The notes below the pieces were generated by a model. That model saw nothing but the letters and a program-made list of their open reading frames with translations. It ran no database searches and had not been told where the DNA came from. The position numbers and the translations under genes are program-made. This document shows positions 1 to 64,000 of a stretch of DNA of 64,000 nucleotides, one piece after another. How positions within the stretch are numbered: position 1 is the first letter of the stretch; every line of letters begins with the position of its first letter. The DNA is from Fischerella sp. PCC 9431. Its GTDB lineage: Bacteria > Cyanobacteriota > Cyanobacteriia > Cyanobacteriales > Nostocaceae. The stretch is taken from contig NZ_KE650771.1 of the NCBI RefSeq assembly GCF_000447295.1, positions 3,607,964-3,671,963 on the forward strand. Reading direction: 5' to 3'.

Positions 1-1
1 A

Positions 2-43
2 GGAACCACCTTTTACTTCACAATTCCAGATAGGATTAGGTAG
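2..43 (+). CDS. C-terminal end of a histidine kinase (partial, cut by window edge)
   Basis: The frame from position 2 reads G-T-T-F-Y-F-T-I-P-D-R-I-R and stops at TAG 41-43. The G-T-x-F-x-F-x-I-P ending is the usual last strand of a histidine kinase HATPase domain. It lies 6 bp before a CheY-like response regulator on the same strand, so kinase and regulator are probably co-transcribed. Only 13 residues are visible, so the input domains of the kinase cannot be described. Confidence 0.6.
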   Translation, partial: GTTFYFTIPDRIR

Positions 44-49
44 GCCATC

Positions 50-496
50 GTGAATATTTTGATAGATGTTATGCCTATTGAGATTTTGTTAATAGAAGAC
101 AATCCCGGTGATGTAGAGTTGACCAAAATTGCCTTAGAAGACAGCAAAATCTCTGTTAACTTAAATGTAGTTGAAGATGGTGTAGAGGCGATCGCCTTTC
201 TCCGTCGAGAAGGTAAATATACTCAAGTTCCCCACCCAGATATTGTTTTACTAGATTTAAATTTGCCAAAAAAAGATGGTAGAGAAGTATTAGCAGAAAT
301 TAAAGCAGATGACAGACTCAAGCGAATTCCCGTAGTAGTCCTGACGACTTCTCAAGCAGAAGAAGATGTTTTGAGGGTATATAACCTATCCGCCAACTGC
401 TACATTACCAAACCCGTTGACTTCGATCAATTTGTCAAAATTGTACAATCTATCGAAAGCTTCTGGTTTACCATTGTCAAGCTTCCGTCGGAATGA
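50..496 (+). CDS. CheY-like single-domain response regulator (Rcp1-type)
   Basis: A stand-alone receiver domain of about 140 residues with no output domain. It shows the acidic pair in IEDNPGD, the phosphoacceptor Asp in [11 protein letters not shown], the Thr in VVLTTS and the Lys in ITKPVD. The IEDNPGD form and the K-P-x-D ending resemble Rcp1-type partners of cyanobacterial phytochrome kinases (family knowledge). The GTG at 50 has a TAGG-like ribosome site 5 bases upstream. An ATG at 71 gives the more usual N-terminus [11 protein letters not shown] but has no visible ribosome site, so the start is ambiguous. It follows a histidine kinase tail by 6 bp and precedes a hybrid kinase, so it likely relays phosphate within this cluster. 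Confidence 0.88.
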
Positions 497-503
497 AGCA
501 AGG

Positions 504-600
504 GAACAGGGAACAGGGAACAGGGACAAGGGAGACAAGGGAGAGAATAAACACCAATGACAAATGACTATTGTACAGACGCGATTCATCGCGTCTCTAC
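504..600. repeat. GGGAACA/GGGACAA string plus dispersed GACGCGAT palindrome
   Basis: Directly after the response regulator are tandem GGAACAG and GGGACAAG units (about 504-545). A near-perfect palindrome follows at 573-600, GTACAGACGCGAT followed by an ATCGCGTCTCTAC arm. The same palindrome recurs many times in this window (e.g. 16995, 18382, 18619, 44858, 45905, 45975, 48524). It also forms the core of the TAATACC MITE-like elements. Confidence 0.7.
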
Positions 601-623
601 TAATGACCAATGACTAATAACTA

Positions 624-2888
624 ATGACACAACAAGTGATCAAAATTTTGTTGGTAGAAGATAATCCCGGTGATGTTCGTTTGTTGCAGGAATTTTTGTG
701 GGATGTGACTACTACACAGTTTCAATTAACACCTGTGGAGCGATTAGAGCAAACGCTAAAGTTGCTCAATCAAGAGAGTTTTGATGTCATTTTATTAGAT
801 CTTTCTTTGCCAGATAGTCAAGGTTTAGAAACTTTTATCACCCTACATCATCAAGCACCAGCGATTCCGATTATTGTGCTGACTGGTTTGGATGATGAAA
901 ATTTGGCTTTGCGAGCTATGCAGCAGGGAGCGCAGGATTATTTGGTCAAGGGACAGGTGAGCGGTGATTTGTTGGTGCGCTGTATGCGCTATGCTATTGA
1001 GAGACAAAGAATTGAAGAAGCATTGCGCCAAAGCGAAGAAAGATTTCGAGTCGCGCTCAAAAATTCTCCGATTGTTGTTTTTAACCAAGATAAAGAATTA
1101 CGTTATACCTGGGTTTATAATACTTATCCAGGCTTTATTAACGAAGAAATTTTAGGTAAACAAGATTTAGACCTGATTGCGGTTGCAGATGGGGAACAAC
1201 TTTTTAATATTAAACAACGTGTTTTGTCAACAGGAATAGGAATACGAAAAGAAGTATCAATAAATACTGCCCAAGGAATTAGATATTTTGATTTGACGAT
1301 CGAACCGTTACGAAATGAAGCCCAAGAAGTAGTTGGGGTGACTTGTGCGAGTATTGACATTAGCGATCGCAAACTTGCGGAAGAAAAAATCCGTGAACAA
1401 GCTGCATTGTTAGACGTCACTACAGATGCAATTTTTGTGCGCGATTTAGATAATCGCGTTATTTTTTGGAACAAAGGCGCGGAAAATCTCTATGGTTGGC
1501 TAGCACATGAAGCTTACGGAAAAACAGTTGTAGAACTTTTATACGACGATGAACCCCCAGAAATAGTAGAAAGAGCATTTTTGGCAGTTATTAAACAAGG
1601 TAAATGGCAAGGGGAGTTAACAAGAGTTACCAAAAGTGATAAGAAAGTTTTGGTTGCGAGTCGTTGGACTTTAGTTTCTCAAGCAGACGGTACACCAAAA
1701 TCTATTCTCACCGTTGATACCGACATTACCGAGAAAAAACAGCTAGAAACCCAATTATTTCGCGCCCAACGTCTAGAAAGTATCGGTACTTTAGCAAGCG
1801 GTATCGCCCACGACCTGAATAATATTCTCACACCAATTTTGGCTGTATCTCAACTATTGCCGTTGAAATTCCCCGATATTTATTCTGAACATCAACACTT
1901 GCTAGAAATACTCGAAGATAGCGCCAGACGTGGTGCGGATTTAGTCAAGCAAGTTTTGTCCTTTGCACGGGGTGTAGAAGGCAAGCGCATGACTTTGCAA
2001 GTCAAGCATTTAATTCGGGAAGTTGTCAAGATTGTCAAACAAACTTTTCCCAAATCAATTGAAGTGTCTATGGATATAGCACCAGATTTGTGGACAGTTT
2101 ATGGAGACAGCACACAACTGCATCAAGTACTGATGAATCTTTGCGTCAACGCTCGTGATGCGATGCAAGAAGGTGGCAATTTGACTATTTCCGCAGAAAA
2201 TCTATTTATTGATGAAAACTATGCGCGCATGAACTTGGAAGCCAAAGTCGGCCCCTACACAATAATTACTGTGGCAGATACTGGTGTGGGTATTTCCAGG
2301 GAAATCATCGAGAGAATATTTGAACCATTTTTTACTACCAAAGAATTAGGTAAAGGTACAGGTTTAGGACTTTCCACAGTTATTGGTATTGTCAAAAGCC
2401 ACGGTGGTTTTGTCAATGTCCATAGTGAAATCGGACATGGTACTCAATTTAAAGTTTACTTACCAGCAGCACAGGAAGTAGAAATAGAGTCAACACCACA
2501 GTTAGAACCGCTAGCAGGTAAGGGAGAATTAATTTTGGTAGTGGATGATGAGCCTGCTATTCAAGAAATTACAAGAGCATCACTAGAAACTCATAACTAC
2601 AAAACCCTGGTTGCGATCGATGGTATTGAAGCGATCGCATTATATGCCCAGAATCGAGACAAAATCAGTGCTGTCCTCATGGATATCATGCTACCGTCTC
2701 TTGACGGAATCACAGCCATTCGGACTTTACAAAAAATCAATCCCGCAGTCAAAATTATTGCCACAAGCGGACTAGCCTCTAGCAGTAAATTAGCAGAAGC
2801 ATCAACTATTAATATCAGTGATTTTCTGGCAAAGCCCTACACTGTCAAAGAATTATTATTGACTTTACAAAAAGTCCTCAATAGGTAA
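624..2888 (+). CDS. hybrid sensor histidine kinase: receiver-PAS-PAS-HisKA-HATPase-receiver
   Basis: A 754-residue cytoplasmic hybrid kinase. Residues 1-125 are a receiver with acidic VEDNPGD and acceptor D59 (LLDLSLPDS). Two PAS domains follow at about 140-255 and 262-375. The HisKA dimerisation helix carries H396 in IAHDLNNIL, the form found in kinases of the NtrB/PAS class. The ATPase domain has the N box (NLCVNARDAM), G1 (DTGVGI) and G2 (GKGTGLGLS). A second receiver (about 636-754) has acceptor D687 (LMDIMLPSLDG) and K-P-Y. No membrane segment or DNA-binding domain is visible, so output is through phosphotransfer. The N-terminal receiver can be fed by the upstream kinase, making this a second tier of a phosphorelay (inference). 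The signal sensed by the PAS domains is unknown. Confidence 0.93.
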   Translation: MTQQVIKILLVEDNPGDVRLLQEFLWDVTTTQFQLTPVERLEQTLKLLNQESFDVILLDLSLPDSQGLETFITLHHQAPAIPIIVLTGLDDENLALRAMQQGAQDYLVKGQVSGDLLVRCMRYAIERQRIEEALRQSEERFRVALKNSPIVVFNQDKELRYTWVYNTYPGFINEEILGKQDLDLIAVADGEQLFNIKQRVLSTGIGIRKEVSINTAQGIRYFDLTIEPLRNEAQEVVGVTCASIDISDRKLAEEKIREQAALLDVTTDAIFVRDLDNRVIFWNKGAENLYGWLAHEAYGKTVVELLYDDEPPEIVERAFLAVIKQGKWQGELTRVTKSDKKVLVASRWTLVSQADGTPKSILTVDTDITEKKQLETQLFRAQRLESIGTLASGIAHDLNNILTPILAVSQLLPLKFPDIYSEHQHLLEILEDSARRGADLVKQVLSFARGVEGKRMTLQVKHLIREVVKIVKQTFPKSIEVSMDIAPDLWTVYGDSTQLHQVLMNLCVNARDAMQEGGNLTISAENLFIDENYARMNLEAKVGPYTIITVADTGVGISREIIERIFEPFFTTKELGKGTGLGLSTVIGIVKSHGGFVNVHSEIGHGTQFKVYLPAAQEVEIESTPQLEPLAGKGELILVVDDEPAIQEITRASLETHNYKTLVAIDGIEAIALYAQNRDKISAVLMDIMLPSLDGITAIRTLQKINPAVKIIATSGLASSSKLAEASTINISDFLAKPYTVKELLLTLQKVLNR

Positions 2889-2895
2889 TTGCAAG

Positions 2896-3098
2896 CGATC
2901 GGGGAACGGGGATCGGGGATAAGGGATCAGGGATCGGGGATAAGGGATCGGGGATAAGGGATCAGGGGACAAGAGGGACAAGGAAGCAGGGTGCAGAGAG
3001 AATAAACCAATTCCCAATTCCCTCTTCCCAATTTTTAATTTTTAATTTTTAATTTTTAATTGTTTTGTCCCCAATCCCCGATCCCTTATCCCCAATCC
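2896..3098. repeat. GGGATCGGGGATAA tandem string, AATTTTT string and inverse copy
   Basis: Tandem GGGGATAAGGGATC-type units at 2896-2990 are followed by AATTTTT heptamers at about 3033-3062. The reverse complement of the first unit (CCCCGATCCCTTATCCCC) lies at about 3070-3098. The two ends could pair as a long stem between the convergent hybrid kinase and hgdD genes. This may help end transcription on both strands. Confidence 0.65.
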
Positions 3099-3103
3099 AT
3101 TCA

Positions 3104-5431
3104 CTATTGAGCAATCCTAGCTAATCCTCTAGCAGTTACAGATCTTTGCAAAGTCGCTAGAGCGCGATTGTAAGACAAAATAGCGCTCACACTATTACCT
3201 TCGGCTCTTGTGAGGTCGTTTTCAGCTGCGATCACATCTGTTTGAGTCCCCACACCTGCTTGGAATCGCAAACGCGCTAAACGTAAAGATTCTCTTGCTT
3301 GTTCCAAAGCAATATTTGCAGTTTGTACTTGGTCTAAATTAGATCTCAATTCCGAATAGGCTTGTTCTACCTGGAAACGAATTTGATTGCGTGTATCGTT
3401 AAATTGAGTTTCAGCAATTCTAATATTAGCTTTTTGCTGGTCAGCTCTGGCTCTGGCTGCTCCTCCATCAAATAAATTCAGGGTGGCTTGTAGTCCAACT
3501 GAATAACCATCAGTCACGCTAATACTGTCATCAAATCGGTCTAACAAGTTATAACTAGCAACTAAGCTGATTTGTGGGCCGAGTTCTGAAAGTGCTAAAC
3601 GTCGTTGCTGTTCGTTAATATTACGTTGTGCTAACTGCTGTTGCAGTTCTGGGCGGTTTTGATAAGCTAGTACAACCGTATCTTCTAGCGGCAAATTCCA
3701 CAGACCCGCCAATCTCACAGGATCTGCGGCACTGACAGTTAATGCATCTGGTACATTCAATGTAGTTGCTAACTGACTGCGGCGAATTCTTTGCTGAGAT
3801 AACGCTTGACTCAAGTCTTGTTGAGCATTTGCTAAAGTCACCTGCGCTCTGAGTACATCAAATTGAGTACCTACACCTGCTCTTTCTAAAGCTTGAGCAT
3901 CGCGTAAAGTCACCTCAGCATTTCTCACAGAAGATTGGGCGATGCGGACATTTTCATCTGCTTCTTGCAAATCGTAGTAATTTTGAGCGACATTGAGACG
4001 AATTTCCTCAGCTTGACGCATAGCATCCAATTCTTGGAAGCGTAACTGTTCCTCAGCAGCGTTGATGTTGGCTGAACGTCTACCTGAAGTAAAAATATTG
4101 TAAATAAGTTGTACTTGACCATTGAAGGATGTACTAGGCTCATCAGCATTGGATTCAGTACGCAGTTCTGGTGGTAAATCTCGTTCTTGCTCTGCTTGGA
4201 TTTCCGAAGAAAGTTGACTGGAAGCAGATTGGCTGCGGGTAATACTAGAACTCAAGTCAACGGTGGGAAATAAAGCAGCTTGAGCTTCCCGCAAGCTGGC
4301 TTTAGCTCGTTGTAATTGCAATAAAGATATTTGTAATTGTGTATTGTTGCGCTGTGCTAACTCTACAGCTTGTTGTAAGGTAATTGGCTGGTTTCCCTTT
4401 TGTCTGACTTCATCAGGTTTGGTAGGAAATAGCAAGGGATTGCTTTTGTCGGGGTTAAGGTAATTAGGCGCAGGTGTTGTTGGTTGGGAAGTTGGCGAAA
4501 CGATAGGGACTTGGGGAGTAGTTAGTTGTTGCTGGTTATTAATGGTTGGTTGTTGATTGTTGATGGTTGGTGCTGTCGGAGAAATTGCTTGGGATACGAG
4601 TTGCGGGGTGAAATTTTGCGGAGGACAACTTACTGTATCTTGAGAGCAATTATCGCTTGCTAATAATTTTGCCGAACCTGACCCTCTAGCAACATTTTGT
4701 AAAAAAGCTGAAGTTTTGATATTAGGATTTTGCTTTGATGGTACTTGTGTAGTTTTAGAGTTAGGTAATTCCTGGGGAGCGATCGCATCACTTACCCCTA
4801 ATGGCAATTTTTCTGAATTTGAACGTCTACTAACTATGACTTCACGCAATTTTTGCCTAACTTGAGAGGAGGACGTAGGTTTGAGCGAGTTTTTATCTGA
4901 AGCAGTTTTCGTCTGGGCAGTGCTTTGGCGTGGATGCTGAGTACCATAGTCCAGGGAAGCTACTTGCATAATTTTCGGCTGCAAGTTGGCATCAAAAATC
5001 GCGGAGGCTAACTGATTGTTATCTGTTGGCTGAGTTTGGTACTGGGCTGATGTCGCCCTGAAAGCATTTCCTTGATCTTGAAAAGAAATGTCTCCTATTG
5101 GTACACCAATTGTTTTAGTCGCTATTTTCCCAACATCATGAGTCCCAAACCTCTGTATGTTAATTGTTTTGAAATCTGCTGCTTCTGATGGTTTGATTGT
5201 TGTTGGCAAATTAGTTACAAAACGATTATTTACAGCAGCAGAAACTTGATTTTTTGTATTGTCTGCTACTAAGTTTCGACCCTCGTTCGAGATAGAAATA
5301 CTGGGGTTAACAACCTGTTGCGCCCAACTCGGTTGAGTGGTTAACACTGCTGCTGTTACACCAGGTAAGAAACTATAGAGTATTATCTGTCCTTTCACCG
5401 CATCCCTCACACAACAATAAGGCGGCTTCAT
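3104..5431 (-). CDS. hgdD: TolC-family outer membrane efflux protein (HgdD-like)
   Basis: A 775-residue protein. Its C-terminal half (about 345-770) is an outer membrane efflux protein: two alpha-hairpin repeats beginning ITLQQAVELAQRNN and ending in Q-rich amphipathic helices (LDQVQTANIALEQARESL), as in TolC. A hydrophobic N-terminus ending PSWAQQ fits a signal peptide. About 300 residues of low-complexity Ser/Thr/Gln/Pro-rich sequence precede the barrel, including repeated TINNQQ. In Anabaena sp. PCC 7120 the TolC homologue HgdD, needed to export heterocyst glycolipids, lies next to kaiC as I recall; the same order here supports the symbol. The gene starts 31 bp after kaiC stops, so it may share the kaiBC transcript. 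The job of the long linker is unknown; it may span peptidoglycan (inference). Confidence 0.85.
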   Translation of the reverse strand: MKPPYCCVRDAVKGQIILYSFLPGVTAAVLTTQPSWAQQVVNPSISISNEGRNLVADNTKNQVSAAVNNRFVTNLPTTIKPSEAADFKTINIQRFGTHDVGKIATKTIGVPIGDISFQDQGNAFRATSAQYQTQPTDNNQLASAIFDANLQPKIMQVASLDYGTQHPRQSTAQTKTASDKNSLKPTSSSQVRQKLREVIVSRRSNSEKLPLGVSDAIAPQELPNSKTTQVPSKQNPNIKTSAFLQNVARGSGSAKLLASDNCSQDTVSCPPQNFTPQLVSQAISPTAPTINNQQPTINNQQQLTTPQVPIVSPTSQPTTPAPNYLNPDKSNPLLFPTKPDEVRQKGNQPITLQQAVELAQRNNTQLQISLLQLQRAKASLREAQAALFPTVDLSSSITRSQSASSQLSSEIQAEQERDLPPELRTESNADEPSTSFNGQVQLIYNIFTSGRRSANINAAEEQLRFQELDAMRQAEEIRLNVAQNYYDLQEADENVRIAQSSVRNAEVTLRDAQALERAGVGTQFDVLRAQVTLANAQQDLSQALSQQRIRRSQLATTLNVPDALTVSAADPVRLAGLWNLPLEDTVVLAYQNRPELQQQLAQRNINEQQRRLALSELGPQISLVASYNLLDRFDDSISVTDGYSVGLQATLNLFDGGAARARADQQKANIRIAETQFNDTRNQIRFQVEQAYSELRSNLDQVQTANIALEQARESLRLARLRFQAGVGTQTDVIAAENDLTRAEGNSVSAILSYNRALATLQRSVTARGLARIAQ

Positions 5432-5462
5432 ACCGTTTTTTCACACAGAATATAACACGAGG

Positions 5463-7031
5463 CTAACTAGAAGCATCATTACTGTCTTGGTCTTGAAAAC
5501 TCTTGACTATTCGAGACAGTTCAGCTTTTTCATCGATACTAACGCGAGTAGGCGCTCCGCTAACAATTCTTTCGTAATTGCGGAAAGAATCTTTAATTTC
5601 TGGTCCATCTGCCGTGATCTTGTATTCACGAATACCTTTATCATGCCAAGAGCCGCGCATTTTAAATACATTGATTGCCCGTGCCATTTCCCCACGAATT
5701 TCTACATACTGCAACATCAAAATCGTGTCAGTAATTGTGGAAATATGGGAGTCGGTAATCGAATGTGAACCCATAAATTGATCAGTTGTATTAGTAAAAA
5801 AGCCTGTGATTTCTTCTTGCTTTGCGTACCCTGTGACACCAATGACAAATTGTCGGAATGCATTATTACTCACACCCCGTGCTAAGGCTGAGAGTGAATC
5901 AATAGCGATCCGAGCAGGTTTAAAATCAGCAATTTCTGACTTGATAATTTGGAGATGATCTTCTAAACCAGTTGATTCGGGATAGGTACAAATTATTTTC
6001 AGCAATCCTTGACGCTCTAAATCCTCAAACTCGATTCCCCAAGATGAAGCGTTACGTGAAAGTTGAGCGCGTGATTCTTCATAGGCAAATAATATTGCCC
6101 GTTCTCCGTTTTTGCAGCCATTTTGCAGAAATTTGCTGACTAATAATGTCTTACCTGTTCCTGTAGCTCCTGTAGCTAAAATTATTGAATCTTTAAAGAA
6201 ACCACCGCCACACATCTCATCTAAGGTTTTAACCCCAGAAGACACACGGACATTAGAAGACCTTTGAGTTAAGCGCATCGCCCCAAGTGGGAAAATATTG
6301 ACTCCTTCATTAGTAATTGTGAAAGGATATTCGCCTTTCATGTGTGTTGTACCACGCAGTTTTAAAATCTCCATAGTACGGCGACGACGTTCCCCTTCCA
6401 AGACGTTGCGGACAATTACTACGTTGTCGGAAACAAATTCTTCCACTCCAAAACAAGCGACTGGACCATATTCCTCAGTGCGTTCTGTGGTGATAATGGT
6501 GGTGACATTAAGCAGTTTGAGTCGGGCTACCAAACGAAAAATTTCGCGCCGTACAACTCCAATAGCTTCGTATTGCTGAAATACAGCAGTAATGGAGTCA
6601 ATCGCTACTCTTTTTGCTTTGTATTTGCGAATGGCATATTGCAAACGTTCAATCAATGCTGAAAGATCAAAATTACCAACAATATCTTGTCCTTCTGGAT
6701 CAGGAGAAGCATCTAAAATAAATAACTTTCCATCATTGATTAAGCTTTGCAAATCCCAACCAAAAATATGGGCGTTTTTTATGATATCATAGGGGGATTC
6801 TTCAAAAGTGACGAACACTCCTGGCTCTTCTAAATAGCTAATACCGTTAAAAAGAAACTGGAGAGAAAATAAAGTTTTGCCAGTTCCAGAGGTACCACTG
6901 ACCAGGGTTGTTCTGCCTACAGGTAATCCACCATGACTGATGTCATCAAACCCCTCTATCATCGTACGAATTTTTTCTACACCACCAAATAAAGGTGTGT
7001 TGTTTTTCTCTGGTTGGTCGTTTTCTCTCAT
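5463..7031 (-). CDS. kaiC: circadian clock ATPase/kinase KaiC
   Basis: A 522-residue double-RecA protein, the central clock oscillator. CI has Walker A GTSGTGKT (about 46-53) and CII has GATGTGKT (about 288-295). Residue numbering matches Synechococcus elongatus KaiC without indels. The phosphorylation pair falls at S431/T432 in ITDSHISTITD, with the neighbouring T426 also present. The C-terminal tail (A-loop region, ending after VDEKAELSRIVKSFQ) needed for KaiA binding is kept. The gene lies 86 bp after kaiB on the minus strand and just upstream of hgdD. All residues checked indicate an active clock protein. Confidence 0.98.
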   Translation of the reverse strand: MRENDQPEKNNTPLFGGVEKIRTMIEGFDDISHGGLPVGRTTLVSGTSGTGKTLFSLQFLFNGISYLEEPGVFVTFEESPYDIIKNAHIFGWDLQSLINDGKLFILDASPDPEGQDIVGNFDLSALIERLQYAIRKYKAKRVAIDSITAVFQQYEAIGVVRREIFRLVARLKLLNVTTIITTERTEEYGPVACFGVEEFVSDNVVIVRNVLEGERRRRTMEILKLRGTTHMKGEYPFTITNEGVNIFPLGAMRLTQRSSNVRVSSGVKTLDEMCGGGFFKDSIILATGATGTGKTLLVSKFLQNGCKNGERAILFAYEESRAQLSRNASSWGIEFEDLERQGLLKIICTYPESTGLEDHLQIIKSEIADFKPARIAIDSLSALARGVSNNAFRQFVIGVTGYAKQEEITGFFTNTTDQFMGSHSITDSHISTITDTILMLQYVEIRGEMARAINVFKMRGSWHDKGIREYKITADGPEIKDSFRNYERIVSGAPTRVSIDEKAELSRIVKSFQDQDSNDASS

Positions 7032-7117
7032 CGTTGTTTTATACTTAGCAAATGGGAATTCAACCCAGTTATTATATTAATAAAATGTTGAGCTTATGTT
7101 TTATCTATTTATATAGC

Positions 7118-7438
7118 CTATTCTGCTTGAAATTGTTCGTCTTCTATTAACTCTTCGTAAAGTAAGTCTAAACCAATCAATACTCTTTCTCGGTCTGAAA
7201 GATCACCAATGATTTTCCGAACTGGAGGAGGCAATATTTTAGATAATGTTGGTGTAGCTAATATTTTGTCTTCCTCCGCTAATTGCGGGTTCTTGAGTAC
7301 GTCTATAACTTTGAGAGTATACACTCCCTTAAATTCTTGTTCTAATATATTTTTAAGTGTTCTTAGTGCCATGACTGAGTTGGCTGTATTCCCTGCCACG
7401 TACAATTTAAGAACATAAGTTTTTTTGATTTTATTCAT
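7118..7438 (-). CDS. kaiB: circadian clock protein KaiB
   Basis: A 106-residue thioredoxin-like fold protein that binds phosphorylated KaiC and sequesters KaiA. It begins with the typical [21 protein letters not shown] and has the C-terminal acidic tail ([12 protein letters not shown]). Length and sequence match standard KaiB. It is separated by 86 bp from kaiC, the usual kaiBC operon. The 352-bp gap upstream, towards kaiA, probably holds the kaiBC promoter, although no -10/-35 pair can be assigned with confidence. Confidence 0.97.
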
Positions 7439-7790
7439 AAGTTAAGCTAAAGTCTGGAATAAAGAGTAAAGACATTATCAAATAAGCACAACAACACTTT
7501 CAGGTGCTAGTCTTTGGATGGTAGCAAAGTTCCCACTCAAAGACAAAAAGCTTAACTTTGCCATAACTTAGGCTTTTTGCCTTCTGCTTTCCTATACTAG
7601 TACAACGTCATCCGATTTTGGATTTTGGATTGACCCTACGGATAAATCCGAGGACTAACAGAACAAAGTGATTTTGAATTTTTGAATTTTTGAATTTTTG
7701 AATTCTGTGTAGCCTACTAGTAAGCTATCAGCACTAACTCCCTATACACAAACATTCACAAGCTTGTTATCAATTTGTTTGATTTAAGAG
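7439..7790. other. kaiA-kaiB intergenic region
   Basis: A 352-bp gap between kaiA and kaiB. It contains TTTTGGATTTTGGATT (about 7615) and a tandem GAATTTTT string at about 7670-7704, both common dispersed repeats in this window. The part nearest kaiB (7439-7600) is not repetitive and is the best place for the kaiBC promoter. No coding potential was seen. Confidence 0.5.
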
Positions 7791-8096
7791 CTATTTAGGA
7801 AGCGATCGCCGATAAAGTTCACACAAATGAGCCAGAATATCAATTAACGTCAGACGATAGTCTAGTAATGTCTCGTCTCCCCGTCCTTCTAATTTTAGCT
7901 GCTTGGAAAATTCATCAATAAGCTCCATATGAATTTCTATAATTTGTGGCACAGGAATATTAGCATAAAATACTGCATTGATAAATTTATCAAATTTTTC
8001 CTTCACTGTTTTGTCTGTGGTAAAGTAATTAATAAGAATTTGGCGGTATTCTGATTTAAGTTCCTGTAGAAATGCCTGCTGTTCGGCTTTTGTCAT
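7791..8096 (-). CDS. kaiA: short circadian clock protein KaiA (C-terminal domain only)
   Basis: The frame is open from 8213 (140 residues), but the KaiA match starts at M40 (MTKAEQQAFLQELKSEYRQ), giving 101 residues. This is close to the roughly 102-residue KaiA of Anabaena sp. PCC 7120. The four-helix C-terminal KaiA domain, which dimerises, binds the KaiC tail and stimulates autophosphorylation, is complete to the LCELYRRSLPK end. The N-terminal pseudo-receiver of Synechococcus KaiA is absent, as is usual in Nostocales. The start at 8096 is preferred on family length, although its ribosome site (GAAGAG) is weak and distant. If the upstream start is used, a Lys/Gln-rich 39-residue extension is added. 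It lies upstream of kaiB on the same strand. Confidence 0.9.
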   Translation of the reverse strand: MTKAEQQAFLQELKSEYRQILINYFTTDKTVKEKFDKFINAVFYANIPVPQIIEIHMELIDEFSKQLKLEGRGDETLLDYRLTLIDILAHLCELYRRSLPK

Positions 8097-8213
8097 TTGG
8101 TGAAAAAAAATCTGCTCTTCTTGCTGTTGGCATCTGGTACTATCTAAAATCTTTGATTTTTGTTTTTGTTTTTTACCTTTGAACGCAATAAATTCTTTGG
8201 TCAATGATGACAT

Positions 8214-9453
8214 TGTTTAATCTTGATATGTAGTAACGCTATATCTAAACCTTTATCTTTATTATTAATAAAACAATAGTATTTTATAAGATTTATGATA
8301 TGCAAAAATAGCATAGGTAAAAAGAACAAGTTTTATTTGTTTTACTTCAGTTTTTTAATTCAACGACAGTAACATTTAACCTATCAATCAAAAAAGATAA
8401 AAATCAGATTAGTGTTTGATATTTTCATGGCAGTACAAAGATATTTGTCACGAAAAGCGACGGTGAACAAAAAGCACAAATAATTTTGTATATGTACCTC
8501 CTTAACTAAACTCAGAACTTCTAACATGATTTGGTAATTTTATCAACAATCTCACAGCCGCATTGACCGCATGATTATTTTGTAAACTTACCTAAAGTTT
8601 GCTTCTTAACAAATTGTACAATCTTATTAACAAGTGTTACAGATACTATTTCAAACAAGCACTTGACCTGTATTTTGAGGAGAAGATCAAAGCAGAGGAA
8701 ATTAGTTGTAAATGCTTGCTCTTAGACACTCTTAAACATTCTTTTAGGCAAATCAGAGTTCAAAGGGAAAGATTTTGTTCTATCCTAAATCAGCAAGATT
8801 TTGCCTGTTGTTCTTCATAATCTAACCAAATACAGATTTTCTAATTTTACTCCTTAGATAAAATACTTAAACTAAGTTAAATGATCATCGCATTGTAAAT
8901 CATTATAATTCCTAAAGGTTCTAAAGCGAATCTTTGGGGCCATAATTGTTTTAGGTATTGCTATCTAAAGAGGATTTTTACAAAAACAGCACAACTAGCA
9001 ACAGGAAGCTAAATTTTCGGTAGTAGTTTTAACTGATACAAAGTACTTAGTACTTAAAATTAGATACGCTAAAAGCAGCTATGTTCAAAGAAATAATACA
9101 AAAGCTCATAGCATTAGTGTTATTTATTGCCATGCTGCATGGACAATACTGTTAAATCCCTTTGCTGTGAAGCGAAAGCAAGGCTCTCGGAAAAAGTTGT
9201 CTGCTCTACTTTTTTCCCAGTAACCTAATTTCCAGCAGCAAGAACGAAATAACGAGAGCGTATGGAAAACCTCTATAGATAAATATACCTAGCTTTGGTT
9301 ATTTTAGTCTAGGCTGGGCTAAACAATTTGCCAGAATGGCCTTTTCAGACCAGAAGCAAATAAAACTGAGGTGCAAAAGATACGACTCGACTATTTCTCC
9401 TACACATCCGCTTACATCTAGCCTGCGGGTAGACCGCAATAGTGTTTACACAC
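8214..9453. other. 1.2-kb region upstream of kaiA with no recognisable gene
   Basis: AT-rich sequence between the divergent kaiA and CBS-kinase genes. One 73-codon frame at 8599-8820 starts only with TTG, is Cys/Lys-rich and matches nothing I recognise. I saw no tRNA, no obvious stable RNA fold and no transposase remnant. The segment must hold the kaiA promoter near 8214-8400 and possibly a small RNA. Near 9160-9250 there is a short run of mixed-composition sequence (AGCGAAAGCAAGGCTCTCGG) that is not a family I know. Confidence 0.4.
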
Positions 9454-9602
9454 TCAAAATCCAAAATCCAAAATCCAAAATCCAAAATCCAAAATCCAAA
9501 ATCCAAAATCCAAAATCCAAAATCCAAAATCCAAAATCCAAAATCCAAAATCCAAAATCCAAAATCCAAAATCCAAAATCCAAAATCCAAAGTCCAAAAT
9601 CG
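9454..9602. repeat. heptamer tandem array (AAAATCC, STRR type)
   Basis: About 20 uninterrupted copies of the 7-bp unit AAAATCC, ending with one variant (AAAGTCC). Such short tandemly repeated repetitive (STRR) heptamers are a known mark of heterocystous cyanobacteria. Because 7 is prime to 3, the array is open in several frames and produces spurious WILDFGF-type reading frames on the minus strand. Shorter arrays of the same unit occur near 7615, 41840, 47285 and 47410. Confidence 0.95.
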
Positions 9603-9645
9603 TTTGACCGTATAGCCTTAGAATCCGGAATGGCAAAGTGAGGAT

Positions 9646-12600
9646 ATGGCTGGGAACGCAAACAGCACCAGCTTTAACTACTTGGTGAGGCTAGATATTC
9701 CGCACCAACAGAATGATACCCGAAAGCTTATAAAGCTTATGTCAATGCTAAAGAACCCGCTCTTTGAATTCGTCTGCACTGTACCCCTTTGCTCAACAAC
9801 AGCAACTTTAAAAGTTGTATTGGAAATTTTCGAGGCGCAGCAGTGCGATCGCTTGGTAGTTTTGAATGAGCAGCAAAACCCTGTTGGGGTAATTTATTCT
9901 GCTCAGTTGCTACCAGAAATTTTGGCAGCAAATCAAGGAAATACCAATCAAGCAGGGTCTTTCAACTTACAGCAGCCATTGACAAGCCGGGAATCAAGCT
10001 TGATACAACCAATACAGACTTTAGCGTCTGATTGTGGTATTGAGGAATTCAGTCATTTATTGCGATCGCAACAGACCAAAGACAATATTAACCGAGATTG
10101 GGCATTAATTGACGCTGAAGGCAAATTTTTGGGATTAATTGATAGTGCGCGGTTGCTGCAATTTGTGTTTCGGCAAAAGTTACAAACTCAACCGCCAATC
10201 GAAGATAGTACTAACAAAACTAAATCCCGTCGCCGCAAAGCACCCGTCACCGCCAAGACTACAAAAGCAACAAAACAAACAAAACAGACAATACAGACAA
10301 CACCCCCATTTTCACCATTACCCAATCATCCATTGATCCAACTTTTGGAAAGATTACCTTGGCCTTTAATGCTGCAAACGAACACAGGTAAGGTTGTCAC
10401 CCAAAATCCAGCATGGTGGGAACAATTAGGAATTTTAAAAGATCCAGAAGGTGTGAGACAACAAGTGGAAGCAATCCTTAACCCCCCAGCTGTCAAAAAC
10501 CTCGAATACGCTACTCACAAAGGTCTAATCGACATCAGCACTAACAATAACGCTGATGATTATCAAGACCAGCCGATATCGACTAAAACTTTGGTACGAA
10601 ATCATAACTTGTCTAATGGCAGTGAGGTACTATTACCAACAGCTACGACTACAACCGAAAGTTCAATATTGTCTACACCAGCAGAACCACCCACACAATT
10701 ATCTTCTAAAAATCGCTGCTTTTTAGATAGCCAGCGTGGAACTTGTACCTGTGTTGTAGAAGTAGAAAATGGTCAAGAACGAGTTTGGCAATTTGCCAAA
10801 ATTCCTTTAGACAGTCCAGAATTAAAAGTCAAAAATCCTAGTTCCGACACAACGCTGAACTCAGACTTGTGGTTAATGTTAGCAACAGATGTCACCGAGC
10901 AGCAACAGCTTTGTAAAGAACTAGCAGCAAAAAATGCTGATTTGATGCAACTAAATCGGTTAAAAGACGAATTTTTAGCTTGCATTAGCCATGAGTTAAA
11001 AACTCCCTTAACTGCGGTTTTGGGATTGTCGCGATTGTTAGTAGATCAACAATTAGGAAAACTCAACGAACGTCAAGCGCGTTATGCGGGACTAATTCAT
11101 CAAAGTGGACGACATTTGATGAGTGTAGTCAATAATATTTTAGATTTGACCCGGATGGAAACAGGGCAAATGGAACTGATGCTAGCAATTGTGAATATTC
11201 GTACAGTGTGCGATCGCGCTGTCGATGAAGCAAAAGCTATCCATGCTCAAAGTCGCAAAACCACAACAGTTTCCTCTCATCCTCAACCTGATGGAGAGGA
11301 ACACAAATTCAGTCTTTCCATAGAACCAGGTTTAGAAGAAATTGTCGCAGATGAATTTCGTCTGCGTCAAATGTTGGTACACTTGCTATCCAATGCTTTC
11401 AAATTCACCGAAACTGGAGGAGAAATCGGGCTGCGAGTCAGTCGCTGGGAGGGTTGGATTACATTTACAGTTTGGGATACAGGTCTTGGTATTCCCGAAC
11501 ATCAACAGCATCTAATCTTTCAAAAATTCCAACAATTAGAACATCCCCTGACTCGTCAGTTTGAAGGTACAGGACTAGGGTTAGTCTTAACCAGGGCCCT
11601 TGCTCGTCTACATGGTGGTGATGTTAGCTTTTTATCTCGCGAAGGTAAAGGCAGTCAGTTTACTTTATTATTACCACCAAGCCCTCCCAAAGAGGTAGGA
11701 AGATTAGCAGACGAGGAGAACGGAACACAGATGCAAAGGAGATCAGGAGATCGCGATATCGGGAGAAAAATTTCATCCTACTATTCCACCACCCCAAGCT
11801 TGGGAAAAGACCACAGATGGGGACAAACGTCAACAACATCATCATCCCACCATTCCATTTCTTCCCAACAACTAGTATTGGTAGTAGAAGCTGTCGCTCG
11901 ATATATTGAAGACTTTACCGAACAACTCACAGCTTTAGGTTATCGAGTCGTAATAGCGCGATCCGGATGTGAAGCTGTAGAAAAAGCCCGTCGTTTACAA
12001 CCAAAAACTATATTTCTCAATCCCTTACTACCTTTGCTTTCGGGTTGGGATGTGCTAACTTTACTCAAAGCTGATGCGACAACTCGCCACATTCCCGTAA
12101 TCGTGACCGCAACCGCAGCTGAGAAAGAGCAAGCATTTGCTAATCGTGCAGATGGTTTTTTGAGCTTACCTGTAGAACCTCAATTTCTAGCACCATTATT
12201 AGAAAATTTGTATACAGTTTCCCAAAAAAAGCAACCAAATAAAGAAACAAAACCCATTCTAAATCATACGCCTTTACGAATTCTCAGATTCGTCCATCCC
12301 GAAGGAGAAAATCTCGATTTATATCCCTTACTGCAACAACATCGAATTATAGAAGTAGATGATATTGAACAGGCAGAATTGCTAGCTAAAGTGTGGCAGT
12401 TTGATGTTATTTTACTAGATCCAGACATACCCGCAGCAGCAGCTTATTTGCAAAAATTAAGTAAGCTTCCTCGCTTGGCAAATCTACCTATAGTTACCTG
12501 TGATGTGAAAACCACACAGACAGCTTCTCAAATAGCTGGTTTGTCCGTGTTTCCTTGCTTAACGCGATCGCATAGCAACAACAGTGATCAAAGCAAAAAA

Positions 12601-13158
12601 ATAGATGCTTTATTGTCAGTGCTGCAAATAGCAGTTGGTATTTCCTGTCCTCCCAGTATATTAGTTGTAGAATTGGCAGCACTACCAGATTTGCCAGATG
12701 CAAAACGCAAGCATTCTACTAGCAAAAGTTTAGATAAAGACTCGCAAATTCAAGATTTTCCCAATCAAGGCTTTAAACCTCTAACTATCTCCCGTGGTTC
12801 CGAGTGGTTTCAAGCATTAATTCAGTATCTACATACCGCCGGACTCAAAGCGACAATTGGTAGATCTTGGGAAGAACTACTACAACAACTCCGTCACAAA
12901 AGCGTTGACTTATTACTAATTTGCTTAGAAGAATCCAGCCTCAAAAAAGAAGTATATTCAGCCCTGAAAACCCTCGGAAAGTTACCTGTAAAATTGCCAC
13001 CCGTTTTGGTACTAGATCAACAATTAAATCCTGATTTTACTCAAGAACAATCTCTAGAAAATGCTGTCGGTGCGATCGCAAGCCAAGTTTTACCTCGGTC
13101 AATTTCTATGGAAGATTTGCTCAATCATATTAATCAAGCTTTATCAACGAGTGATTAG
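9646..13158 (+). CDS. large sensor histidine kinase with CBS domains and three receiver-like domains
   Basis: A 1170-residue soluble kinase. Residues 37-90 and 120-175 resemble a CBS pair (CDRLVVLNEQQNPVGVIYS, WALIDAEGKFLGLIDSARL), which would bind adenine nucleotides. A Lys/Thr-rich linker follows, then a PAS-like segment (about 230-270). HisKA carries H449 (CISHELKTPLT). HATPase has NAFKFTETGG, DTGLGIP and GTGLGLV. Three receiver-like domains follow at about 743-865, 875-990 and 1003-1165. The first has Asn792 where the phosphoacceptor Asp should be (FLNPLLPLLSGWD). The second keeps ILLDPDIP but lacks the acidic pair. The third has neither. ATG 9646 has a GAGGAT ribosome site. It is divergent from kaiA across the 1.4-kb gap; a clock link is only positional inference. 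Confidence 0.9.
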   Translation: MAGNANSTSFNYLVRLDIPHQQNDTRKLIKLMSMLKNPLFEFVCTVPLCSTTATLKVVLEIFEAQQCDRLVVLNEQQNPVGVIYSAQLLPEILAANQGNTNQAGSFNLQQPLTSRESSLIQPIQTLASDCGIEEFSHLLRSQQTKDNINRDWALIDAEGKFLGLIDSARLLQFVFRQKLQTQPPIEDSTNKTKSRRRKAPVTAKTTKATKQTKQTIQTTPPFSPLPNHPLIQLLERLPWPLMLQTNTGKVVTQNPAWWEQLGILKDPEGVRQQVEAILNPPAVKNLEYATHKGLIDISTNNNADDYQDQPISTKTLVRNHNLSNGSEVLLPTATTTTESSILSTPAEPPTQLSSKNRCFLDSQRGTCTCVVEVENGQERVWQFAKIPLDSPELKVKNPSSDTTLNSDLWLMLATDVTEQQQLCKELAAKNADLMQLNRLKDEFLACISHELKTPLTAVLGLSRLLVDQQLGKLNERQARYAGLIHQSGRHLMSVVNNILDLTRMETGQMELMLAIVNIRTVCDRAVDEAKAIHAQSRKTTTVSSHPQPDGEEHKFSLSIEPGLEEIVADEFRLRQMLVHLLSNAFKFTETGGEIGLRVSRWEGWITFTVWDTGLGIPEHQQHLIFQKFQQLEHPLTRQFEGTGLGLVLTRALARLHGGDVSFLSREGKGSQFTLLLPPSPPKEVGRLADEENGTQMQRRSGDRDIGRKISSYYSTTPSLGKDHRWGQTSTTSSSHHSISSQQLVLVVEAVARYIEDFTEQLTALGYRVVIARSGCEAVEKARRLQPKTIFLNPLLPLLSGWDVLTLLKADATTRHIPVIVTATAAEKEQAFANRADGFLSLPVEPQFLAPLLENLYTVSQKKQPNKETKPILNHTPLRILRFVHPEGENLDLYPLLQQHRIIEVDDIEQAELLAKVWQFDVILLDPDIPAAAAYLQKLSKLPRLANLPIVTCDVKTTQTASQIAGLSVFPCLTRSHSNNSDQSKKIDALLSVLQIAVGISCPPSILVVELAALPDLPDAKRKHSTSKSLDKDSQIQDFPNQGFKPLTISRGSEWFQALIQYLHTAGLKATIGRSWEELLQQLRHKSVDLLLICLEESSLKKEVYSALKTLGKLPVKLPPVLVLDQQLNPDFTQEQSLENAVGAIASQVLPRSISMEDLLNHINQALSTSD

Positions 13159-13206
13159 GGAATAGGGAAAGGGGATATGGGGGACTTATCAGTTAACAGT
13201 TAACAG

Positions 13207-13724
13207 TGCAATATCCCGCCTGGGAATGAATTCTCAGGCTCAAACCAATATCCCGCCTGGAAATAAATTCTTAGGCTCAAACCAATATCCCGCCTGAGAA
13301 TCAATTCTCAGGCTAACAGCAAAACTCGGCTAAAGCCGACTAAGAGGCTTTGATTAATTGTTATATTCTCTAATATTTGGAACTTAAAACATAGTCAGCT
13401 TTAGCTGAGTTGAGCTATTAGCCTCAGAATTAATTCTGAGGCGGACTCGGTTAAAAGCGATATCCCGTGTGAAAATAAATTCTCAGACTAAAAGCAACAT
13501 TCCGCCTGGGAATTTCTTCCCAGGCTCAAACCAATATCCCGCGTGGAAATAAATTCCCAGGCTCAAACCAATATCCCGCCTGAGAATCAATTCTCAGGCT
13601 AACAGCAAAACTCGGCTAAAGCCGACTAAGAGGTTTTGATTAATTGTTATATTCTCTAATATTTGGAACCTAGAACATAGTCAGCTTTAGCTGAGTTAAG
13701 CTATTAGCCTCAGAATTAATTCTT
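13207..13724. repeat. tandemly duplicated CCGCCTGAGAA palindromic repeat
   Basis: Two diverged copies of a ~286-bp block. Each has two short CCGCCTGGnAATnAATTC hairpin units and then a 159-bp element (13286-13444; second copy 13572-13724, truncated). The 159-bp element starts TATCCCGCCTGAGAA with an inner hairpin. Its centre has CTCGGCTAAAGCCGA and TCAGCTTTAGCTGAG hairpins, and it ends with CAGAATTAATTCTGAGGCGG, so the ends are inverted repeats. The second copy abuts the stop codon of the NACHT gene. The architecture is the same as the 125-bp elements at 44929-45547. Confidence 0.8.
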
Positions 13725-13727
13725 TTG

Positions 13728-15875
13728 CTATTTCGTTTTCTCTGACTCAGTTGGAACCAGCAACATCCGCGCCTCAATTTCTTCCCAGGTTGCCGGCGAC
13801 ACTCGCACAGATGCTTGTTTACACTGAATGAGTAGGTTATTAGCGTAGAGATAATTTTCTAGCGCTTTGTCCTCTGACTTAGATAAATCGATTATGTCTG
13901 GGCTGAGATTGAAAGCATCGAGTAAAGTTTGTTGAAGGTATTTAGCAAATTTCCGATGCACTTCCGGGGGTTGTTTCTCATCAGGTATTTGAGTTTTCAG
14001 TTTATTGAGTTCGCCAATAAGCATAGTATAATCAAGGTTATTGAAGATTTTGAATTCTTCAAGTAGACGAGTGTAATTGATAGCTTCGGCTATGGCGTAG
14101 GCGTAGGCGTTGGCGTAGGCGTTGGCGTAAGCATTGGCTAGGGCTAGGGCGTTGGCTAGGTCTAGGGCATTGACGTAGGCGTAAGCATTGGCTAGGGCGT
14201 TGGCGTTGGCATTGGCTAGGGCGTTGGCGTTAGCGTAAGCGTTGGCTAGGGCGTTGGCTATGCTGATCGCAAATGCACGTTTACCTACAGGTTTAAAATC
14301 CCCAGCAGATCCAGTTGTTGCTTGTTCAGCCCAGTTTAATAAAGCTTTCAATTTCGGTGTGTTGATATACTTTTGCGCTTCCTTTTCCATCAACAACAGC
14401 AAATCATCTGCACCACCCCGCATTAAACCAGCTACTAATAAAAACACTTCTTTCCAGCGTTGATCTGTGAGATGTTCAGTAACTAATTTCTCGACTTGGC
14501 GATGGTCATCAATATATTGGGCTGTTAAATATTCCTGTAATGTCAGATGAGAAAAAGAAAAGACATCCTCTGCTCGTTCTACCAAAATTCCTTGTTGAAT
14601 CGCAATTGCTTTCAAAACTGCTTCACCATCTAAATGCTGAGGTGCATTCAAATTACTTGCTAAAAATGTTTTTATTTGTTCAACAATGTCACGCTGGGAA
14701 AAGAACAGTCTGTCAGAGTCGAAATTTGTATAAGCAATTTCTGATAGTAAGATTTCTTCTAGTTCTGTATGTAGACCTTGATAAATTTCATTTTTGTTAA
14801 TTCGCTTTTCTGAAGCCCATTCTTCAAGTAAAATCCGCAAAGCTTTTTTGTAAAGTACACTGCGATTATCAGGAAAGTTTTGGGAACGGTCATATACTAA
14901 ACAGAGAAAGGTCAGCAATAAAGGTGTGTGGGCTAACTCTTTGGCAGCAGAGTTTTCTGACTTTTGTAGTAATTCCCAACATTTCTCGCCTGTCTTTGCT
15001 TGTTTATCTGCTGCTGAATGAAACCAATTATTAATAAATTGCTGAATTTGGATATCATCAAAATCTGCCATTGCGACATCGCTAAAGCGGCGAAAACTAG
15101 TGTGATAAGCCGCAGTGCGACAAGAGACAATAAAGCGATTTTGGTGGTAACTATCTACAAAATTTTGAATTATAGTAATAGCCTCATTCAAGTTTTGTGT
15201 CGGTACTTCATCTAATCCATCGAGCAGAATCAGTAATTTTCCTTGTTCTAAAGCTTTGGCTGTAAATTCATCAGGTGATGGAAAGCCGCAAATACGAAAC
15301 TCTTCAGTAATAAATTTTTGAAGATCAATCTTACTAGATGTTAAAGTTTTTAATTCAATCAAAACTGGTATACAAGTATGTTTAAATCCTCCTTTTTTAC
15401 CTTTGAGCGCTTCTAGTCCCATCTTTCGCAAAAAGGTAGATTTTCCCGCACCGGGACCACCAAGCACCATTAAAAATTGCTTTTCGTTAGCAACTGTAAT
15501 TCCTTTTCGTTTACCTTGATCTTGAGATTGGAACCTACGGCGATTAGCTTGGCGATAGAATTCTTCTAACTTTTCGATAGATTCAAAACTACGGATAGCA
15601 TCATTATCTAAAAATTGAACCGATGTATAGATCGATTCCAGTTTTACGGGTTCACGCATCCCCAACACTTTGAGAATACCGTGCCGTTCTTGGTAGTTTA
15701 GAGTATACTGTTTTGATGCGGTAAAAATTAACTCTCTAGTTTTTTCATCTAGGGTTTTGCCAAACAGTCCTAAAAGCTTACTTCCACCTCCCCAAAGTGA
15801 CTGAAAAATAGGAACTGCTACGCCACTAACAGCTGAAGCAGCGACTGCTGTTACCAAAGGTTCCATTCCTGTCAT
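13728..15875 (-). CDS. NACHT-domain NTPase (bacterial NLR-like) with Ala/Asn repeat tract
   Basis: A 715-residue STAND NTPase. A helical N-terminus with a hydrophobic stretch (VTAVAASAVSGVAVPIF) precedes Walker A GGPGAGKS (139-146) and Walker B LLILLDGLDE (214-223). The sensor region is SCRTAAY, and the winged-helix part contains FSHLTLQEYLTAQYI, typical of NACHT proteins. Residues about 535-597 are a repetitive ANALANAYANAN tract coded by GGCGTT/GGCGTA/GGCTAG hexamers. A roughly 115-residue C-terminal domain follows. Bacterial NACHT proteins of this build include antiphage NLRs; that role is inferred, not shown. The gene stands alone, flanked by palindromic repeats, with no obvious effector partner. 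Start could be M1 or M4. The tract is likely length-variable between strains. Confidence 0.88.
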   Translation of the reverse strand: MTGMEPLVTAVAASAVSGVAVPIFQSLWGGGSKLLGLFGKTLDEKTRELIFTASKQYTLNYQERHGILKVLGMREPVKLESIYTSVQFLDNDAIRSFESIEKLEEFYRQANRRRFQSQDQGKRKGITVANEKQFLMVLGGPGAGKSTFLRKMGLEALKGKKGGFKHTCIPVLIELKTLTSSKIDLQKFITEEFRICGFPSPDEFTAKALEQGKLLILLDGLDEVPTQNLNEAITIIQNFVDSYHQNRFIVSCRTAAYHTSFRRFSDVAMADFDDIQIQQFINNWFHSAADKQAKTGEKCWELLQKSENSAAKELAHTPLLLTFLCLVYDRSQNFPDNRSVLYKKALRILLEEWASEKRINKNEIYQGLHTELEEILLSEIAYTNFDSDRLFFSQRDIVEQIKTFLASNLNAPQHLDGEAVLKAIAIQQGILVERAEDVFSFSHLTLQEYLTAQYIDDHRQVEKLVTEHLTDQRWKEVFLLVAGLMRGGADDLLLLMEKEAQKYINTPKLKALLNWAEQATTGSAGDFKPVGKRAFAISIANALANAYANANALANANANALANAYAYVNALDLANALALANAYANAYANAYAYAIAEAINYTRLLEEFKIFNNLDYTMLIGELNKLKTQIPDEKQPPEVHRKFAKYLQQTLLDAFNLSPDIIDLSKSEDKALENYLYANNLLIQCKQASVRVSPATWEEIEARMLLVPTESEKTK

Positions 15876-16094
15876 AGGATTACCAGTAAATCTATTTAAA
15901 AAATAAGATGATTGTTGTGTGATTTAGCTTCAAATTTACATTACTACTACGAAAATTTTACACAATCAAGGGTGATTGCTCAAAGCCTGAAACAACGTAT
16001 TTACGTTGACACACAGGATAGTTATTTTGTACAGTGCGTAACTCCTAACAGTGACCAGTTTAATTTGATAACTGATAACTGAGTTGACCATTGA

Positions 16095-16985
16095 TTAATA
16101 ACTTAAGATATTCCCAAAACTATGATCGGAGTTGATCTCAATCACTAAATCAACTAATTTAGGAGATTCAATTAAGGGCTTGATGAATAATTCTGGATGG
16201 AGAGAACACCAAAAATACTTGACAAATTGTTCAACTTCTGAGTCAGTCATTCCTGATTTGCCAGCAGCAATCATTTCCCTTTCTGCTTGCTTGCGCCACT
16301 CTAAAGAAAGTCGATAATCTTTGGGATACAACACAATTAAACCATCCAATCTTTCCCAGAGTGGCAGATAATCACCCAAGTTACGATTCATATCACGGGC
16401 AAAAGCTTGATCTTCAGGAGTGATAATCGGTGGTGGTGGGTGATCAAATGTACTGAGAGCAATCGGTCGCACACCTACAAACCAACCTTCAAATAATACA
16501 ATGTCTGCATTTGCCACAATTTCGGGAGTTGTTCGATCGCCAGCACCATTGTGTGCTGATTTATCAAAGCGAGGAACCGACACTGGAAATTCACAATTGC
16601 GGACTTTATCTAATAAATTTAAGCCTAATTCAACATCATGGGTTCCAGGTGGACCGCGCCAAATCAAACGGGGATCATACTGTTTGAGAATTTGGCGATC
16701 GCCATAGGTTTTGTATAAATCATCCAAAGACAAACTCAGCGTCTGATATCCCAAGTGTTGAAAAATCAAAGCCAAAACTCGACACAAAGTAGTCTTACCT
16801 GTTCCTTGTCCTCCCAAAATACCCTGAATCAACGGACGATTTAATTGCTGTCGATGGGACACCAACTTGGTAGCTAAAGGTAGCCAAAAATTGTACAACA
16901 CCTCCGACACCATCTGAGGCTGCATTCGCAGATGAGTTTGGCAAAACTCCAAAACATCAGGATATAGAAATTTGTCATTTGTCAT
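16095..16985 (-). CDS. glxK: D-glycerate 3-kinase
   Basis: A 296-residue P-loop kinase of the plant/cyanobacterial GLYK family, which phosphorylates glycerate to 3-phosphoglycerate in the last step of photorespiration. It shows Walker A GGQGTGKTT, the substrate-binding stretch LSLDDLYKTYGDR, the conserved RGPPGTHDVELG and the FEGWFVGVRP segment. The start MTNDKFLYPD is coded by ATGACAAATGACAAA, which resembles a dispersed intergenic repeat found nearby, so the first residues may be recent additions. It stands alone on the minus strand, 110 bp from the Ycf20 gene downstream. The symbol is borrowed; this family is unrelated to E. coli GlxK. Confidence 0.88.
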   Translation of the reverse strand: MTNDKFLYPDVLEFCQTHLRMQPQMVSEVLYNFWLPLATKLVSHRQQLNRPLIQGILGGQGTGKTTLCRVLALIFQHLGYQTLSLSLDDLYKTYGDRQILKQYDPRLIWRGPPGTHDVELGLNLLDKVRNCEFPVSVPRFDKSAHNGAGDRTTPEIVANADIVLFEGWFVGVRPIALSTFDHPPPPIITPEDQAFARDMNRNLGDYLPLWERLDGLIVLYPKDYRLSLEWRKQAEREMIAAGKSGMTDSEVEQFVKYFWCSLHPELFIKPLIESPKLVDLVIEINSDHSFGNILSY

Positions 16986-16994
16986 TGGTCAATG

Positions 16995-17054
16995 GTAGAG
17001 ACGCGATGATACTCTTAGGAGAAGCCGCTCTTACGAGCGTCTACGCGTCTGTAC
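16995..17054. repeat. GTAGAGACGCGAT palindrome, long variant
   Basis: Arms GTAGAGACGCG and CGCGTCTGTAC surround an insert containing GCCGCTCTTACGAGCGTCTA. The same 60-bp form is found at 18382-18441, 45905-45964 and (decayed) 57660-57714, and its insert alone at about 33270. It lies between glxK and the Ycf20 gene and is followed by an AATTTTT string to about 17094. Confidence 0.75.
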
Positions 17055-17095
17055 AATGCTCTTTTTCCCAATTTTTAATTTTTAATTTTTAATTG

Positions 17096-17428
17096 TTACG
17101 ATCCCAACTTGAATGCTTCCAAAAATAAGCTGTAGGTGAGACCTATTTTCAAATAGTTGAGTGCTTGCACCCAAAAGGTTTGTCGTGCTAGGACGCTGCG
17201 ATGGTAAAATATCCTACTGGCAATTTCTGTTGCCAACGCTAAAATTCCAGCCACTACAATATCCCATTCTGCTGTTTGTCCAGCTGTAGTTGCAAGTGCG
17301 TTTCCCAGAAAAAAACCAAATAAAAAACTGATGATTAGTATAGATATGCGTCGCCAGGGGTTGAGAATCCACTCTTCTAACCTCCTGGCGATCGCATTGA
17401 ATAAGTTATTGAGACGAGTATTTTGCAT
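17096..17428 (-). CDS. Ycf20-like membrane protein (DUF565)
   Basis: A 110-residue protein with the Ycf20/DUF565 signature NTRLNNLFNAIARRLEEW followed by NPWRRISILIISFLFGFFLG and TTAGQ. It has about two to three membrane segments (residues 27-47, 58-75 and near the C-terminus). In algae and plants Ycf20 has been linked to non-photochemical quenching; a thylakoid role here is inference from the family. It is a single gene oriented like glxK, but with repeats between the two. Confidence 0.85.
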   Translation of the reverse strand: MQNTRLNNLFNAIARRLEEWILNPWRRISILIISFLFGFFLGNALATTAGQTAEWDIVVAGILALATEIASRIFYHRSVLARQTFWVQALNYLKIGLTYSLFLEAFKLGS

Positions 17429-17826
17429 AATTAATTATGGTGACATTGATCAAATTCTGATTAGACGTTCCCATCTGCAAGATATTAGGTTTAGCATAAA
17501 GTTATGTGGATAATATTGAATCTGTTTTGGGTTTAGGGTAAACACAAAAATTAATAGATCGTATTATCATCTTGAGCTAGCACGAAGAAATGAAGCGTTA
17601 AGGAAATTTTTCCTAACTTCCTTCGGTATTGATGCTCATAATGGCACAAAGTATACATACTACCCTTAATTCTCTAAAAATCTGTACTCGGCGATTCAAT
17701 TAGTCACCAGTAATTTGTGAACAGTGAGGTGCTTTGCATCTTCACTGAATCAATGGTCAATTTTGACACTTGGCTGCTTTTTGAGCGAGCCTAGAAAAAA
17801 ATACTTATTTGTAATATTTATACAAT
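17429..17826. other. intergenic region without recognised features
   Basis: A 398-bp gap between the divergent Ycf20 and lipoprotein genes. It contains a small hairpin around 17600 (AGGAAATTTTTCCT). It must hold two divergent promoters, but none can be assigned. No coding potential beyond short shadow frames. Confidence 0.4.
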
Positions 17827-18384
17827 ATGAAACCGCTAATCTACCGTCATGCTGTTCTCGCAGCTGCTTGCTTAGGATTGCTTTTGTTACCTGTAGGTTG
17901 CTATGAACTGAAAGTCTCCTTTGATGGGGATCAATCTTCTGAATCTCCATCAAACAATAACTCAGAAAGTGCGATCGCTTCTACTTTAGATACTTCTGTA
18001 CCGACACCTCAAAAAAATTCCTTATTTGCATATCATCAAGGCTCAAAGGTCAAAGCAGTAGGTCAGGGAAGTTTACGCATGAGTAATCAAACTGAACAAC
18101 CTGTGCGCCTTGCTTTACTAGCACGCAAAGCAGGAGTTAAAAGTAATTCTCAAGAAAGTTATGCAGTCCCAGCACATTGGGATTTCGCCCCAGGAGAAGG
18201 TAGTGAAAAGGGTTTAATTTTATCGCTACCTAACAATAAAATCAAAATCGAGAAGGGAGATATTTTAGTCGCCTTTGCACAGGATGGTTCCCGTCGCTAC
18301 TGGGGGCCTTACGTAGTTGGTGAAACTCCCGACCCGGTTTGGAACCCACAAAAGCAAGAATGGGAATTGATTCTTGCTCAATAG
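17827..18384 (+). CDS. hypothetical lipoprotein
   Basis: 185 residues. The N-terminus is a lipoprotein signal with a hydrophobic core and lipobox LPVGC (C25). A Ser/Asn-rich spacer follows, then a domain with beta-strand patterns (VKAVGQGSLRMSNQTEQPVRLALL, which includes a conserved-looking SNQT). I do not recognise the family. The stop codon TAG (18382-18384) is the first three bases of a dispersed 60-bp palindromic repeat. The C-terminus (WELILAQ) is therefore fixed by the repeat, and the original stop may have been elsewhere. Confidence 0.65.
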   Translation: MKPLIYRHAVLAAACLGLLLLPVGCYELKVSFDGDQSSESPSNNNSESAIASTLDTSVPTPQKNSLFAYHQGSKVKAVGQGSLRMSNQTEQPVRLALLARKAGVKSNSQESYAVPAHWDFAPGEGSEKGLILSLPNNKIKIEKGDILVAFAQDGSRRYWGPYVVGETPDPVWNPQKQEWELILAQ

Positions 18385-18646
18385 AGACGCGATGATACTC
18401 TTACCTTGAAGCCGCTCTTACGAGCGTCTACGCGTCTGTACAATGGTCAATGGTCATTAACTCAGTTATCAGTTATCAAATTAAACTGGTCACTGTTAAC
18501 TGTTAACTGTTAACTGATAAGCCCCCCTTGTTCCCTCATTTAATATTTGTTTTGAGAACAAAGAACCAAATATCACGTCAAACGACTATTGACTAGTGAC
18601 CCTTGACCATTGACCATTGTACAGACGCGATGAATCGCGTCTCTAC
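18382..18646. repeat. repeat-rich spacer: two GACGCG palindromes and GTTAACTGTTAACTG string
   Basis: 18382-18441 is the 60-bp palindrome variant that supplies the upstream stop codon. 18464-18520 holds CAGTTATCAGTTATC and its inverse GTTAACTGTTAACTG. 18619-18646 is the 28-bp palindrome GTACAGACGCGAT followed by an ATCGCGTCTCTAC arm. No gene lies here. Confidence 0.75.
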
Positions 18647-18670
18647 TCTTGACTCTTGACTCGTAACTAA

Positions 18671-20626
18671 ATGACTATTCGTGCTTTTGACCAGTTGTTT
18701 AATAGGATTGACAAACGTCCAGTTTTGGCGATCGCACTGTCAACTTTGTGGTTGATTTTGGTTGGTGGGATCGCATTTTTTTGGCATTTAGGTAGTATTG
18801 GGCTAATAGATGAAACTGAGCCTTTGTTTGCTGAAGCTTCTCGGCAAATGTACGTTACAGGCGATTGGATCACGCCATTTTTTAATGGTGAAACTCGCTT
18901 TGATAAACCTGCTTTGATTTACTGGTGTCAGGCGATCGCATACAACATTTTTGGTGTAAATGAGTGGGCGGTACGTTTGCCAAGTGCGATCGCAGCGATG
19001 AGTGTAATTGCCCTAGCATTCTACACTGTGCAATGGCAACTAGCAAAACAAGATGCCTTAGAACAAGTTTTTCGTCCTTCTAGACGCTGGTTAACAGCAG
19101 GTTTAGTCGCAGCTGTAATGGCTCTCAATCCCGAAATGATTGTTTGGGGAAGAACTGGTGTCTCAGATATGCTGCTGACTGGTTGTATCGCATCAGCTTT
19201 GTTGTGCTTTTTTCTGGGATATGCCAGTCAGGAGGGATCGGGGATTGGGGATAGGGGACAGGGGACAGGGGACAGGGGACAAGGGGGACATGGGGGACAT
19301 GGGGGACAAGGGAGAATTTCTCTTTCCCAATCCCCAATCCCCGATTCCCAATCCCCAATCCCCAATCATTGGTATCTTGCTTGCTACGTATTAATAGCTG
19401 GTGCAATTCTGACTAAAGGCCCTGTAGGTATTGTTTTACCAGGGCTGATTATTGGTGTATTTTTGCTTTATCTGGGGAAATTGCGAGAGGTTGTGCGGGA
19501 AATGCGCCTCTTGCTTGGTATGCTAATTATCTTGGGTTTATCAGTGCCTTGGTACGTGCTAGTAATTTGGCGCAATGGCTGGAATTTTATTAACTCCTTT
19601 TTTGGCTACCACAACATTGAACGCTTTACAGAAGTAGTCAACGGTCATAAAGCTCCTTGGTACTTTTATTTTTTGGTAGTATTACTGGGTTTCGCTCCTT
19701 ACTCAGTATATTTACCTCTAGCAATAACAAGACTAAAATTTTGGCAGCGTCATTATTGGCGTTCTCAAGAGCGATCGCAACAACTTGGTTTATTTGCCTT
19801 TTTCTGGTTTGTGAGCGTCTTCGGCTTTTTTACCATTGCTGTCACTAAACTTCCGAGTTATGTATTACCCTTAATGCCAGCAGCAGCGATTCTGATAGGA
19901 CTTTTGTGGAGTGATTTTTTCCAAACCAAAGCGATCAGGGAAGAAGGAGGACATGGGGGACAAGGGGGACAAGGAGGATATGGGGGACAAGGAAGTAATT
20001 TTTCTCCTCTCTCCCCTTCCTCTGTTCTCTGGAGTGGCTGGGTTAATGTAGTCTTTGTATCAGCGATCGCAGTAGCACTGTTTTATGTACCCCGATTAAT
20101 AGGTGTCGATCCAGCTGCACCCGAATTTCGCCAACTGCTGCAACAATCAGGTTTAACAACTTTGGGCAGTGGAATCTGGTTAGTTTGTGCTGTGATATTA
20201 GCAGTGATCATACTGCGTCGTCGTTGGCGTCTATTGATTGGTGTGAATTTGTTAGCGTTTGCACTGTCTTTAATTTTTGTCCTGACTCCAGCTTTGTTTT
20301 TAATCGATCAACAGCGTCAGTTACCTTTAAGAGAATTAGCTGCGATCGCAGTTAAAGCTGAAAAACCAGGTGAAGAATTACTCATGGTTGGCTTCAAAAA
20401 ACCCACCGTTGTTTTTTACAGCCACCGCCATGTAAATTACATCAAAATGAGTACAACCGCAGGAGATTATGTGAGAAATCAGGCTGTGAAGCAAACACAA
20501 TCTGATTCAATTTTAGTGTTAGCTCAACCGAAAAAATTTCCCGATATGGGTTTGCAACCAAATAATTATCAAAATTTAGGAAAAAGTGGTGCATATCAAT
20601 TAATTAGAGTGCCTTTTAATAGGTAA
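18671..20626 (+). CDS. GT39-type (ArnT/PMT-like) membrane glycosyltransferase
   Basis: A 651-residue polytopic membrane protein. The first loop carries the acidic motif GLIDETEPLFAEASRQM and DWITPFFNGETRFDKPAL. These are characteristic of the ArnT/PMT group, which transfers sugars from polyprenyl phosphate carriers outside the membrane. About 11-12 membrane segments are visible. Two low-complexity inserts interrupt the fold in frame. Residues about 187-232 (GDRGQGTGDRGQGGHGGHGG, then SQSPIPDSQSPIPN) and about 421-452 (GGHGGQGGQGGYGGQ) are translated GGGGACA/CCCCAATC intergenic repeats. Both fall between membrane helices, so the protein may still fold. Sugar and acceptor are unknown. Convergent with the next gene across a strong terminator. 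Confidence 0.88.
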   Translation: MTIRAFDQLFNRIDKRPVLAIALSTLWLILVGGIAFFWHLGSIGLIDETEPLFAEASRQMYVTGDWITPFFNGETRFDKPALIYWCQAIAYNIFGVNEWAVRLPSAIAAMSVIALAFYTVQWQLAKQDALEQVFRPSRRWLTAGLVAAVMALNPEMIVWGRTGVSDMLLTGCIASALLCFFLGYASQEGSGIGDRGQGTGDRGQGGHGGHGGQGRISLSQSPIPDSQSPIPNHWYLACYVLIAGAILTKGPVGIVLPGLIIGVFLLYLGKLREVVREMRLLLGMLIILGLSVPWYVLVIWRNGWNFINSFFGYHNIERFTEVVNGHKAPWYFYFLVVLLGFAPYSVYLPLAITRLKFWQRHYWRSQERSQQLGLFAFFWFVSVFGFFTIAVTKLPSYVLPLMPAAAILIGLLWSDFFQTKAIREEGGHGGQGGQGGYGGQGSNFSPLSPSSVLWSGWVNVVFVSAIAVALFYVPRLIGVDPAAPEFRQLLQQSGLTTLGSGIWLVCAVILAVIILRRRWRLLIGVNLLAFALSLIFVLTPALFLIDQQRQLPLRELAAIAVKAEKPGEELLMVGFKKPTVVFYSHRHVNYIKMSTTAGDYVRNQAVKQTQSDSILVLAQPKKFPDMGLQPNNYQNLGKSGAYQLIRVPFNR

Positions 20627-20662
20627 ATTCTTTGTTGTGTTGGTTGGTGTTTGGAATTGAAT
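20594..20662 (+). repeat. direct repeat A (3' end of GT39 gene)
   Basis: This 69-bp stretch codes the last residues of the glycosyltransferase (YQLIRVPFNR) plus the downstream flank. It recurs in the same orientation at 23610-23678. By hand alignment 60 of 69 bases match. Confidence 0.8.
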
Positions 20663-20663
20663 A

Positions 20664-20697
20664 GATATAGTTTGTTTTGATTAACACAAACTATATC
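20664..20697. terminator. bidirectional terminator hairpin
   Basis: A perfect 12-bp inverted repeat, GATATAGTTTGT and ACAAACTATATC, with a 10-base loop. It lies between the stop of the GT39 gene and the stop of the convergent secreted-protein gene. The stem is AT-rich, and weak U-tracts follow on both sides. Confidence 0.65.
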
Positions 20698-20732
20698 TTC
20701 ACGGTTTTTATATTTTAATTCTCACTACATTA

Positions 20733-21302
20733 TTACTTGCTGGTGATTGCAGGTTCATTTGCCATTGAAATCGCCATATCTATCATCTGCTGTTGGGACA
20801 CATCTCTGGTTGAGCCACCTCCCAATCCTAATACGTATTCCAGTCCATCTTGCTTCCAAAAAACGTATTGGCTGATGTTATTTTCTTGTCCTCTGGTAAT
20901 ATAAAAGCCACTAATGCCATTCCCCAACTTTACTGGAGTGATATTATCTCCTTTGGGAGGCCAAATTTTAGAATTTCCCTCTGGAGTGAAGACGCCAAAT
21001 CCTCCAGCCGTACAAGCAGAAGGGTTATTTGAAGTAGAACAATCGGGTGTATTTGCTAGGCGAATTTCAAAGATTTTACTATCAGAAGCAATGTAGGGAT
21101 AAAGCTTGATATTGGAGGCTGCGGGAGGAAGAGAAGAAGGTAAACGCATTTTCAATCCTTGAGGTAATTGAGTGCGAATATCATCAATTAAAGGTCTAAA
21201 AACTGATGCGGGTTCTGCTCCAGATTGAGAAGAAATGACTAAACCAGTTACAAGAATTGATAGTCCGAGAAAAGAATTTAGAATTATTATCTTGCGTTTC
21301 AT
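20733..21302 (-). CDS. hypothetical secreted protein
   Basis: 189 residues. A signal peptide (basic KRK, then a hydrophobic stretch to about residue 28) precedes a domain with conserved-looking features. These are LPQGLKMRLPSSLP, two close Cys residues (TPDCSTSNNPSAC) that may form a disulfide, and a Gly-rich LGLGGGSTRDVS near the end. Similar small exported proteins with an LPxGxxxRLPs-type motif occur in cyanobacteria, but I know no function. It is divergent from the NarL-type kinase gene (164 bp between starts), so it could be a target of that system (inference). Confidence 0.7.
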   Translation of the reverse strand: MKRKIIILNSFLGLSILVTGLVISSQSGAEPASVFRPLIDDIRTQLPQGLKMRLPSSLPPAASNIKLYPYIASDSKIFEIRLANTPDCSTSNNPSACTAGGFGVFTPEGNSKIWPPKGDNITPVKLGNGISGFYITRGQENNISQYVFWKQDGLEYVLGLGGGSTRDVSQQQMIDMAISMANEPAITSK

Positions 21303-21466
21303 TTGCTTTTTCCTGGCAAACGGTCATCTTTACATCAGAATATCGAAGTAAAATTCGCGATCGCCTTATCAAAAGTCATCTAAAATTCATGACGAAAGTC
21401 ATGTTTGAAACTCAGCAAAATATTACATGATGTTACCCGTGAAGATATTTCGCTGTCTCTAGTTCA

Positions 21467-22642
21467 ATGAACCTGCTCGCAAACCGTGTTTTCTCTTTTC
21501 GTTGGATATTGCGATGGGTAGAATGGGTAATCTTGCTAGCAAATCTCTTATCTGGCTTAATCAGCAATTATTTTCAAGAACACCCCCATTTACTGCCCTT
21601 ATTTATTGCTTTTAATCTTGCCTTCTTTTTACTGAGTTTTATTTTTCCGCTTGAGCGTCCACTCTGGCAAAGACGAGCTTTCATTGCTGTGGAAATAATA
21701 TTAATTATCTCTGCTGTTTGGCTACGTTTTTGGTTTACAATCTTCATGTATTTTGTTCTTGCCAAGAGTTGCTTTTTTCTCAGTCGCAGAGATGTTATCC
21801 TAACAGCAACTTTTACGGGAATTGGCTACTTATCTGGTGAAGCTTGGTATCTTCCCCAACGCATCACAGAAACGGTTGCCCAACTTCAATCTCGTGGCTC
21901 AGAACATGTATATGATGCCAAGGCAATTTTATTGACCAGTTTACTAGATTACACAGGAGCCAGCCTGTTTATAATTTTGCTGGGTTTTGTGATTGTGGCG
22001 GAGCGCAAAAGCCGAGAGAGAGCAGAAATGTTAGCAAAGGAAGTAGAGACTCTAGCAGCAACTTTGGAACGTACTCGTATAGCTCGTGAGATCCATGATT
22101 CCCTTGGTCATAATCTTACTACTCTAGATGTTCAGCTAGAACTTGCCCAAAAATTACACCAACGTGATCCGGCTCAAACTCTACAAGCACTGGACACTGC
22201 CAAGTATCTTTCTAGTCAATGCCTTCAAGATGTGCGTCGCGCTGTACAAACAATGCGCCGATCAGATTTTGATCTCAATCAGGCACTCAGCGCCCTAGTT
22301 ACGCAAATCCAGCAAAACCAATCGTTTACGGTGCAGGCGGATCTAAATTTGCCACCATTACCTCTCCAGAAGAGTCATCAACTTTACTGCATGATTCAGG
22401 AAGGATTGACGAATATTCAAAAACACGCACATGCTTCTCATGTGATTCTGCGAGGACAGTTTACGCTTGATACCGTTATCCTGGAGTTAGAAGACAACGG
22501 GCTGGGCTTTGATCCTGATTTGCCCCATTCTGGTTTTGGATTGCGGGGAATGCAAGAGCGGATACAAATATTGGATGGTAAGCTGAGTATTAAAAGTACC
22601 CTTGGTCAAGGTACTCATATTTGGATCACACTTCCTCGATGA
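21467..22642 (+). CDS. NarL-type sensor histidine kinase (HisKA_3), membrane-bound
   Basis: 391 residues. The first ~190 hold about five to six membrane helices with little extracytoplasmic loop, except for a segment around GEAWYLPQRITETVAQLQS. A coiled linker leads to the HisKA_3 helix with H210 in REIHDSLGHNLTTLDVQL. The ATPase domain has NIQKHAHAS, DNGLGFDPD and GFGLRGMQERI. This is the LiaS/DesK-like class with an intramembrane sensor. The stop overlaps the start of the cognate regulator (ATGA at 22639-22642), so the two are translationally coupled. The signal is unknown. Confidence 0.93.
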   Translation: MNLLANRVFSFRWILRWVEWVILLANLLSGLISNYFQEHPHLLPLFIAFNLAFFLLSFIFPLERPLWQRRAFIAVEIILIISAVWLRFWFTIFMYFVLAKSCFFLSRRDVILTATFTGIGYLSGEAWYLPQRITETVAQLQSRGSEHVYDAKAILLTSLLDYTGASLFIILLGFVIVAERKSRERAEMLAKEVETLAATLERTRIAREIHDSLGHNLTTLDVQLELAQKLHQRDPAQTLQALDTAKYLSSQCLQDVRRAVQTMRRSDFDLNQALSALVTQIQQNQSFTVQADLNLPPLPLQKSHQLYCMIQEGLTNIQKHAHASHVILRGQFTLDTVILELEDNGLGFDPDLPHSGFGLRGMQERIQILDGKLSIKSTLGQGTHIWITLPR

Positions 22643-23274
22643 TTCGGCTTTTACTTGTAGATGATCAACGGCTATTTCGGCAAGGATTAGCATCCTTGTT
22701 GTCACTGGAAGAAGATTTAGAAATTGTCGGTGAAGCTAATGATGGTAATGAAGCGATCGCCCTCACTGAAAAACTCCAGCCTGATGTGATTCTTATGGAT
22801 GTACGGATGCCTGTTTGTGATGGGGTAGTTGCCACTCGTGAAATTCACCAACGCTATCCTTGGATCAGGATTCTGGTACTCACAACCTTTGATGAAGATG
22901 AATATATTTGGCAGTCTCTACAAGCAGGAGCTTTAGGTTACTTACTTAAGAGTACTCCCTCTGGGCAACTAGCAGCAGCAATCCGCACCCTGAATCAAGG
23001 ATATAGCCAGCTAGGACCAACCATCGCTCCCAAAGTCTTTGCTCAAATTAATCCCCCTATATCCAAACCCACAAACTACCAAAACTTGTTTAGCGATCGC
23101 GAACTAGAAGTTTTAACCTTATTGAGCCAAGGAAAAAACAATCGAGAAATAGCTCAAACCCTTTATCTGACTGAAGGTACGGTAAAAAACTACATCACTC
23201 AAATTCTTTGCCAGCTTGGTGTACAAAATCGCACTCAAGCAGCATTATGGGCGCAACAGTATTTGAGATTTTGA
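22639..23274 (+). CDS. NarL/LuxR-type response regulator
   Basis: 211 residues from ATG 22639. A start 18 bases earlier lies inside the kinase gene and is less likely. The receiver has LLVDDQ, acceptor D54 (ILMDVRMPVCDG), T-T-F and the K in YLLKSTP. The C-terminal helix-turn-helix is LuxR-type (LFSDRELEVLTLLSQGKNNREIAQTL, then GTVKNYITQIL). It is the partner of the overlapping kinase and a likely transcriptional regulator. Targets are not visible; the divergent secreted-protein gene is a candidate. Confidence 0.94.
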   Translation: MIRLLLVDDQRLFRQGLASLLSLEEDLEIVGEANDGNEAIALTEKLQPDVILMDVRMPVCDGVVATREIHQRYPWIRILVLTTFDEDEYIWQSLQAGALGYLLKSTPSGQLAAAIRTLNQGYSQLGPTIAPKVFAQINPPISKPTNYQNLFSDRELEVLTLLSQGKNNREIAQTLYLTEGTVKNYITQILCQLGVQNRTQAALWAQQYLRF

Positions 23275-23301
23275 GTTGAGGAGTAAAGTTAATCGTTTTT
23301 A

Positions 23302-23523
23302 TTAGCTTGACTGGTTTAATTCATCCAGTGCTTTTTGAATAGCTTGTCTAGAAAATTCTGGAAGATTTTTTTGTTTTTGTATTTCTGCCTTCATATCTTC
23401 AGTAACACGTAAGTGAATATATTCGGTTAATGGCTTATCTCTATCAGTTTTAAAGCCATGATTTTTAATATTTGGATTCCCACGATTATCTTGACTCAGT
23501 TTAAATAAATTAATAAAGCTAGA
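23302..23523 (-). pseudogene. ribbon-helix-helix (antitoxin-like) gene remnant
   Basis: A minus-strand frame open from 23523 to TAA 23302-23304 with no ATG, GTG or TTG at its head. The last part reads YIHLRVTEDMKAEIQKQK then EFSRQAIQKALDEL. This strand-helix-helix layout is that of an RHH DNA-binding domain as in plasmid/antitoxin repressors. The lack of a start and the adjacent duplicated debris suggest a 5'-truncated gene. No toxin partner is visible beside it. Confidence 0.45.
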
Positions 23524-23609
23524 TTAATTGATATATATTGCTATTGATATTGGACTAGATTTGCTCGATCAACCTATTGATACTGAAATCATTTGTCTTA
23601 TTCTGACTC

Positions 23610-23678
23610 TATCAATTAATTAGAGTACCTTTGAATCGGTAAATTCTTGGTTGTGTTGGTTGTTATTGATAATTGAAT
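23610..23678 (+). pseudogene. remnant of a GT39 glycosyltransferase 3' end (direct repeat B)
   Basis: The sequence reads YQLIRVPLNR followed by TAA. It matches the last residues and the downstream flank of the gene at 18671-20626 (60 of 69 bases by hand). No upstream GT39 coding sequence precedes it. It is the scar of a second copy, or one end of a ~3-kb segment bounded by direct repeats. Confidence 0.6.
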
Positions 23679-23703
23679 TTACGATATTATTTTTCTCAGA
23701 AAA

Positions 23704-23807
23704 TATAGCAATCCTATATGATTTATGAGAATCACAGAGCTTAGATCCCTGACTTCTTTAAGAAGTCGGGGATCTTGTCTAGAGCGAATAATTTAGGAAT
23801 GCTATAG
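23704..23807. mobile_element. MITE-like element with internal GATCCCnGACTT hairpin
   Basis: The ends TATAGCAATCCTA and TAGGAATGCTATA are imperfect inverted repeats. The core is the hairpin AGATCCCTGACTT / AAGTCGGGGATCT (23743-23775). The left half and hairpin recur at about 36350-36416. The hairpin alone recurs at 33334 and 35503. Confidence 0.6.
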
Positions 23808-23851
23808 CAATGATAATTTACCCAAGCCTGCAAAAATACAAACACAGCAGG

Positions 23852-23979
23852 TAATACCAATTAAAAAAAAGAAAGCGACAAATACACCATTTGTACCAGA
23901 CACAATTCATCTTGTAGAGACGCGATTTACCGCGTCTTGAATTAAGGATATGTCGCAATCATTAATTGAATTCGTATAA
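23852..23979. mobile_element. TAATACC-type MITE-like element (copy a)
   Basis: The left end TAATACCAATTAAAA is imperfectly inverted at the right end (AATTGAATTCGTATA). Inside each end is GCGACAAAT / ATGTCGC. The centre is the GTAGAGACGCGATTTACCGCGTC palindrome. The same order is found at 26980-27105 and 39664-39890. There is no coding sequence, so any mobility would need an enzyme supplied from elsewhere. Confidence 0.65.
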
Positions 23980-24119
23980 CAACCATCTCCAAGCAACGAA
24001 TTATCAGCGAAGTTGTAGGTAGTTTCCATGAGAAATTGATAATATTTAGTTGATGCTGCTTTCAAACTGCATTTGAGTTTGGGTTGAGTTTATGGAATCA
24101 GATTAATTGAGTCTTACTT

Positions 24120-26858
24120 ATGGTGTGGAATCCAGGACAGTCGTTGTTTGGCAAACGTTACATCATCGAAACAAAGCTTGGTGAAGGGGGAATTGGTATT
24201 ACCTACCTTGCCAAAAACAAATACGATCAACCACGAGTTATTAAAACTTATAGAGAAGAAATTTTTAACAACCCTCTTTGGATACCACACCGCACTAAAT
24301 TACGTCAAGACTTCTTGGAAGAAGCTTTGCGACTGGCTTTGTGTCGTCATCCTCATGTAGTGCAGGTGGAAACCGCCTTTAACGAAGGCGAGTTTCCTTG
24401 CATGGCGATGGAATACATTGAAGGTGAAGATTTAGGCAAGCAACTTAAACAAAAAGGAGTGTTACCAGAAGACGAAGCACTGCTATACATTCGGCAAATT
24501 GGCGATGCATTGACTGTAGTTCACGACAAAGGCTTGCTACATCGGGATTTGAAGCCGAGTAATATTATAATGCGCGCGGGTAAACCGGAGGCTGTGCTAA
24601 TTGATTTTGGTATTGCTAGACAATTTATTCCTGGTACTGTTCAGCAGCATACAAATCATAGAAGTGATGGTTTTGCGCCGCCAGAACAGTATGAACTCCA
24701 AGCAGAACGGGGAGAATATACTGATGTCTATGCTTTAGCAGCGACATTATACGCTTTGTTGACGGCACAATTGCCAATGTCCGCACCGAATAGACAGCAA
24801 AATTTTACCCTAAAACCACCCAAAGAGTTAAATAATAATGTTAGCGACAGGGTGAATCAGGCAATAATGCGGGGGATGGCGTTAAATTACAAGTATCGTC
24901 CCCAGTCGGTGCAGGAGTGGTTGGATTTGTTGGGTGCAAGTCCCATACCGCCAACACAACCAGTCACATCTTCTGTTAACACACAAATTTCACAACCACC
25001 ACTAACATCGATTCCATCCCAGCAGTCAACACAATCAGTTACATCTTCTCCCGACACACCCCCATCTTGGGAATGCGTCCACAATATTCCGGGGATTTCT
25101 GAAGAAATAGCCCTTAGCCCCAAGGGAGATATGCTAGCAAGCGTGGCGGGTAAAGATATTCACTTGTTATCAGCAAGGACAGGTCAACTTATACTTATCC
25201 GCACCCTCACTAGTCACTCCGACTCGGTTAATTGCGTCGCTATCAGTAGTGATGGGCGAATTCTTGCTAGTAGTAGTGATGACAAAACGATCAAACTGTG
25301 GGATGTGCAAACTGGTGAAGAAATTCACACCCTGAGTGGTCTCTATAGGTTTACTTCCCTCGCTTTCAGTAATGATGGGCGAATTCTTGCTAGTGGTAGT
25401 GGGGACAAAACGATTAAACTGTGGGATGTGCAAACTCGTAGAGAAATTCGCACCCTCACAGGTCATTCCGATTCGGTTCGTTCTGTCGCCATCAGTAGTG
25501 ATGGGCGAATTCTTGCTAGTGGTAGTAGAGACAAAACTATCAAACTGTGGGATGTGCAAACTGGTAGAGAAATTCGCACTCTTGGAGGTTGGTTTCGTCG
25601 TCATTTCGACTCGGTTAATTCGGTCGCCATCAGTAATGATGGGCAAATTCTTGCAAGTGGTAGTGACGACAAAACGATCAAACTGTGGGATGTGCAAACT
25701 GGTAGAGAAATTCGCACCCTCACAGGTCATTCCTCTTTGGTTAAATCCGTCGCCATCAGTGGTGATAGGCGAATCCTTGTTAGTGGTAGTTGGGACAAAA
25801 CGATCAAACTGTGGGATATGCAAACTGGTGAAGAAATTCGCACCCTGAGTGGTCATTCCGATTATGTTAATTCGGTCGCCATTAGTAGCGATGGGCAAAT
25901 TCTTGCTAGTAGTGGTGGTTGGTACAAAGATGACAAAACTATCAAACTGTGGGATGTACAAACTGGTGGAGAAATTCGCACCCTGAGTGGTCATTCCTCT
26001 TTCGTTAAATCCGTCGCCATTAGTAGCGATGGGCAAGTTCTTGCGAGTAGTAGTTATAGCAAAATCAAACTGCGGGATGTGCAAACTGGTAGAGAAATTC
26101 GCACCCTGAGTGGTCATTCTGATTCGGTTAATTCGGTCGCCATCAGTAGTGATGGGCGAATTCTTGCTATTGGTAGTTGGAGCGAATATGACAAAACGAT
26201 CAAACTGTGGGATGTGCAAACTGGTCGAAAAATTCGCACTCTTGGAGGTTGGTTTCATCGTCATTCCGAGTCGGTTAATTCGGTCGCCATCAGTAGTGAT
26301 GGCCGAGTTCTTGCTAGTGGTAGTAGGGACAAAACTATCAAACTGTGGGATGTGCAAACTGGCGGAGAAATTCGCACCCTGAGTGGTCATTCCGAGTCGG
26401 TTTATTCCGTCGCCATAAGTAGTGATGGGCGAATTCTTGCTAGTGGTAGTTATGGCAACATCAAACTGTGGGATGTGCAAACTGGTAGAGAATTTCACAC
26501 CCTCACTGGTCATTACAATTGGGTTAATTCCGTAGCCTTCATTAGCGATGGGCGAATCCTTGCCAGTGGTAGTAGCGACAAAACGATCAAACTGTGGGAT
26601 GTGCAAACTGGTAGAGAATTTCACACCCTGAGTGGTCATTCTGATTCGGTTAATTCGGTTGCCATCAGTAGTGATGGGCAAATTCTTGCTAGTGGTAGTA
26701 CTGACAAAACGATCAAACTGTGGGATGTGCAAACTGGTCGAGAAATTCGCACTTTAGATCATTTTGATGGTGTTCTTTCTGTTGCTTTTAGTCCTGATGG
26801 GTGTTGGCTTGCTGCTGGAGATGGTAGCGGGAATATCAAGATTTGGCGACGGGGATGA
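24120..26858 (+). CDS. Ser/Thr protein kinase with C-terminal WD40 propellers
   Basis: 912 residues. The kinase domain (about 13-265) has Gly loop GEGGIG, ATP-binding K42 (VIKTYREE), catalytic HRDLKPSNI (D143) and DFG (162-164), so it should be active. A Pro/Gln/Thr-rich linker (about 270-315) leads to 14 WD blades (about 318-910), the number expected for two seven-bladed propellers. Most blades are almost identical (SVAISSDGRILASGS, DKTIKLWDVQTG). The DNA repeats with a period near 126 bp, which also creates a 520-codon antisense frame. Blades 4 and 9 share an extra GGWF insertion, pointing to a block duplication. PkwA-type kinases like this are common in multicellular bacteria. No substrate is known and the gene stands alone. 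Confidence 0.94.
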   Translation: MVWNPGQSLFGKRYIIETKLGEGGIGITYLAKNKYDQPRVIKTYREEIFNNPLWIPHRTKLRQDFLEEALRLALCRHPHVVQVETAFNEGEFPCMAMEYIEGEDLGKQLKQKGVLPEDEALLYIRQIGDALTVVHDKGLLHRDLKPSNIIMRAGKPEAVLIDFGIARQFIPGTVQQHTNHRSDGFAPPEQYELQAERGEYTDVYALAATLYALLTAQLPMSAPNRQQNFTLKPPKELNNNVSDRVNQAIMRGMALNYKYRPQSVQEWLDLLGASPIPPTQPVTSSVNTQISQPPLTSIPSQQSTQSVTSSPDTPPSWECVHNIPGISEEIALSPKGDMLASVAGKDIHLLSARTGQLILIRTLTSHSDSVNCVAISSDGRILASSSDDKTIKLWDVQTGEEIHTLSGLYRFTSLAFSNDGRILASGSGDKTIKLWDVQTRREIRTLTGHSDSVRSVAISSDGRILASGSRDKTIKLWDVQTGREIRTLGGWFRRHFDSVNSVAISNDGQILASGSDDKTIKLWDVQTGREIRTLTGHSSLVKSVAISGDRRILVSGSWDKTIKLWDMQTGEEIRTLSGHSDYVNSVAISSDGQILASSGGWYKDDKTIKLWDVQTGGEIRTLSGHSSFVKSVAISSDGQVLASSSYSKIKLRDVQTGREIRTLSGHSDSVNSVAISSDGRILAIGSWSEYDKTIKLWDVQTGRKIRTLGGWFHRHSESVNSVAISSDGRVLASGSRDKTIKLWDVQTGGEIRTLSGHSESVYSVAISSDGRILASGSYGNIKLWDVQTGREFHTLTGHYNWVNSVAFISDGRILASGSSDKTIKLWDVQTGREFHTLSGHSDSVNSVAISSDGQILASGSTDKTIKLWDVQTGREIRTLDHFDGVLSVAFSPDGCWLAAGDGSGNIKIWRRG

Positions 26859-26979
26859 TTTTGGGACTCGTCAATTAGTGCTTTGAAAATGGGTGTGGGG
26901 GTGTAGTCAGAATCAAATTTTCATGTTTGGTTGTGGGATTGTCCCATGTTAGCTGTCTTGCAATGTTAATGTATGGGCT

Positions 26980-27105
26980 TATACGGATTCAAAAAATGTT
27001 TGCGACACATTTTAGAATATGAGACGCGATCATTTGGATATGAGACGCGATGAATCGCGTCTCTACAAGATTCATTTGTCGCATTCTCTTTTCAAATTGG
27101 TATTA
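26980..27105. mobile_element. TAATACC-type MITE-like element (copy b)
   Basis: The left end TTATACGGATTCAAAAAATG and right end CTTTTCAAATTGGTATTA are imperfect inverted repeats. Inside them are TTGCGACA and TGTCGCA. The core has two GAGACGCGAT units and the palindrome arm ATCGCGTCTCTACAAG. It is about the same length as copy a (23852). It directly borders the 21-bp array. Confidence 0.7.
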
Positions 27106-27106
27106 C

Positions 27107-27416
27107 ATTGTTAATGTATCGGCTTACATTACGATTGTATCGACCTACATTGCGATTGTATCGACATACAATGCGATTGTATCGACATACAATGCGATTG
27201 TATCGACTTACATTACGATTGTATCGACCTGCAATGCGATTGTATCGACCTGCAATGCGATTGTATCGACATACAATGCGATTGTATCGACATACAATGC
27301 GATTGTATCGACCTGCAATGCGATTGTATCGACATACAATACGATTGTATCGACTTACAATGCGATTGTATCGACTTACATTACGATCGCATCGCCCTAC
27401 ATTACAGTCACACTGA
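27107..27416. repeat. 21-bp minisatellite, ATTGTATCGACnTACAATGCG unit
   Basis: About 14 units with an exact 21-bp step (TATCG at 27117, 27138, 27159 and so on). Each unit is itself a small inverted repeat (ATTGTA...TACAAT). Variation is confined to a few positions (CTACATT, ATACAAT, TTACATT, CTGCAAT). A multiple of three leaves long open frames (102-126 codons), which I treat as spurious. No spacers are present, so it is not CRISPR. Confidence 0.93.
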
Positions 27417-27712
27417 CTTGCAAAAATTAAATCACGGTCGGGCTTCTCATAGAGTAGTGGCTTTTGTTCCTACTCATTGGCGTTGTGCTAAATTGCTGCT
27501 AGCGCTCAATCTTACCCTGACAGCAAGCACAAAGAAAAATTAATTGCTCAGTGTCAGGTAAAATACTGGTTAAGCTGTAGATAAAGACTAGACAAAAATA
27601 GTATAAAAATACTATTTACCTATACTTAAACATCAAAACTTAATATATAGACTAGTTGTTTACTATTTAAGTACTAGACCAACTCACTCAAAGCCTTGAT
27701 TTTACCGGGTTC
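27417..27712. other. spacer upstream of lysC
   Basis: About 296 bp between the minisatellite and the aspartate kinase start. It is AT-rich and probably holds the lysC promoter. A CTGACA...TGTCAG inverted pair spans about 27517-27557. No gene is seen. Confidence 0.35.
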
Positions 27713-29662
27713 ATGCTGATAGTTCAGAAATACGGTGGTACATCTGTCGGTTCCGTTGAGCGCATTGTCTCTGTCGCGCAACGGGTTGCTCAAGCCGCAA
27801 AAGCAGGAAATTCCATAGTGGTGGTAGTTTCTGCAATGGGCAAAACAACTGATGGACTTGTGAAATTAGCTGCGGAAATCTCTAAAAATCCTTGCCGTCG
27901 CGAAATGGATATGTTGCTTTCTACGGGTGAGCAGGTATCTATTGCGCTGGTGAGTATGGCATTGCAAGAATTAGGACAACCGGCAATTTCTTTGACTGGC
28001 GCTCAGGTAGGAATTGTTACCGAAGCTGAACACACCCGCGCCCGAATTTTACATATTCAAACAGAACGAATTCAAAAGCACCTGCAAGAAGGCAAAGTTG
28101 TTGTTGTTGCCGGATTTCAAGGTATTAGCAGTATCAATGCCTTAGAAATAACTACCTTGGGAAGAGGCGGTTCGGATACTTCTGCGGTGGCGATCGCAGC
28201 TGCTTTACAAGCAGATTATTGTGAAATTTATACCGACGTACCAGGGATTCTCACTACAGATCCCCGTTTAGTTCCAGAAGCGCAGTTGATGAGTGAAATC
28301 ACCTGCGATGAAATGCTAGAACTCGCCAGCTTAGGGGCAAAAGTCTTGCATCCCCGCGCTGTGGAAATTGCCCGTAACTACGGAATGCCTTTGGTAGTAC
28401 GCTCTAGCTGGACAGATGATCCCGGCACTTGGGTGACTTCATCCCAGAACAAAGAGCGATCGCTAATCAATTTAGAAATTGCCCGTCCGGTCGATAATGT
28501 TCAATATGATACTGACCAAGCAAAAGTCGCTTTGTTACGTGTTCCCGATAAACCAGGTGTAGCAGCCAGCCTATTTGGCGAAATTGCTCGTCAGGATGTA
28601 GATGTAGATTTAATTATTCAGTCAATTCACGAAGGCAATACAAACGACATCGCCTTCACCGTATTTACACCAATATTACCAAAAGCTGAAGCCGTAGCAG
28701 CTGCCATTGCTCCTGTTCTGGGCAGTCACAAGAGTAACCAAGCTGAAGAAGCCGAAGTTATGGTGCAGCAAAATATTGCTAAAGTCAGCATCGCCGGTGC
28801 AGGGATGATTGGTCGTCCCGGAGTCGCCGCCAAGATGTTCGCCACCCTAGCAGCAGCAGGCGTCAACATTCAAATGATTTCCACCAGTGAAATTAAAGTC
28901 AGTTGTGTGATTGCTGACCAAGATTGCGATCGCGCCGTCGCCGCCCTCCGTGAAGCATTTGAAATAGACGCGGAGAAGGGGAGACGCGGTGATGCGGAGA
29001 AGGGGAAATATGGTGAGACTTTGATAGACGCGGAGAATAATTCACAACTGTGTGCGTCTGAATCTTCCCGCGTCTCCGTGTCTTCTTACCCCGCGTCTTC
29101 TTCTTCCGCGTCAAAATTTCCCCGCCTCTCCGCGTCTTCTGACCCCGCGTCCTCTTCCCCCGTACGCGGTGTCGCCCTCGATATGAACCAAGCGCGTTTA
29201 GCGATTCGCCAAGTTCAAGACCGGCCAGGAACGGCGGGAAAACTGTTTGGACTTTTAGCAGATCACAATATCAGCGTCGATATGATCATTCAGTCCCAAC
29301 GTTGCCGCATAGTCAATGGTGTGCCGATGCGCGATATTGCTTTCACTGTGGCACGGATGGACGCAGAAGCCGCACAAAAAATGTTGCAAGCCAAAGCAGC
29401 AGAATATGGTTGGGGTGAAGTAGCTTTAGATCAGGCGATCGCTAAAGTCAGTATTGTTGGTTCTGGTATGGTAGGACAACCAGGCGTTGCAGCGAAAATG
29501 TTTGCAGCCCTAGCCCAGCATCAAATAAACATTCAAATGATTGCTACCTCAGAAATTAAAATTAGTTGTGTAGTAGCCCAAGAAGAAGGTGTAAAAGCAC
29601 TGCAAGTTATTCACACAGCATTTGGACTAGCGGGTAGCGAAAAGTTAATAGTTCCTGCGTAG
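27713..29662 (+). CDS. lysC: aspartate kinase with four ACT domains
   Basis: 649 residues. The enzyme phosphorylates aspartate, the first step towards lysine, threonine and methionine. The N-terminal kinase domain has KYGGTSVGS, GRGGSDTSAVA and TDPRLVPEA. The C-terminus has four ACT domains in two pairs (VALLRVPDKPGVAASLFGEI / VSIAGAGMIGRPGVAAKMF, then the same pattern again), the usual cyanobacterial form with duplicated allosteric units. Between the pairs (residues about 418-484) is an insert of AEKGRRGDAEKGKYG and SSYPASSSSAS sequence. It is coded by the GACGCGGAGAAGG-type intergenic repeat and its inverse. Without it the protein would be the usual ~600 residues. The insert falls in a linker, so activity is probably kept. 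Confidence 0.95.
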   Translation: MLIVQKYGGTSVGSVERIVSVAQRVAQAAKAGNSIVVVVSAMGKTTDGLVKLAAEISKNPCRREMDMLLSTGEQVSIALVSMALQELGQPAISLTGAQVGIVTEAEHTRARILHIQTERIQKHLQEGKVVVVAGFQGISSINALEITTLGRGGSDTSAVAIAAALQADYCEIYTDVPGILTTDPRLVPEAQLMSEITCDEMLELASLGAKVLHPRAVEIARNYGMPLVVRSSWTDDPGTWVTSSQNKERSLINLEIARPVDNVQYDTDQAKVALLRVPDKPGVAASLFGEIARQDVDVDLIIQSIHEGNTNDIAFTVFTPILPKAEAVAAAIAPVLGSHKSNQAEEAEVMVQQNIAKVSIAGAGMIGRPGVAAKMFATLAAAGVNIQMISTSEIKVSCVIADQDCDRAVAALREAFEIDAEKGRRGDAEKGKYGETLIDAENNSQLCASESSRVSVSSYPASSSSASKFPRLSASSDPASSSPVRGVALDMNQARLAIRQVQDRPGTAGKLFGLLADHNISVDMIIQSQRCRIVNGVPMRDIAFTVARMDAEAAQKMLQAKAAEYGWGEVALDQAIAKVSIVGSGMVGQPGVAAKMFAALAQHQINIQMIATSEIKISCVVAQEEGVKALQVIHTAFGLAGSEKLIVPA

Positions 29663-29852
29663 AGGGATTGGGGATTGGGCATGGGGCATGGGGCATGGGG
29701 CATTGGGGAGCCAGTGCGTTGCGGAGGTTCCCTCCGTTGTAGCACCTGGCGTCATCGGGATAAATTGTCCCTTGTCTCCCTTCCCAATTTTTAATTTTTA
29801 ATTTTTAATTGTTTTGTCCCCCTTGTCCTCCTTCCAATCCCCAATTCCCCAT
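29663..29852. repeat. GGGGCAT/GGGATTG strings, palindrome and AATTTTT string
   Basis: GGCATGG units (29675-29705) are followed by a palindromic element (GTGCGTTGCGGAGG to CCTCCGTTGTAGCAC, about 29715-29748). AATTTTT units (29792-29812) and CCCCAATTCC strings follow. These repeats extend the VOC reading frame upstream of its likely true start. Confidence 0.6.
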
Positions 29853-30212
29853 ATGCAAATTACCCAGTGTGTTCATACAGCCATTCTTGTAACTGACTTA
29901 GAACGCTCGGAACATTTTTATGGCACTGTGTTGGGATTATCGAAAGTAGAACGCCCGATGAAATTTCCTGGTAGTTGGTATCAAGTCGGCGAGTATCAAA
30001 TTCATTTGATTGCAGCACCTAGCGTTCAGAGTGAACCCAAAAATGAAAAATGGGGACGCAATCCCCACATTGCTTTTTTAGTTTCCGACTTAGATGCCGC
30101 TAAACAGCAGCTACTAAATTATAACTATCTAATACAACCCAGTGCTTCCGGCCGCCCTGCTGTTTTTACCCAAGATCCGGATGGAAATGTGATCGAGTTA
30201 AGCCAGCAATGA
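29853..30212 (+). CDS. VOC/glyoxalase-fold protein
   Basis: 120 residues from ATG 29853. The frame is open to 29814, but those codons (MSPLSSFQSPIPH) come from an intergenic repeat. The VOC fold is clear. It has paired beta-alpha-beta motifs, metal-ligand-type H9 (CVHTAILV), FYGTVLGLSKVER, HLIAAPS, NPHIAFLVSDLD and the closing FTQDPDGNVIELSQ with a final Glu ligand. The family covers glyoxalases, dioxygenases and resistance proteins; the substrate is unknown. The stop overlaps the start of the next gene (ATGA, 30209-30212), so the two are probably translated together, which is unusual for a metabolic enzyme and a recombinase. Confidence 0.82.
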   Translation: MQITQCVHTAILVTDLERSEHFYGTVLGLSKVERPMKFPGSWYQVGEYQIHLIAAPSVQSEPKNEKWGRNPHIAFLVSDLDAAKQQLLNYNYLIQPSASGRPAVFTQDPDGNVIELSQQ

Positions 30213-31507
30213 AAATTCTTGCTTACACCTACAGTGATCCTTTACTAGAAACTGCTTGTGATCCTCAGACTTGGGGATGGGATGTAAATAAGGTGTATCA
30301 AGATTTAGGACAGCGCACGGAGTTACAACAATTACTAATTGACTGCGAAAGTGATCCACCTGATTATGTAGTTATTCGTCGTTTAGATGAATTGGGTGAT
30401 AATGTCGAGGAAGTGAGCGATCGCCTTTCTCAGATCGAAGCAATGGGGATAACGCTGGTTGCAGTTGAGCAAGGTTACAATTCTGCGGATCAATCTCCTC
30501 ATCCTCATGCTGAATTGTTGCAATTACTACACCAAATTCAACGACAGCAACACAGTCGTCGTATTCGTCAAGCTCATGCCCGCAACCGTTTAGACGCTGC
30601 TCCTCCTCCTGGAAAAGTACCCTATGGTTATCGCAGAGGTAAAGATAAGTACATTGTTGACCGTAGTACTTCTCCTGTAGTTAAGGATTTTTTTGAACAC
30701 TTTCTCCTTTATGGTTCATTGCGGGGAGCAGTGCGTTACCTGGCGAAAAAATATGGTAAGAAAATTTCTGTTACTACAGGGCGGCGTTGGTTGACGAATC
30801 CAGTTTATCGTGGCAACACTGCTTATCAAAATGGAGAAATTCTAACTAATACTCACACCGCCATCCTTTCTCAGGAAGAAGCAGCACAAGTTGACAGGCT
30901 TTTACGCCGTAACAGTCGTTTACCATCACGAACTGCAAGTGCGCCCCGTTCTTTGGCGGGGTTGGTTGTTTGTGGCGAATGTCAATCACACATGGGTGTT
31001 TCTCGCGTTACGATTCGCAAGCAAGATAAAGAGTATCTTTATTTACGTCCAATTAGTTGTCTAAAAAAACCTAAATGTCGGGCTATTCCTTACCAAGAAG
31101 TATTAGATCATACTATTGAAGCTGTTTGCCGTGACTTACCTGTGGCGGTAGACAAGATGAATTCTCCGCAATTGGATGTAGTAAAAAATAACTTAGGGGA
31201 TGCGATCGCTCGTCAGCAAGAAATACTCGCACAATTACCTGCTTTAGTCGAAACCGGGGTACTAGATCCAGAAACAGCCAAAATCAGAGCATACAAACTC
31301 CGCACAGAAATATCTACACTGCAAGCAAAGTTAGCAACTTTACCACCCGTAAATCTACGCTCTGTTGCTGTTGCAGTTTCTATTCCTCAATTTTGGCTGG
31401 ATTTATCAGAATCAGAACGACGATTCTATTTTCGCGAATTTATTCGTCAAGTAGAAATTGTTCGTCAAGATCAAGAGTGGAAATTACAAGTAATTTTTAT
31501 TTTTTGA
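30209..31507 (+). CDS. large serine recombinase family protein with degenerate catalytic site
   Basis: 432 residues. N-terminal resolvase-like domain (1-110), Recombinase domain (PPGKVPYGYRRG to TNPVYRGNTAYQNG, about 130-215), a zinc-ribbon (VVCGECQSHMG ... CLKKPKC, about 253-290) and a C-terminal coiled coil (about 320-375). The core looks degenerate. S9 lies in AYTYSDP, where the catalytic Arg two residues before Ser is Thr. RRLDELGDN replaces the usual LDRLGR, so the two other catalytic arginines are Glu61 and Asp64. If aligned correctly, strand cleavage is unlikely. It may be a domesticated DNA-binding protein. It is translationally coupled to the VOC gene. No integrative element or phage gene lies nearby. 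Confidence 0.85.
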   Translation: MKILAYTYSDPLLETACDPQTWGWDVNKVYQDLGQRTELQQLLIDCESDPPDYVVIRRLDELGDNVEEVSDRLSQIEAMGITLVAVEQGYNSADQSPHPHAELLQLLHQIQRQQHSRRIRQAHARNRLDAAPPPGKVPYGYRRGKDKYIVDRSTSPVVKDFFEHFLLYGSLRGAVRYLAKKYGKKISVTTGRRWLTNPVYRGNTAYQNGEILTNTHTAILSQEEAAQVDRLLRRNSRLPSRTASAPRSLAGLVVCGECQSHMGVSRVTIRKQDKEYLYLRPISCLKKPKCRAIPYQEVLDHTIEAVCRDLPVAVDKMNSPQLDVVKNNLGDAIARQQEILAQLPALVETGVLDPETAKIRAYKLRTEISTLQAKLATLPPVNLRSVAVAVSIPQFWLDLSESERRFYFREFIRQVEIVRQDQEWKLQVIFIF

Positions 31508-31860
31508 GTGTTTATCAATGAAGGGAACAGGGAATAGGGAACTCTTAACAGTTTTTCCTATTTCCTGTTCCCTCTCCGGGAGCAAGAGACCCCCACTTCT
31601 ATAAGTGGCCTGTTTCAGGTGGGGTATAAATCTCCACCTGAAACCACCTGTTAAGAGTTCCCCGTTCCCTGTTCCCTGTTTCTCTGTCGCATTCTTTTTT
31701 CAAATTGGTATTCCCCGATCCCCTGTCCCCGATTCCCTGTCCCCAACTCCCTATCCCCGATCCCCTGTCCCCGATTCCCTATCCCCAATCCCCTTTCCCC
31801 GATCCCTTATCCTCTACTTGTGGGATATTCTGGAAGAGTGAGAATTAGCTGAGTGAGGTT
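31508..31860. repeat. repeat-filled spacer with MITE right-end fragment
   Basis: It holds GGGAACAGGGAATAGGG and its inverse (31523-31570 and 31655-31680) and a hairpin CAGGTGGGG...CTCCACCTG (31617-31641). A fragment of the TAATACC element right end follows (TGTCGCATTC...AAATTGGTATT, 31684-31712). CCCCGATCCC strings run to about 31810. No gene is here. Confidence 0.6.
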
Positions 31861-31938
31861 TTGCATTTCAATCCGAATAGGGATTTACCTCGACTTTGCA
31901 ACCTTATTTTACACGAATATACGGATATCTTAGTGACA

Positions 31939-33105
31939 ATGAAGCTGGCAGGAAGAGTAAGTCAAGTAACGCCCTCTATAACTTTAGCGATCGCAGCGAA
32001 AGCAAAAGCAATGAAGGGCGAAGGTATAGATGTTTGTAGTTTTAGCACTGGTGAACCGGATTTTGATACCCCGTCACATATTAAAGCTGCTGCTCAAAAA
32101 GCTTTAGACGAAGGTAAAACCAAGTATGGGCCTGCTGCTGGGGAACCAAAATTAAGAGAAGCGATCGCCCGCAAGCTGAAAAATGAGAATGGTCTTGATT
32201 ATAAAGCCGAAAATGTCATTGTCACCAATGGCGGTAAGCATTCTCTGTTTAATTTAATGCTAGCAGCGATTGAACCAGGTGATGAAGTTATTATTCCTGT
32301 TCCCTACTGGTTAAGCTACCCGGAAATGGTAACTTTGGCGGGTGGTGTTCCTGTAATTGTTCCTACAGATGCGAGTACAGGATATAAAATTACTCCTGAA
32401 CAATTACGCAAGTCTATCACTCCCAAGACGAAATTATTTATCCTCAATTCGCCATCTAATCCTACAGGGATGGTGTACACACCAGAGGAAATCAAAGCTT
32501 TGGCGGAAGTAGTAGTTGAAGCAGATATCTTTGTTGTCTCTGACGAGATTTACGAAAAAATTCTCTATGACGGTGCAACACATTTGTCTATTGGTTCACT
32601 AGGAGAAGAAATATTTGCTCGTACAGTTGTGAGTAATGGTTTTGCCAAAGGTTACTCGATGACAGGATGGCGAGTTGGTTACTTGGCAGGACCAATAGAT
32701 ATTATTAAAGCTACAAGTACGATTCAAAGTCATAGTACTTCAAATGTATGTACCTTTGCTCAGTATGGTGCGATCACAGCTTTGGAAAGTTCCCAAGACT
32801 GTGTGGAACAAATGCGCCAAGCTTTTGCAAAACGCCGCCAAGTCATGCTAGAACGAGTTAACGCTATACCAGGATTAACTTGTCCCCAACCAGACGGTGC
32901 GTTTTATCTGTTTCCTGATATCAGCAAAACTGGATTGAAATCTCTGCAATTTTCTGACGCTTTACTAGATGAACAACAAGTAGCAGTGATTCCGGGAATT
33001 GCTTTTGGTGCAGATGACAATATTCGTCTTTCCTACGCTACAGATATGACCACCATTGAAAAGGGGATGGATAGGTTGGAGAAGTTTGTCAAATCACGGA
33101 TTTAA
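31939..33105 (+). CDS. aspC: aspartate aminotransferase
   Basis: 388 residues from ATG 31939, the normal length for class I aminotransferases of the bacterial Ib type. The frame is open 26 codons further upstream, but that part is not seen in the family. PLP-binding K237 lies in [17 protein letters not shown]. The substrate-binding [19 protein letters not shown] and the final R in NIRLSYA are present. It interconverts aspartate and 2-oxoglutarate with oxaloacetate and glutamate. Similar bacterial enzymes also use prephenate. It is a single gene with repeats on both sides. Confidence 0.93.
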
Positions 33106-33120
33106 TTTAGTAAAAAACAC

Positions 33121-33322
33121 AGGACTTACGCAAGTGTCACAACAAATAAAAATTTTTTGCTTGTAGTAAGGGCTTTAGCCCTTATTTTGAGGACTAAAGT
33201 CCACCCTACCCTACAGGAACGCCTTACGGCGTACGGGTAGACACGAAGTGGCTTCTGAAAGTAGCCGCTCTTACGAGCGTCTACACTACAAACTTAAATA
33301 ATATGCCAGTTGCGTAAGTCCT
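33121..33322. mobile_element. 202-bp MITE-like element with 13-bp perfect inverted ends
   Basis: The ends AGGACTTACGCAA and TTGCGTAAGTCCT are perfect inverted repeats. Inside are an AGGGCTTTAGCCCT hairpin, a GAGGACTAAAGTCC segment and the CCGCTCTTACGAGCGTCTAC module seen in the GACGCG palindromes. No coding sequence is present and no target duplication is evident. AGGACTTACGCA ends are familiar from cyanobacterial insertion elements (recollection). Confidence 0.75.
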
Positions 33323-33333
33323 AAAACAAAAAA

Positions 33334-33365
33334 GGTTCCCGATTTCTTAGCAAAGTCGGGAATCT
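33334..33365. terminator. TCCCGATTT/AAAGTCGGGA hairpin
   Basis: Stem GGTTCCCGATTT / AAAGTCGGGAATC followed by TTGTTGTTTT. It belongs to the same repeated hairpin family as 23743, 35503 and 36385. It could stop aspC transcription, though the MITE lies between. Confidence 0.45.
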
Positions 33366-33510
33366 TGTTGTTTTGGCGATTAGTGATACTCCCCTTTCTT
33401 GTTTCTCCGGGGTTTTCAACCTACATTTTTATAATAAAGAACTAGAGTGAATCAAAACACTTATAGTAAATCTGCATACATAATAGTTTGGAAAACATCA
33501 TTGAAGCGTT

Positions 33511-35481
33511 ATGTCTCAACCAACGATAGAATCAATCCTCCAAGAAAAACGCCTATTTTCCCCAACTCCAGAATTTTCTCAAAACGCTCATATCAAAAGC
33601 TTAGAACAATATCAGCATCTTTACGAAAAAGCCCAAGCCAATCCCGAACAATTTTGGGCAGAATTGGCAGAACAGGAATTAGACTGGTTTGCTAAGTGGG
33701 ATCAAGTGTTAGATTGGCAACCACCGTTTGCCAAGTGGTTTGTTAACGGTAAAATTAATATTTCTTACAACTGTCTTGACAGACACCTCACGACTTGGCG
33801 CAAAAATAAAGCTGCGATTATTTGGGAAGGAGAACCAGGGGACTCACGCACCCTTACCTACGCCCAGCTACATCGGGAAGTTTGTCAATTTGCCAATGTG
33901 TTGAAACAATTGGGAGTGCAAAAAGGCGATCGCATCGGTATTTATATGCCGATGATTCCTGAAGCGGCGATCGCGATGTTAGCCTGTGCTAGAATTGGCG
34001 CACCTCACAGTGTAATCTTTGGTGGTTTTAGTGCGGAAGCTTTACGAGATCGATTAATTGACGCCCAAGCCAAATTAGTGATCACTGCTGATGGTGGTTG
34101 GCGTAAAGATGCGATCGTTCCTCTCAAGGAACAGGTAGATAAAGCTTTGGCAGATGCTACAGTCTCCACTGTGCAGAACGTTTTAGTCGTCCAGCGTACC
34201 CATCAAAAAACTAACATGGAACCTGGACGCGACCATTGGTGGCACGATTTACAAAAAGGTGTGAGCGCCGATTGTCCCGCCGAACCAATGGACAGCGAAG
34301 ATATGCTGTTTATTCTTTATACTTCTGGTAGTACTGGCAAACCAAAAGGCGTTGTGCATACAACTGGTGGATACAATTTGTATGCTCACATGACAACCAA
34401 ATGGATTTTTGATTTACAAGATACCGATGTGTATTGGTGTACAGCCGATATTGGTTGGATTACGGGACATAGTTACATTGTGTATGGGCCGCTTTCCAAC
34501 GGTGCAACCACTGTGATGTATGAGGGTGCGCCCCGTACTTCTAATCCTGGTTGTATGTGGGATGTCATTGAAAAGTATGGCGTGACGATTTTTTATACTG
34601 CACCCACAGCAATTCGTGCTTTTATCAAAATGGGTGAACATTTACCCAAAGCCCGGAATTTATCTTCTCTGCGTTTGTTGGGAACCGTCGGTGAACCGAT
34701 TAACCCAGAAGCTTGGATGTGGTATCACAGAGTAATTGGTGGCGATCGCTGTCCAATTGTCGATACATGGTGGCAAACTGAAACTGGTGGAATTATGATT
34801 ACACCGCTTCCGGGAGCAATTCCCACCAAACCTGGTTCAGCAACTCGTCCTTTCCCTGGAATTCTTGCCGATGTGGTAGATTTGGAAGGAAATTCCGTTG
34901 GTGACAACGAAGGCGGTTATTTGGCAGTTCGCTATCCTTGGCCGGGAATGATGCGAACAGTATACGGTGATCCAGAGCGCTTCCGCCGCACATATTGGGA
35001 ACACATTCCCCCCAAAGACGGGAAGTACATTTATTTTGCAGGCGATGGCGCCAGACGAGATGAAGACGGCTATTTTTGGGTGATGGGTAGAGTTGACGAT
35101 GTAATTAATGTATCCGGGCATCGTCTAGGGACAATGGAAATTGAATCAGCCTTGGTTTCCCATCCGGCGGTAGCTGAAGCGGCTGTGGTAGGTAAACCAG
35201 ATGAACTCAAAGGTGAAGATATAGTAGCTTTTGTGACTTTAGAAGGTGGTAATACTCCCAGCGAAGAATTGAATAAAGAATTGAAAAAACACGTCGTCAG
35301 TGAAATTGGTGCGATCGCTCGTCCTGGAGAAATTCGGTTTACCGATGCATTACCCAAAACCCGTTCTGGTAAGATTATGCGACGGTTGTTACGGAATTTG
35401 GCAGCCGGACAAGAAGTATCAGGAGATACTTCTACATTAGAAGATAGAAGCGTGTTAGATAAGCTACGCCAAGGCACGTAG
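33511..35481 (+). CDS. acs: acetyl-CoA synthetase
   Basis: A 656-residue AMP-forming enzyme that makes acetyl-CoA from acetate, ATP and CoA. Full length for Acs. The P-loop-like motif [19 protein letters not shown], the WWQTETGG motif, [20 protein letters not shown] and the C-terminal [11 protein letters not shown] are present. Its regulatory Lys (K621) is the usual acetylation site in this family. It is monocistronic: repeats lie upstream and a hairpin terminator downstream. Confidence 0.97.
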
Positions 35482-35502
35482 TACTTCACACATTAATTTT
35501 TC

Positions 35503-35535
35503 AGATCCCCGACTTTTTTAAAAAGTCGGGGATCT
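35503..35535. terminator. hairpin AGATCCCCGACTT / AAGTCGGGGATCT
   Basis: A 13-bp perfect stem 22 bp after the acs stop. It fits a terminator by position, but it lacks a clean U-run and belongs to a dispersed hairpin family. Confidence 0.55.
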
Positions 35536-35636
35536 ACTCTACATTTGCACCGCACAGATACAGAGAAGACAGAGAAAGTTGTTAAGATATTCCTACATAT
35601 AGATATTAATCCCAAGTAATCAAAAGTTACTGCGTG

Positions 35637-36275
35637 ATGAAGACAAAAAAGCCTTTCAAATCGAGATTAAGTCAAACTGCTTGTTACTTGAGTCTGGGTA
35701 TTTTGATCGTCACAAATACATCGCAGTTTGTTTCTGCACAGGAACAAAGACTAGCACAACTTCCTGGTGGTGATAGTGGACAGACAGAGCGATCGCAATT
35801 AATTCAAATAGCAAATAATTTATTAAACCAAGGTGATTTAGCTGGCGCAGAAGAGAATTTGCGAAAATTGATCAAGAAGTATCCTAAAGATGCTTTTGGA
35901 TATTTTCAGTTAGGAAATGTCCTGTCTCGTCAAAAGAAAAATGACGAAGCGATGAAACAATATCAAGAAGCAATTCGTTTAGATTCTAAATACGCCCTAG
36001 CATATAATGGTATGGGGCTTGTGTTTGCCAATCAAGAACAATGGGAAGATGCGATCGCACAATATAATAAAGCACTAGCAATTAATCCTAATTATGGTGA
36101 TGCGCTAACTAATCTAGCTCAAGCACAGTGGGAATCAGGTAAAAAAGAGGAAGCGATCGCATCTTTAGAAAAAGCTTTGAGTGTTTTTAAATCCCAAAAT
36201 AGACCACAAAGGGTACAACGAATTCAAGAGATTTTACGAAAACTGAAACCTGGTGATGACCCAAGTGTTTCGTGA
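35637..36275 (+). CDS. secreted or periplasmic TPR protein
   Basis: 212 residues from ATG 35637. A GTG directly before it is an alternative. A signal peptide (basic start, hydrophobic LSLGILIVTNTSQF, cleavage near VSAQEQ) precedes about three to four TPR units (LLNQGDLAGAEENLRKLIKKYP, AFGYFQLGNVLSRQKKNDEAM, ALAYNGMGLVFANQEQWEDAI, YGDALTNLAQAQWESGKKEEA). It ends with a short basic helix. It is probably a scaffold at the cell envelope or in the lumen; the partner is unknown. Confidence 0.85.
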   Translation: MKTKKPFKSRLSQTACYLSLGILIVTNTSQFVSAQEQRLAQLPGGDSGQTERSQLIQIANNLLNQGDLAGAEENLRKLIKKYPKDAFGYFQLGNVLSRQKKNDEAMKQYQEAIRLDSKYALAYNGMGLVFANQEQWEDAIAQYNKALAINPNYGDALTNLAQAQWESGKKEEAIASLEKALSVFKSQNRPQRVQRIQEILRKLKPGDDPSVS

Positions 36276-36899
36276 TCATTGCGATTAATTTATGAAATTA
36301 TCCCAAGCGGTAAAGAGAATATTAATTTGATTAATTGCTGCAAAATACAGCAGTCCTATATAATTTGTGAGAATTGCAAAGCACAGCTCCCCGACTTCTC
36401 CAAAAGTCGGGGAGCTTGTTGTTCAGAAATGATTTACAGCAGATTTCAGGTAAATGAGGTACAAATTTTAAAAACAAAGCCATATACCAAGAGACTTTCA
36501 AACCTGTTCCCCGTTCCCTGTTCCCCGTTCCCTGCTGTAGTTATTGTCACAACTTTGACAAATAATGTACACAGTATCTTCATAGCCCTGAAATATAGTC
36601 CGAAAAGACTTAACAATCAGCAATAATAATTAATTTTCGACTTTCAACTTTTAAGCACGAGTCAACATTCCTAAAAACAATCCTCAAAAAATTTGGAGGT
36701 GTATGTATTGTTTTTGATGCTAAGTGGATTGCAAATTAAATAAACTGAAAAATCAAATAGTACTGCTATGTGAGGCTAGGAAGGAGAAAGGGGTAAAGGA
36801 AAAAATATTATTTCACGTATTTTCAGCTTTCTGTGCGGAAAACTAGTTAAGAATTGTGAAGCATAGACTAAATGTATTTTTGGTGAGAGGAATCTAACT
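36276..36899. other. intergenic region with hairpin element fragment
   Basis: A 624-bp gap. 36350-36416 carries the left part of the TATAGCAATCC element and the hairpin AGCTCCCCGACTT / AAGTCGGGGAGCT (36385-36416). A GTTCCCCGTTCCCTG string lies at about 36507-36530. The last 250 bp are unique and AT-rich. They end in GAGAGGAAT, a ribosome site for the GTG start of the carbonic anhydrase. A 115-codon frame at 36279-36626 runs through the repeats and is not convincing. Confidence 0.5.
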
Positions 36900-37577
36900 G
36901 TGCCAATCAAGCGCATAATAGCAGGTCTCAATGAGTTTCATGACAACTATTTCATTACTCATCGTGAGTTGTTTGAACAGTTGTCTCAAGGTCAAAACCC
37001 CGAAGTTCTATTTATTACTTGTTCTGACTCACGCATTGACCCTTGTTTAATTACTCAAAGTCAACCTGGAGAATTGTTCGTGATTCGTAATGTAGGTAAT
37101 ATTATTCCTGCCTATGGAACACCTAAAATCGGGGAAGCAGCAGGGATAGAATATGCTGTTGAAGCTTTGGGTGTCAAAGATATTATTGTTTGTGGCCATT
37201 CCCATTGTGGAGCCATGAAAGGACTATTACAAATAGGCAATTTAGCTCAACAAATGCCTTTAGTTTATGACTGGTTAAAGCAATATGCTGAACCGACTCG
37301 TCGTCTAGTCTTAGACAATTATAAAAATTATCCGAATGATAAATTATTAAAAATTACTATTGAGCAAAATATTTTAACTCAAATAGAAAATTTAGAGACA
37401 TATCCAGTAATCCGCTCAAAACTGCATAGTGGGAAACTAACTCTTCACGCTTGGATTTATGAGATAGAAAGTGGAGAGGTTTTTGCTTATGATGCTAATA
37501 TTGGTAAGTTTAAACTTTTGGATAATCGACCTTTTCCGGTACCAAATCCTCTGATTGGTGCATATTCGGAATCGTAA
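36900..37577 (+). CDS. beta-class carbonic anhydrase
   Basis: 225 residues from a GTG start preceded by GAGAGGAAT. It converts CO2 and bicarbonate with a zinc centre. C41, D43 and R45 (CSDSRID), then H100 and C103 (CGHSHCG) give the beta-CA zinc site and the Asp/Arg dyad. The rest (ELFVIRNVGNIIPAYG, GIEYAVEALGV) is typical. The length suits a IcfA/CcaA-like core without the long carboxysomal C-terminal extension. A housekeeping or carboxysome role cannot be separated from sequence alone. A PxcA-like gene follows, which fits inorganic carbon and pH balance. Confidence 0.95.
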   Translation: MPIKRIIAGLNEFHDNYFITHRELFEQLSQGQNPEVLFITCSDSRIDPCLITQSQPGELFVIRNVGNIIPAYGTPKIGEAAGIEYAVEALGVKDIIVCGHSHCGAMKGLLQIGNLAQQMPLVYDWLKQYAEPTRRLVLDNYKNYPNDKLLKITIEQNILTQIENLETYPVIRSKLHSGKLTLHAWIYEIESGEVFAYDANIGKFKLLDNRPFPVPNPLIGAYSES

Positions 37578-37623
37578 ATGTCAGACTACAAGCAAATAAT
37601 ATGAGCAAAGAGAACTTGGGATA

Positions 37624-37662
37624 ACATGGTGCGTTAGGCTAAAGCCGTAACGCACCCTACTT
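37624..37662. repeat. GTGCGTTA...TAACGCAC palindrome
   Basis: Stem GTGCGTTAGGCT / AGCCGTAACGCAC with the GGCTAAAGCC core, 50 bp after the carbonic anhydrase stop. It is related to the longer version at 53760-53840. It could serve as a terminator. Confidence 0.5.
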
Positions 37663-37733
37663 GTTAAGTTTATATTTTTACCCATTATTATTAGATTATT
37701 ATGGTAAATTAGTAGATTTAATTAAATCTAAAA

Positions 37734-38606
37734 ATGAACAATAATAATGATGACCCCAGTCAAAAATCAGATTCCTCGAAACTAAATGAAATGCGGGTGA
37801 AACCGGCCTCTGAAAAAACAGGAGTTTTACCGCGCTCAATTGGCAGAACATTTAATAGAATTACATCTGATTTTTCTCCAGACGCAGAAGAAAAGTATCT
37901 GAGAAACTTTCAAATTTCGCGCAACAGGACAAGAATCGCAATCCGCTTTTTAGTCATGCTGATTGTTGTTCCACTGTTAACTCAATATTTCTCTAAGGAA
38001 TTATTAATCAGTCCGATTGTCGAACGTGTGCGAGGGGAAAATACACCTCAAATTTTCCTCAATGAAGAGATGGAAGAAAAAGCACTACAAGAACTCAAAT
38101 TTTATGAGCAAGAACTGAGATTTGAAAGCTTATTGCGGAAATCTCCGCCACTTGCTCCAGAAGTGATTGAAGCAAAAGTAAAAGATAAAGCCAAAGAAAT
38201 TGCGGAAAATTTTCGTCAGGAAAGTCGCAATGCTATTAGTAATGTGTTTGCGGATTTAGTTTCACTTGTTGCTTTTGCTTTTGTCATAGTTACAAGCAAA
38301 CGAGAAATAGTGATTGTAAAATCATTTATGGATGAGATTATCTATGGTTTGAGCGATAGTGCCAAGGCTTTTTTAATTATTTTATCTACAGATATATTCG
38401 TCGGGTTTCACTCACCGCATGGTTGGGAGGTGATTCTAGAAGGAATTGCCGAACATTTAGGATTACCAGCTAACAGAGATCCAATATTTTTATTTATTGC
38501 TACCTTTCCCGTGATTTTAGATACTATATTTAAATATTGGATATTCCGTTATCTCAGTCGGTTGTCGCCTTCAGCACTCGCTACATTAAAAGAGATGAAT
38601 GAGTGA
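37734..38606 (+). CDS. CemA/PxcA-family membrane protein
   Basis: 290 residues. It has a polar N-terminus (about 60), a first helix (IAIRFLVMLIVVPLLTQYF), a charged loop with EEKALQELKFYEQELRFESLL, and three more hydrophobic helices. The C-terminal part FMDEIIYGLSDSAKAFLIIL ... FVGFHSPHGWEVILEGIAEHLG and IFKYWIFRYLSRLSPSALAT is the CemA signature. PxcA/CemA proteins act in light-driven proton extrusion and help CO2 uptake. At 290 residues it lacks the long N-terminal part of PxcA (about 440 in Synechocystis) and is closer to the shorter PxcL type. It is next to a carbonic anhydrase gene, which supports a role in pH and carbon balance. Confidence 0.87.
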   Translation: MNNNNDDPSQKSDSSKLNEMRVKPASEKTGVLPRSIGRTFNRITSDFSPDAEEKYLRNFQISRNRTRIAIRFLVMLIVVPLLTQYFSKELLISPIVERVRGENTPQIFLNEEMEEKALQELKFYEQELRFESLLRKSPPLAPEVIEAKVKDKAKEIAENFRQESRNAISNVFADLVSLVAFAFVIVTSKREIVIVKSFMDEIIYGLSDSAKAFLIILSTDIFVGFHSPHGWEVILEGIAEHLGLPANRDPIFLFIATFPVILDTIFKYWIFRYLSRLSPSALATLKEMNE

Positions 38607-38615
38607 TTATTATTT

Positions 38616-39605
38616 ATGCGTGCAATGCTGTTAGAAGCGCCACATCAACCTCTGCGATTAGTTGACTTACCTGTACCCAAACCAAAACCAGAACAAGTAC
38701 TGATTCGTGTTCATGCTTGCGCTGTTTGTCGTACAGATTTGCATATTGTCGATGGGGAATTGAAAGACCCAAAACTACCTTTAATACCAGGGCATCAAAT
38801 TGTCGGTATTGTAGAAGCAGTAGGAGAACAAGTAGAAAAATTTCAATTAGGCGATCGCGTTGGTGTTCCCTGGTTAGGTTATACTTGCGGTCACTGTCGC
38901 TATTGTGTTTCGGGACGGGAAAACCTTTGTGATTATGCCAAGTTCACTGGTTATCATCTCGATGGCGGTTATGCTGAGTATACGGTTGCTGATCACCGCT
39001 TTTGCTTTTTTATTCCTGAAGGTTATCCCGATTTACAAGCCGCACCATTATTATGTGGTGGGTTGATAGGTTATCGCGCCTATAGAATGGCTGGTGATCA
39101 TGTCGAAAAACTCGGTTTTTATGGTTTTGGTTCTGCTGCCCATATTTTAAATCAACTGGCACGTTATCATGGGCGGCAAGTTTTTGCTTTTACTCGTGCT
39201 GGTGATACTCAAGGACAAGAATTTGCTCGTCAATTGGGTGCTGTGTGGACTGGTGGATCTGATGAATTACCTCCAGAACCCCTAGATGCAGCAATTATTT
39301 TTGCTCCCGTAGGTAAATTAGTTCCTGCTGCTTTGCGTGCGATCGCCAAAGGTGGTGTAGTAGTTTGTGCTGGAATTCACATGAGTGAAATTCCCGCTTT
39401 CCCCTATGAAATTCTGTGGGAAGAAAGAGTGTTGCGATCGGTTGCAAACTTAACTCGCCAAGACGGCGAAGAATTTCTCGCCCTCGCACCCCAAGTTCCA
39501 ATTCGCACAGAAGTTAATCTATTTAACTTGAGTGAAGCAAACGAAGCTTTGGATGCTCTACGCAGTGGTAAAATTGAAGGCTCGGCTGTATTGGTTGTTG
39601 ATTAG
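38616..39605 (+). CDS. zinc-dependent alcohol dehydrogenase family protein
   Basis: A 329-residue MDR-type oxidoreductase. Catalytic zinc ligands are C38 and H60 (ACAVCRTDLH, IPGHQIVG). Structural zinc ligands are C91, C94, C97 and C105 (CGHCRYCVSGRENLC). The nucleotide-binding region (LGFYGFGSAAHILNQLA) has a GFGSAA turn in place of the standard GxGxxG. The protein matches the AdhP-like group with DLHIVDGEL and FTGYHLDGGYAEY. It starts 9 bp after the PxcA-like gene, so the two probably share a transcript. The substrate is unknown. Confidence 0.9.
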   Translation: MRAMLLEAPHQPLRLVDLPVPKPKPEQVLIRVHACAVCRTDLHIVDGELKDPKLPLIPGHQIVGIVEAVGEQVEKFQLGDRVGVPWLGYTCGHCRYCVSGRENLCDYAKFTGYHLDGGYAEYTVADHRFCFFIPEGYPDLQAAPLLCGGLIGYRAYRMAGDHVEKLGFYGFGSAAHILNQLARYHGRQVFAFTRAGDTQGQEFARQLGAVWTGGSDELPPEPLDAAIIFAPVGKLVPAALRAIAKGGVVVCAGIHMSEIPAFPYEILWEERVLRSVANLTRQDGEEFLALAPQVPIRTEVNLFNLSEANEALDALRSGKIEGSAVLVVD

Positions 39606-39663
39606 TACCTACAACAGGGAACATTTCAGCAATATCACCCAAAAAATATGAGAGACCTATAAT

Positions 39664-39890
39664 TAATACCAATTTGAAAAATGCGACAAACCAATCTTGT
39701 AGAGACGCGATTTATCGCGTCTGATATCCTAAATGATCGCGTTTCATATCCAGAGCGATCGCGTTTCATATCCTAAATGATCGCATCTCATATCCTGAAT
39801 CGCATCTCATATCCAGAGCGATCGCGTTTCATATCCTGAATCGCATCTCAAATTCCAAATGCGTCGCAAACATTTTTTGAATTGGTATTA
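39664..39890. mobile_element. TAATACC-type MITE-like element (copy c, expanded)
   Basis: The ends TAATACCAATTTGAAAAATG and CATTTTTTGAATTGGTATTA are inverted repeats, followed inward by CGACAAA and its inverse GTCGCAAA. The core is GTAGAGACGCGATTTATCGCGTC. It is ~100 bp longer than copies a and b. The extra length is tandem CATATCCnnAnTGATCGCGTTT/CATCT units. It ends 23 bp before the CHAT gene start, so it can influence that gene's promoter. Confidence 0.75.
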
Positions 39891-39913
39891 GCCAACTTTA
39901 CAGTGATTACGCT

Positions 39914-41533
39914 ATGGCTCAAACTCGAAACATCTTGCTGTTATCAGCAAATCCTAGAAACACCAGCCAACTGCGTCTAGCTGAGGAGATGCGCGATATA
40001 AAAGAAGGATTAAGACTTTCAGAAAATCGTCATCTATTTACAATTAATACAACAGAAGCTATACGTCCCAGAGATATACGTAGAGCTATTTTGACATATA
40101 AACCACAAATTATTCACTTTTCTGGACACGGTTCTGCTGAAGAAGGTTTGGTATTTGCAGATGAAACAGGTGCAATCAAATTTGTTGATGGTTCAGCTTT
40201 AGCTGGTTTATTTGAATTATTTGCCAATCAAGTCGAGTGTGTAGTTCTCAATGCGTGCTATTCCAAATATCAAGCTGCGGAAATTGCCAAACATATTAAT
40301 TATGTCGTGGGGATGAGTCAGAAAATTCATGATCAAGCCGCAATTGAATTTGCTGTGGGTTTTTATGATGGACTGGGAGCAGGTGAAAGTTATGATTTTG
40401 CTTATAAATTAGGTTGTAATGCTATTTTGATGGCTGGAATCAAACAGCATTTAATTCCAGAATTAATTAGTTCAGAAAATTTAAACTTGCCTTTATCATC
40501 AACAGATTCATCTCAAGAATATCCTTCCGAAGTATCCCAGAATATCTATATTGAAAGACCACCAATTGAAGCCAAATGTGATCAAGAAATTTTAAAGCCA
40601 GGAGCGCTGATTCGGATCAAAGCGCCTCAGAAGATGGGTAAAACTTGGCTGTTGGAAAATTTGTTGTCCTTTGCCAGAAAGCAGGGTTATCAAACAGTAA
40701 AATTAGATTTACAGCAAGCCGAAAACTCGATTCTGGATAACTTGCAAACTTTCTTGCAGTGGGTATGTGTTGATGTTTCTGATAGCTTAGATATTCCGCC
40801 TCAAATTCAGGAAACTTGGCAAGATATATATGGTTTGAATAAAAATTGTACTCGTTACTTTCAGAAGCATTTCTTATCAGTTAGCGAAAGTCCTTTAGTC
40901 TTTGCGATAGATAACTTTGAACGGCTGTTTCAATATCCAGATATTTTCTCTCAATTTTGCTTACTTTTGCGGGGTTGGTATGAAAATGCTAAAGGAGGAG
41001 ACAGGAAAGCTAATATTTGGAAGAAACTGCGGTTAATAGTAGTTCATTCAACAGAAGTTTATCCTGATTTGGATAGCAATCATTCACCATTTAATGTTGG
41101 TGTACCAATTGAATTACCTGAATTTAATCAACAGCAGGTAAAAAGTTTGGCGACTGCGTATGAGTTAGAGCAAAAATTGGGAGAGCAAAATTTAATTAAG
41201 TTAATAAAGTTAATCGGAGGACACCCTTATTTACTACAACAATCATTTATTCACCTCAAACAACAGCAAATTAACTTAGAGCAATTATTTACCCTTGCAC
41301 CCACAGAAGAGGGAATATTTAGCGATTATCTGCGACAACAATTGTGGCATTTACAACATAATTCTGCCCTAGAGATAGGGTATAAAAAAGTAGTAACGGC
41401 AAATGCACCTGTGCGACTTGATGCTGAAGTTGGATTTAAGCTGCATAGTTTGGGGTTAGTCAAACTTTCAGGTAATGATTGCGTTCCTAGCTGCGATTTA
41501 TATCGTCAGTATTTTTCCGAGCGTTTGCTGTGA
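39914..41533 (+). CDS. CHAT-domain protease fused to an AAA-type STAND NTPase
   Basis: 539 residues. The N-terminal CHAT domain (1-190) is a caspase-like cysteine protease fold with catalytic H72 (IIHFSGHGS) and C115 (VVLNACYS). The next half is a P-loop NTPase of the cyanobacterial 'AAA-like' type. Its loop is APQKMGKTW (about 236-244, Lys 243), its Walker B-like segment is LVFAIDNFERLF, and it has GGHPYLLQQ and a C-terminal winged-helix (LHSLGLVKLSGNDCVPSCDLYRQYF). Both catalytic centres look intact. The next gene carries a homologous NTPase (RQSGKSS, GGQPFLTQK, same winged-helix). CHAT proteases act in bacterial immunity and regulated cell death in other systems. That role is inference here. 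A MITE-like element abuts the promoter. Confidence 0.9.
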   Translation: MAQTRNILLLSANPRNTSQLRLAEEMRDIKEGLRLSENRHLFTINTTEAIRPRDIRRAILTYKPQIIHFSGHGSAEEGLVFADETGAIKFVDGSALAGLFELFANQVECVVLNACYSKYQAAEIAKHINYVVGMSQKIHDQAAIEFAVGFYDGLGAGESYDFAYKLGCNAILMAGIKQHLIPELISSENLNLPLSSTDSSQEYPSEVSQNIYIERPPIEAKCDQEILKPGALIRIKAPQKMGKTWLLENLLSFARKQGYQTVKLDLQQAENSILDNLQTFLQWVCVDVSDSLDIPPQIQETWQDIYGLNKNCTRYFQKHFLSVSESPLVFAIDNFERLFQYPDIFSQFCLLLRGWYENAKGGDRKANIWKKLRLIVVHSTEVYPDLDSNHSPFNVGVPIELPEFNQQQVKSLATAYELEQKLGEQNLIKLIKLIGGHPYLLQQSFIHLKQQQINLEQLFTLAPTEEGIFSDYLRQQLWHLQHNSALEIGYKKVVTANAPVRLDAEVGFKLHSLGLVKLSGNDCVPSCDLYRQYFSERLL

Positions 41534-41597
41534 TATTCAGTAATTTTGCAGGGTGTGCTAGCGTAGCGTCAAAAGTCAAAATATTACAAGGTTGACC

Positions 41598-41778
41598 CTT
41601 AAAGTTACAACATTAAGGCTTAAGATTACAACATTAAGGCTTAAGGTTACAACATTAAGGCTTAAGGTTACGACATTAAGGCTTATTGTTACAACACTAA
41701 GGCTTATTGTTACAACATTAAGGCTTATTGTTACAACATTAAGGCTTATTGTTACAACATTAAGGCTTAAGATTAAAG
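41598..41778. repeat. 21-bp minisatellite, GTTACAACATTAAGGCTTAAG unit
   Basis: Eight units with exact 21-bp steps (CATTAAGG at 41611, 41632, 41653 ... 41758). Units alternate between an AAGGTT and a TATTGT linker. It lies between the CHAT-NTPase and NTPase-GUN4 genes. Its frames are open on both strands and I treat them as spurious. The sequence is unrelated to the 21-bp arrays at 27107 and 58100. Confidence 0.92.
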
Positions 41779-42039
41779 CGATCGCTGTTGACCGATAATT
41801 CATTAATGGTACAGAGCAAGCAGATTTATCTGTAAGGTCAATCCAAAATCCAAAATCTAAAATCCAAAATCGATTGACTACTCACTGCAAAACCAATCTC
41901 ACAAGAGCGATTGCGATCACTAGCTCACTCTTGGATGCTATTTTTTCCTTATTGATTTTGATTTTTTTGGCTAATGATCGCTTGACTTTTAAGACAGTCG
42001 CGACAAGAATCTTATTTTTCTGAGCGTTTGGGGTAAATC
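41779..42039. other. spacer upstream of the NTPase-GUN4 gene
   Basis: About 260 bp with an AAAATCC/AAAATCT heptamer string at 41840-41870. The segment 41880-42039 is unique and probably holds the promoter of the next gene. No gene is seen. Confidence 0.4.
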
Positions 42040-44544
42040 ATGTTTGACGAATACAGATTTTCCGGGAGTCTACCAGAAAACGCCAGCACCTACGTCACGC
42101 GGGAAGCTGATACAGAATTATATGAGTCGCTGACAGCAGGGAAATTTTGTTATGTTTTAAACTCCAGACAATCAGGAAAATCTAGCATCCGGGTGCGAAC
42201 TATGCGACGGTTAGGGGATGCTGGAGTCGAATGTGCTGCGATCGATTTATCTGCGGGTGGTGTGCAGAATGTCACACCCGAACAGTGGTATGTGGATTTG
42301 ATTGATAATTTAATTGAAAGTTTTGCTTTAGATATAGATTTAGCAGACTGGTGGGAAGAGAATAGATTACATTCAGAAGTCACAAGATTTCGCAAGTTTG
42401 TTGAAGAGGTTTTGTTAGTTGAAGTCAAAGAAAATATTGTTATTTTTATTGATGAAATTGATAGTGTTCTCAGTTTAAATTTTCCTACAGATGACTTTTT
42501 TGCTTTAATTCGCGCTTTTCACAATCAACGAGTTGATAATTCCGATTATAACCGCCTGACTTTTTGTTTGTTGGGGGTAGCTTCACCGAGTAATTTAATT
42601 CAAGATAGACAACGCACACCATTTAATATTGGCAAAGCAATTAGTCTCAAAGGTTTTCAATTGCATGAAGTCGAACCTTTAATCAAGGGTTTGGAAGGGA
42701 AGTTTGCAGACTCACGCGAGGTAATGCAAGAGATATTAAATTGGACAGGAGGACAACCATTTTTGACGCAGAAATTGTGTCAGTTAATGGTGGAAGCATC
42801 AGAGAAAGATCATCCTCGTTCGGTTGAGCAGGTAGCGATAACTAAGATAATTGAAAATTGGGAATTGCAAGATGAACCGGAGCATTTACGCACGATTCGT
42901 AGTCGAATTTTAAGAGATGAAGAACAGGCTGGGTATTTATTAGATTTATATCAGCAAATTCGTTCTGATGGAGAAGTTTTAAATAATGATAGCGTCGAAC
43001 AAAGCGAGTTATTATTATCGGGTTTGGTTGGCAAACAGCAGGATAAATTAAGAGTTTATAATCGTATTTATCAGGAAGTTTTTAATCTCAATTGGGTGGA
43101 AGCAGAATTAAAAAAATTACGTCCCTATTCGGAAGCTTTTAGAGCCTGGGTTGCTTCTGGGTGTGTTGATGAGTCGCGACTTTTGCGAGGGAAAGCGCTG
43201 AAAGATGCGGAAGAATGGGGGAAGGATAAGAATTTAAGTTATCAGGATAAACAGTTTTTAGCTGCTAGTAGAGAGAAGGAAATTCAGGAGGAAATTGTTG
43301 CGAGGGAAAAAGAAGCGCAGTTAGATAGGGAGAGGAAAGATAGGGAAGCAGCTGAGGAAAGAAACTTATTATTAACGAAAGCGAATATAAAAGCTAAACG
43401 GCAAATTCGTAATGGTTCTGCTATTTTATTATTGGCTTTATTGGTTGCTGGAATTTTAGGAGTATTTGCAGCAAGAGAAGGAAAGAAGCTGGCTTCGATA
43501 GAGAATGAAATTAAAACTGTTCAAAAACTATCTCAATTAGCTGGAGATTTACGTAATGAGAATCTGGAATCTGAGTCAGATGAGGCTTTAAGACAGGCTG
43601 GTTTATCCTTTAGAGTGAATGACCATAATCTTAAACAAGCACTGTTATTGGCTTCTATGGCGCAAGCATATCAGCAACTTGAAAAGCCAGAAGATGCAAG
43701 ACAAAATATTACTGAAAGCTTGAAGTATTTACAAGACAAAGGAAATAATATTAATTCTGAACAAGGACTGCAAATAAAAGTTTTAGCTAAGGAGATTGAA
43801 GGTAAATTATTTAATGATAACCATAAAACAATAGAATCTTATAAAGAAGCATATAAAATTCTTAAAACTCATCCTTATGAAACTAACCCTTTCAAAAATA
43901 ATCAAATCATCACGGCTCAAAATATTGAATCTGTCCATCGAGGATTACTTAATTTACTGGCAAATCAAAATCAAGAAAATTTGAGACAACAGGTTCGGGA
44001 ATCTCTTAAACAGCACTTTTTTGCTGAATTGGAATCCTTTTTGAAAGCGAAAAAATGGCAAGAAGCCGATTATAAAACTTGGCAGATAATGATTTTTATT
44101 GCTAATCCAGAAAAAGAAGGTCCTATTGATTACCCACAAATAGAGAATTTTTCTTGTCCTGTCCTAAAACAAATTGATGATTATTGGGTACAAAACTCAA
44201 AAGGAAATTTTGGTTTCAGCGTGCAGAAGAAAATTTGGGTAGATACAGGAAATAGACTGGGTATAAAACCAGAAGATTGGAATGAGAACGATACAAAAAA
44301 TTACTTACGCTTTGCTAGCGCTGTCGGATGGTACAATGACAAAAAAGATAATGAAAAAGAGTCGGACTTTGTGGAATACGACGAGTACATGAAGCGTATA
44401 AACGAAGACCCAACAGACCCAGGGGTAAGTGGAGGGCTACCGGCGTTTGTCAGGTTCCACTATGATGGAAGCCCGGCGGTTGCGGGGGGGGCGGGGGAGG
44501 GGGCGTCTTTTCTTGCGCTGCGATTTGTAAACTGTAACATATAA
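42040..44544 (+). CDS. AAA-type STAND NTPase with membrane helix and C-terminal GUN4 domain
   Basis: 834 residues. Residues 1-350 are an 'AAA-like' NTPase. The P-loop is NSRQSGKSS (41-49, K47) and Walker B is IVIFIDEIDSVL, followed by GGQPFLTQKLCQL and a winged-helix. A charged coiled coil (about 405-455) leads to one membrane helix (SAILLLALLVAGILGVFAA, about 458-478). A helical, probably TPR-like, region follows (LSFRVNDHNLKQALLLASMA). Residues about 660-834 are a GUN4 domain: FLKAKKWQEADYKTWQIM, PVLKQIDDYWVQ and GNFGFSVQKKIW. GUN4 binds protoporphyrin IX and its Mg form and is a tetrapyrrole sensor. The last 40 codons are unusually G-rich (G8-C-G5-A-G5 at 44486-44506), and the usual GHLP is GGLP. 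It follows the CHAT-NTPase gene on the same strand. Confidence 0.9.
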   Translation: MFDEYRFSGSLPENASTYVTREADTELYESLTAGKFCYVLNSRQSGKSSIRVRTMRRLGDAGVECAAIDLSAGGVQNVTPEQWYVDLIDNLIESFALDIDLADWWEENRLHSEVTRFRKFVEEVLLVEVKENIVIFIDEIDSVLSLNFPTDDFFALIRAFHNQRVDNSDYNRLTFCLLGVASPSNLIQDRQRTPFNIGKAISLKGFQLHEVEPLIKGLEGKFADSREVMQEILNWTGGQPFLTQKLCQLMVEASEKDHPRSVEQVAITKIIENWELQDEPEHLRTIRSRILRDEEQAGYLLDLYQQIRSDGEVLNNDSVEQSELLLSGLVGKQQDKLRVYNRIYQEVFNLNWVEAELKKLRPYSEAFRAWVASGCVDESRLLRGKALKDAEEWGKDKNLSYQDKQFLAASREKEIQEEIVAREKEAQLDRERKDREAAEERNLLLTKANIKAKRQIRNGSAILLLALLVAGILGVFAAREGKKLASIENEIKTVQKLSQLAGDLRNENLESESDEALRQAGLSFRVNDHNLKQALLLASMAQAYQQLEKPEDARQNITESLKYLQDKGNNINSEQGLQIKVLAKEIEGKLFNDNHKTIESYKEAYKILKTHPYETNPFKNNQIITAQNIESVHRGLLNLLANQNQENLRQQVRESLKQHFFAELESFLKAKKWQEADYKTWQIMIFIANPEKEGPIDYPQIENFSCPVLKQIDDYWVQNSKGNFGFSVQKKIWVDTGNRLGIKPEDWNENDTKNYLRFASAVGWYNDKKDNEKESDFVEYDEYMKRINEDPTDPGVSGGLPAFVRFHYDGSPAVAGGAGEGASFLALRFVNCNI

Positions 44545-44641
44545 GCATCACAGCCATTTTTTAATATTTGTTTCTCAGTGAATTTCTACGAATAATTAAG
44601 CATTTGGCAATTTCGATACCTGACACTGGGGAAGCGTGGGA

Positions 44642-44806
44642 TTATTGGAATAACTGCGCCGCTATTTTGGGGTCATAGCAATTAGCTGTTACAAACTGTT
44701 CTCCCACCTCGCGTACTTCTGAATCAGCAACTTCCCAATCATCCCAAGGTAGCCGCATTTGTCCAGAAGAAGCCTTATTTTTCCTTTTACCCTTACCGCG
44801 CGTGAC
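44642..44806 (-). pseudogene. coding remnant, family not recognised
   Basis: A minus-strand frame without a start, bounded upstream by a stop in the repeat region. It reads GKGKRKNKASSGQMRLPWDD, then WEVADSEVREVGEQFV and NCYDPKIAAQLFQ before TAA (44642-44644). The amino-acid use is that of a real protein C-terminus (basic linker, then an acidic amphipathic end). It is directly followed by GACGCG and TATCCCGCC repeat elements, which probably replaced the 5' part. Confidence 0.4.
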
Positions 44807-44857
44807 CTATCCAAATACGGTTCGGATAAGACAAACCGATTGACATTTACATCCACC

Positions 44858-44883
44858 AGAGACGCGATTAATCGCGTCTCTAC
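44858..44883. repeat. AGAGACGCGATTAATCGCGTCTCT palindrome
   Basis: A perfect copy of the dispersed palindrome, symmetric about ATTAAT. It is a clean reference for the family in this window. It may form a stable stem in RNA. Confidence 0.75.
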
Positions 44884-44928
44884 AACCCCAAAATGATGAC
44901 GAAATTGTTAACCGAACCGTGTTGCAAC

Positions 44929-45547
44929 TATCCCGCCTCGGAATGAATTCCGAGTCTAATAGCGAAACTCCTCTTCATAGGACTCAACACGACATTTAGT
45001 CCACTTAAGTGGACTTTGGCTATCAGCCCGGAACTTTAGTTCTGGGCGGAATATTCTGCTAATGTGTACACACAAATCTTACCGCACGCGACCTATCCCG
45101 CCTCGGAATGAATTCCGAGTCTAATAGCGAAACTCCTCTTCATAGGACTCAACACGACATTTAGTCCACTTAAGTGGACTTTTGCTATCAGCCCTGAACT
45201 TTAGTTCTGGGCGGGATATTCTGCTGAGTGTACACACAAATCTTACCGCGCGCGACCCATCCCGCCTCGGAATGAATTCCGAGTCTAATAGCGAAACTCC
45301 TCTTCATAGGACTCAACAAGACATTTAGTCCACTTCAGTGGACTTTTGCTATCAGCCCGGAACTTTAGTTCTGGGCGGGATATTCTGCTAATGTGTAGAC
45401 ATAAATCTTACCGCACGCGACCTATCCCGCCTCGGAATCAATTGCGAGTCTAATAGCGAAAGTCCTCTTCATAGGACTCAACAAGACATTTAGTCCACTT
45501 AAGTGGACTTTTGCTATCAGCCCGGAACTTTAGTTCTGGGCGGAATA
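44929..45547. mobile_element. four tandem 125-bp elements with TATCCCGCC inverted ends
   Basis: Copies lie at 44929-45053, 45094-45218, 45258-45382 and 45423-45547. Each is 125 bp and each repeats at a 164-165-bp step, with a ~40-bp spacer (TTCTGCTAATGTGTACACAC...). Each begins TATCCCGCC and ends GGCGGGATA or GGCGGAATA. Inside are three hairpins: CTCGGAATGAATTCCGAG, AGTCCACTTAAGTGGACT and CCCGGAACTTTAGTTCTGGG. That gives a cloverleaf-like fold. Copies differ by only a few bases, so amplification is recent. The last copy ends 10 bp from the acyP stop codon. The family is related to 13286-13444 and 52484-52625. Confidence 0.88.
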
Positions 45548-45557
45548 TTCTGCATAG

Positions 45558-45860
45558 TTACTCAACACGCCTAACTTCAAATCTCCGTAAACCTTCCGGT
45601 TCTTCGTACTCCACTATCACATCTTTAACCATAGCCGCAGGTGGGCCTTGATGACACCAGCGAATCATGTCTTCTACAACTTCCTGCACACCTTCAAATA
45701 CAGCTTCGACGCGACCATCGGGGAGATTTCGCACCCAACCACTTAATCCAAGTTGACTAGCTGTATCGACGGTAGCAAAGCGATAACCTACGCCTTGAAC
45801 TCTACCAGAAATAAATAAATGGGCGCGGATTGACTGCGACATCTGTGTAGGATTCTGCAT
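45558..45860 (-). CDS. acyP: acylphosphatase
   Basis: 100 residues. A small ferredoxin-like fold enzyme that hydrolyses acyl phosphates. The catalytic loop GRVQGVGYR with its Arg, and the Asn in [12 protein letters not shown], are present. The rest ([19 protein letters not shown]) is typical. The start may be the first Met or M7 ([10 protein letters not shown]); the shorter form fits the family better. It is followed by four tandem palindromic elements and preceded by GACGCG palindromes. Confidence 0.93.
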
Positions 45861-45904
45861 TGACCGGCATATTCTTTACAATTTCCAGTCTACATGGTTT
45901 TGAC

Positions 45905-46001
45905 TAGAGACGCGATGGTACTCTGACCTTGAAGCCGCTCTTACGAGCGTCTACGCGTCTGTACAATTGTCAGCTAGAGACGCGATGAATCGCGTCTGTA
46001 C
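45905..46001. repeat. two GACGCGAT palindromes (long and short form)
   Basis: 45905-45964 is the long form with the GCCGCTCTTACGAGCGTCTA insert. 45975-46001 is the short form TAGAGACGCGATGAATCGCG with the CGTCTGTAC arm. Both lie between acyP and sufS, on the 3' side of sufS. Confidence 0.75.
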
Positions 46002-46011
46002 AATTTTTTGA

Positions 46012-47280
46012 TCACTCTTCACCAAATAATCCGGTGAAAAAGTCAATTGTTTCCTTCAGCGCTTTGATGAATACATCAATTTCCTCACGGGTGTTGTAGA
46101 AAGATAAACTAGCGCGTGCAGTCGCCGCAATATTGAGATAGCGGTGTAATGGTTGGGTGCAGTGGTGTCCAGAACGAATAGCTACACCTTCCGCGTCTAA
46201 TAATGTAGATAAATCATTGGCGTGAACCTCGGCAACAGTGAATGCAGCTAAAGATGCTCTACCTTCGCCTTGAGCGTTGGGTTTCGGCCCGTATATTTTA
46301 ATTTGGGGAATTTTTTCTAATTGCTCGAATAAATAAGCAGTTAATTCTGCTTCATAGGCGTGGATTTTGTCCATGCCAATTTTACTAAGATAATCTACAG
46401 CTGCACCCAGAGCGATCGCTTCCCCAATTGCAGGTGTCCCAGCTTCAAATTTGTGTGGTAAATCTGCGTAGGTAGAATGGTCTAAAAATACCTCCGCAAT
46501 CATTTCACCACCACCAAAAAATGGGGGCATTGCTTGCAGCAATTCCAACTTGCCATACAAAAAGCCAATCCCAGTAGAAGCGCACATTTTATGCCCAGAA
46601 GCTACCAACCAGTCACAGTCTATTTGCTGCACATCAACTGGCATGTGCGGTACACTTTGGCAAGCATCAATTAATACTTTGGCTCCAGATTGATGGGCGA
46701 GAGTGCAAATTTCTGTCACTGGATTAATGCAACCCAAAGTGTTAGAAACATGTACCACCGACACCAATTTTGTTTTTGGTGAAAGCAGTGTTTGGAAATG
46801 TTCTATATCCAAAGTTTCTGCTGGTGTGAGTTCTATATATTTCAACACCGCACCAGTTTTCGCGGCGACAAATTGCCAAGGAACGATATTACTATGGTGT
46901 TCCATCACCGATAGAATAATCTCATCTCCTGGCTGCAAATTATTCATTCCCCAACTGTAAGCAACCAAGTTGATCGCTTCAGTTGCGTTACGAGTAAAAA
47001 CAATTTCTTGACGTGATTTTGCATTGACAAACGCAGCAACTTTATCTCGCGCACCTTCGTAAGCATCAGTCGCTTTTGCACTCAAGGTATGCACACCCCG
47101 ATGGACATTAGCATTGTATTGTTCGTAATAATCCCGCAGAGTATTGAGTACGAACAAAGGTTTTTGAGAAGTCGCAGCGTTGTCAAAGTAAACTAAAGGT
47201 TTGTCGTTGACTTCCTGCTGTAAAATCGGGAAGTCAAGACGGACTTGATCAGCAAGGGTTCTTTCTTGGGTAAAAGTCAT
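46012..47280 (-). CDS. sufS: cysteine desulfurase SufS
   Basis: A 422-residue PLP enzyme that takes sulfur from cysteine for Fe-S cluster assembly. PLP-binding K231 lies in ASGHKMCAS. The catalytic C374 lies in [10 protein letters not shown], with the RSGHHCT motif of the type II (SufS) class. [12 protein letters not shown] and [15 protein letters not shown] are also typical. It is the last gene of sufBCDS, 152 bp after sufD with an ATTTTGGATT heptamer string between. The operon is headed by SufR operators. Confidence 0.96.
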
Positions 47281-47432
47281 AGAATTTTGGATTTTGGATT
47301 TTGGATTAGGGATTTATGATTTTGGATTAGGGATTGAGTAATCAGAAATGGATTGGTTGTTAGTTGATAGTTATTCCAAACAATGTTCAACAAACAAAAA
47401 CGCTACACAATCTAAAATCCAAAATCTAAAAT
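47281..47432. repeat. AAAATCC-type heptamers between sufD and sufS
   Basis: TTTTGGATT units at 47282-47330 and AAAATCTAAAATC units at 47408-47438 bracket unique sequence. They are inverted relative to each other. They could form a long RNA stem that tunes sufS expression (inference). Confidence 0.55.
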
Positions 47433-48782
47433 CTAAAATTGGTTGACTGTTTGTGTGAGTTTTTCACGCAAAGAGGGAACTGGGATTTGGTTGATAATTT
47501 CCGCAGCGAAACCATGAACTAATAAATTACGGGCGCTGTCTTCATCAATACCCCGACTTTGCAAGTAGAAAATTTCATCGTCTTCTAACTGACTAACAGT
47601 CGCACCGTGCGAGCATTTGACATTATCGGCGGTAATTTCTAGCTGGGGTTTAGTATCAACTCTGGCTTTAGATGATAACAATAAATTGCGGTTTAATTGC
47701 GCCGCGTCTGTCAACTGCGCGGGTTTAGGCACAAAAACCTTACCATTAAACACCGCATGAGCGCGATCGCCTACGATAGTTTTGTGTAACTGCTGAGTTT
47801 TACCATAAGGATAATTGAGAGCGATCGCACTGTGAGTATCTGATAATTGATTTCCACCAATCACCGTCAACCCATTCAAAGTTGTTTCTGTTTGCTCACC
47901 AGTTTGCAAAATCTCTAAATTGTGGCGTGATACCTTTCCACCCAGAGCGATCGCATTACAAGTATACCGACTGTAACGCCCTTGAGTAACAGCAGTTTTC
48001 CCAACGTGAAAACCCTCTTTACTATCCCACTCAACCCGCGTGTGATTTACCTGAGCATTATCTTCCAACCAAATCTCAGTTACTGCGTTGGTAAAGTATA
48101 CTTTCTCCGCGTCTGTATGGTTCTTGTATTCTTCCACCAAACTCACCTGCGAACCACTTTCCGCCACCACCAAACAACGGGGCTGAGAAATACTCGGCTC
48201 TTCACCAGCCGTAATAAACACTAAATGAATCAGTGTTTCTACGATCACGTTCTTAGGAACCAAAACCACCGCCAAGTCCTGAATTCCAGCAGTATTTAGA
48301 GCAGTAAAAACTTCCAACGCTCCTTCTGACTGTGCCAAATATTTCTCGACACTCGGCTGACTCGACACATCCAAATTACCGACTACTACCCCATTTGGCA
48401 ACCCAGCCACCGATGATAAATTTGGTGCATAAACACCATTCACAAAAACCAAACGAGAATTAGCAGCCTCTGGCAAAATATCAATATCTTGTAGAGACGC
48501 GAAATTTTGTGGAACGATATTTTGTAGAGACGCGATTAATCGCGTCTGTCGTAAAGCAGACAAATCAGTGAACCGCCATTCTTCATCGCGGGTGGTGGGA
48601 AAAGTCGAGTGACGTACCCAATTCGCCGCGCGATCGCGCAGTACTTGCAACCAACCTTCTGATTTCGATGCTGTAATCTGATTTAATAACTCAGTTAAAT
48701 AAGCATCTCGATCCAACAGAGTCGCACTCAAACTAGCTGCATCTGAATTAGGAATTGCACTGGGAGAAACTTGCATACTCAT
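47433..48782 (-). CDS. sufD: Fe-S assembly scaffold protein SufD
   Basis: 449 residues of the SufBCD scaffold. The C-terminal beta-helix and ending (DNVKCSHGATVSQLEDDEIFYLQSRGI) are full and typical of SufD. The stop lies inside a TTTTGGATT-type heptamer string. Residues about 78-97 (RQTRLIASLQNIVPQNFASL) are coded by two copies of the dispersed GTAGAGACGCG palindrome (48491-48550), inserted in frame in the N-terminal helical part. It starts at the end of sufC with overlapping bases, so the two are coupled. Confidence 0.95.
   Translation of the reverse strand: MSMQVSPSAIPNSDAASLSATLLDRDAYLTELLNQITASKSEGWLQVLRDRAANWVRHSTFPTTRDEEWRFTDLSALRQTRLIASLQNIVPQNFASLQDIDILPEAANSRLVFVNGVYAPNLSSVAGLPNGVVVGNLDVSSQPSVEKYLAQSEGALEVFTALNTAGIQDLAVVLVPKNVIVETLIHLVFITAGEEPSISQPRCLVVAESGSQVSLVEEYKNHTDAEKVYFTNAVTEIWLEDNAQVNHTRVEWDSKEGFHVGKTAVTQGRYSRYTCNAIALGGKVSRHNLEILQTGEQTETTLNGLTVIGGNQLSDTHSAIALNYPYGKTQQLHKTIVGDRAHAVFNGKVFVPKPAQLTDAAQLNRNLLLSSKARVDTKPQLEITADNVKCSHGATVSQLEDDEIFYLQSRGIDEDSARNLLVHGFAAEIINQIPVPSLREKLTQTVNQF
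48491..48550. repeat. GACGCG palindrome inside sufD
   Basis: GTAGAGACGCGAAATTTTGT followed by a complete GTAGAGACGCGATTAATCGC palindrome with its CGTCTGTC arm. It is in frame and read as protein. Confidence 0.85.
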
Positions 48783-49570
48783 TACACACCCACCTCAGCT
48801 GCAAATTCTTCCAGCAACCAATCATAACCACGAGATTCTAACTCCAACGCCAACTCCTTACCACCAGAAGTCAGAATCCGTCCTCTAGCCATGACATGCA
48901 CAAAGTCCGGCACAATATAATTAAGTAGTCGCTGATAGTGAGTAATCATAATCGTGGCATTCTCAGGGCTAGTCAACTGGTTTACCCCATTTGCCACAAT
49001 TTTGAGCGCGTCAATATCCAAACCTGAATCTGTTTCATCCAGAATCGCCAGCTTTGGTTCTAGTAGCGCCATCTGCAAAATCTCATTGCGCTTTTTCTCA
49101 CCACCAGAGAAACCTTCATTCACACTCCGGTTGAGAAAAGCTGAGTCCATTTTGACGACTTCTAACTTTTCCTCTACCAAATCATCAAAATCAAAAGCAT
49201 CAATTTCTTCTAATCCCTGAGCCTTCTGCTTAGAATTGTACGCCAAGCGTAAAAAATCTAAATTGCTCACACCCGGAATCTCAAAAGGATACTGGAACGC
49301 CAAAAATACACCACTTCTAGCCCGTTCCTCTGGTTCCATTTCCAATAGATTTTGTCCCTGGAAAATCACCTCACCGCCAGTCACCTCATACGCTGGATGT
49401 CCAGCCAATACTTTAGAAAAAGTACTCTTTCCCGAACCATTCGGCCCCATAATCGCGTGAATCTCGCCGGAACGTACCTCCAGATTCACACCCTTAAGAA
49501 TTGGTGTTCCATCAACTGTAGCCGTCAAGTCTCTTACTGACAGCACCACTTCACTATTTTCAATAATCAT
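48782..49570 (-). CDS. sufC: Fe-S assembly ATPase SufC
   Basis: A 262-residue ABC-type ATPase that drives the SufBCD scaffold. Walker [10 protein letters not shown], signature [14 protein letters not shown], Walker [13 protein letters not shown] and the switch His (TIMITHYQR) are all present. Length and sequence are standard. Its end overlaps the sufD start and it lies 84 bp after sufB. Confidence 0.98.
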
Positions 49571-49654
49571 GTTCTCTCTCTTTAATTCTCTGTTTGTAGT
49601 AAGCGCTTTAGCGCTTTCATGAATAAACTAAGCACAAAGCGTGCTTACTACGAA

Positions 49655-51091
49655 CTAACCAACACTACCTTCCAACTTCAAACTCAACAGTTTATCAGCT
49701 TCCACCGCGAATTCCATCGGCAGATTGTTAAACACATCCTTACAGAAGCCGCTAATCATCATTTTCACAGCATCTTCGGCAGAAATACCCCGTTGAGCAA
49801 AGTAAAATAATTGGTCTTCCCCAATCTTAGAAGTAGAAGCTTCATGCTCTACCTTAGCAGTATTATTTTGTACTTGAATATAAGGGAAAGTATTGGCATG
49901 GGCATTATCCCCAATTAGCATCGAGTCGCACTGGGAGTAGTTTCTAGCTCCTTGTGCCTTCGGGTTAATTTTCACCAAGCCACGGTAGCTGTTACTAGAA
50001 TTACCAGCAGAGATTCCTTTAGAAATAATTGTGCTGCGGGTGTTTTTCCCAATATGAATCATTTTGGTGCCGGTGTCAGCTTGCTGCATATTATTAGTTA
50101 GCGCCACCGAGTAAAACTCACCCACAGAGTTATCACCCACCAGTACACAGCTAGGATACTTCCAAGTAATCGCAGAACCAGTTTCTACCTGTGTCCAAGA
50201 AATCTTGGAATTTACACCTTGACATAAACCGCGCTTGGTGACGAAGTTGTAAATACCGCCTTTGCCTTTTTCATCGCCAGCATACCAGTTTTGGACGGTA
50301 GAGTATTTAATCTCGGCATTATCAAGCGCCACAAGTTCCACAACCGCAGCATGTAGCTGGTTGCTATCGTACATTGGTGCTGTACAGCCTTCGAGATAAG
50401 AAACATAGCTGTCGTCTTCAGCAACAATTAATGTCCGCTCAAACTGTCCGGTGTCACCGTTGTTAATCCGGAAGTAAGTAGATAGTTCCATCGGACATTT
50501 CACGCCTTTGGGAATGTAGACGAAGGAACCATCGCTAAATACTGCTGAATTGAGAGCAGCAAAATAGTTATCAGCAATCGGAACAACACTACCCAGGTAT
50601 TTTTTCACTAAATCTGGGTGTTCTTGTAATGCTTCCGAAATCGAGCAGAAGATTACTCCTTCTTTCGCCAGTTTTTCTTTAAAGGTGGTGGCGACAGAAA
50701 CGCTATCAAAAATTGCGTCTACAGCAACGTTTGCTAGGCGCTTTTGTTCTGACAGAGGAATACCTAATTTTTCAAAGGTTTCGAGCAGGGTTGGATCTAC
50801 TTCTTCCAAGCTTTTCTTTTTCGATTGTTGCTTGGGGGCTGAGTAGTAGATAATATTTTGATAGTCAATAGGTGGGTACTTAACGCTTGGCCAGGTTGGT
50901 TCTGTCATTTTTAGCCACTGGCGGTAAGCTCTGAGGCGAAACTCCAGCATAAATTCTGGCTCGTTTTTCTTGGCAGAAATCATGCGAATCACATCCTCGC
51001 TTAGTCCACGAGGAATTGTATCTGCCTCAATGTTGGTAATGAAGCCGTACTTGTAGGGTTGGTTGACTAAGGTTTTAACAGTGGCACTCAT
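49655..51091 (-). CDS. sufB: Fe-S assembly scaffold protein SufB
   Basis: 478 residues, standard SufB length. The beta-helix core with [27 protein letters not shown] and the C-terminal [23 protein letters not shown] are typical. It forms the SufBC2D scaffold on which Fe-S clusters are made, supplied by SufS. It is the first gene of the operon. Its promoter region carries two SufR operator sites shared with the divergent sufR. Confidence 0.98.
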
Positions 51092-51221
51092 CAGTGATTA
51101 TCTCTTGTGTTCACAACTCTATACTCTTTAAGGATGGGAGCGGGATTTTATTGATAACCAATTCCCACCAGGTGTTACCGAATGGTCACACGACTGTTAC
51201 AATAAGGATTAACTACTAAAA

Positions 51222-51235
51222 CAACAGCTATGTTG
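51222..51235. promoter_or_regulatory. SufR operator 1 (CAAC-N6-GTTG)
   Basis: CAAC-AGCTAT-GTTG lies between divergent sufB and sufR. CAAC-N6-GTTG is the published SufR recognition pattern from Synechocystis. The site extends to ACAAC...GTTGT. Confidence 0.85.
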
Positions 51236-51266
51236 TTTAACACATCTTCATTTTACGCTAGATTAA

Positions 51267-51280
51267 CAACAATATTGTTG
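51267..51280. promoter_or_regulatory. SufR operator 2 (CAAC-N6-GTTG)
   Basis: CAAC-AATATT-GTTG lies 45 bp centre to centre from operator 1, about 35 bp upstream of the sufR start. It extends to AACAAC...GTTGTC. With operator 1 it allows SufR to control both itself and sufBCDS. Confidence 0.85.
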
Positions 51281-51314
51281 TCAAAGTGAAATTTAATCAT
51301 GATTTTTTGGGACG

Positions 51315-51998
51315 ATGATGGTGACTACCCAGCAGTCCTCAACTAAGCAAGATATTCTAGAATATCTGGTCAAGCACGTGGAAGCTACGGCAGTTGATTT
51401 GGCCGCAGCTTTGGATATTAGCCCGCAAGCGATTCGTCGCCATCTCAAGGATTTAGAGGCGGAGGATTTGATTGTCTATTCGTCGGTGCAAGCGGGGATG
51501 GGGCGACCGCAGCACGTTTATAAATTAAGTCATAAGGGACGCGATCGCCTACGAAGAGAAGTGGCTGATACCTATGGAGATTTTGCTGTTTCCCTACTAG
51601 ATACTGTGGCTCAAACGGTTGGACACGATCAAGTCAGCAGTATTTTAAAAAAACAGTGGGAGCGTAAAGCCCAAGAATATCGCGATCGCTTGGGTAATGG
51701 CTCTTTACATCAAAGGGTTGAAAGCCTGGTAGAACTGAGAAAATCTGAAGGTTATATGGCAGAATACCACCCTCTAGATGAAAGTGATGCAATTGGTGGT
51801 GAAGGCGATCGCTTTATTTTGATGGAGCATAACTGTGCCATTTCTAATCTTGCAGAGTCTTTCCCCAGTATTTGTGGTCATGAGTTAGAAATGTTTGCTG
51901 CCGTTCTACCAGACTGTACAGTAGAACGTACTCACTGGATTATCAATGGTGAACATCGTTGTGGCTACTTAGTGCAAGCGAGAAAAGTCAAATCATAA
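51315..51998 (+). CDS. sufR: iron-sulfur sensing transcriptional repressor SufR
   Basis: 227 residues. The N-terminal winged helix-turn-helix (VEATAVDLAAALDISPQAIRRHLKDLE) binds the operators just upstream. The C-terminal half carries C174, C187, C201 and C216 (HNCAISNLAESFPSICGHE, LPDCTVE, EHRCGY), which bind an Fe-S cluster. When the cluster is lost, sufBCDS is derepressed. Divergent orientation from sufB with two operators is the standard cyanobacterial arrangement. The start could be 51315 or 51318. Confidence 0.97.
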   Translation: MMVTTQQSSTKQDILEYLVKHVEATAVDLAAALDISPQAIRRHLKDLEAEDLIVYSSVQAGMGRPQHVYKLSHKGRDRLRREVADTYGDFAVSLLDTVAQTVGHDQVSSILKKQWERKAQEYRDRLGNGSLHQRVESLVELRKSEGYMAEYHPLDESDAIGGEGDRFILMEHNCAISNLAESFPSICGHELEMFAAVLPDCTVERTHWIINGEHRCGYLVQARKVKS

Positions 51999-52192
51999 GA
52001 AAAAATAATCGCTTTTGATTTTTAGTCTATGTCAAAGGATAATGGGCAATTAGTAATTCATTTTACGAATTAGTTATTACCTATATTTTTTATCATTAGT
52101 ATAGATAAGAATTTATTGTGGATTTATTTTGCGTAATTATAGTTAAATTTATTTAGCTGAATTAGCAATTTGCTACTAACTATTTTCACATA

Positions 52193-52456
52193 ATGCTTAT
52201 GGTATTACCCCAACAACCACCAGAACAATTCCTCACTTTAGAAGAGTCAGCAAAAGTAGATGCGGCTTTATTATCTTCCTCAGAAAAGTTTTTATCGCGA
52301 TTAACTATTTCATCCTTGAAACTTTTGAAGTATATCGCCCAAGAGTACAACATTGCTGTTGAAGATTTGACAACAGAACAAGTAATTGACTGGTTTGAAA
52401 AAGATAGTAAAGTTAGGCGAGAACAAGGTGTAGAAGCAGCTTATTTAAAATGGTAA
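52193..52456 (+). CDS. small conserved hypothetical protein
   Basis: 87 residues (or 85 from the second Met, MVLPQQPPEQF). It is all alpha with FLTLEESAKVDAALLSSSEKFLSRL and ISSLKLLKYIAQEY. It looks like a cyanobacterial hypothetical I have seen near sufR, but I cannot name a function. Composition is coding-like and the frame is clean. It is followed by a palindromic repeat element. Confidence 0.7.
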   Translation: MLMVLPQQPPEQFLTLEESAKVDAALLSSSEKFLSRLTISSLKLLKYIAQEYNIAVEDLTTEQVIDWFEKDSKVRREQGVEAAYLKW

Positions 52457-52483
52457 ATAGTTATTGAGCAGGGCTATTTCATT

Positions 52484-52625
52484 CTCATCCAGCCCGCCTC
52501 AGAATTAATTGGTGAGGCTAAATAGCAAAACTCAGTTAAAACCGACTATTGATTAATATTTAGTTTAGTCCGTTTAACAGACTTAAACTATTAGTAGGTG
52601 AACTTTAGTTCAGGGCGGTTTATGT
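52484..52625. mobile_element. single palindromic element related to the TATCCCGCC family
   Basis: It begins AGCCCGCCTCAGAATTAATT and ends TTCAGGGCGGTTTAT, with GTCCGTTTAACAGAC and GAACTTTAGTTC inner hairpins. The layout matches the 125-bp elements at 44929, but it has diverged. Confidence 0.6.
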
Positions 52626-52822
52626 CTAGAATGAAATAGCCTTGGTTATGGGTTATGAGATAGTATTTATCAAACAACTACCTGGTTAACTACTATCTAC
52701 TAAACTTGAAAACTTAACCACTAACCACTAATCTTACACTGATTGGAAAACAAAGGGATAGATGACTTACACACTCTATCTTATGCATCAAAGAGTTTGC
52801 CGGTCAAAAATCCAAAATGGTA

Positions 52823-53458
52823 TTATCTATAACTTGCTTGACTACGCGGGTTACGAGCGCCAACAACTGCTCCAATCATGGCAGCAATTAAACCTAACAA
52901 AGAACCAAAAACAAACCACCATAAGCCAGAACGTATATTTGCTGCAACTTCACGAGCTTGTTGGGCGGTAAGGTTGGGTAAATTTTGTGGTATCGCTACA
53001 CCACCAGGTTGCTGAACTTGGTTAAGAACTTCCCCTGCATTATAAGCAGCAATACCAAAAGCGCCTGATACACCACTAGCCAGTAACCAAGAACTAACTG
53101 CTAAAGTTGTAGCCCAGAGAATTGCACCGTTGAGGAGAGCGGTATTGCGGTTCATAGGACCACAGGCGCGAGTTGTTATCCAACCACCAGTGAAAAGGGA
53201 AATTAACAAAGCTATAGTTGACCAAATACCAACATTACCAGCAATGTTAGGCGCTATGGTTCTTGGTCTACCAGAAGCTTCAATGCTACCTGCTCCCAGC
53301 GCACCAATAATCGCGCTTAATATTAATTGAGTGGCTATGGCAACCAGTAAGCCAGAAATAATTGGTCCCCAGCGAACGCGATCATGGTAATCAACTACTG
53401 GAGCGACTGCGACTGGTTCATTAATAACTTCACCAGTGCCACGATTTACGTAAGACAT
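52823..53458 (-). CDS. four-helix membrane protein of unknown function
   Basis: 211 residues. After a polar start (MSYVNRGTGEVINEPVAVAP) there are four membrane helices: WGPIISGLLVAIATQLILSAIIGAL, GIWSTIALLISLFTGGWIT, NGAILWATTLAVSSWLLAS and LWWFVFGSLLGLIAAMIGAVVG. The loop before the last helix (TAQQAREVAANI) is polar. Glycine-rich helices suggest a small multimer. I know no function. It is a single gene with a ribosome site GGAG and AT-rich flanks. Confidence 0.75.
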   Translation of the reverse strand: MSYVNRGTGEVINEPVAVAPVVDYHDRVRWGPIISGLLVAIATQLILSAIIGALGAGSIEASGRPRTIAPNIAGNVGIWSTIALLISLFTGGWITTRACGPMNRNTALLNGAILWATTLAVSSWLLASGVSGAFGIAAYNAGEVLNQVQQPGGVAIPQNLPNLTAQQAREVAANIRSGLWWFVFGSLLGLIAAMIGAVVGARNPRSQASYR

Positions 53459-53930
53459 ACATTAATTTCTCCTGACTAATTTTTAATTTTTCTTCTGGAT
53501 ATTTTGTTAGTTATATCCAAATTAAATTGTTATCTATAGCTTTTCATATCTATCAATAGAAAGAGTTAATAAATCTACCTATAGTATTAGGTTGATTTAA
53601 CAAGTAAAATATGTGATATTTAGTGCAATTTTTTATTAAAAAATCATAATCATAAAAGCAAATTTTCAAATATAAAATACATTTATTGATATTAAAAAAT
53701 GTAACTCAATATATATTTTTTTATTTATATATAGGATTCATATTTGATTTTGAACAAATACGTAGGGTGTGTTGTCGCGCAGCGCAACGCACCAAAGCCC
53801 AGAATACGGTGCGTTACACTTCGTGATAACGCACCCTACTGGACTTAAAATCAAAATTTGATATTGTGAATTTTTTAGAGACGCGAAATAATCCTGCACC
53901 AAGCAAGCTACGCATCTCTACAATTACACG
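53459..53930. other. AT-rich spacer with GTGCGTTA palindrome
   Basis: A 472-bp gap. 53500-53750 is very AT-rich without coding signals. 53760-53840 is a large palindrome (GTAGGGTGTGTTG...AACGCACCCTAC) with GCGCAACGCACC / GGTGCGTTA arms. 53875-53920 is a decayed TAGAGACGCG element next to the mfd stop. Confidence 0.55.
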
Positions 53931-56900
53931 TTAAACAACCGCCGCTTCTACAACTGCACCCTGCATTTTCTCAAATGCATCCACTAAGGTTTGCAATTGC
54001 TGATCTGCTTTGAACACTCCCAAACCGCGTACTGTGACTTTCCCTGAAGAATAAACAAAACGAGATTTGAGATTTTCTGTTAAGTTCTCTGCTAATAAGT
54101 TCCAAGCAGGCTCTTCCATTGGAGTTTCTAAAACTACGTGTTGTTTTGCTTCTGGTTTAATCCGACTAAAGCCTAATTTCTTAGCTAATTGTTTCAATTC
54201 CATGACCCGCAAGAGTTGATTTGCAGGTTTGGGAATTGTACCGTAGCGATCGCTCCATTCGGCAGCAATTTGTGTGAGTTCTTCCTTAGATTTAGCAGCA
54301 GCCACCGCACGGTAAGCGCTCATCTTTTGATCAATATCGGGGATATAATCAGCAGGAATAAAGGCTGTGAGGTTGAGATCGATTTGAGTATCTTCAACTT
54401 TGGGTATTTCTTGTCCCCGGATTTCTCGAATCGCTTCTTCCAACATTTCCATGTATAAATCGAAGCCGATCGCTTCCATTTGTCCAGATTGTTCTGCACC
54501 CAACAAGTTACCAACACCGCGAATTTCCATATCTCGCATAGCTAATTGATACCCGGAACCCAACTGGGTAAATTCTTGGATGGCTCGTAATCGCTGGCGG
54601 GCAGCATCAGATAATGTGCGTTGTTTCGGGTAAAATAACCAAGCATGAGCTTGAATCCCTGCGCGTCCTACCCGTCCTCGTAATTGATACAACTGTGCCA
54701 AACCAAAACGATGGGCATCTTCAATTAAAATTGTGTTGACGCGGGGAATATCCAAACCAGATTCAATAATTGTTGTACAAACCAAAATATCTGCTTCCCC
54801 ATTGCTGAAGGAAAGCATGATCGATTCTAATTCGCTTGGTTCCATTTGTCCGTGAGCGATCGCAATTCTTCCCCCCGGTATCATTTCCCGCAACCCATCT
54901 GTTGTTTCTTCGATACCCTCAATTCGGGGTACAACATAAAATACTTGTCCACCTCTGTCGAGTTCTTGACGAATCGCACTACGAACGGTTTCGGGGTTTA
55001 TGGGTGCGAGGTGAGTTTTGATCGGACGGCGGGATGGTGGCGGTGTTGCAATCAAACTCATCTCCCGGATACCCGACAAAGACATATACAACGTCCGGGG
55101 AATCGGTGTGGCTGAAAGAGTCAACACATCGACCAAAGTTTTTAAAGTTTTTATTTTTTCTTTTTGATTCACCCCAAATCGTTGTTCTTCATCTACCACC
55201 AACATACCCAAGTCTTTGAAGTGTACATCTTTACCTAATAATTGGTGCGTACCCACAACCACATCTAATTCACCGTTTGCTAGGCGTTTTTGAATATCGC
55301 GGCGTTCTTGGGCAGTACGGAAGCGGTTAAGTAAACCAATATTAATCGGGTAAGGGGCAAAGCGTTCTTTGAGCGTGTGATAATGTTGCTGCGTTAGAAT
55401 AGTAGTAGGCGCAAGGAGTGCTACTTGTTTTCCGGCGGTGACTGCTTTAAAAATAGCGCGGATAGCCACCTCAGTTTTACCGAAACCAACATCGCCACAT
55501 ACTAAGCGATCCATCGGGCGATCGCTTTCCATGTCCCGTTTCACATCTTGTACAGCTTTTAGCTGATCGGTTGTGGGTTGGTAGGGGAACGAATCTTCTA
55601 GTTCCTGCTGCCAAGGCATATCTACTGGATAGGAAAAACCTTTTTGTTGCGATCGCGCTGCATATAATTTCAGCAGATCCACTGCCAATTTCTTAATGGC
55701 TTTGCGGACTTTGTTTTTGGTATTTTCCCAAGCCTTACCAGTCATTTTATTGAGTTCTGGTGGCTTGTCGCTGGTGGTGCGAAGACGTGATAAAGCATTA
55801 ACTTGATCGGCTGCTACCCGCAACAAACCATCTGCATACTGCACGACTAAATAATCACGGGTTTCGTGGTTAACTGTGAGACTTTCCAGCTTGAGGAATT
55901 TACCGACGCCGTGGTTTCTGTGAACTACATAATCACCAGGGCGTAATTTGTTGGGGTCTACTTGTTTAGAAGCAGCTTTGCGACGTTTGCGGACATAACC
56001 AAAAGTTGCCAGGGTGTGCTGTCCGTAAAATTCGCGGTCAGTAACAACTACAGTCCGAAAAGTCGGCAGAATAAAACCTTCTAATTCTGCCAAACCGGAA
56101 TATTTAAGAGCAACAGGTATGTGATTAATTTGTAATTTGTCAATTGCCTGGAAATCGCGGGGATTAGGAATAAACTGAGCCGGACAATCGTGTTCTTGCA
56201 ACAGCGAAACAGAACGGCTCGGTTGTGCCGAAATTAACCAAACCGAGAAATTGCGATCGCGTTCTTGTCTTAAAGTTTCAGCAATTTTGGCATAAGCATG
56301 TGGCGTCGTTGCTAGCCCACGACTAGCAAGATTTATACCTTGATTTTCTTCGGCAATTTCTGATAAATATACTTTTTTAAATGCTTGGGAAGCAGCCAAA
56401 CAGTCATCAAACCAACAATGAATTTTCGGTAAGGCGATTAAAGCCGCTTCTAAGGCGTGATCACCTTCGTCTTCATCTGCTCCCTGGCTGCCTAAAAGTA
56501 GCCATTGTTCCTCAGCATTTTCCACCCAGCGATCGCTATGAGCATGACATTGTTCTGGCTCATCAATGGCGACAAGTGTATTTGCTGGTAAATAATCCAA
56601 CAAAGAAGCGGGTTGTGTAAAAGCTAACCCTAAAAACCGACGGCTACCTTCAAAAGAAGTCCCGGCTTCAAACTGTTCTTTTTCGACTGCGGAAAGATAA
56701 GTTTTGACATTTTCTAGTCTTTCTCCGCTCAAAGCAGCCATCACCACAGGCGCAAAACTCGTCGGAGTCAGAATTAACTGGTTGATTTTATCTAAAGCCG
56801 AACGTTGAGTTGTGGGGTCAAATTCTCGAATTTGCTCAATTTCATCACCAAACCATTCCAAGCGGACTGGTAATTCCGAAGACACAGGGAACACGTCAAC

Positions 56901-57533
56901 AATATCACCACGCCGACTCCACTGTCCCTCTGTTTCTACCAAAGCAACCCGTTCGTACCCCAGGCTAGCAAGTTTTTCACTAAAACTATTTAAATCCAAC
57001 TCCATCCCTTGTTTGAGGGTAAGACAAAAAGGAGCAAATGCTGTTGCTGGTGGTAGGTGGGGTTGTAAAGCAGCGTGGGTGGCGACGATCGCAAAATTGG
57101 GAGATGAAGATAAAGGGGACAAGGGGGAATTTTTTTTCTTTTCTCCCCCCTCTTCCTTGTCTTCCGTGTCTTCCTTATCTTTCCCTTTCCCTCGACTCTT
57201 GACCAAATCTGCCAAAACTTGCATTTGTCCCCAAGTCATTTCGGTTTCGGGGTCAAAAGGTTCGTAGGGGGATGCTTCGGATGTCGGGTAAAAATGTATA
57301 GTTTGCCATCCCATCGCCTCCAGTTGTGCTGTCCAGCGTCCAGCTTCCTCCAGAGTGGCACAAACCACAAACAAATTCTGTCCCTGAGTCTGAGCTAAAG
57401 CCGAAGCTACTAAGCCTTTTGGCAGGCGAGGAAGGCCATTTAAATGTAAATCTTTTTGCCGATTTAGCTTGGAGATAAATTCTGTGGTGAGCGGCGATCG
57501 CCCCAAAGCGCGCACAATGGAAGAAAATGCCAT
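53931..57533 (-). CDS. mfd: transcription-repair coupling factor Mfd
   Basis: 1200 residues from the internal Met ([16 protein letters not shown]). The frame is open to 57578, but the extra 15 residues are not in the family. The UvrB-like N-terminal part is followed by the CarD-like RNA polymerase interaction domain ([21 protein letters not shown]). Then come the translocase with Walker [23 protein letters not shown], the TRG motif [13 protein letters not shown] and the C-terminal TRCF domain. It removes stalled RNA polymerase at lesions and recruits UvrA. Residues about 110-147 ([19 protein letters not shown], then [10 protein letters not shown]) are an insert coded by an intergenic-type repeat string (57095-57205), in a loop of the UvrB-like part. 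Confidence 0.96.
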
Positions 57534-57611
57534 AACTTTATTAAACAGGTGGGAGTCGTTCTGACCAGCAATGCACAATCATAGCGTTTACTTTAACTAT
57601 TTTAGAAATTT

Positions 57612-57770
57612 GACACTCCCCACGCCTAGAAAGTGGGGAATTATAATTTCACATCCACCAGAGACGCGATAATACTCTTACCTTGAAGCCGCTCTTACGA
57701 GCATCTACGCGTCGAAGAGTTTATAAGGACGGCAGGCTGAAAACCCTCTGTCTTTAGAGGCTACGGTGTA
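57612..57770. mobile_element. possible IS200/IS605-type non-autonomous remnant
   Basis: The left part TTTGACACTCCCCACGCCTA with AAAGTGGGG forms an imperfect hairpin, as at IS200/IS605 left ends. The right part CTGAAAACCCTCTGTCTTTA with GAGG resembles the matching right end. A decayed GACGCG palindrome (57660-57714) sits between them. No transposase gene lies here. Confidence 0.4.
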
Positions 57771-58085
57771 CACACAAATCCTCTGATCCCCCTAAATCCC
57801 CCTTAAAAAGGGGGACTTTGATTCTAGTTCCCCCTTTTTCAAGGGGGGTTAGGGGGGATCGAAACGCTACTAGGCAACTTTAATAAAACTTGTGTATACA
57901 CCGTAGCCCTTTTTAAGGGGGGTTAGGGGGATCGAAACGCTACTAGGCAACTTTATAAAACTTGTGTATACACCGTAGCCCTTTTTAAGGGGGACTTTGA
58001 TTCTACTTCCCCCTTTTTTAAGGGGGGTTAGTGGGGATCAAAACGTTATTAGGCAACTTTATAAAACTTGTGTATACACCGTAGG
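57771..58085. repeat. CCCCTTTTTAAGGGGGG palindromes with CACCGTAG units
   Basis: Three direct units end AGGCAACTTTATAAAACTTG followed by TGTATACACCGTAG (about 57850-57908, 57909-57979, 57980-58082). Each contains a CCCTTTTTAAGGGGGG palindrome, GGTTAGGGGGATCGAAACG and the GTGTATACAC palindrome. It lies between mfd and the 21-bp array. No gene is seen. Confidence 0.75.
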
Positions 58086-58099
58086 CTTTTAAGCCGGGG

Positions 58100-58412
58100 A
58101 GAGGTCAAAAATCATTTGGGCGAGCGCAAAAATCATTTTGGCGAGCGCAAAAATCATTTTGGCGCATACAAAAATCATTTTGGCGCACACAAAAATCATT
58201 TCGACGCACACAAAAATCATTTCGACGCACACAAAAATCGTTTCGACGCACACAAAAATCATTTCGACGCACACAAAAATCATTTTGGCGCACACAAAAA
58301 TCGTTTTGGCGCATACAAAAATCGTTTTGGCGCATACAAAAATTACTCGAAAGCATACAAAAAGCATCTATACGCATATCAAAGGCGCTTATACGCATAC
58401 AAAAATCATTTC
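58100..58412. repeat. 21-bp minisatellite, GCGCACACAAAAATCATTTTG unit
   Basis: About 14 units at exact 21-bp steps (AAAAATCA at 58107, 58128 and on). The arms vary between GCGAGCGC, GCGCATAC, GCGCACAC and GACGCACAC. The last three units are decayed. Frames are open in both directions for 90-135 codons but I treat them as spurious. It is the third 21-bp array in this window, with unrelated sequence. Confidence 0.92.
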
Positions 58413-58439
58413 AGTCTAGCTGTAAACATGCACCAAAAA

Positions 58440-58671
58440 GTACAGACGCGATGTTCCTTGCGCCTCTACCAATGACAAATGACATAGGACAAATGACAAC
58501 GCCAACTAATTAGCTTTATTTGTACCAACTTGCTTACAATAGTTTTTTGTTATTAACTATTGACAATTGACTCTTGACTTAACCAAGAAAAGCTAAGTAA
58601 GTGTTAAATGCTAAGTACTGATTTAAATTAAATTTAAGTGTGGTTGCCGATAACATCGGCAATTTTAAATA
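58440..58671. other. spacer with GACGCG palindrome upstream of the CNNM/CorC gene
   Basis: 58440-58469 is a decayed GTACAGACGCGATGTTCCTT element with its GCGCCTCTAC arm, followed by CAATGACAAATGACA units. 58630-58655 (GTTGCCGATAACATCGGCAA) is a good hairpin just before the start of the next gene. It may be a regulatory leader or a terminator for upstream transcription. Confidence 0.5.
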
Positions 58672-59994
58672 ATGTCACCAACTGCCGAAATTTTACTTGT
58701 CTTATTACTAATCCTTGCCAACGCCCTATTTGTCATGTCAGAGTTGGCGATCGTCTCAGCTCGAAAAGTGCGCCTGCAACAGATGGCTGAACGGGGAGAT
58801 CAAAAGGCTCGTATTGCCCTAGAACTCGCATCTTCTCCCAATCAATTCTTGGCTACTGTCCAGGTAGGGATCACTCTGCTAGCAATTTTATCAGGTGCTT
58901 TTGGTGAATCAGTCATCGCCAAAAGACTAGTTCCTATTTTTAGTTCTATCCCTTTTTTATTACCGTACAAAGATGCAGCTGCTTCCGTCACAGCAGTTTT
59001 AATTATCACCTATTTGACATTAATTATTGGTGAATTGGTTCCCAAGCGAGTTGCACTCAATCACCCAGAACCAATTGCTTCCATAGTTGCTATTCCTATG
59101 AAACTATTAGCAACAATTGGCTCACCAATAGTTCATTTACTCAGTATTTCTACAGATGCAGTTTTGCGAATGTTAGGCATTAGACCGTCTAACGAACCAC
59201 AAGTCACAGAAGAAGAAATTAGAGTCTTAATCGAGCAAGGTACAGAAGAGGGAACCTTTGAAGAAGCCGAACAAGATATGGTTGAGCGAGTATTTCGCTT
59301 AGGCGATCGCCCTGTCAGTTCGTTTATGACACCCCGTCCTGATATTGTCTGGTTAGACTTAGATGATTCTGCCACAGAAAATCGTCAAAAGATGATTGAA
59401 AATGGTTATTCTCGATATCCGGTTTGTCAGGGAGGATTAGACAATGTTCTCGGTATAATTGCTGTGACTGATTTATTAGCTCGCAGTTTGTGTGGAGAAC
59501 AGCTAGACTTAACAGTCGGATTGCGAAAGGCTGAATTTGTACCAGAAAGCACCCGTGGCTTGAAGGTGTTGGAATTATTTAAACAAACTGCCACTCACAT
59601 GGCGTTGGTAGTAGATGAATATGGTGTAATTCAGGGATTAGTCACTCTGAACGACGTGATGATTGAAATCGTTGGTGATGTTCCCACAGCCGATGAACTA
59701 GAAAATCCCCAAGCTGTGCAACGGGAAGATGGTTCTTGGTTATTAGATGGAATGTTATCTGTAGAAGAATTTTTTGAAATGTTCGACCTTGAGGAATATC
59801 TTAGAATCCATCAAGGCAATTATCAAACATTGGGTGGTTTTGTAATTACCCATCTCGGCCGAATTCCCGCCGCCGCAGATCATTTTGAATGGCAAGGAAT
59901 GCGTTTTGAAGTCATGGATATGGACGGGAACCGCGTTGATAAAGTTTTGGTAATCCCAAAACAGATGCAAGCAGCTGATCGGCAAGAAGATTAA
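58672..59994 (+). CDS. CNNM/CorC-family membrane protein (DUF21-CBS-CorC)
   Basis: 440 residues. The N-terminal DUF21 part (1-170) has four membrane stretches and the motif SELAIVSARKVRLQQMAERGD. A CBS pair follows (about 210-330; FMTPRPDIVWLD and ALVVDEYGVIQGLVTLNDV). The C-terminal CorC/HlyC domain ends GGFVITHLGRIPAAADHFEW. The family transports or senses Mg2+ (CorC, CNNM). The old name hemolysin is misleading. The protein looks complete. It is a single gene with a hairpin upstream of the ATG. Confidence 0.93.
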   Translation: MSPTAEILLVLLLILANALFVMSELAIVSARKVRLQQMAERGDQKARIALELASSPNQFLATVQVGITLLAILSGAFGESVIAKRLVPIFSSIPFLLPYKDAAASVTAVLIITYLTLIIGELVPKRVALNHPEPIASIVAIPMKLLATIGSPIVHLLSISTDAVLRMLGIRPSNEPQVTEEEIRVLIEQGTEEGTFEEAEQDMVERVFRLGDRPVSSFMTPRPDIVWLDLDDSATENRQKMIENGYSRYPVCQGGLDNVLGIIAVTDLLARSLCGEQLDLTVGLRKAEFVPESTRGLKVLELFKQTATHMALVVDEYGVIQGLVTLNDVMIEIVGDVPTADELENPQAVQREDGSWLLDGMLSVEEFFEMFDLEEYLRIHQGNYQTLGGFVITHLGRIPAAADHFEWQGMRFEVMDMDGNRVDKVLVIPKQMQAADRQED

Positions 59995-60159
59995 GTTTTT
60001 TGGGGGACAAGGGAGCAGGGAGCAGGGAGCAGGGAGCAGGGAGCAGGGAGCAGGGAGCAGGGAGAATAACCAATGCCCGATGCCCAATGCCCGATGCCCA
60101 ATGCCCGATGCCCAATCCCCAATCCCCAATCCCCGATCCCCGATCCCCGATCCCCATTT
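59995..60159. repeat. GGGAGCA and GCCCGAT/CCCCAATC tandem strings
   Basis: GGGAGCA heptamers (60008-60063), GCCCGATGCCCAAT units (60073-60113) and CCCCGAT/CCCCAAT units (60115-60157) lie between convergent genes. The strings are open in many frames. Confidence 0.8.
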
Positions 60160-60933
60160 TCACGCTGTTTTAAAAAATCTAATAATCTCACGAACATGGT
60201 CGAGAAATTGTCCGTCGGTAGAAAGTTGAGCGATCGCAGCTCTTGCTTCTCTTGCTAAACGTTCGTGTTCTGTTTGATTTGTGGCGCGCAATTCTTCTAA
60301 GTTGGCAGAAATCCGAGCTAGTTCTTTACGTGTTTCTTCTGTGGAACGCTGTTGATTTGCTACTATAGAATAAGAATTTTCCGGGTCTAGTTGTTCTTCT
60401 ACACGCTTCATTCTGTCTTCCATCCCGTCAAAGCGATTGCGGAGTTCGACAATATCTTGGCGGGGATACTTCCATTCATTACCAATCGAAGTTAAGCGTG
60501 TATATAAATATTCATAAGCACTGATCGCTGGACGTAAACCCGTTAAAAGTAAAGCCGCACCCGAACCGAAATATCCGACAGCACTGATACCTTTGACAGC
60601 AAGCATATAAAGACCAATAGCTGAAATTAAGTGTAGAGCAATGGCAATTAAGAGCGATCGCTTTGCTAAACTCTTCACATAACTAACTTGTTTTTCATCA
60701 ACAGGAATTTCTTTGTCTGTAGATTGTTCTGCTTCTGCTAATACTTCTTTCGCTTTAAAATAGACATTCCAAGGAACTGTCACAATCACTAATAACCACC
60801 AAAAACTTGCACCCCCAATCACCCAATCCAAAAAATTGCCAGAAGGTACATGAAACCATTGAAATATACTAAAAATTAGCAATACGGAAACTACAATTCC
60901 AATACTGGAACTGAGAAAAAAGTTAAAATACAT
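60160..60933 (-). CDS. membrane protein with C-terminal coiled coil, unknown function
   Basis: 257 residues. It has four hydrophobic segments (FFLSSSIGIVVSVLLIFSIF, NFLDWVIGGASFWWLLVIVTV, SLLIAIALHLISAIGLYML, GISAVGYFGSGAALLLTGL). An acidic linker is followed by a coiled coil (about 170-240; ELRNRFDGMEDRMKRVEEQL, EETRKELARISANLEEL). It ends with the unusual LDHVREIIRFFKTA. I do not recognise the family. Possibly a membrane anchor for an unknown partner. A single gene. Confidence 0.75.
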   Translation of the reverse strand: MYFNFFLSSSIGIVVSVLLIFSIFQWFHVPSGNFLDWVIGGASFWWLLVIVTVPWNVYFKAKEVLAEAEQSTDKEIPVDEKQVSYVKSLAKRSLLIAIALHLISAIGLYMLAVKGISAVGYFGSGAALLLTGLRPAISAYEYLYTRLTSIGNEWKYPRQDIVELRNRFDGMEDRMKRVEEQLDPENSYSIVANQQRSTEETRKELARISANLEELRATNQTEHERLAREARAAIAQLSTDGQFLDHVREIIRFFKTA

Positions 60934-61281
60934 TATCCTTTAGCTCCCATGAAGGTTTTTCCATCATGGCTTTGGATTAACAAAAAAGCATAAAAGCTTG
61001 TGATGGTTTTTAGAGTTACACACATTCACGGGGATCAAGGATTATGGATTGGGAAATAATTGGTATTAGCAATTACTAATTATCAATTACAGCATTTTAT
61101 GAATTCGTAGCGAATCAAATTAAATTACTTTCCGGCTAATATATTGAATTTTTTGAATAAAAGTAGGGTAATCCGTAGATATTTGCAGAATTACCCTAAT
61201 TTTAATTGCCAATGAAATCAAAATACTGACACATTTTAACTACCCCCCGTTGCTTTATTGATTGCTTGAGCCTAGCTGCCT
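60934..61281. other. spacer with a terminator-like hairpin
   Basis: A 348-bp gap. The hairpin AGGGTAAT...ATTACCCT lies at 61166-61197, followed on the plus strand by AATTTTAATT. It fits a terminator for the small minus-strand gene at 61282. The rest has no visible feature. Confidence 0.5.
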
Positions 61282-61500
61282 CTATGCATTAGTTGTAGGC
61301 TTTAAAAACAGCCATGCTACAAAAAATGTAGCTGCTGTAAATAATTGCGTCAGATCTAAAGCAGATAGATATCCATCTGCAAAGGAAGCAATACTTCTAT
61401 CGGTAATGCCAAACAACCAAGACGAAATGCCAAACAGCCAAATTCCATTCTTAAGATTGCCAACAAATCCCTTAGATTCAGAAGGTTGCTGGTTAGTCAT
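61282..61500 (-). CDS. small membrane protein, hypothetical
   Basis: 72 residues: MTNQQPSESKGFVGNLKNG, then two hydrophobic stretches (IWLFGISSWLFGITD, LTQLFTAATFFVAWLFLK). A ribosome site GGAG lies 11 bases before the ATG. A hairpin terminator follows at 61166. An opposite-strand frame of similar length lacks such signals. Family unknown. Confidence 0.55.
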   Translation of the reverse strand: MTNQQPSESKGFVGNLKNGIWLFGISSWLFGITDRSIASFADGYLSALDLTQLFTAATFFVAWLFLKPTTNA

Positions 61501-61931
61501 GCTTTAATGTCTCCGTTAATTAAAAATGGGCAAAGAATCTGTATATATACGAAAACCCACTAGTAGCGAATTTAGCCACTAGTAGAATAAACATGTGATT
61601 TACATGTGCTGATTGTTCCTGCCTACTATTAATTTCTGTATAACTATATTAATAAATATTTTTAGGTATTGACATAACTATCCCAAGGTACATTGTGAGG
61701 AAACCATGTCAAAAGCAGAAGATTAAAAGCTGAAGAGATTTTGATAAACAAAGGTTGAGACAACACATCGCCTCATAAGTGTAGACAAAAATTCTTTTCC
61801 CCCTTGTCTCCCGTGTCCTCCATGTCTCCCTTGTCCTCCTTGTCCCTCTTCCCATCTCCCTACCAAGCCTCGAAAAATAAAACTTTATACTTGAAGAAGA
61901 AAGAGTAGTTTTCAATTAGGAGGGGAGAGCA
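61501..61931. other. spacer with CCTTGTCTCC strings
   Basis: A 431-bp gap. CCCTTGTCTCCCGTGTCC-type units lie at 61798-61862. The AGGAGGGGAGAGC stretch at 61919-61931 is a strong ribosome site for the next gene. ACTAGTAG...CTACTAGT-like palindromes lie at about 61558-61586. No gene is seen. Confidence 0.45.
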
Positions 61932-63218
61932 ATGGCTCCCAATCCCGCTATCATGCAGGCTGTAGAACGGTTGGGTTATCGTGTGACAGTGGGCGATGTG
62001 GCAACCCAAGCAGGATTAAATGTCGAAATCGCAAATGCTGGACTATTAGCACTTGCGTCTGAAGCGAATGGACACATGCAGGTTGCGGAATCAGGAGATA
62101 TTGTTTATCTTTTTCCGCGCAATTTTCGAGATATCTTACGCAACAAATACTTGCGGCTACAGTTGCAGGAGTGGTGGAAAAAAGTTTGGAGTGTTCTGTT
62201 TTATATAATTCGGATTTCTTTTGGTGTTTTACTGATAGCTTCTATTGCCTTAATTTACATCACTATTCTTGTGATTATTATCTCTGCTAACTCAGATCGT
62301 GATAGTGGCGATCGCGGTGGTGATTTTGGCGTAGGTTTTTTCTATTTTCCTGATTTATTTTGGTATTTCAGTCCTAACTACAATACTTATAACCAAGAAC
62401 GACACCGGGAACGTAGACAAAGCGATCTGAACTTTTTGGAAGCAGTATTTTCGTTTTTGTTTGGTGATGGAAACCCTAACACTAATTTAGAAAAACGTCG
62501 CTGGAAGGGAATTGCAGCGATAATTCGCAAAAATAAAAATGCAGTGGTAGCTGAACAAATCGCTCCCTACCTTGATGATATTGGTGAGACATATCAACAA
62601 GAGTATGAAGATTATATGCTGCCAGTTTTGACTCGCTTTAATGGTCGTCCAGAAGTCAGTCCAGAAGGACAAATCGTTTACTATTTCCCAGATTTACAAG
62701 TCAGTGCTACAAAAAAACGCGATCGCTCAATTTCAGCTTATCTCGAAGAATTTCCCTGGCGTTTTAGTGCAGCTTCATCGGGACAAATTCTCCTTAGTGC
62801 TGGATTAGGTGTAGTTAATATTGTTGGTGCTTTAATTCTTGGAAGTTTGTTAAGAGATGGTACAGCAGCAGCTGTCTTAGGTGGATTAGTAGCATTTGCT
62901 CAAGGGATTTACTGGCTGCTATTAGCTTATGGTATCGGTTTCTTGGGAATACCTTTGGTGCGTTATTTCTGGATTCAATGGCGTAATCGTAAAATAGCCG
63001 AACGCAACCGCACCAGACAAGCACGAGCCAGAGTATTAGCAAGTGCAGATACTCAATTACAACAAAAAATTGACTATGCACAACAGTTTGCAGCCGAAAA
63101 AATTATTGGCAAAGAAGATTTAGTCTACTCCACCGAAACCGACTTGCTAGAACAAGAAGTTGAGGATAGTGATCAAATTGACGCAGAATGGCAAAGGCGT
63201 CTTGAGGAAGGAAGTTAG
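61932..63218 (+). CDS. conserved cyanobacterial/chloroplast-type membrane protein, unknown function
   Basis: 428 residues. The N-terminus (NPAIMQAVERLGYRVTVGDVATQAGLNVEIANAGL in outline) is a winged-helix-like domain of about 60 residues followed by VYLFPRNFRDILR. A membrane part (VLFYIIRISFGVLLIASIALIYITILVII) and a Gly/Asp-rich loop follow. A second winged-helix-like repeat then comes (EEYEDYMLPVLTRF-like, then PEGQIVYYFPDLQVSA). Two further membrane helices precede a basic coiled tail. The same layout is known in a plant plastid protein family of unknown role (recollection). The ribosome site AGGAGGGG is excellent, so expression is probably strong. Confidence 0.8.
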   Translation: MAPNPAIMQAVERLGYRVTVGDVATQAGLNVEIANAGLLALASEANGHMQVAESGDIVYLFPRNFRDILRNKYLRLQLQEWWKKVWSVLFYIIRISFGVLLIASIALIYITILVIIISANSDRDSGDRGGDFGVGFFYFPDLFWYFSPNYNTYNQERHRERRQSDLNFLEAVFSFLFGDGNPNTNLEKRRWKGIAAIIRKNKNAVVAEQIAPYLDDIGETYQQEYEDYMLPVLTRFNGRPEVSPEGQIVYYFPDLQVSATKKRDRSISAYLEEFPWRFSAASSGQILLSAGLGVVNIVGALILGSLLRDGTAAAVLGGLVAFAQGIYWLLLAYGIGFLGIPLVRYFWIQWRNRKIAERNRTRQARARVLASADTQLQQKIDYAQQFAAEKIIGKEDLVYSTETDLLEQEVEDSDQIDAEWQRRLEEGS

Positions 63219-63312
63219 CAGTTATCAGTTATCAGTTATCAGTTATCAGTTATCAAATTCCACTAGTCACTGTTAACTGTCCACTGTTCACTGTTCACTG
63301 TTCACTGTCCAC
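63219..63312. repeat. CAGTTATCAGTTATC and TGTTCACTGTTCACTG strings
   Basis: Tandem AGTTATC units (63219-63255) and CTGTTCACTGTTCACTG units (63272-63312). The second string overlaps the 3' end of the CYTH gene and codes its last residues (TVNSEQ). Confidence 0.8.
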
Positions 63313-63770
63313 TGTGAAAAGGGGTTATTGACTAAATTACTGTTGAAATATTTGGGATCTTCTGAAACTTCTTCACCGACCCAAGGCGGTAATTCTATTT
63401 GTTGTGTTTCGTCGCTGAGTTCGACTTCTGCTAAGATTAGCCCTTTGTTAACACCTTCAAACTCGTCTATTTCCCAAATTAAGCCATCATACTCAATTTT
63501 GTATCTAGTTTTTTCGATGATGGGGCGATCGCACAACTTATCTAGCATTTCCTGAGCATCTTCCATAGGAATTGGGTACTCAAACTCAGATCTAGAATAT
63601 TTCATACTAGGGCCTTTTATTGTTAAATAACCTTGATTGCCTACTATACGAACACGTACAGTAGCTTCTTTTTGTGTAGCTATGTATCCCTGACGATATA
63701 CATTACCCTTAGCTATTTTTTTCCAAGTATCTCCTTTTACTAAAAACTTACGCTCTATTTCTTCCGCCAT
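63288..63770 (-). CDS. CYTH-domain phosphohydrolase
   Basis: 160 residues. The CYTH signature ExExK is E4-I-E6-R-K8 (EEIERKFLV). The tunnel-fold strands with VRVRIV, LTIKGPS, EFEYPIP, KTRYKIEYDGLIWEIDEFEG and ILAEVELSDE are all present. Bacterial members are mainly inorganic triphosphatases; a few are class IV adenylate cyclases (CyaB). The last residues (WTVNSEQ) and stop are supplied by a dispersed AGTGAACAGTGA repeat. A single gene. Confidence 0.9.
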   Translation of the reverse strand: MAEEIERKFLVKGDTWKKIAKGNVYRQGYIATQKEATVRVRIVGNQGYLTIKGPSMKYSRSEFEYPIPMEDAQEMLDKLCDRPIIEKTRYKIEYDGLIWEIDEFEGVNKGLILAEVELSDETQQIELPPWVGEEVSEDPKYFNSNLVNNPFSQWTVNSEQ

Positions 63771-63940
63771 TGTTACCCCTTGATTTAGTTGATATTGGCT
63801 TAAATACTATAGGATTCTATTGTATTTTTGTTGGTGTAAGGGACTTGCGGATAAATAAAATACCAGGCATTCTAGAAGATTAGGAAGGGCAGATATACCC
63901 GCGCCTGCTCGAAATTTTGAGAATTGGAATTGCTTTATTC

Positions 63941-64000
63941 ATGCTTACCGACACCATCAAATCTACATTCAAAGATGCAGCGAAGAAACTCACCGGCAAC
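63941..64000 (+). CDS. N-terminus of a probable transposase (partial, ISAzo13-like)
   Basis: ATG 63941 opens a frame to the window end: MLTDTIKSTFKDAAKKLTGN. From memory this start is like ISAzo13-family transposases common in Nostocales, but only 20 residues are visible. If right, the element's left end lies between the CYTH gene and 63941. GGGACTTGCGGATAAATAAA at 63839 is a possible candidate. Confidence 0.5.
   Translation, partial: MLTDTIKSTFKDAAKKLTGN

Follow-up and report, generated by a model that had tools for sequence, protein, structure and literature searches.

A recurrent cyanobacterial pair of CHAT–NTPase and NTPase–GUN4 genes that may encode the two halves of a STAND receptor whose sensor tip is diversified

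Two types of AAA_35 NTPase, A-type and B-type, are encoded side by side in a two-gene module that recurs among cyanobacteria, and their pairing is not accidental. One such pair lies on the + strand of the 64,000-nucleotide stretch of Fischerella sp. PCC 9431 analyzed here (the window, to which all positions refer). It consists of a CHAT protease-like NTPase (gene A) and a neighboring NTPase with a predicted membrane helix and a GUN4 domain (gene B), an arrangement described in an earlier note and confirmed by the open reading frames, Pfam and a hydropathy reading. With about even probability, the pair encodes a split STAND receptor that triggers the CHAT protease and carries a diversified sensor tip.

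Gene A (39914..41533; 539 aa), the proposed effector half, is an open reading frame on the + strand that combines a CHAT domain (39932..40390; residues 7-159; PF12770, E 2.5e-9) with a STAND-type AAA_35 NTPase and winged helix (40523..41521; residues 204-536; PF14516, 422 bits). The dyad H72/C115, which the earlier note had called intact, is present, and both residues were kept in 29/29 aligned CHAT-bearing A proteins including the window's own. With a His/Cys dyad in a CHAT fold, A is a putative CHAT protease. The CHAT domain is shared with the SAVED-CHAT filament protein 8tl0 (phmmer E 9.5e-15; Foldseek E 1.4e-10), which has a SAVED domain where A has a STAND NTPase. Further Foldseek matches of A were archaeal SSO1545, the plant NLR RPP1 and Avs3; TM-scores were low when the complete models of A and B were compared. 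A matched the PADLOC CHAT model at E 1.1e-16, and all PADLOC matches were to single-protein models (chat and SAVED_CHAT for A, PD-T4-6 for the GUN4 part of B). The A-type NTPases have the Walker A lysine in 81/81 aligned sequences (GKT in A) and the first Walker B aspartate in 76/81. Their second Walker B position is variable (E46 N20 D8 K6 Q1), acidic in 54/81 and asparagine in the window's A. The gap between A and B is unusually long in the window, where it holds a 21-bp tandem repeat of 8.2 copies (41598..41770); the median gap among 64 collected pairs was 63 nt.

Gene B (42040..44544, + strand; 834 aa), the proposed sensor half, is likewise an open reading frame and begins with an AAA_35 NTPase (42061..43083; residues 8-348; 110 bits). 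Among 79 aligned B-type NTPases the Walker A lysine was kept in 79, Asp138 in 77 and the Walker B Glu139 in 79. The proline of the GGHP motif is present in 81/81 A-type sequences and that of the GGQP motif in 79/79 B-type sequences, and we take these to be the STAND GxP motif. Walker A and B motifs, GxP and ORC/STAND fold relatedness were found in both A and B, as in STAND NTPases. The NTPase is followed by a predicted membrane helix at about residues 458-478 (43411..43473), which was read from the sequence and falls in a low-confidence part of the structure model; a hydropathy scan at one threshold found one such segment after the NTPase in 52/79 B-type proteins and none in 27/79. Residues 481-640 (43480..43959) form a helical TPR-like region according to AlphaFold (block pLDDT 79-94 from residue 491), with no Pfam TPR match. 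The whole AlphaFold model of B is of low confidence (pLDDT 61), and its nearest solved chain was the STAND-TPR protein 6mfv, with further matches to ORC2 and, weakly, to Avs4. A paralog-type GUN4 domain (44008..44355; residues 657-772; PF05419, 82 bits) lies toward the C-terminus. A search of phage records with B gave no match.

The earlier note had called for a search for the same gene pair in other cyanobacteria, and the pair does recur. Among the 150 matches listed from 13 genomes, 36 of the 83 A-type genes are followed within 1.5 kb by a B-type gene of the same strand, against 0.09 expected, so the pairing is no accident. B lies upstream on the other strand of four further A-type genes of this set, which held no A-A or B-B neighbors within 3 kb. 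When 40 A regions were chosen among the matches listed, 35 had B downstream within 3 kb. A partner within 1.5 kb is absent for 43/83 A and 27/67 B genes among the matches listed, and three of the six A genes in the window's own genome are without one. The distance matrices of A and B agree (r 0.855 over 64 pairs, all in regions retrieved because of an A or B match; 0/2000 permutations), and the agreement holds with partners shuffled only within genomes (r 0.757, permuted mean 0.469, 0/5000; 11 genomes with several pairs, contributing 27 of the 64 pairs). The two NTPases, whose homology was noted earlier and which are both AAA_35 with a Walker A lysine and GGxP, belong to separate paralogous families, and the matrices support their being inherited together, for which linkage alone can account.

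Domains swap on both halves of the module. The A heads found were CHAT, TIR and hydrolase-like; Pfam added HTH, cyclase and GGDEF domains on A-type proteins and GAF, PAS and binding-protein domains on B-type proteins, and kinase heads and a histidine-kinase tail were read by eye. Many A genes carry HTH domains in place of toxins. The combination of a CHAT-bearing A with a GUN4-bearing B was seen in no fewer than 7 of the 13 family genomes: the two lie near each other in the window's own genome and five others, and fused in a further one (G497) into a single natural CHAT-NTPase-TPR-GUN4 protein. Other partners of GUN4-bearing B were an HTH-bearing A in one genome and a hydrolase-like A in four. 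Plasmid copies of the module adjoin restriction genes. The HTH, cyclase, GGDEF, GAF, PAS, binding-protein and kinase domains would all suit ordinary two-part signal transducers, in which CHAT cuts a cellular target in a regulated way, comparable to HetF-like development, and no cell dies; A has a weak similarity to HetF (NCBIfam E 2.8e-4, with 19 bits where the cut-off is 1200), and the HTH domains on many A genes fit this explanation and speak against a split receptor. However, the CHAT, TIR and hydrolase-like heads, the restriction genes beside plasmid copies and the hypervariable sensor tips described below fit conflict better, and we consider ordinary signaling a rather unlikely account of the module.

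The GUN4 domain of B differs at its C-terminus from canonical GUN4, the Mg-chelatase cofactor with which it has the fold in common. LxNxLR is the published GUN4 ligand motif (PMC10156173; PMC8967248, available text), and all four of its residues were kept in 11/11 canonical GUN4s, whereas B keeps 0/4. The asparagine was kept in 0/34 and 1/66 GUN4 paralogs compared to 11/11 canonical copies; the same motif loss in paralogs, and a link of this asparagine to bilin binding, appear in the available text of PMC10156173. A porphyrin or bilin stress switch, in which tetrapyrrole-bound GUN4 licenses the protease, can appeal to the GUN4 fold detected by Pfam and to the proposal that GUN4 senses tetrapyrroles in conflict proteins of cyanobacteria (Kaur et al., 2020; PMC7159879, available text), but the loss of LxNxLR in B and its paralogs makes it improbable. 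The earlier note had proposed porphyrin sensing, to be given up if the porphyrin pocket was lost; for the published motif this loss is what we found, and porphyrin sensing by B is not supported by its sequence. Other parts of that interpretation are supported, by the recurrent pair, the paired NTPase families, the intact dyad and the natural fusion, whereas a death switch, co-assembly and a phage trigger would be further steps.

In place of LxNxLR, B has a hypervariable tail, which is followed by a three-frame stop element. The tail (44443..44504; 62 nt, + strand) begins after the codons for GGLP (44431..44442), its left border, and runs into a 3' DNA element (44505..44546), a divergent copy of the consensus with TAA at 44528, 44535 and 44542, one per frame, which matches 19/27 consensus positions against a shuffled maximum of 16. 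Tails of GUN4 paralogs are 24-202 nt long and are terminated by this conserved element, which has a stop codon in each frame. Tails were counted only where at least 18 positions of the 27-nt element matched, as in 22 of 34 paralogs; the other 12 match at 11-17 positions, mostly no better than shuffled sequence. The frame is open up to the element in 69/71 and enters it in all three frames (34/16/19, n = 69); four tails whose GxLP could not be placed or whose frame was closed were dropped from the element set, in which 69 were open and 66 were used. No element was found in the GUN4 regions of Tolypothrix PCC 7601 and 7712, whose GUN4 proteins carry the same accessions, and none was found in viral contigs. 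A 4-5 bp stem is possible in 61/81 elements, the frequency that column composition predicts, and covariation did not exceed column composition, so a conserved hairpin is unsupported. Rfam, run on 4 of 80 element loci, gave one match far below the family cut-off, taken as chance.

Random tails occur while both flanks are 93-94% alike. One tail is 98% identical at two loci of congeneric genomes, which indicates that tails move, and continuous de novo hypermutation was dropped because of it. Among the 87 tails, two represent a single locus fetched twice, and one is shared by two similar-length contigs of one Mastigocoleus assembly, perhaps one locus assembled twice; four further matches of 13-23 nt (E 0.004-0.01) were treated as chance. 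Capture from phages or plasmids was set aside after two of the 87 tails were each searched against one collection with no match, one of 202 nt against phages and one of 154 nt against plasmids. A diversity-generating retroelement (DGR) is brought to mind by a reverse transcriptase in the genome with GLPIGNLSSQ that adjoins a formylglycine-type protein, and GUN4-like domains are among those of some DGR targets (PMC7517822, available text). However, no reverse transcriptase lies at the locus and no second genomic copy was found of the two tails searched (those of B and the C1:2630k gene; E 0.001 and 0.05). DGR variable regions are known to keep their length, and these tails do not. A DGR was rejected for these reasons as extremely improbable.

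A convergent IS200/RAYT-type Y1 transposase or its remnant lies behind the element in 33/70 loci, and 37/70 have none detectable. The window's copy is a remnant of the C-terminus (44645..44806, - strand; 50% identity, E 1e-14). One intact relative contains the Y1_Tnp domain (PF01797, E 1.1e-18), and HxH and the YIHANP-type tyrosine are present in 10/10 near full-length ORFs (11 loci, 9 distinct copies; two loci are one gene and one copy is split), the features of IS200/RAYT-type Y1 transposases. RAYT is the name we presume for this family, whose function is, to our knowledge, an open question. These genes bear on whether the tail is a sensor at all. It could instead be weakly constrained sequence shuffled by homologous recombination between copies, with an IS200/RAYT-type element end supplying the stops. 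The convergent transposases or remnants, the flanks recombined between two congeneric genomes, the single shared tail and the lack of covariation in the hairpin agree with this, but the loci without a detectable transposase and the 69/71 open frames do not, and weak constraint alone cannot randomize tails between flanks so alike; we regard it as possible, though on the unlikely side. Slightly less probable still, and put forward tentatively, is that the GUN4 paralogs including B are receptors with a CDR3-like tip, in which C-terminal cassettes of any length, bounded by GxLP on one side and by the three-frame stop element on the other, are replaced by a dedicated reverse transcriptase-free system. 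The convergent HUH transposase would be, or would have founded, the exchange machine, and B would be a diversified sensor arming its partner CHAT protease.

In the split receptor, B would be the membrane-anchored sensor half with a catalytically complete NTPase, and A, in which a CHAT protease is joined to a paralogous NTPase, would be the effector half. A ligand would bind to the TPR-GUN4 part, with the hypervariable tail as the most likely site, and alter the nucleotide state of B; B would co-assemble with A by way of their paired NTPase domains, and the CHAT protease, activated by proximity, would make a cut that stops or kills the cell. The sequence basis of this reading comprises the domains, dyad, recurrent pairing, joint inheritance, swapping on both halves, natural fusion, LxNxLR loss, hypervariable tails and one tail exchange; we infer the A-B contact, ligand, direction of signaling, protease activity, death as outcome, phage sensing and origin of the tails. 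The fold matches and the PADLOC CHAT match also favor the split receptor, while the A and B genes with no listed partner, the other types of A beside GUN4-bearing B, the lack of a phage record matching B and the low confidence of its model speak against it.

Avs, bacterial NACHT and NLR proteins likewise place an N-terminal effector and a C-terminal sensor around a STAND NTPase (PMC10907252, available text), and the fold matches to Avs3 and RPP1 for A and, weakly, Avs4 for B agree with this likeness. Unlike in them, effector and sensor are divided in A/B between two proteins that both contain an NTPase, and B has a membrane helix. DGR-diversified STAND sensors also have a hypervariable C-terminal tip, but theirs are C-type lectins made by reverse transcriptase, whereas those of B-type proteins are GUN4 tips of changing length; GUN4 does not occur in the available text of that source (PMC10907252). 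The MoxR-vWA ternary, iSTAND and membrane two-gene EACC1 systems of Kaur et al. (2020) are cyanobacterial, some membrane-bound, with swappable protease, TIR and GUN4 domains, but A and B are both AAA_35 NTPases, and the hypervariability described there, in the available text, concerns DGR-linked FGS domains and not GUN4 (PMC7159879). Pfam identified TPR, CemA, ADH and acylphosphatase domains in four neighboring ORFs (35634-36275, 37734-38606, 38616-39605, 45558-45860) and no MoxR or vWA gene, so these neighbors do not make up a MoxR-vWA ternary system.

These observations caution against calling GUN4 paralogs tetrapyrrole sensors in annotation. If the split receptor is real, cyanobacteria would build an NLR-like receptor from two exchangeable parts, and a single type of sensor could be connected with a protease, with a hydrolase-like protein or with an HTH protein. 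The GUN4 tail would then be a case of reverse transcriptase-free receptor diversification in bacteria, in which an insert of any length ends in a stop, and the RAYT-type transposase family would gain a role.

Genes A (39914-41533, + strand; 539 aa) and B (42040-44544, + strand; 834 aa) occupy the positions that the earlier note had assigned to them. Pfam recovered the CHAT and AAA_35 NTPase domains read there in A and the AAA_35 and GUN4 domains read in B; the membrane helix proposed for B stood as a hydrophobic helix in the sequence and the model, which also gave a helical TPR-like region and the order AAA_35, hydrophobic helix, TPR-like region, GUN4. The CHAT dyad described as intact (H72/C115) was present in 29/29 CHAT-A sequences (A-type proteins with a CHAT domain) collected, the window copy counted. 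A was akin to a SAVED-CHAT protease by sequence and by predicted fold, and its NTPase displayed predicted-fold likeness to SSO1545, ORC proteins, plant NLRs and Avs3 (model pLDDT 76). The B model was poorer (pLDDT 61), with the STAND-TPR protein 6mfv as top match. In Walker B, the second acidic position was Glu in 79/79 B-type sequences and mixed in the A-type (E 46, N 20, D 8, K 6, Q 1; n = 81), with Asn in the window A, and this difference suggests that B would be the working ATPase of the pair. The PADLOC model PD-T4-6 matched the GUN4 region of B (residues 627-771; E 1.5e-25) and may therefore label GUN4 paralogs as a defence protein by the GUN4 domain alone. Tandem repeats of 22 bp and 41 bp were located directly 5' of A (39714-39861).

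AAA_35 matches were grouped by Pfam score into A-type (>170 bits) and B-type (<140 bits), with none between among the matches listed. The 150 matches listed from 13 genomes of the same family, the strain's own included, comprised 83 A-type and 67 B-type stretches. The earlier note had called for a search for the pair in other cyanobacteria, and the pair recurred: among the matches listed, 36 of the 83 A-type stretches had a same-strand B no more than 1.5 kb downstream, compared to 0.09 expected from random placement. A further four had B upstream on the opposite strand, and for 43 no listed B lay within 1.5 kb. Fresh tandem duplication as the source of the pairs was ruled out, since no A-A or B-B neighbours occurred within 3 kb among these matches. 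B was found within 3 kb downstream in 35 of 40 selected A regions (the top 20 matches from other genomes and a further 20 drawn from lower ranks); one of the five B-less regions (L059) continued, near the contig end, into an 83-aa ORF that matches B at its start. Three of the six A genes in the own genome had a B neighbour. A and B distances agreed (r = 0.855) over 64 neighbouring pairs, all from regions fetched because of their A or B matches. When partners were shuffled only within genomes, 11 of which had several pairs, so that 27 of the 64 pairs moved, none of 5000 permutations was as high as the observed value (r = 0.757; permuted mean 0.469, maximum 0.737), which shows that true A-B partners were jointly inherited. 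Joint inheritance supports contact between A and B and is not proof of it, since linkage alone could produce the same pattern.

The specific combination of CHAT-A adjoining or within about 2 kb of GUN4-B was present in at least six of the 13 genomes (own, G405, G495, G500, G502, G503), counting loci to which match positions pointed; B precedes A in G500, and the pair nearest to the window was that of G503 (A 85-90% identical, B NTPase 89%). In Scytonema hyalinum (G497:C52; L217:2908-6132) a single protein carries CHAT, one NTPase composed of the front part of an A NTPase and the end part of a B NTPase, then TPR and GUN4, and by sequence this is a natural A-B fusion. With the TPR-GUN4 part as query, nine of 388 genomes had matches beyond the own genome, few candidates being scored per genome so that pairs found later were missed. 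One had CHAT-A (G405), four a hydrolase-like A with B first (G448, G450, G473, G483), one a truncated A (G295), and one a TIR-like A with a B that ends at the contig edge before GUN4 (G369); the contig was too short in G476, and the match in G262 was not an AAA_35 protein. GUN4-B was also located beside an HTH-A in G042 and a CHAT-less A in G118. CHAT-A is therefore not an exclusive partner of GUN4-B. A comparison of B with 50,697 phage records gave no match.

Pfam analysis of 11 A and 9 B proteins of relatives revealed exchange on both halves. The A heads were CHAT (2), TIR (3, one with a sigma-type HTH and one with a cyclase), a LuxR HTH, an XRE-type HTH and unrecognised (4), and two A proteins carried C-terminal extras, GGDEF and a cyclase. 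The B ends were GAF (2, one with PAS), CHAT (2), GUN4 (2), a periplasmic binding protein (1) and unrecognised (2). Reading of sequences added putative WD40 ends, a histidine-kinase end, and kinase and alpha/beta-hydrolase-like heads. Such a pattern is what one would expect of effector and sensor halves that can be interchanged. Two plasmid A-B pairs, in Nostoc HK-01 and Nostoc cf. commune SO-36, lay near restriction genes. In a Nostoc C057 plasmid pair (L136), a frameshift together with a copy of IS630 splits B ahead of its GUN4 part.

In published work, the LxNxLR motif of canonical GUN4 adjoins the bound bilin and is absent from paralogs, its Asn is required for bilin binding in Chlamydomonas GUN4 (PMC10156173), and the residue equivalent to Synechocystis Arg214 is important for porphyrin (PMC8967248). 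In our alignment LSNQLR followed GHLP in 11/11 canonical copies. B has AFVRFH at this site, with 0/4 motif residues. The Asn was present in 0/34 and 1/66 paralogs, and the Arg in 1/34 and 12/66, of two sets that overlap in at least one locus. The loss of the whole motif in B, and of an Asn kept by every canonical copy in nearly all paralogs, speaks against the porphyrin-sensing GUN4 that had been proposed; by sequence, the GUN4 domain of B would have no porphyrin pocket.

At the former LxNxLR site, after GxLP, paralogs carry a segment (the tail) whose sequence and length vary among genes. Eleven paralog pairs, picked at ≥70% identity over the 150 nt preceding the tail, had a mean identity of 0.79 before the tail, 0.43 in it (shuffled tails 0.43) and 0.89 in the DNA element that follows, whereas 55 canonical pairs had a tail identity of 0.74 compared to 0.49 when shuffled. 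The clearest pair, both in the own genome, was 93% identical before the tail, 41% in it, 93% in the element and 94% over the next 120 nt. B and its G503 orthologue can be aligned well over the noncoding 3' flank but not over the tail. The 87 tails measured 24-202 nt (median 66), with G and T higher and A lower than in upstream DNA. A GUN4 remnant in the own genome (L194:4880-5040; C1 near 1213006) has its core fused straight to the element, without tail or GxLP.

The element reads TTYTCTCGCRYYNMGACTTGTAAANTGTAACAT followed by a third TAA. Its three TAA codons are spaced 7 nt; the window has them at 44528, 44535 and 44542 (+), one in each frame. The window copy is divergent (19/27 consensus positions; shuffled maximum 16). 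Among the 34 paralogs first collected, 22 matched at ≥18/27 positions and 12 below, and 11 canonical GUN4 genes scored 12-18/27, roughly like shuffled sequence. A scan of one genome per species for 84,980 species returned at least 115 stretches; the search pattern itself fixes the element, and independent findings are limited to frame use, context and flanks. All 80 stretches listed were cyanobacterial by title. Their loci held 81 copies, 71 with a GUN4 core upstream; of the ten others, six were truncated by the limit of the stored sequence, and GUN4 is in fact encoded at L211. In 69/71 the reading frame was open as far as the element, and entry occurred in each of the three frames (34, 16 and 19), giving three protein endings (LFSRIETCKL, LLSRRDL and SSLASRLVKCNI). 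This frame use indicates an element conserved as DNA rather than protein. Named CHAT-A/GUN4-B hosts from the scan include Nostoc linckia FACHB-104, Rhizonema sp. PD37 and Cyanocohniella sp. LLY; CHAT likeness was weak (25-29%) in Calothrix rhizosoleniae and Calothrix MO_167.B12. An 895-aa protein of G496 (L193; contig C216) contains three GUN4 domains, along with three sites that resemble the element.

Downstream of the element, an IS200-type Y1 transposase (PF01797) points toward the GUN4 gene. Of the transposase matches in the 80 loci, 39/41 were convergent and ≤1.5 kb from an element, and the gene was whole or in pieces at 33/70 loci with enough DNA. Across the 13 family genomes, 19/33 transposase matches were convergent behind a GUN4 match and 0/33 lay near GUN4 in any other orientation; a transposase stood behind 17/94 GUN4 matches and 0/13 canonical copies. 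The window retains a fragment (44806-44645, -). Three fragments and no intact enzyme of the IS200-type kind were seen in the own genome, which speaks against a transposase acting now in Fischerella sp. PCC 9431. Close to the remnant, 3.8 copies of a 165-bp unit (95%) fill 44928-45553 and contain inverted repeats which by eye resemble the ends of IS200-type elements.

Tails were also compared between loci. The 92-nt tail of an own gene at C1:2630k was 98% identical to that of a gene at another position in the congeneric genome G496, the two genes being 88% identical before the tail and 49% after. The G496 gene whose downstream flank matches C1:2630k has a different tail (49%, 56 nt). The left and right flanks of the tail-sharing G496 locus correspond to two different own GUN4 loci; at least this one tail has therefore moved between loci, probably by homologous recombination, and it has stayed nearly unchanged between species. 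Elsewhere in the own genome (L145; C1 near 4518553), a formylglycine-type protein whose C-terminus looks variable is encoded next to a reverse transcriptase containing GLPIGNLSSQ, likely a DGR; two reverse transcriptase matches of similar length were found at C1:6532300 and C3:35287.

By name, AAA_35 appeared in the open-licence literature with cyanobacterial sigma factors and otherwise in works unrelated by title. The accessible parts of open-licence literature on GUN4, RAYT, conflict systems and DGRs held no description of the A-B pair or the GUN4 tail. Kaur et al. (2020; PMC7159879) proposed that GUN4 senses tetrapyrroles in conflict systems, and linked hypervariability to DGRs and module exchange; among the sources covered, the nearest published idea was that of DGR-diversified STAND sensors (PMC10907252). 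At a Tolypothrix PCC 7712 plasmid locus (L198), MoxR, a gene whose sister-plasmid counterpart is annotated VWA/CoxE, and a GUN4 gene follow one another, with caspase, CHAT and toxin-antitoxin genes nearby; this is a ternary-type system inside a defence-like island. The strange sequence feature at the sensor tip is well supported, and an active tail generator is hypothetical. Among STAND-type conflict systems, the A/B pair is a candidate for a new variant, with putative immune function and co-assembly.
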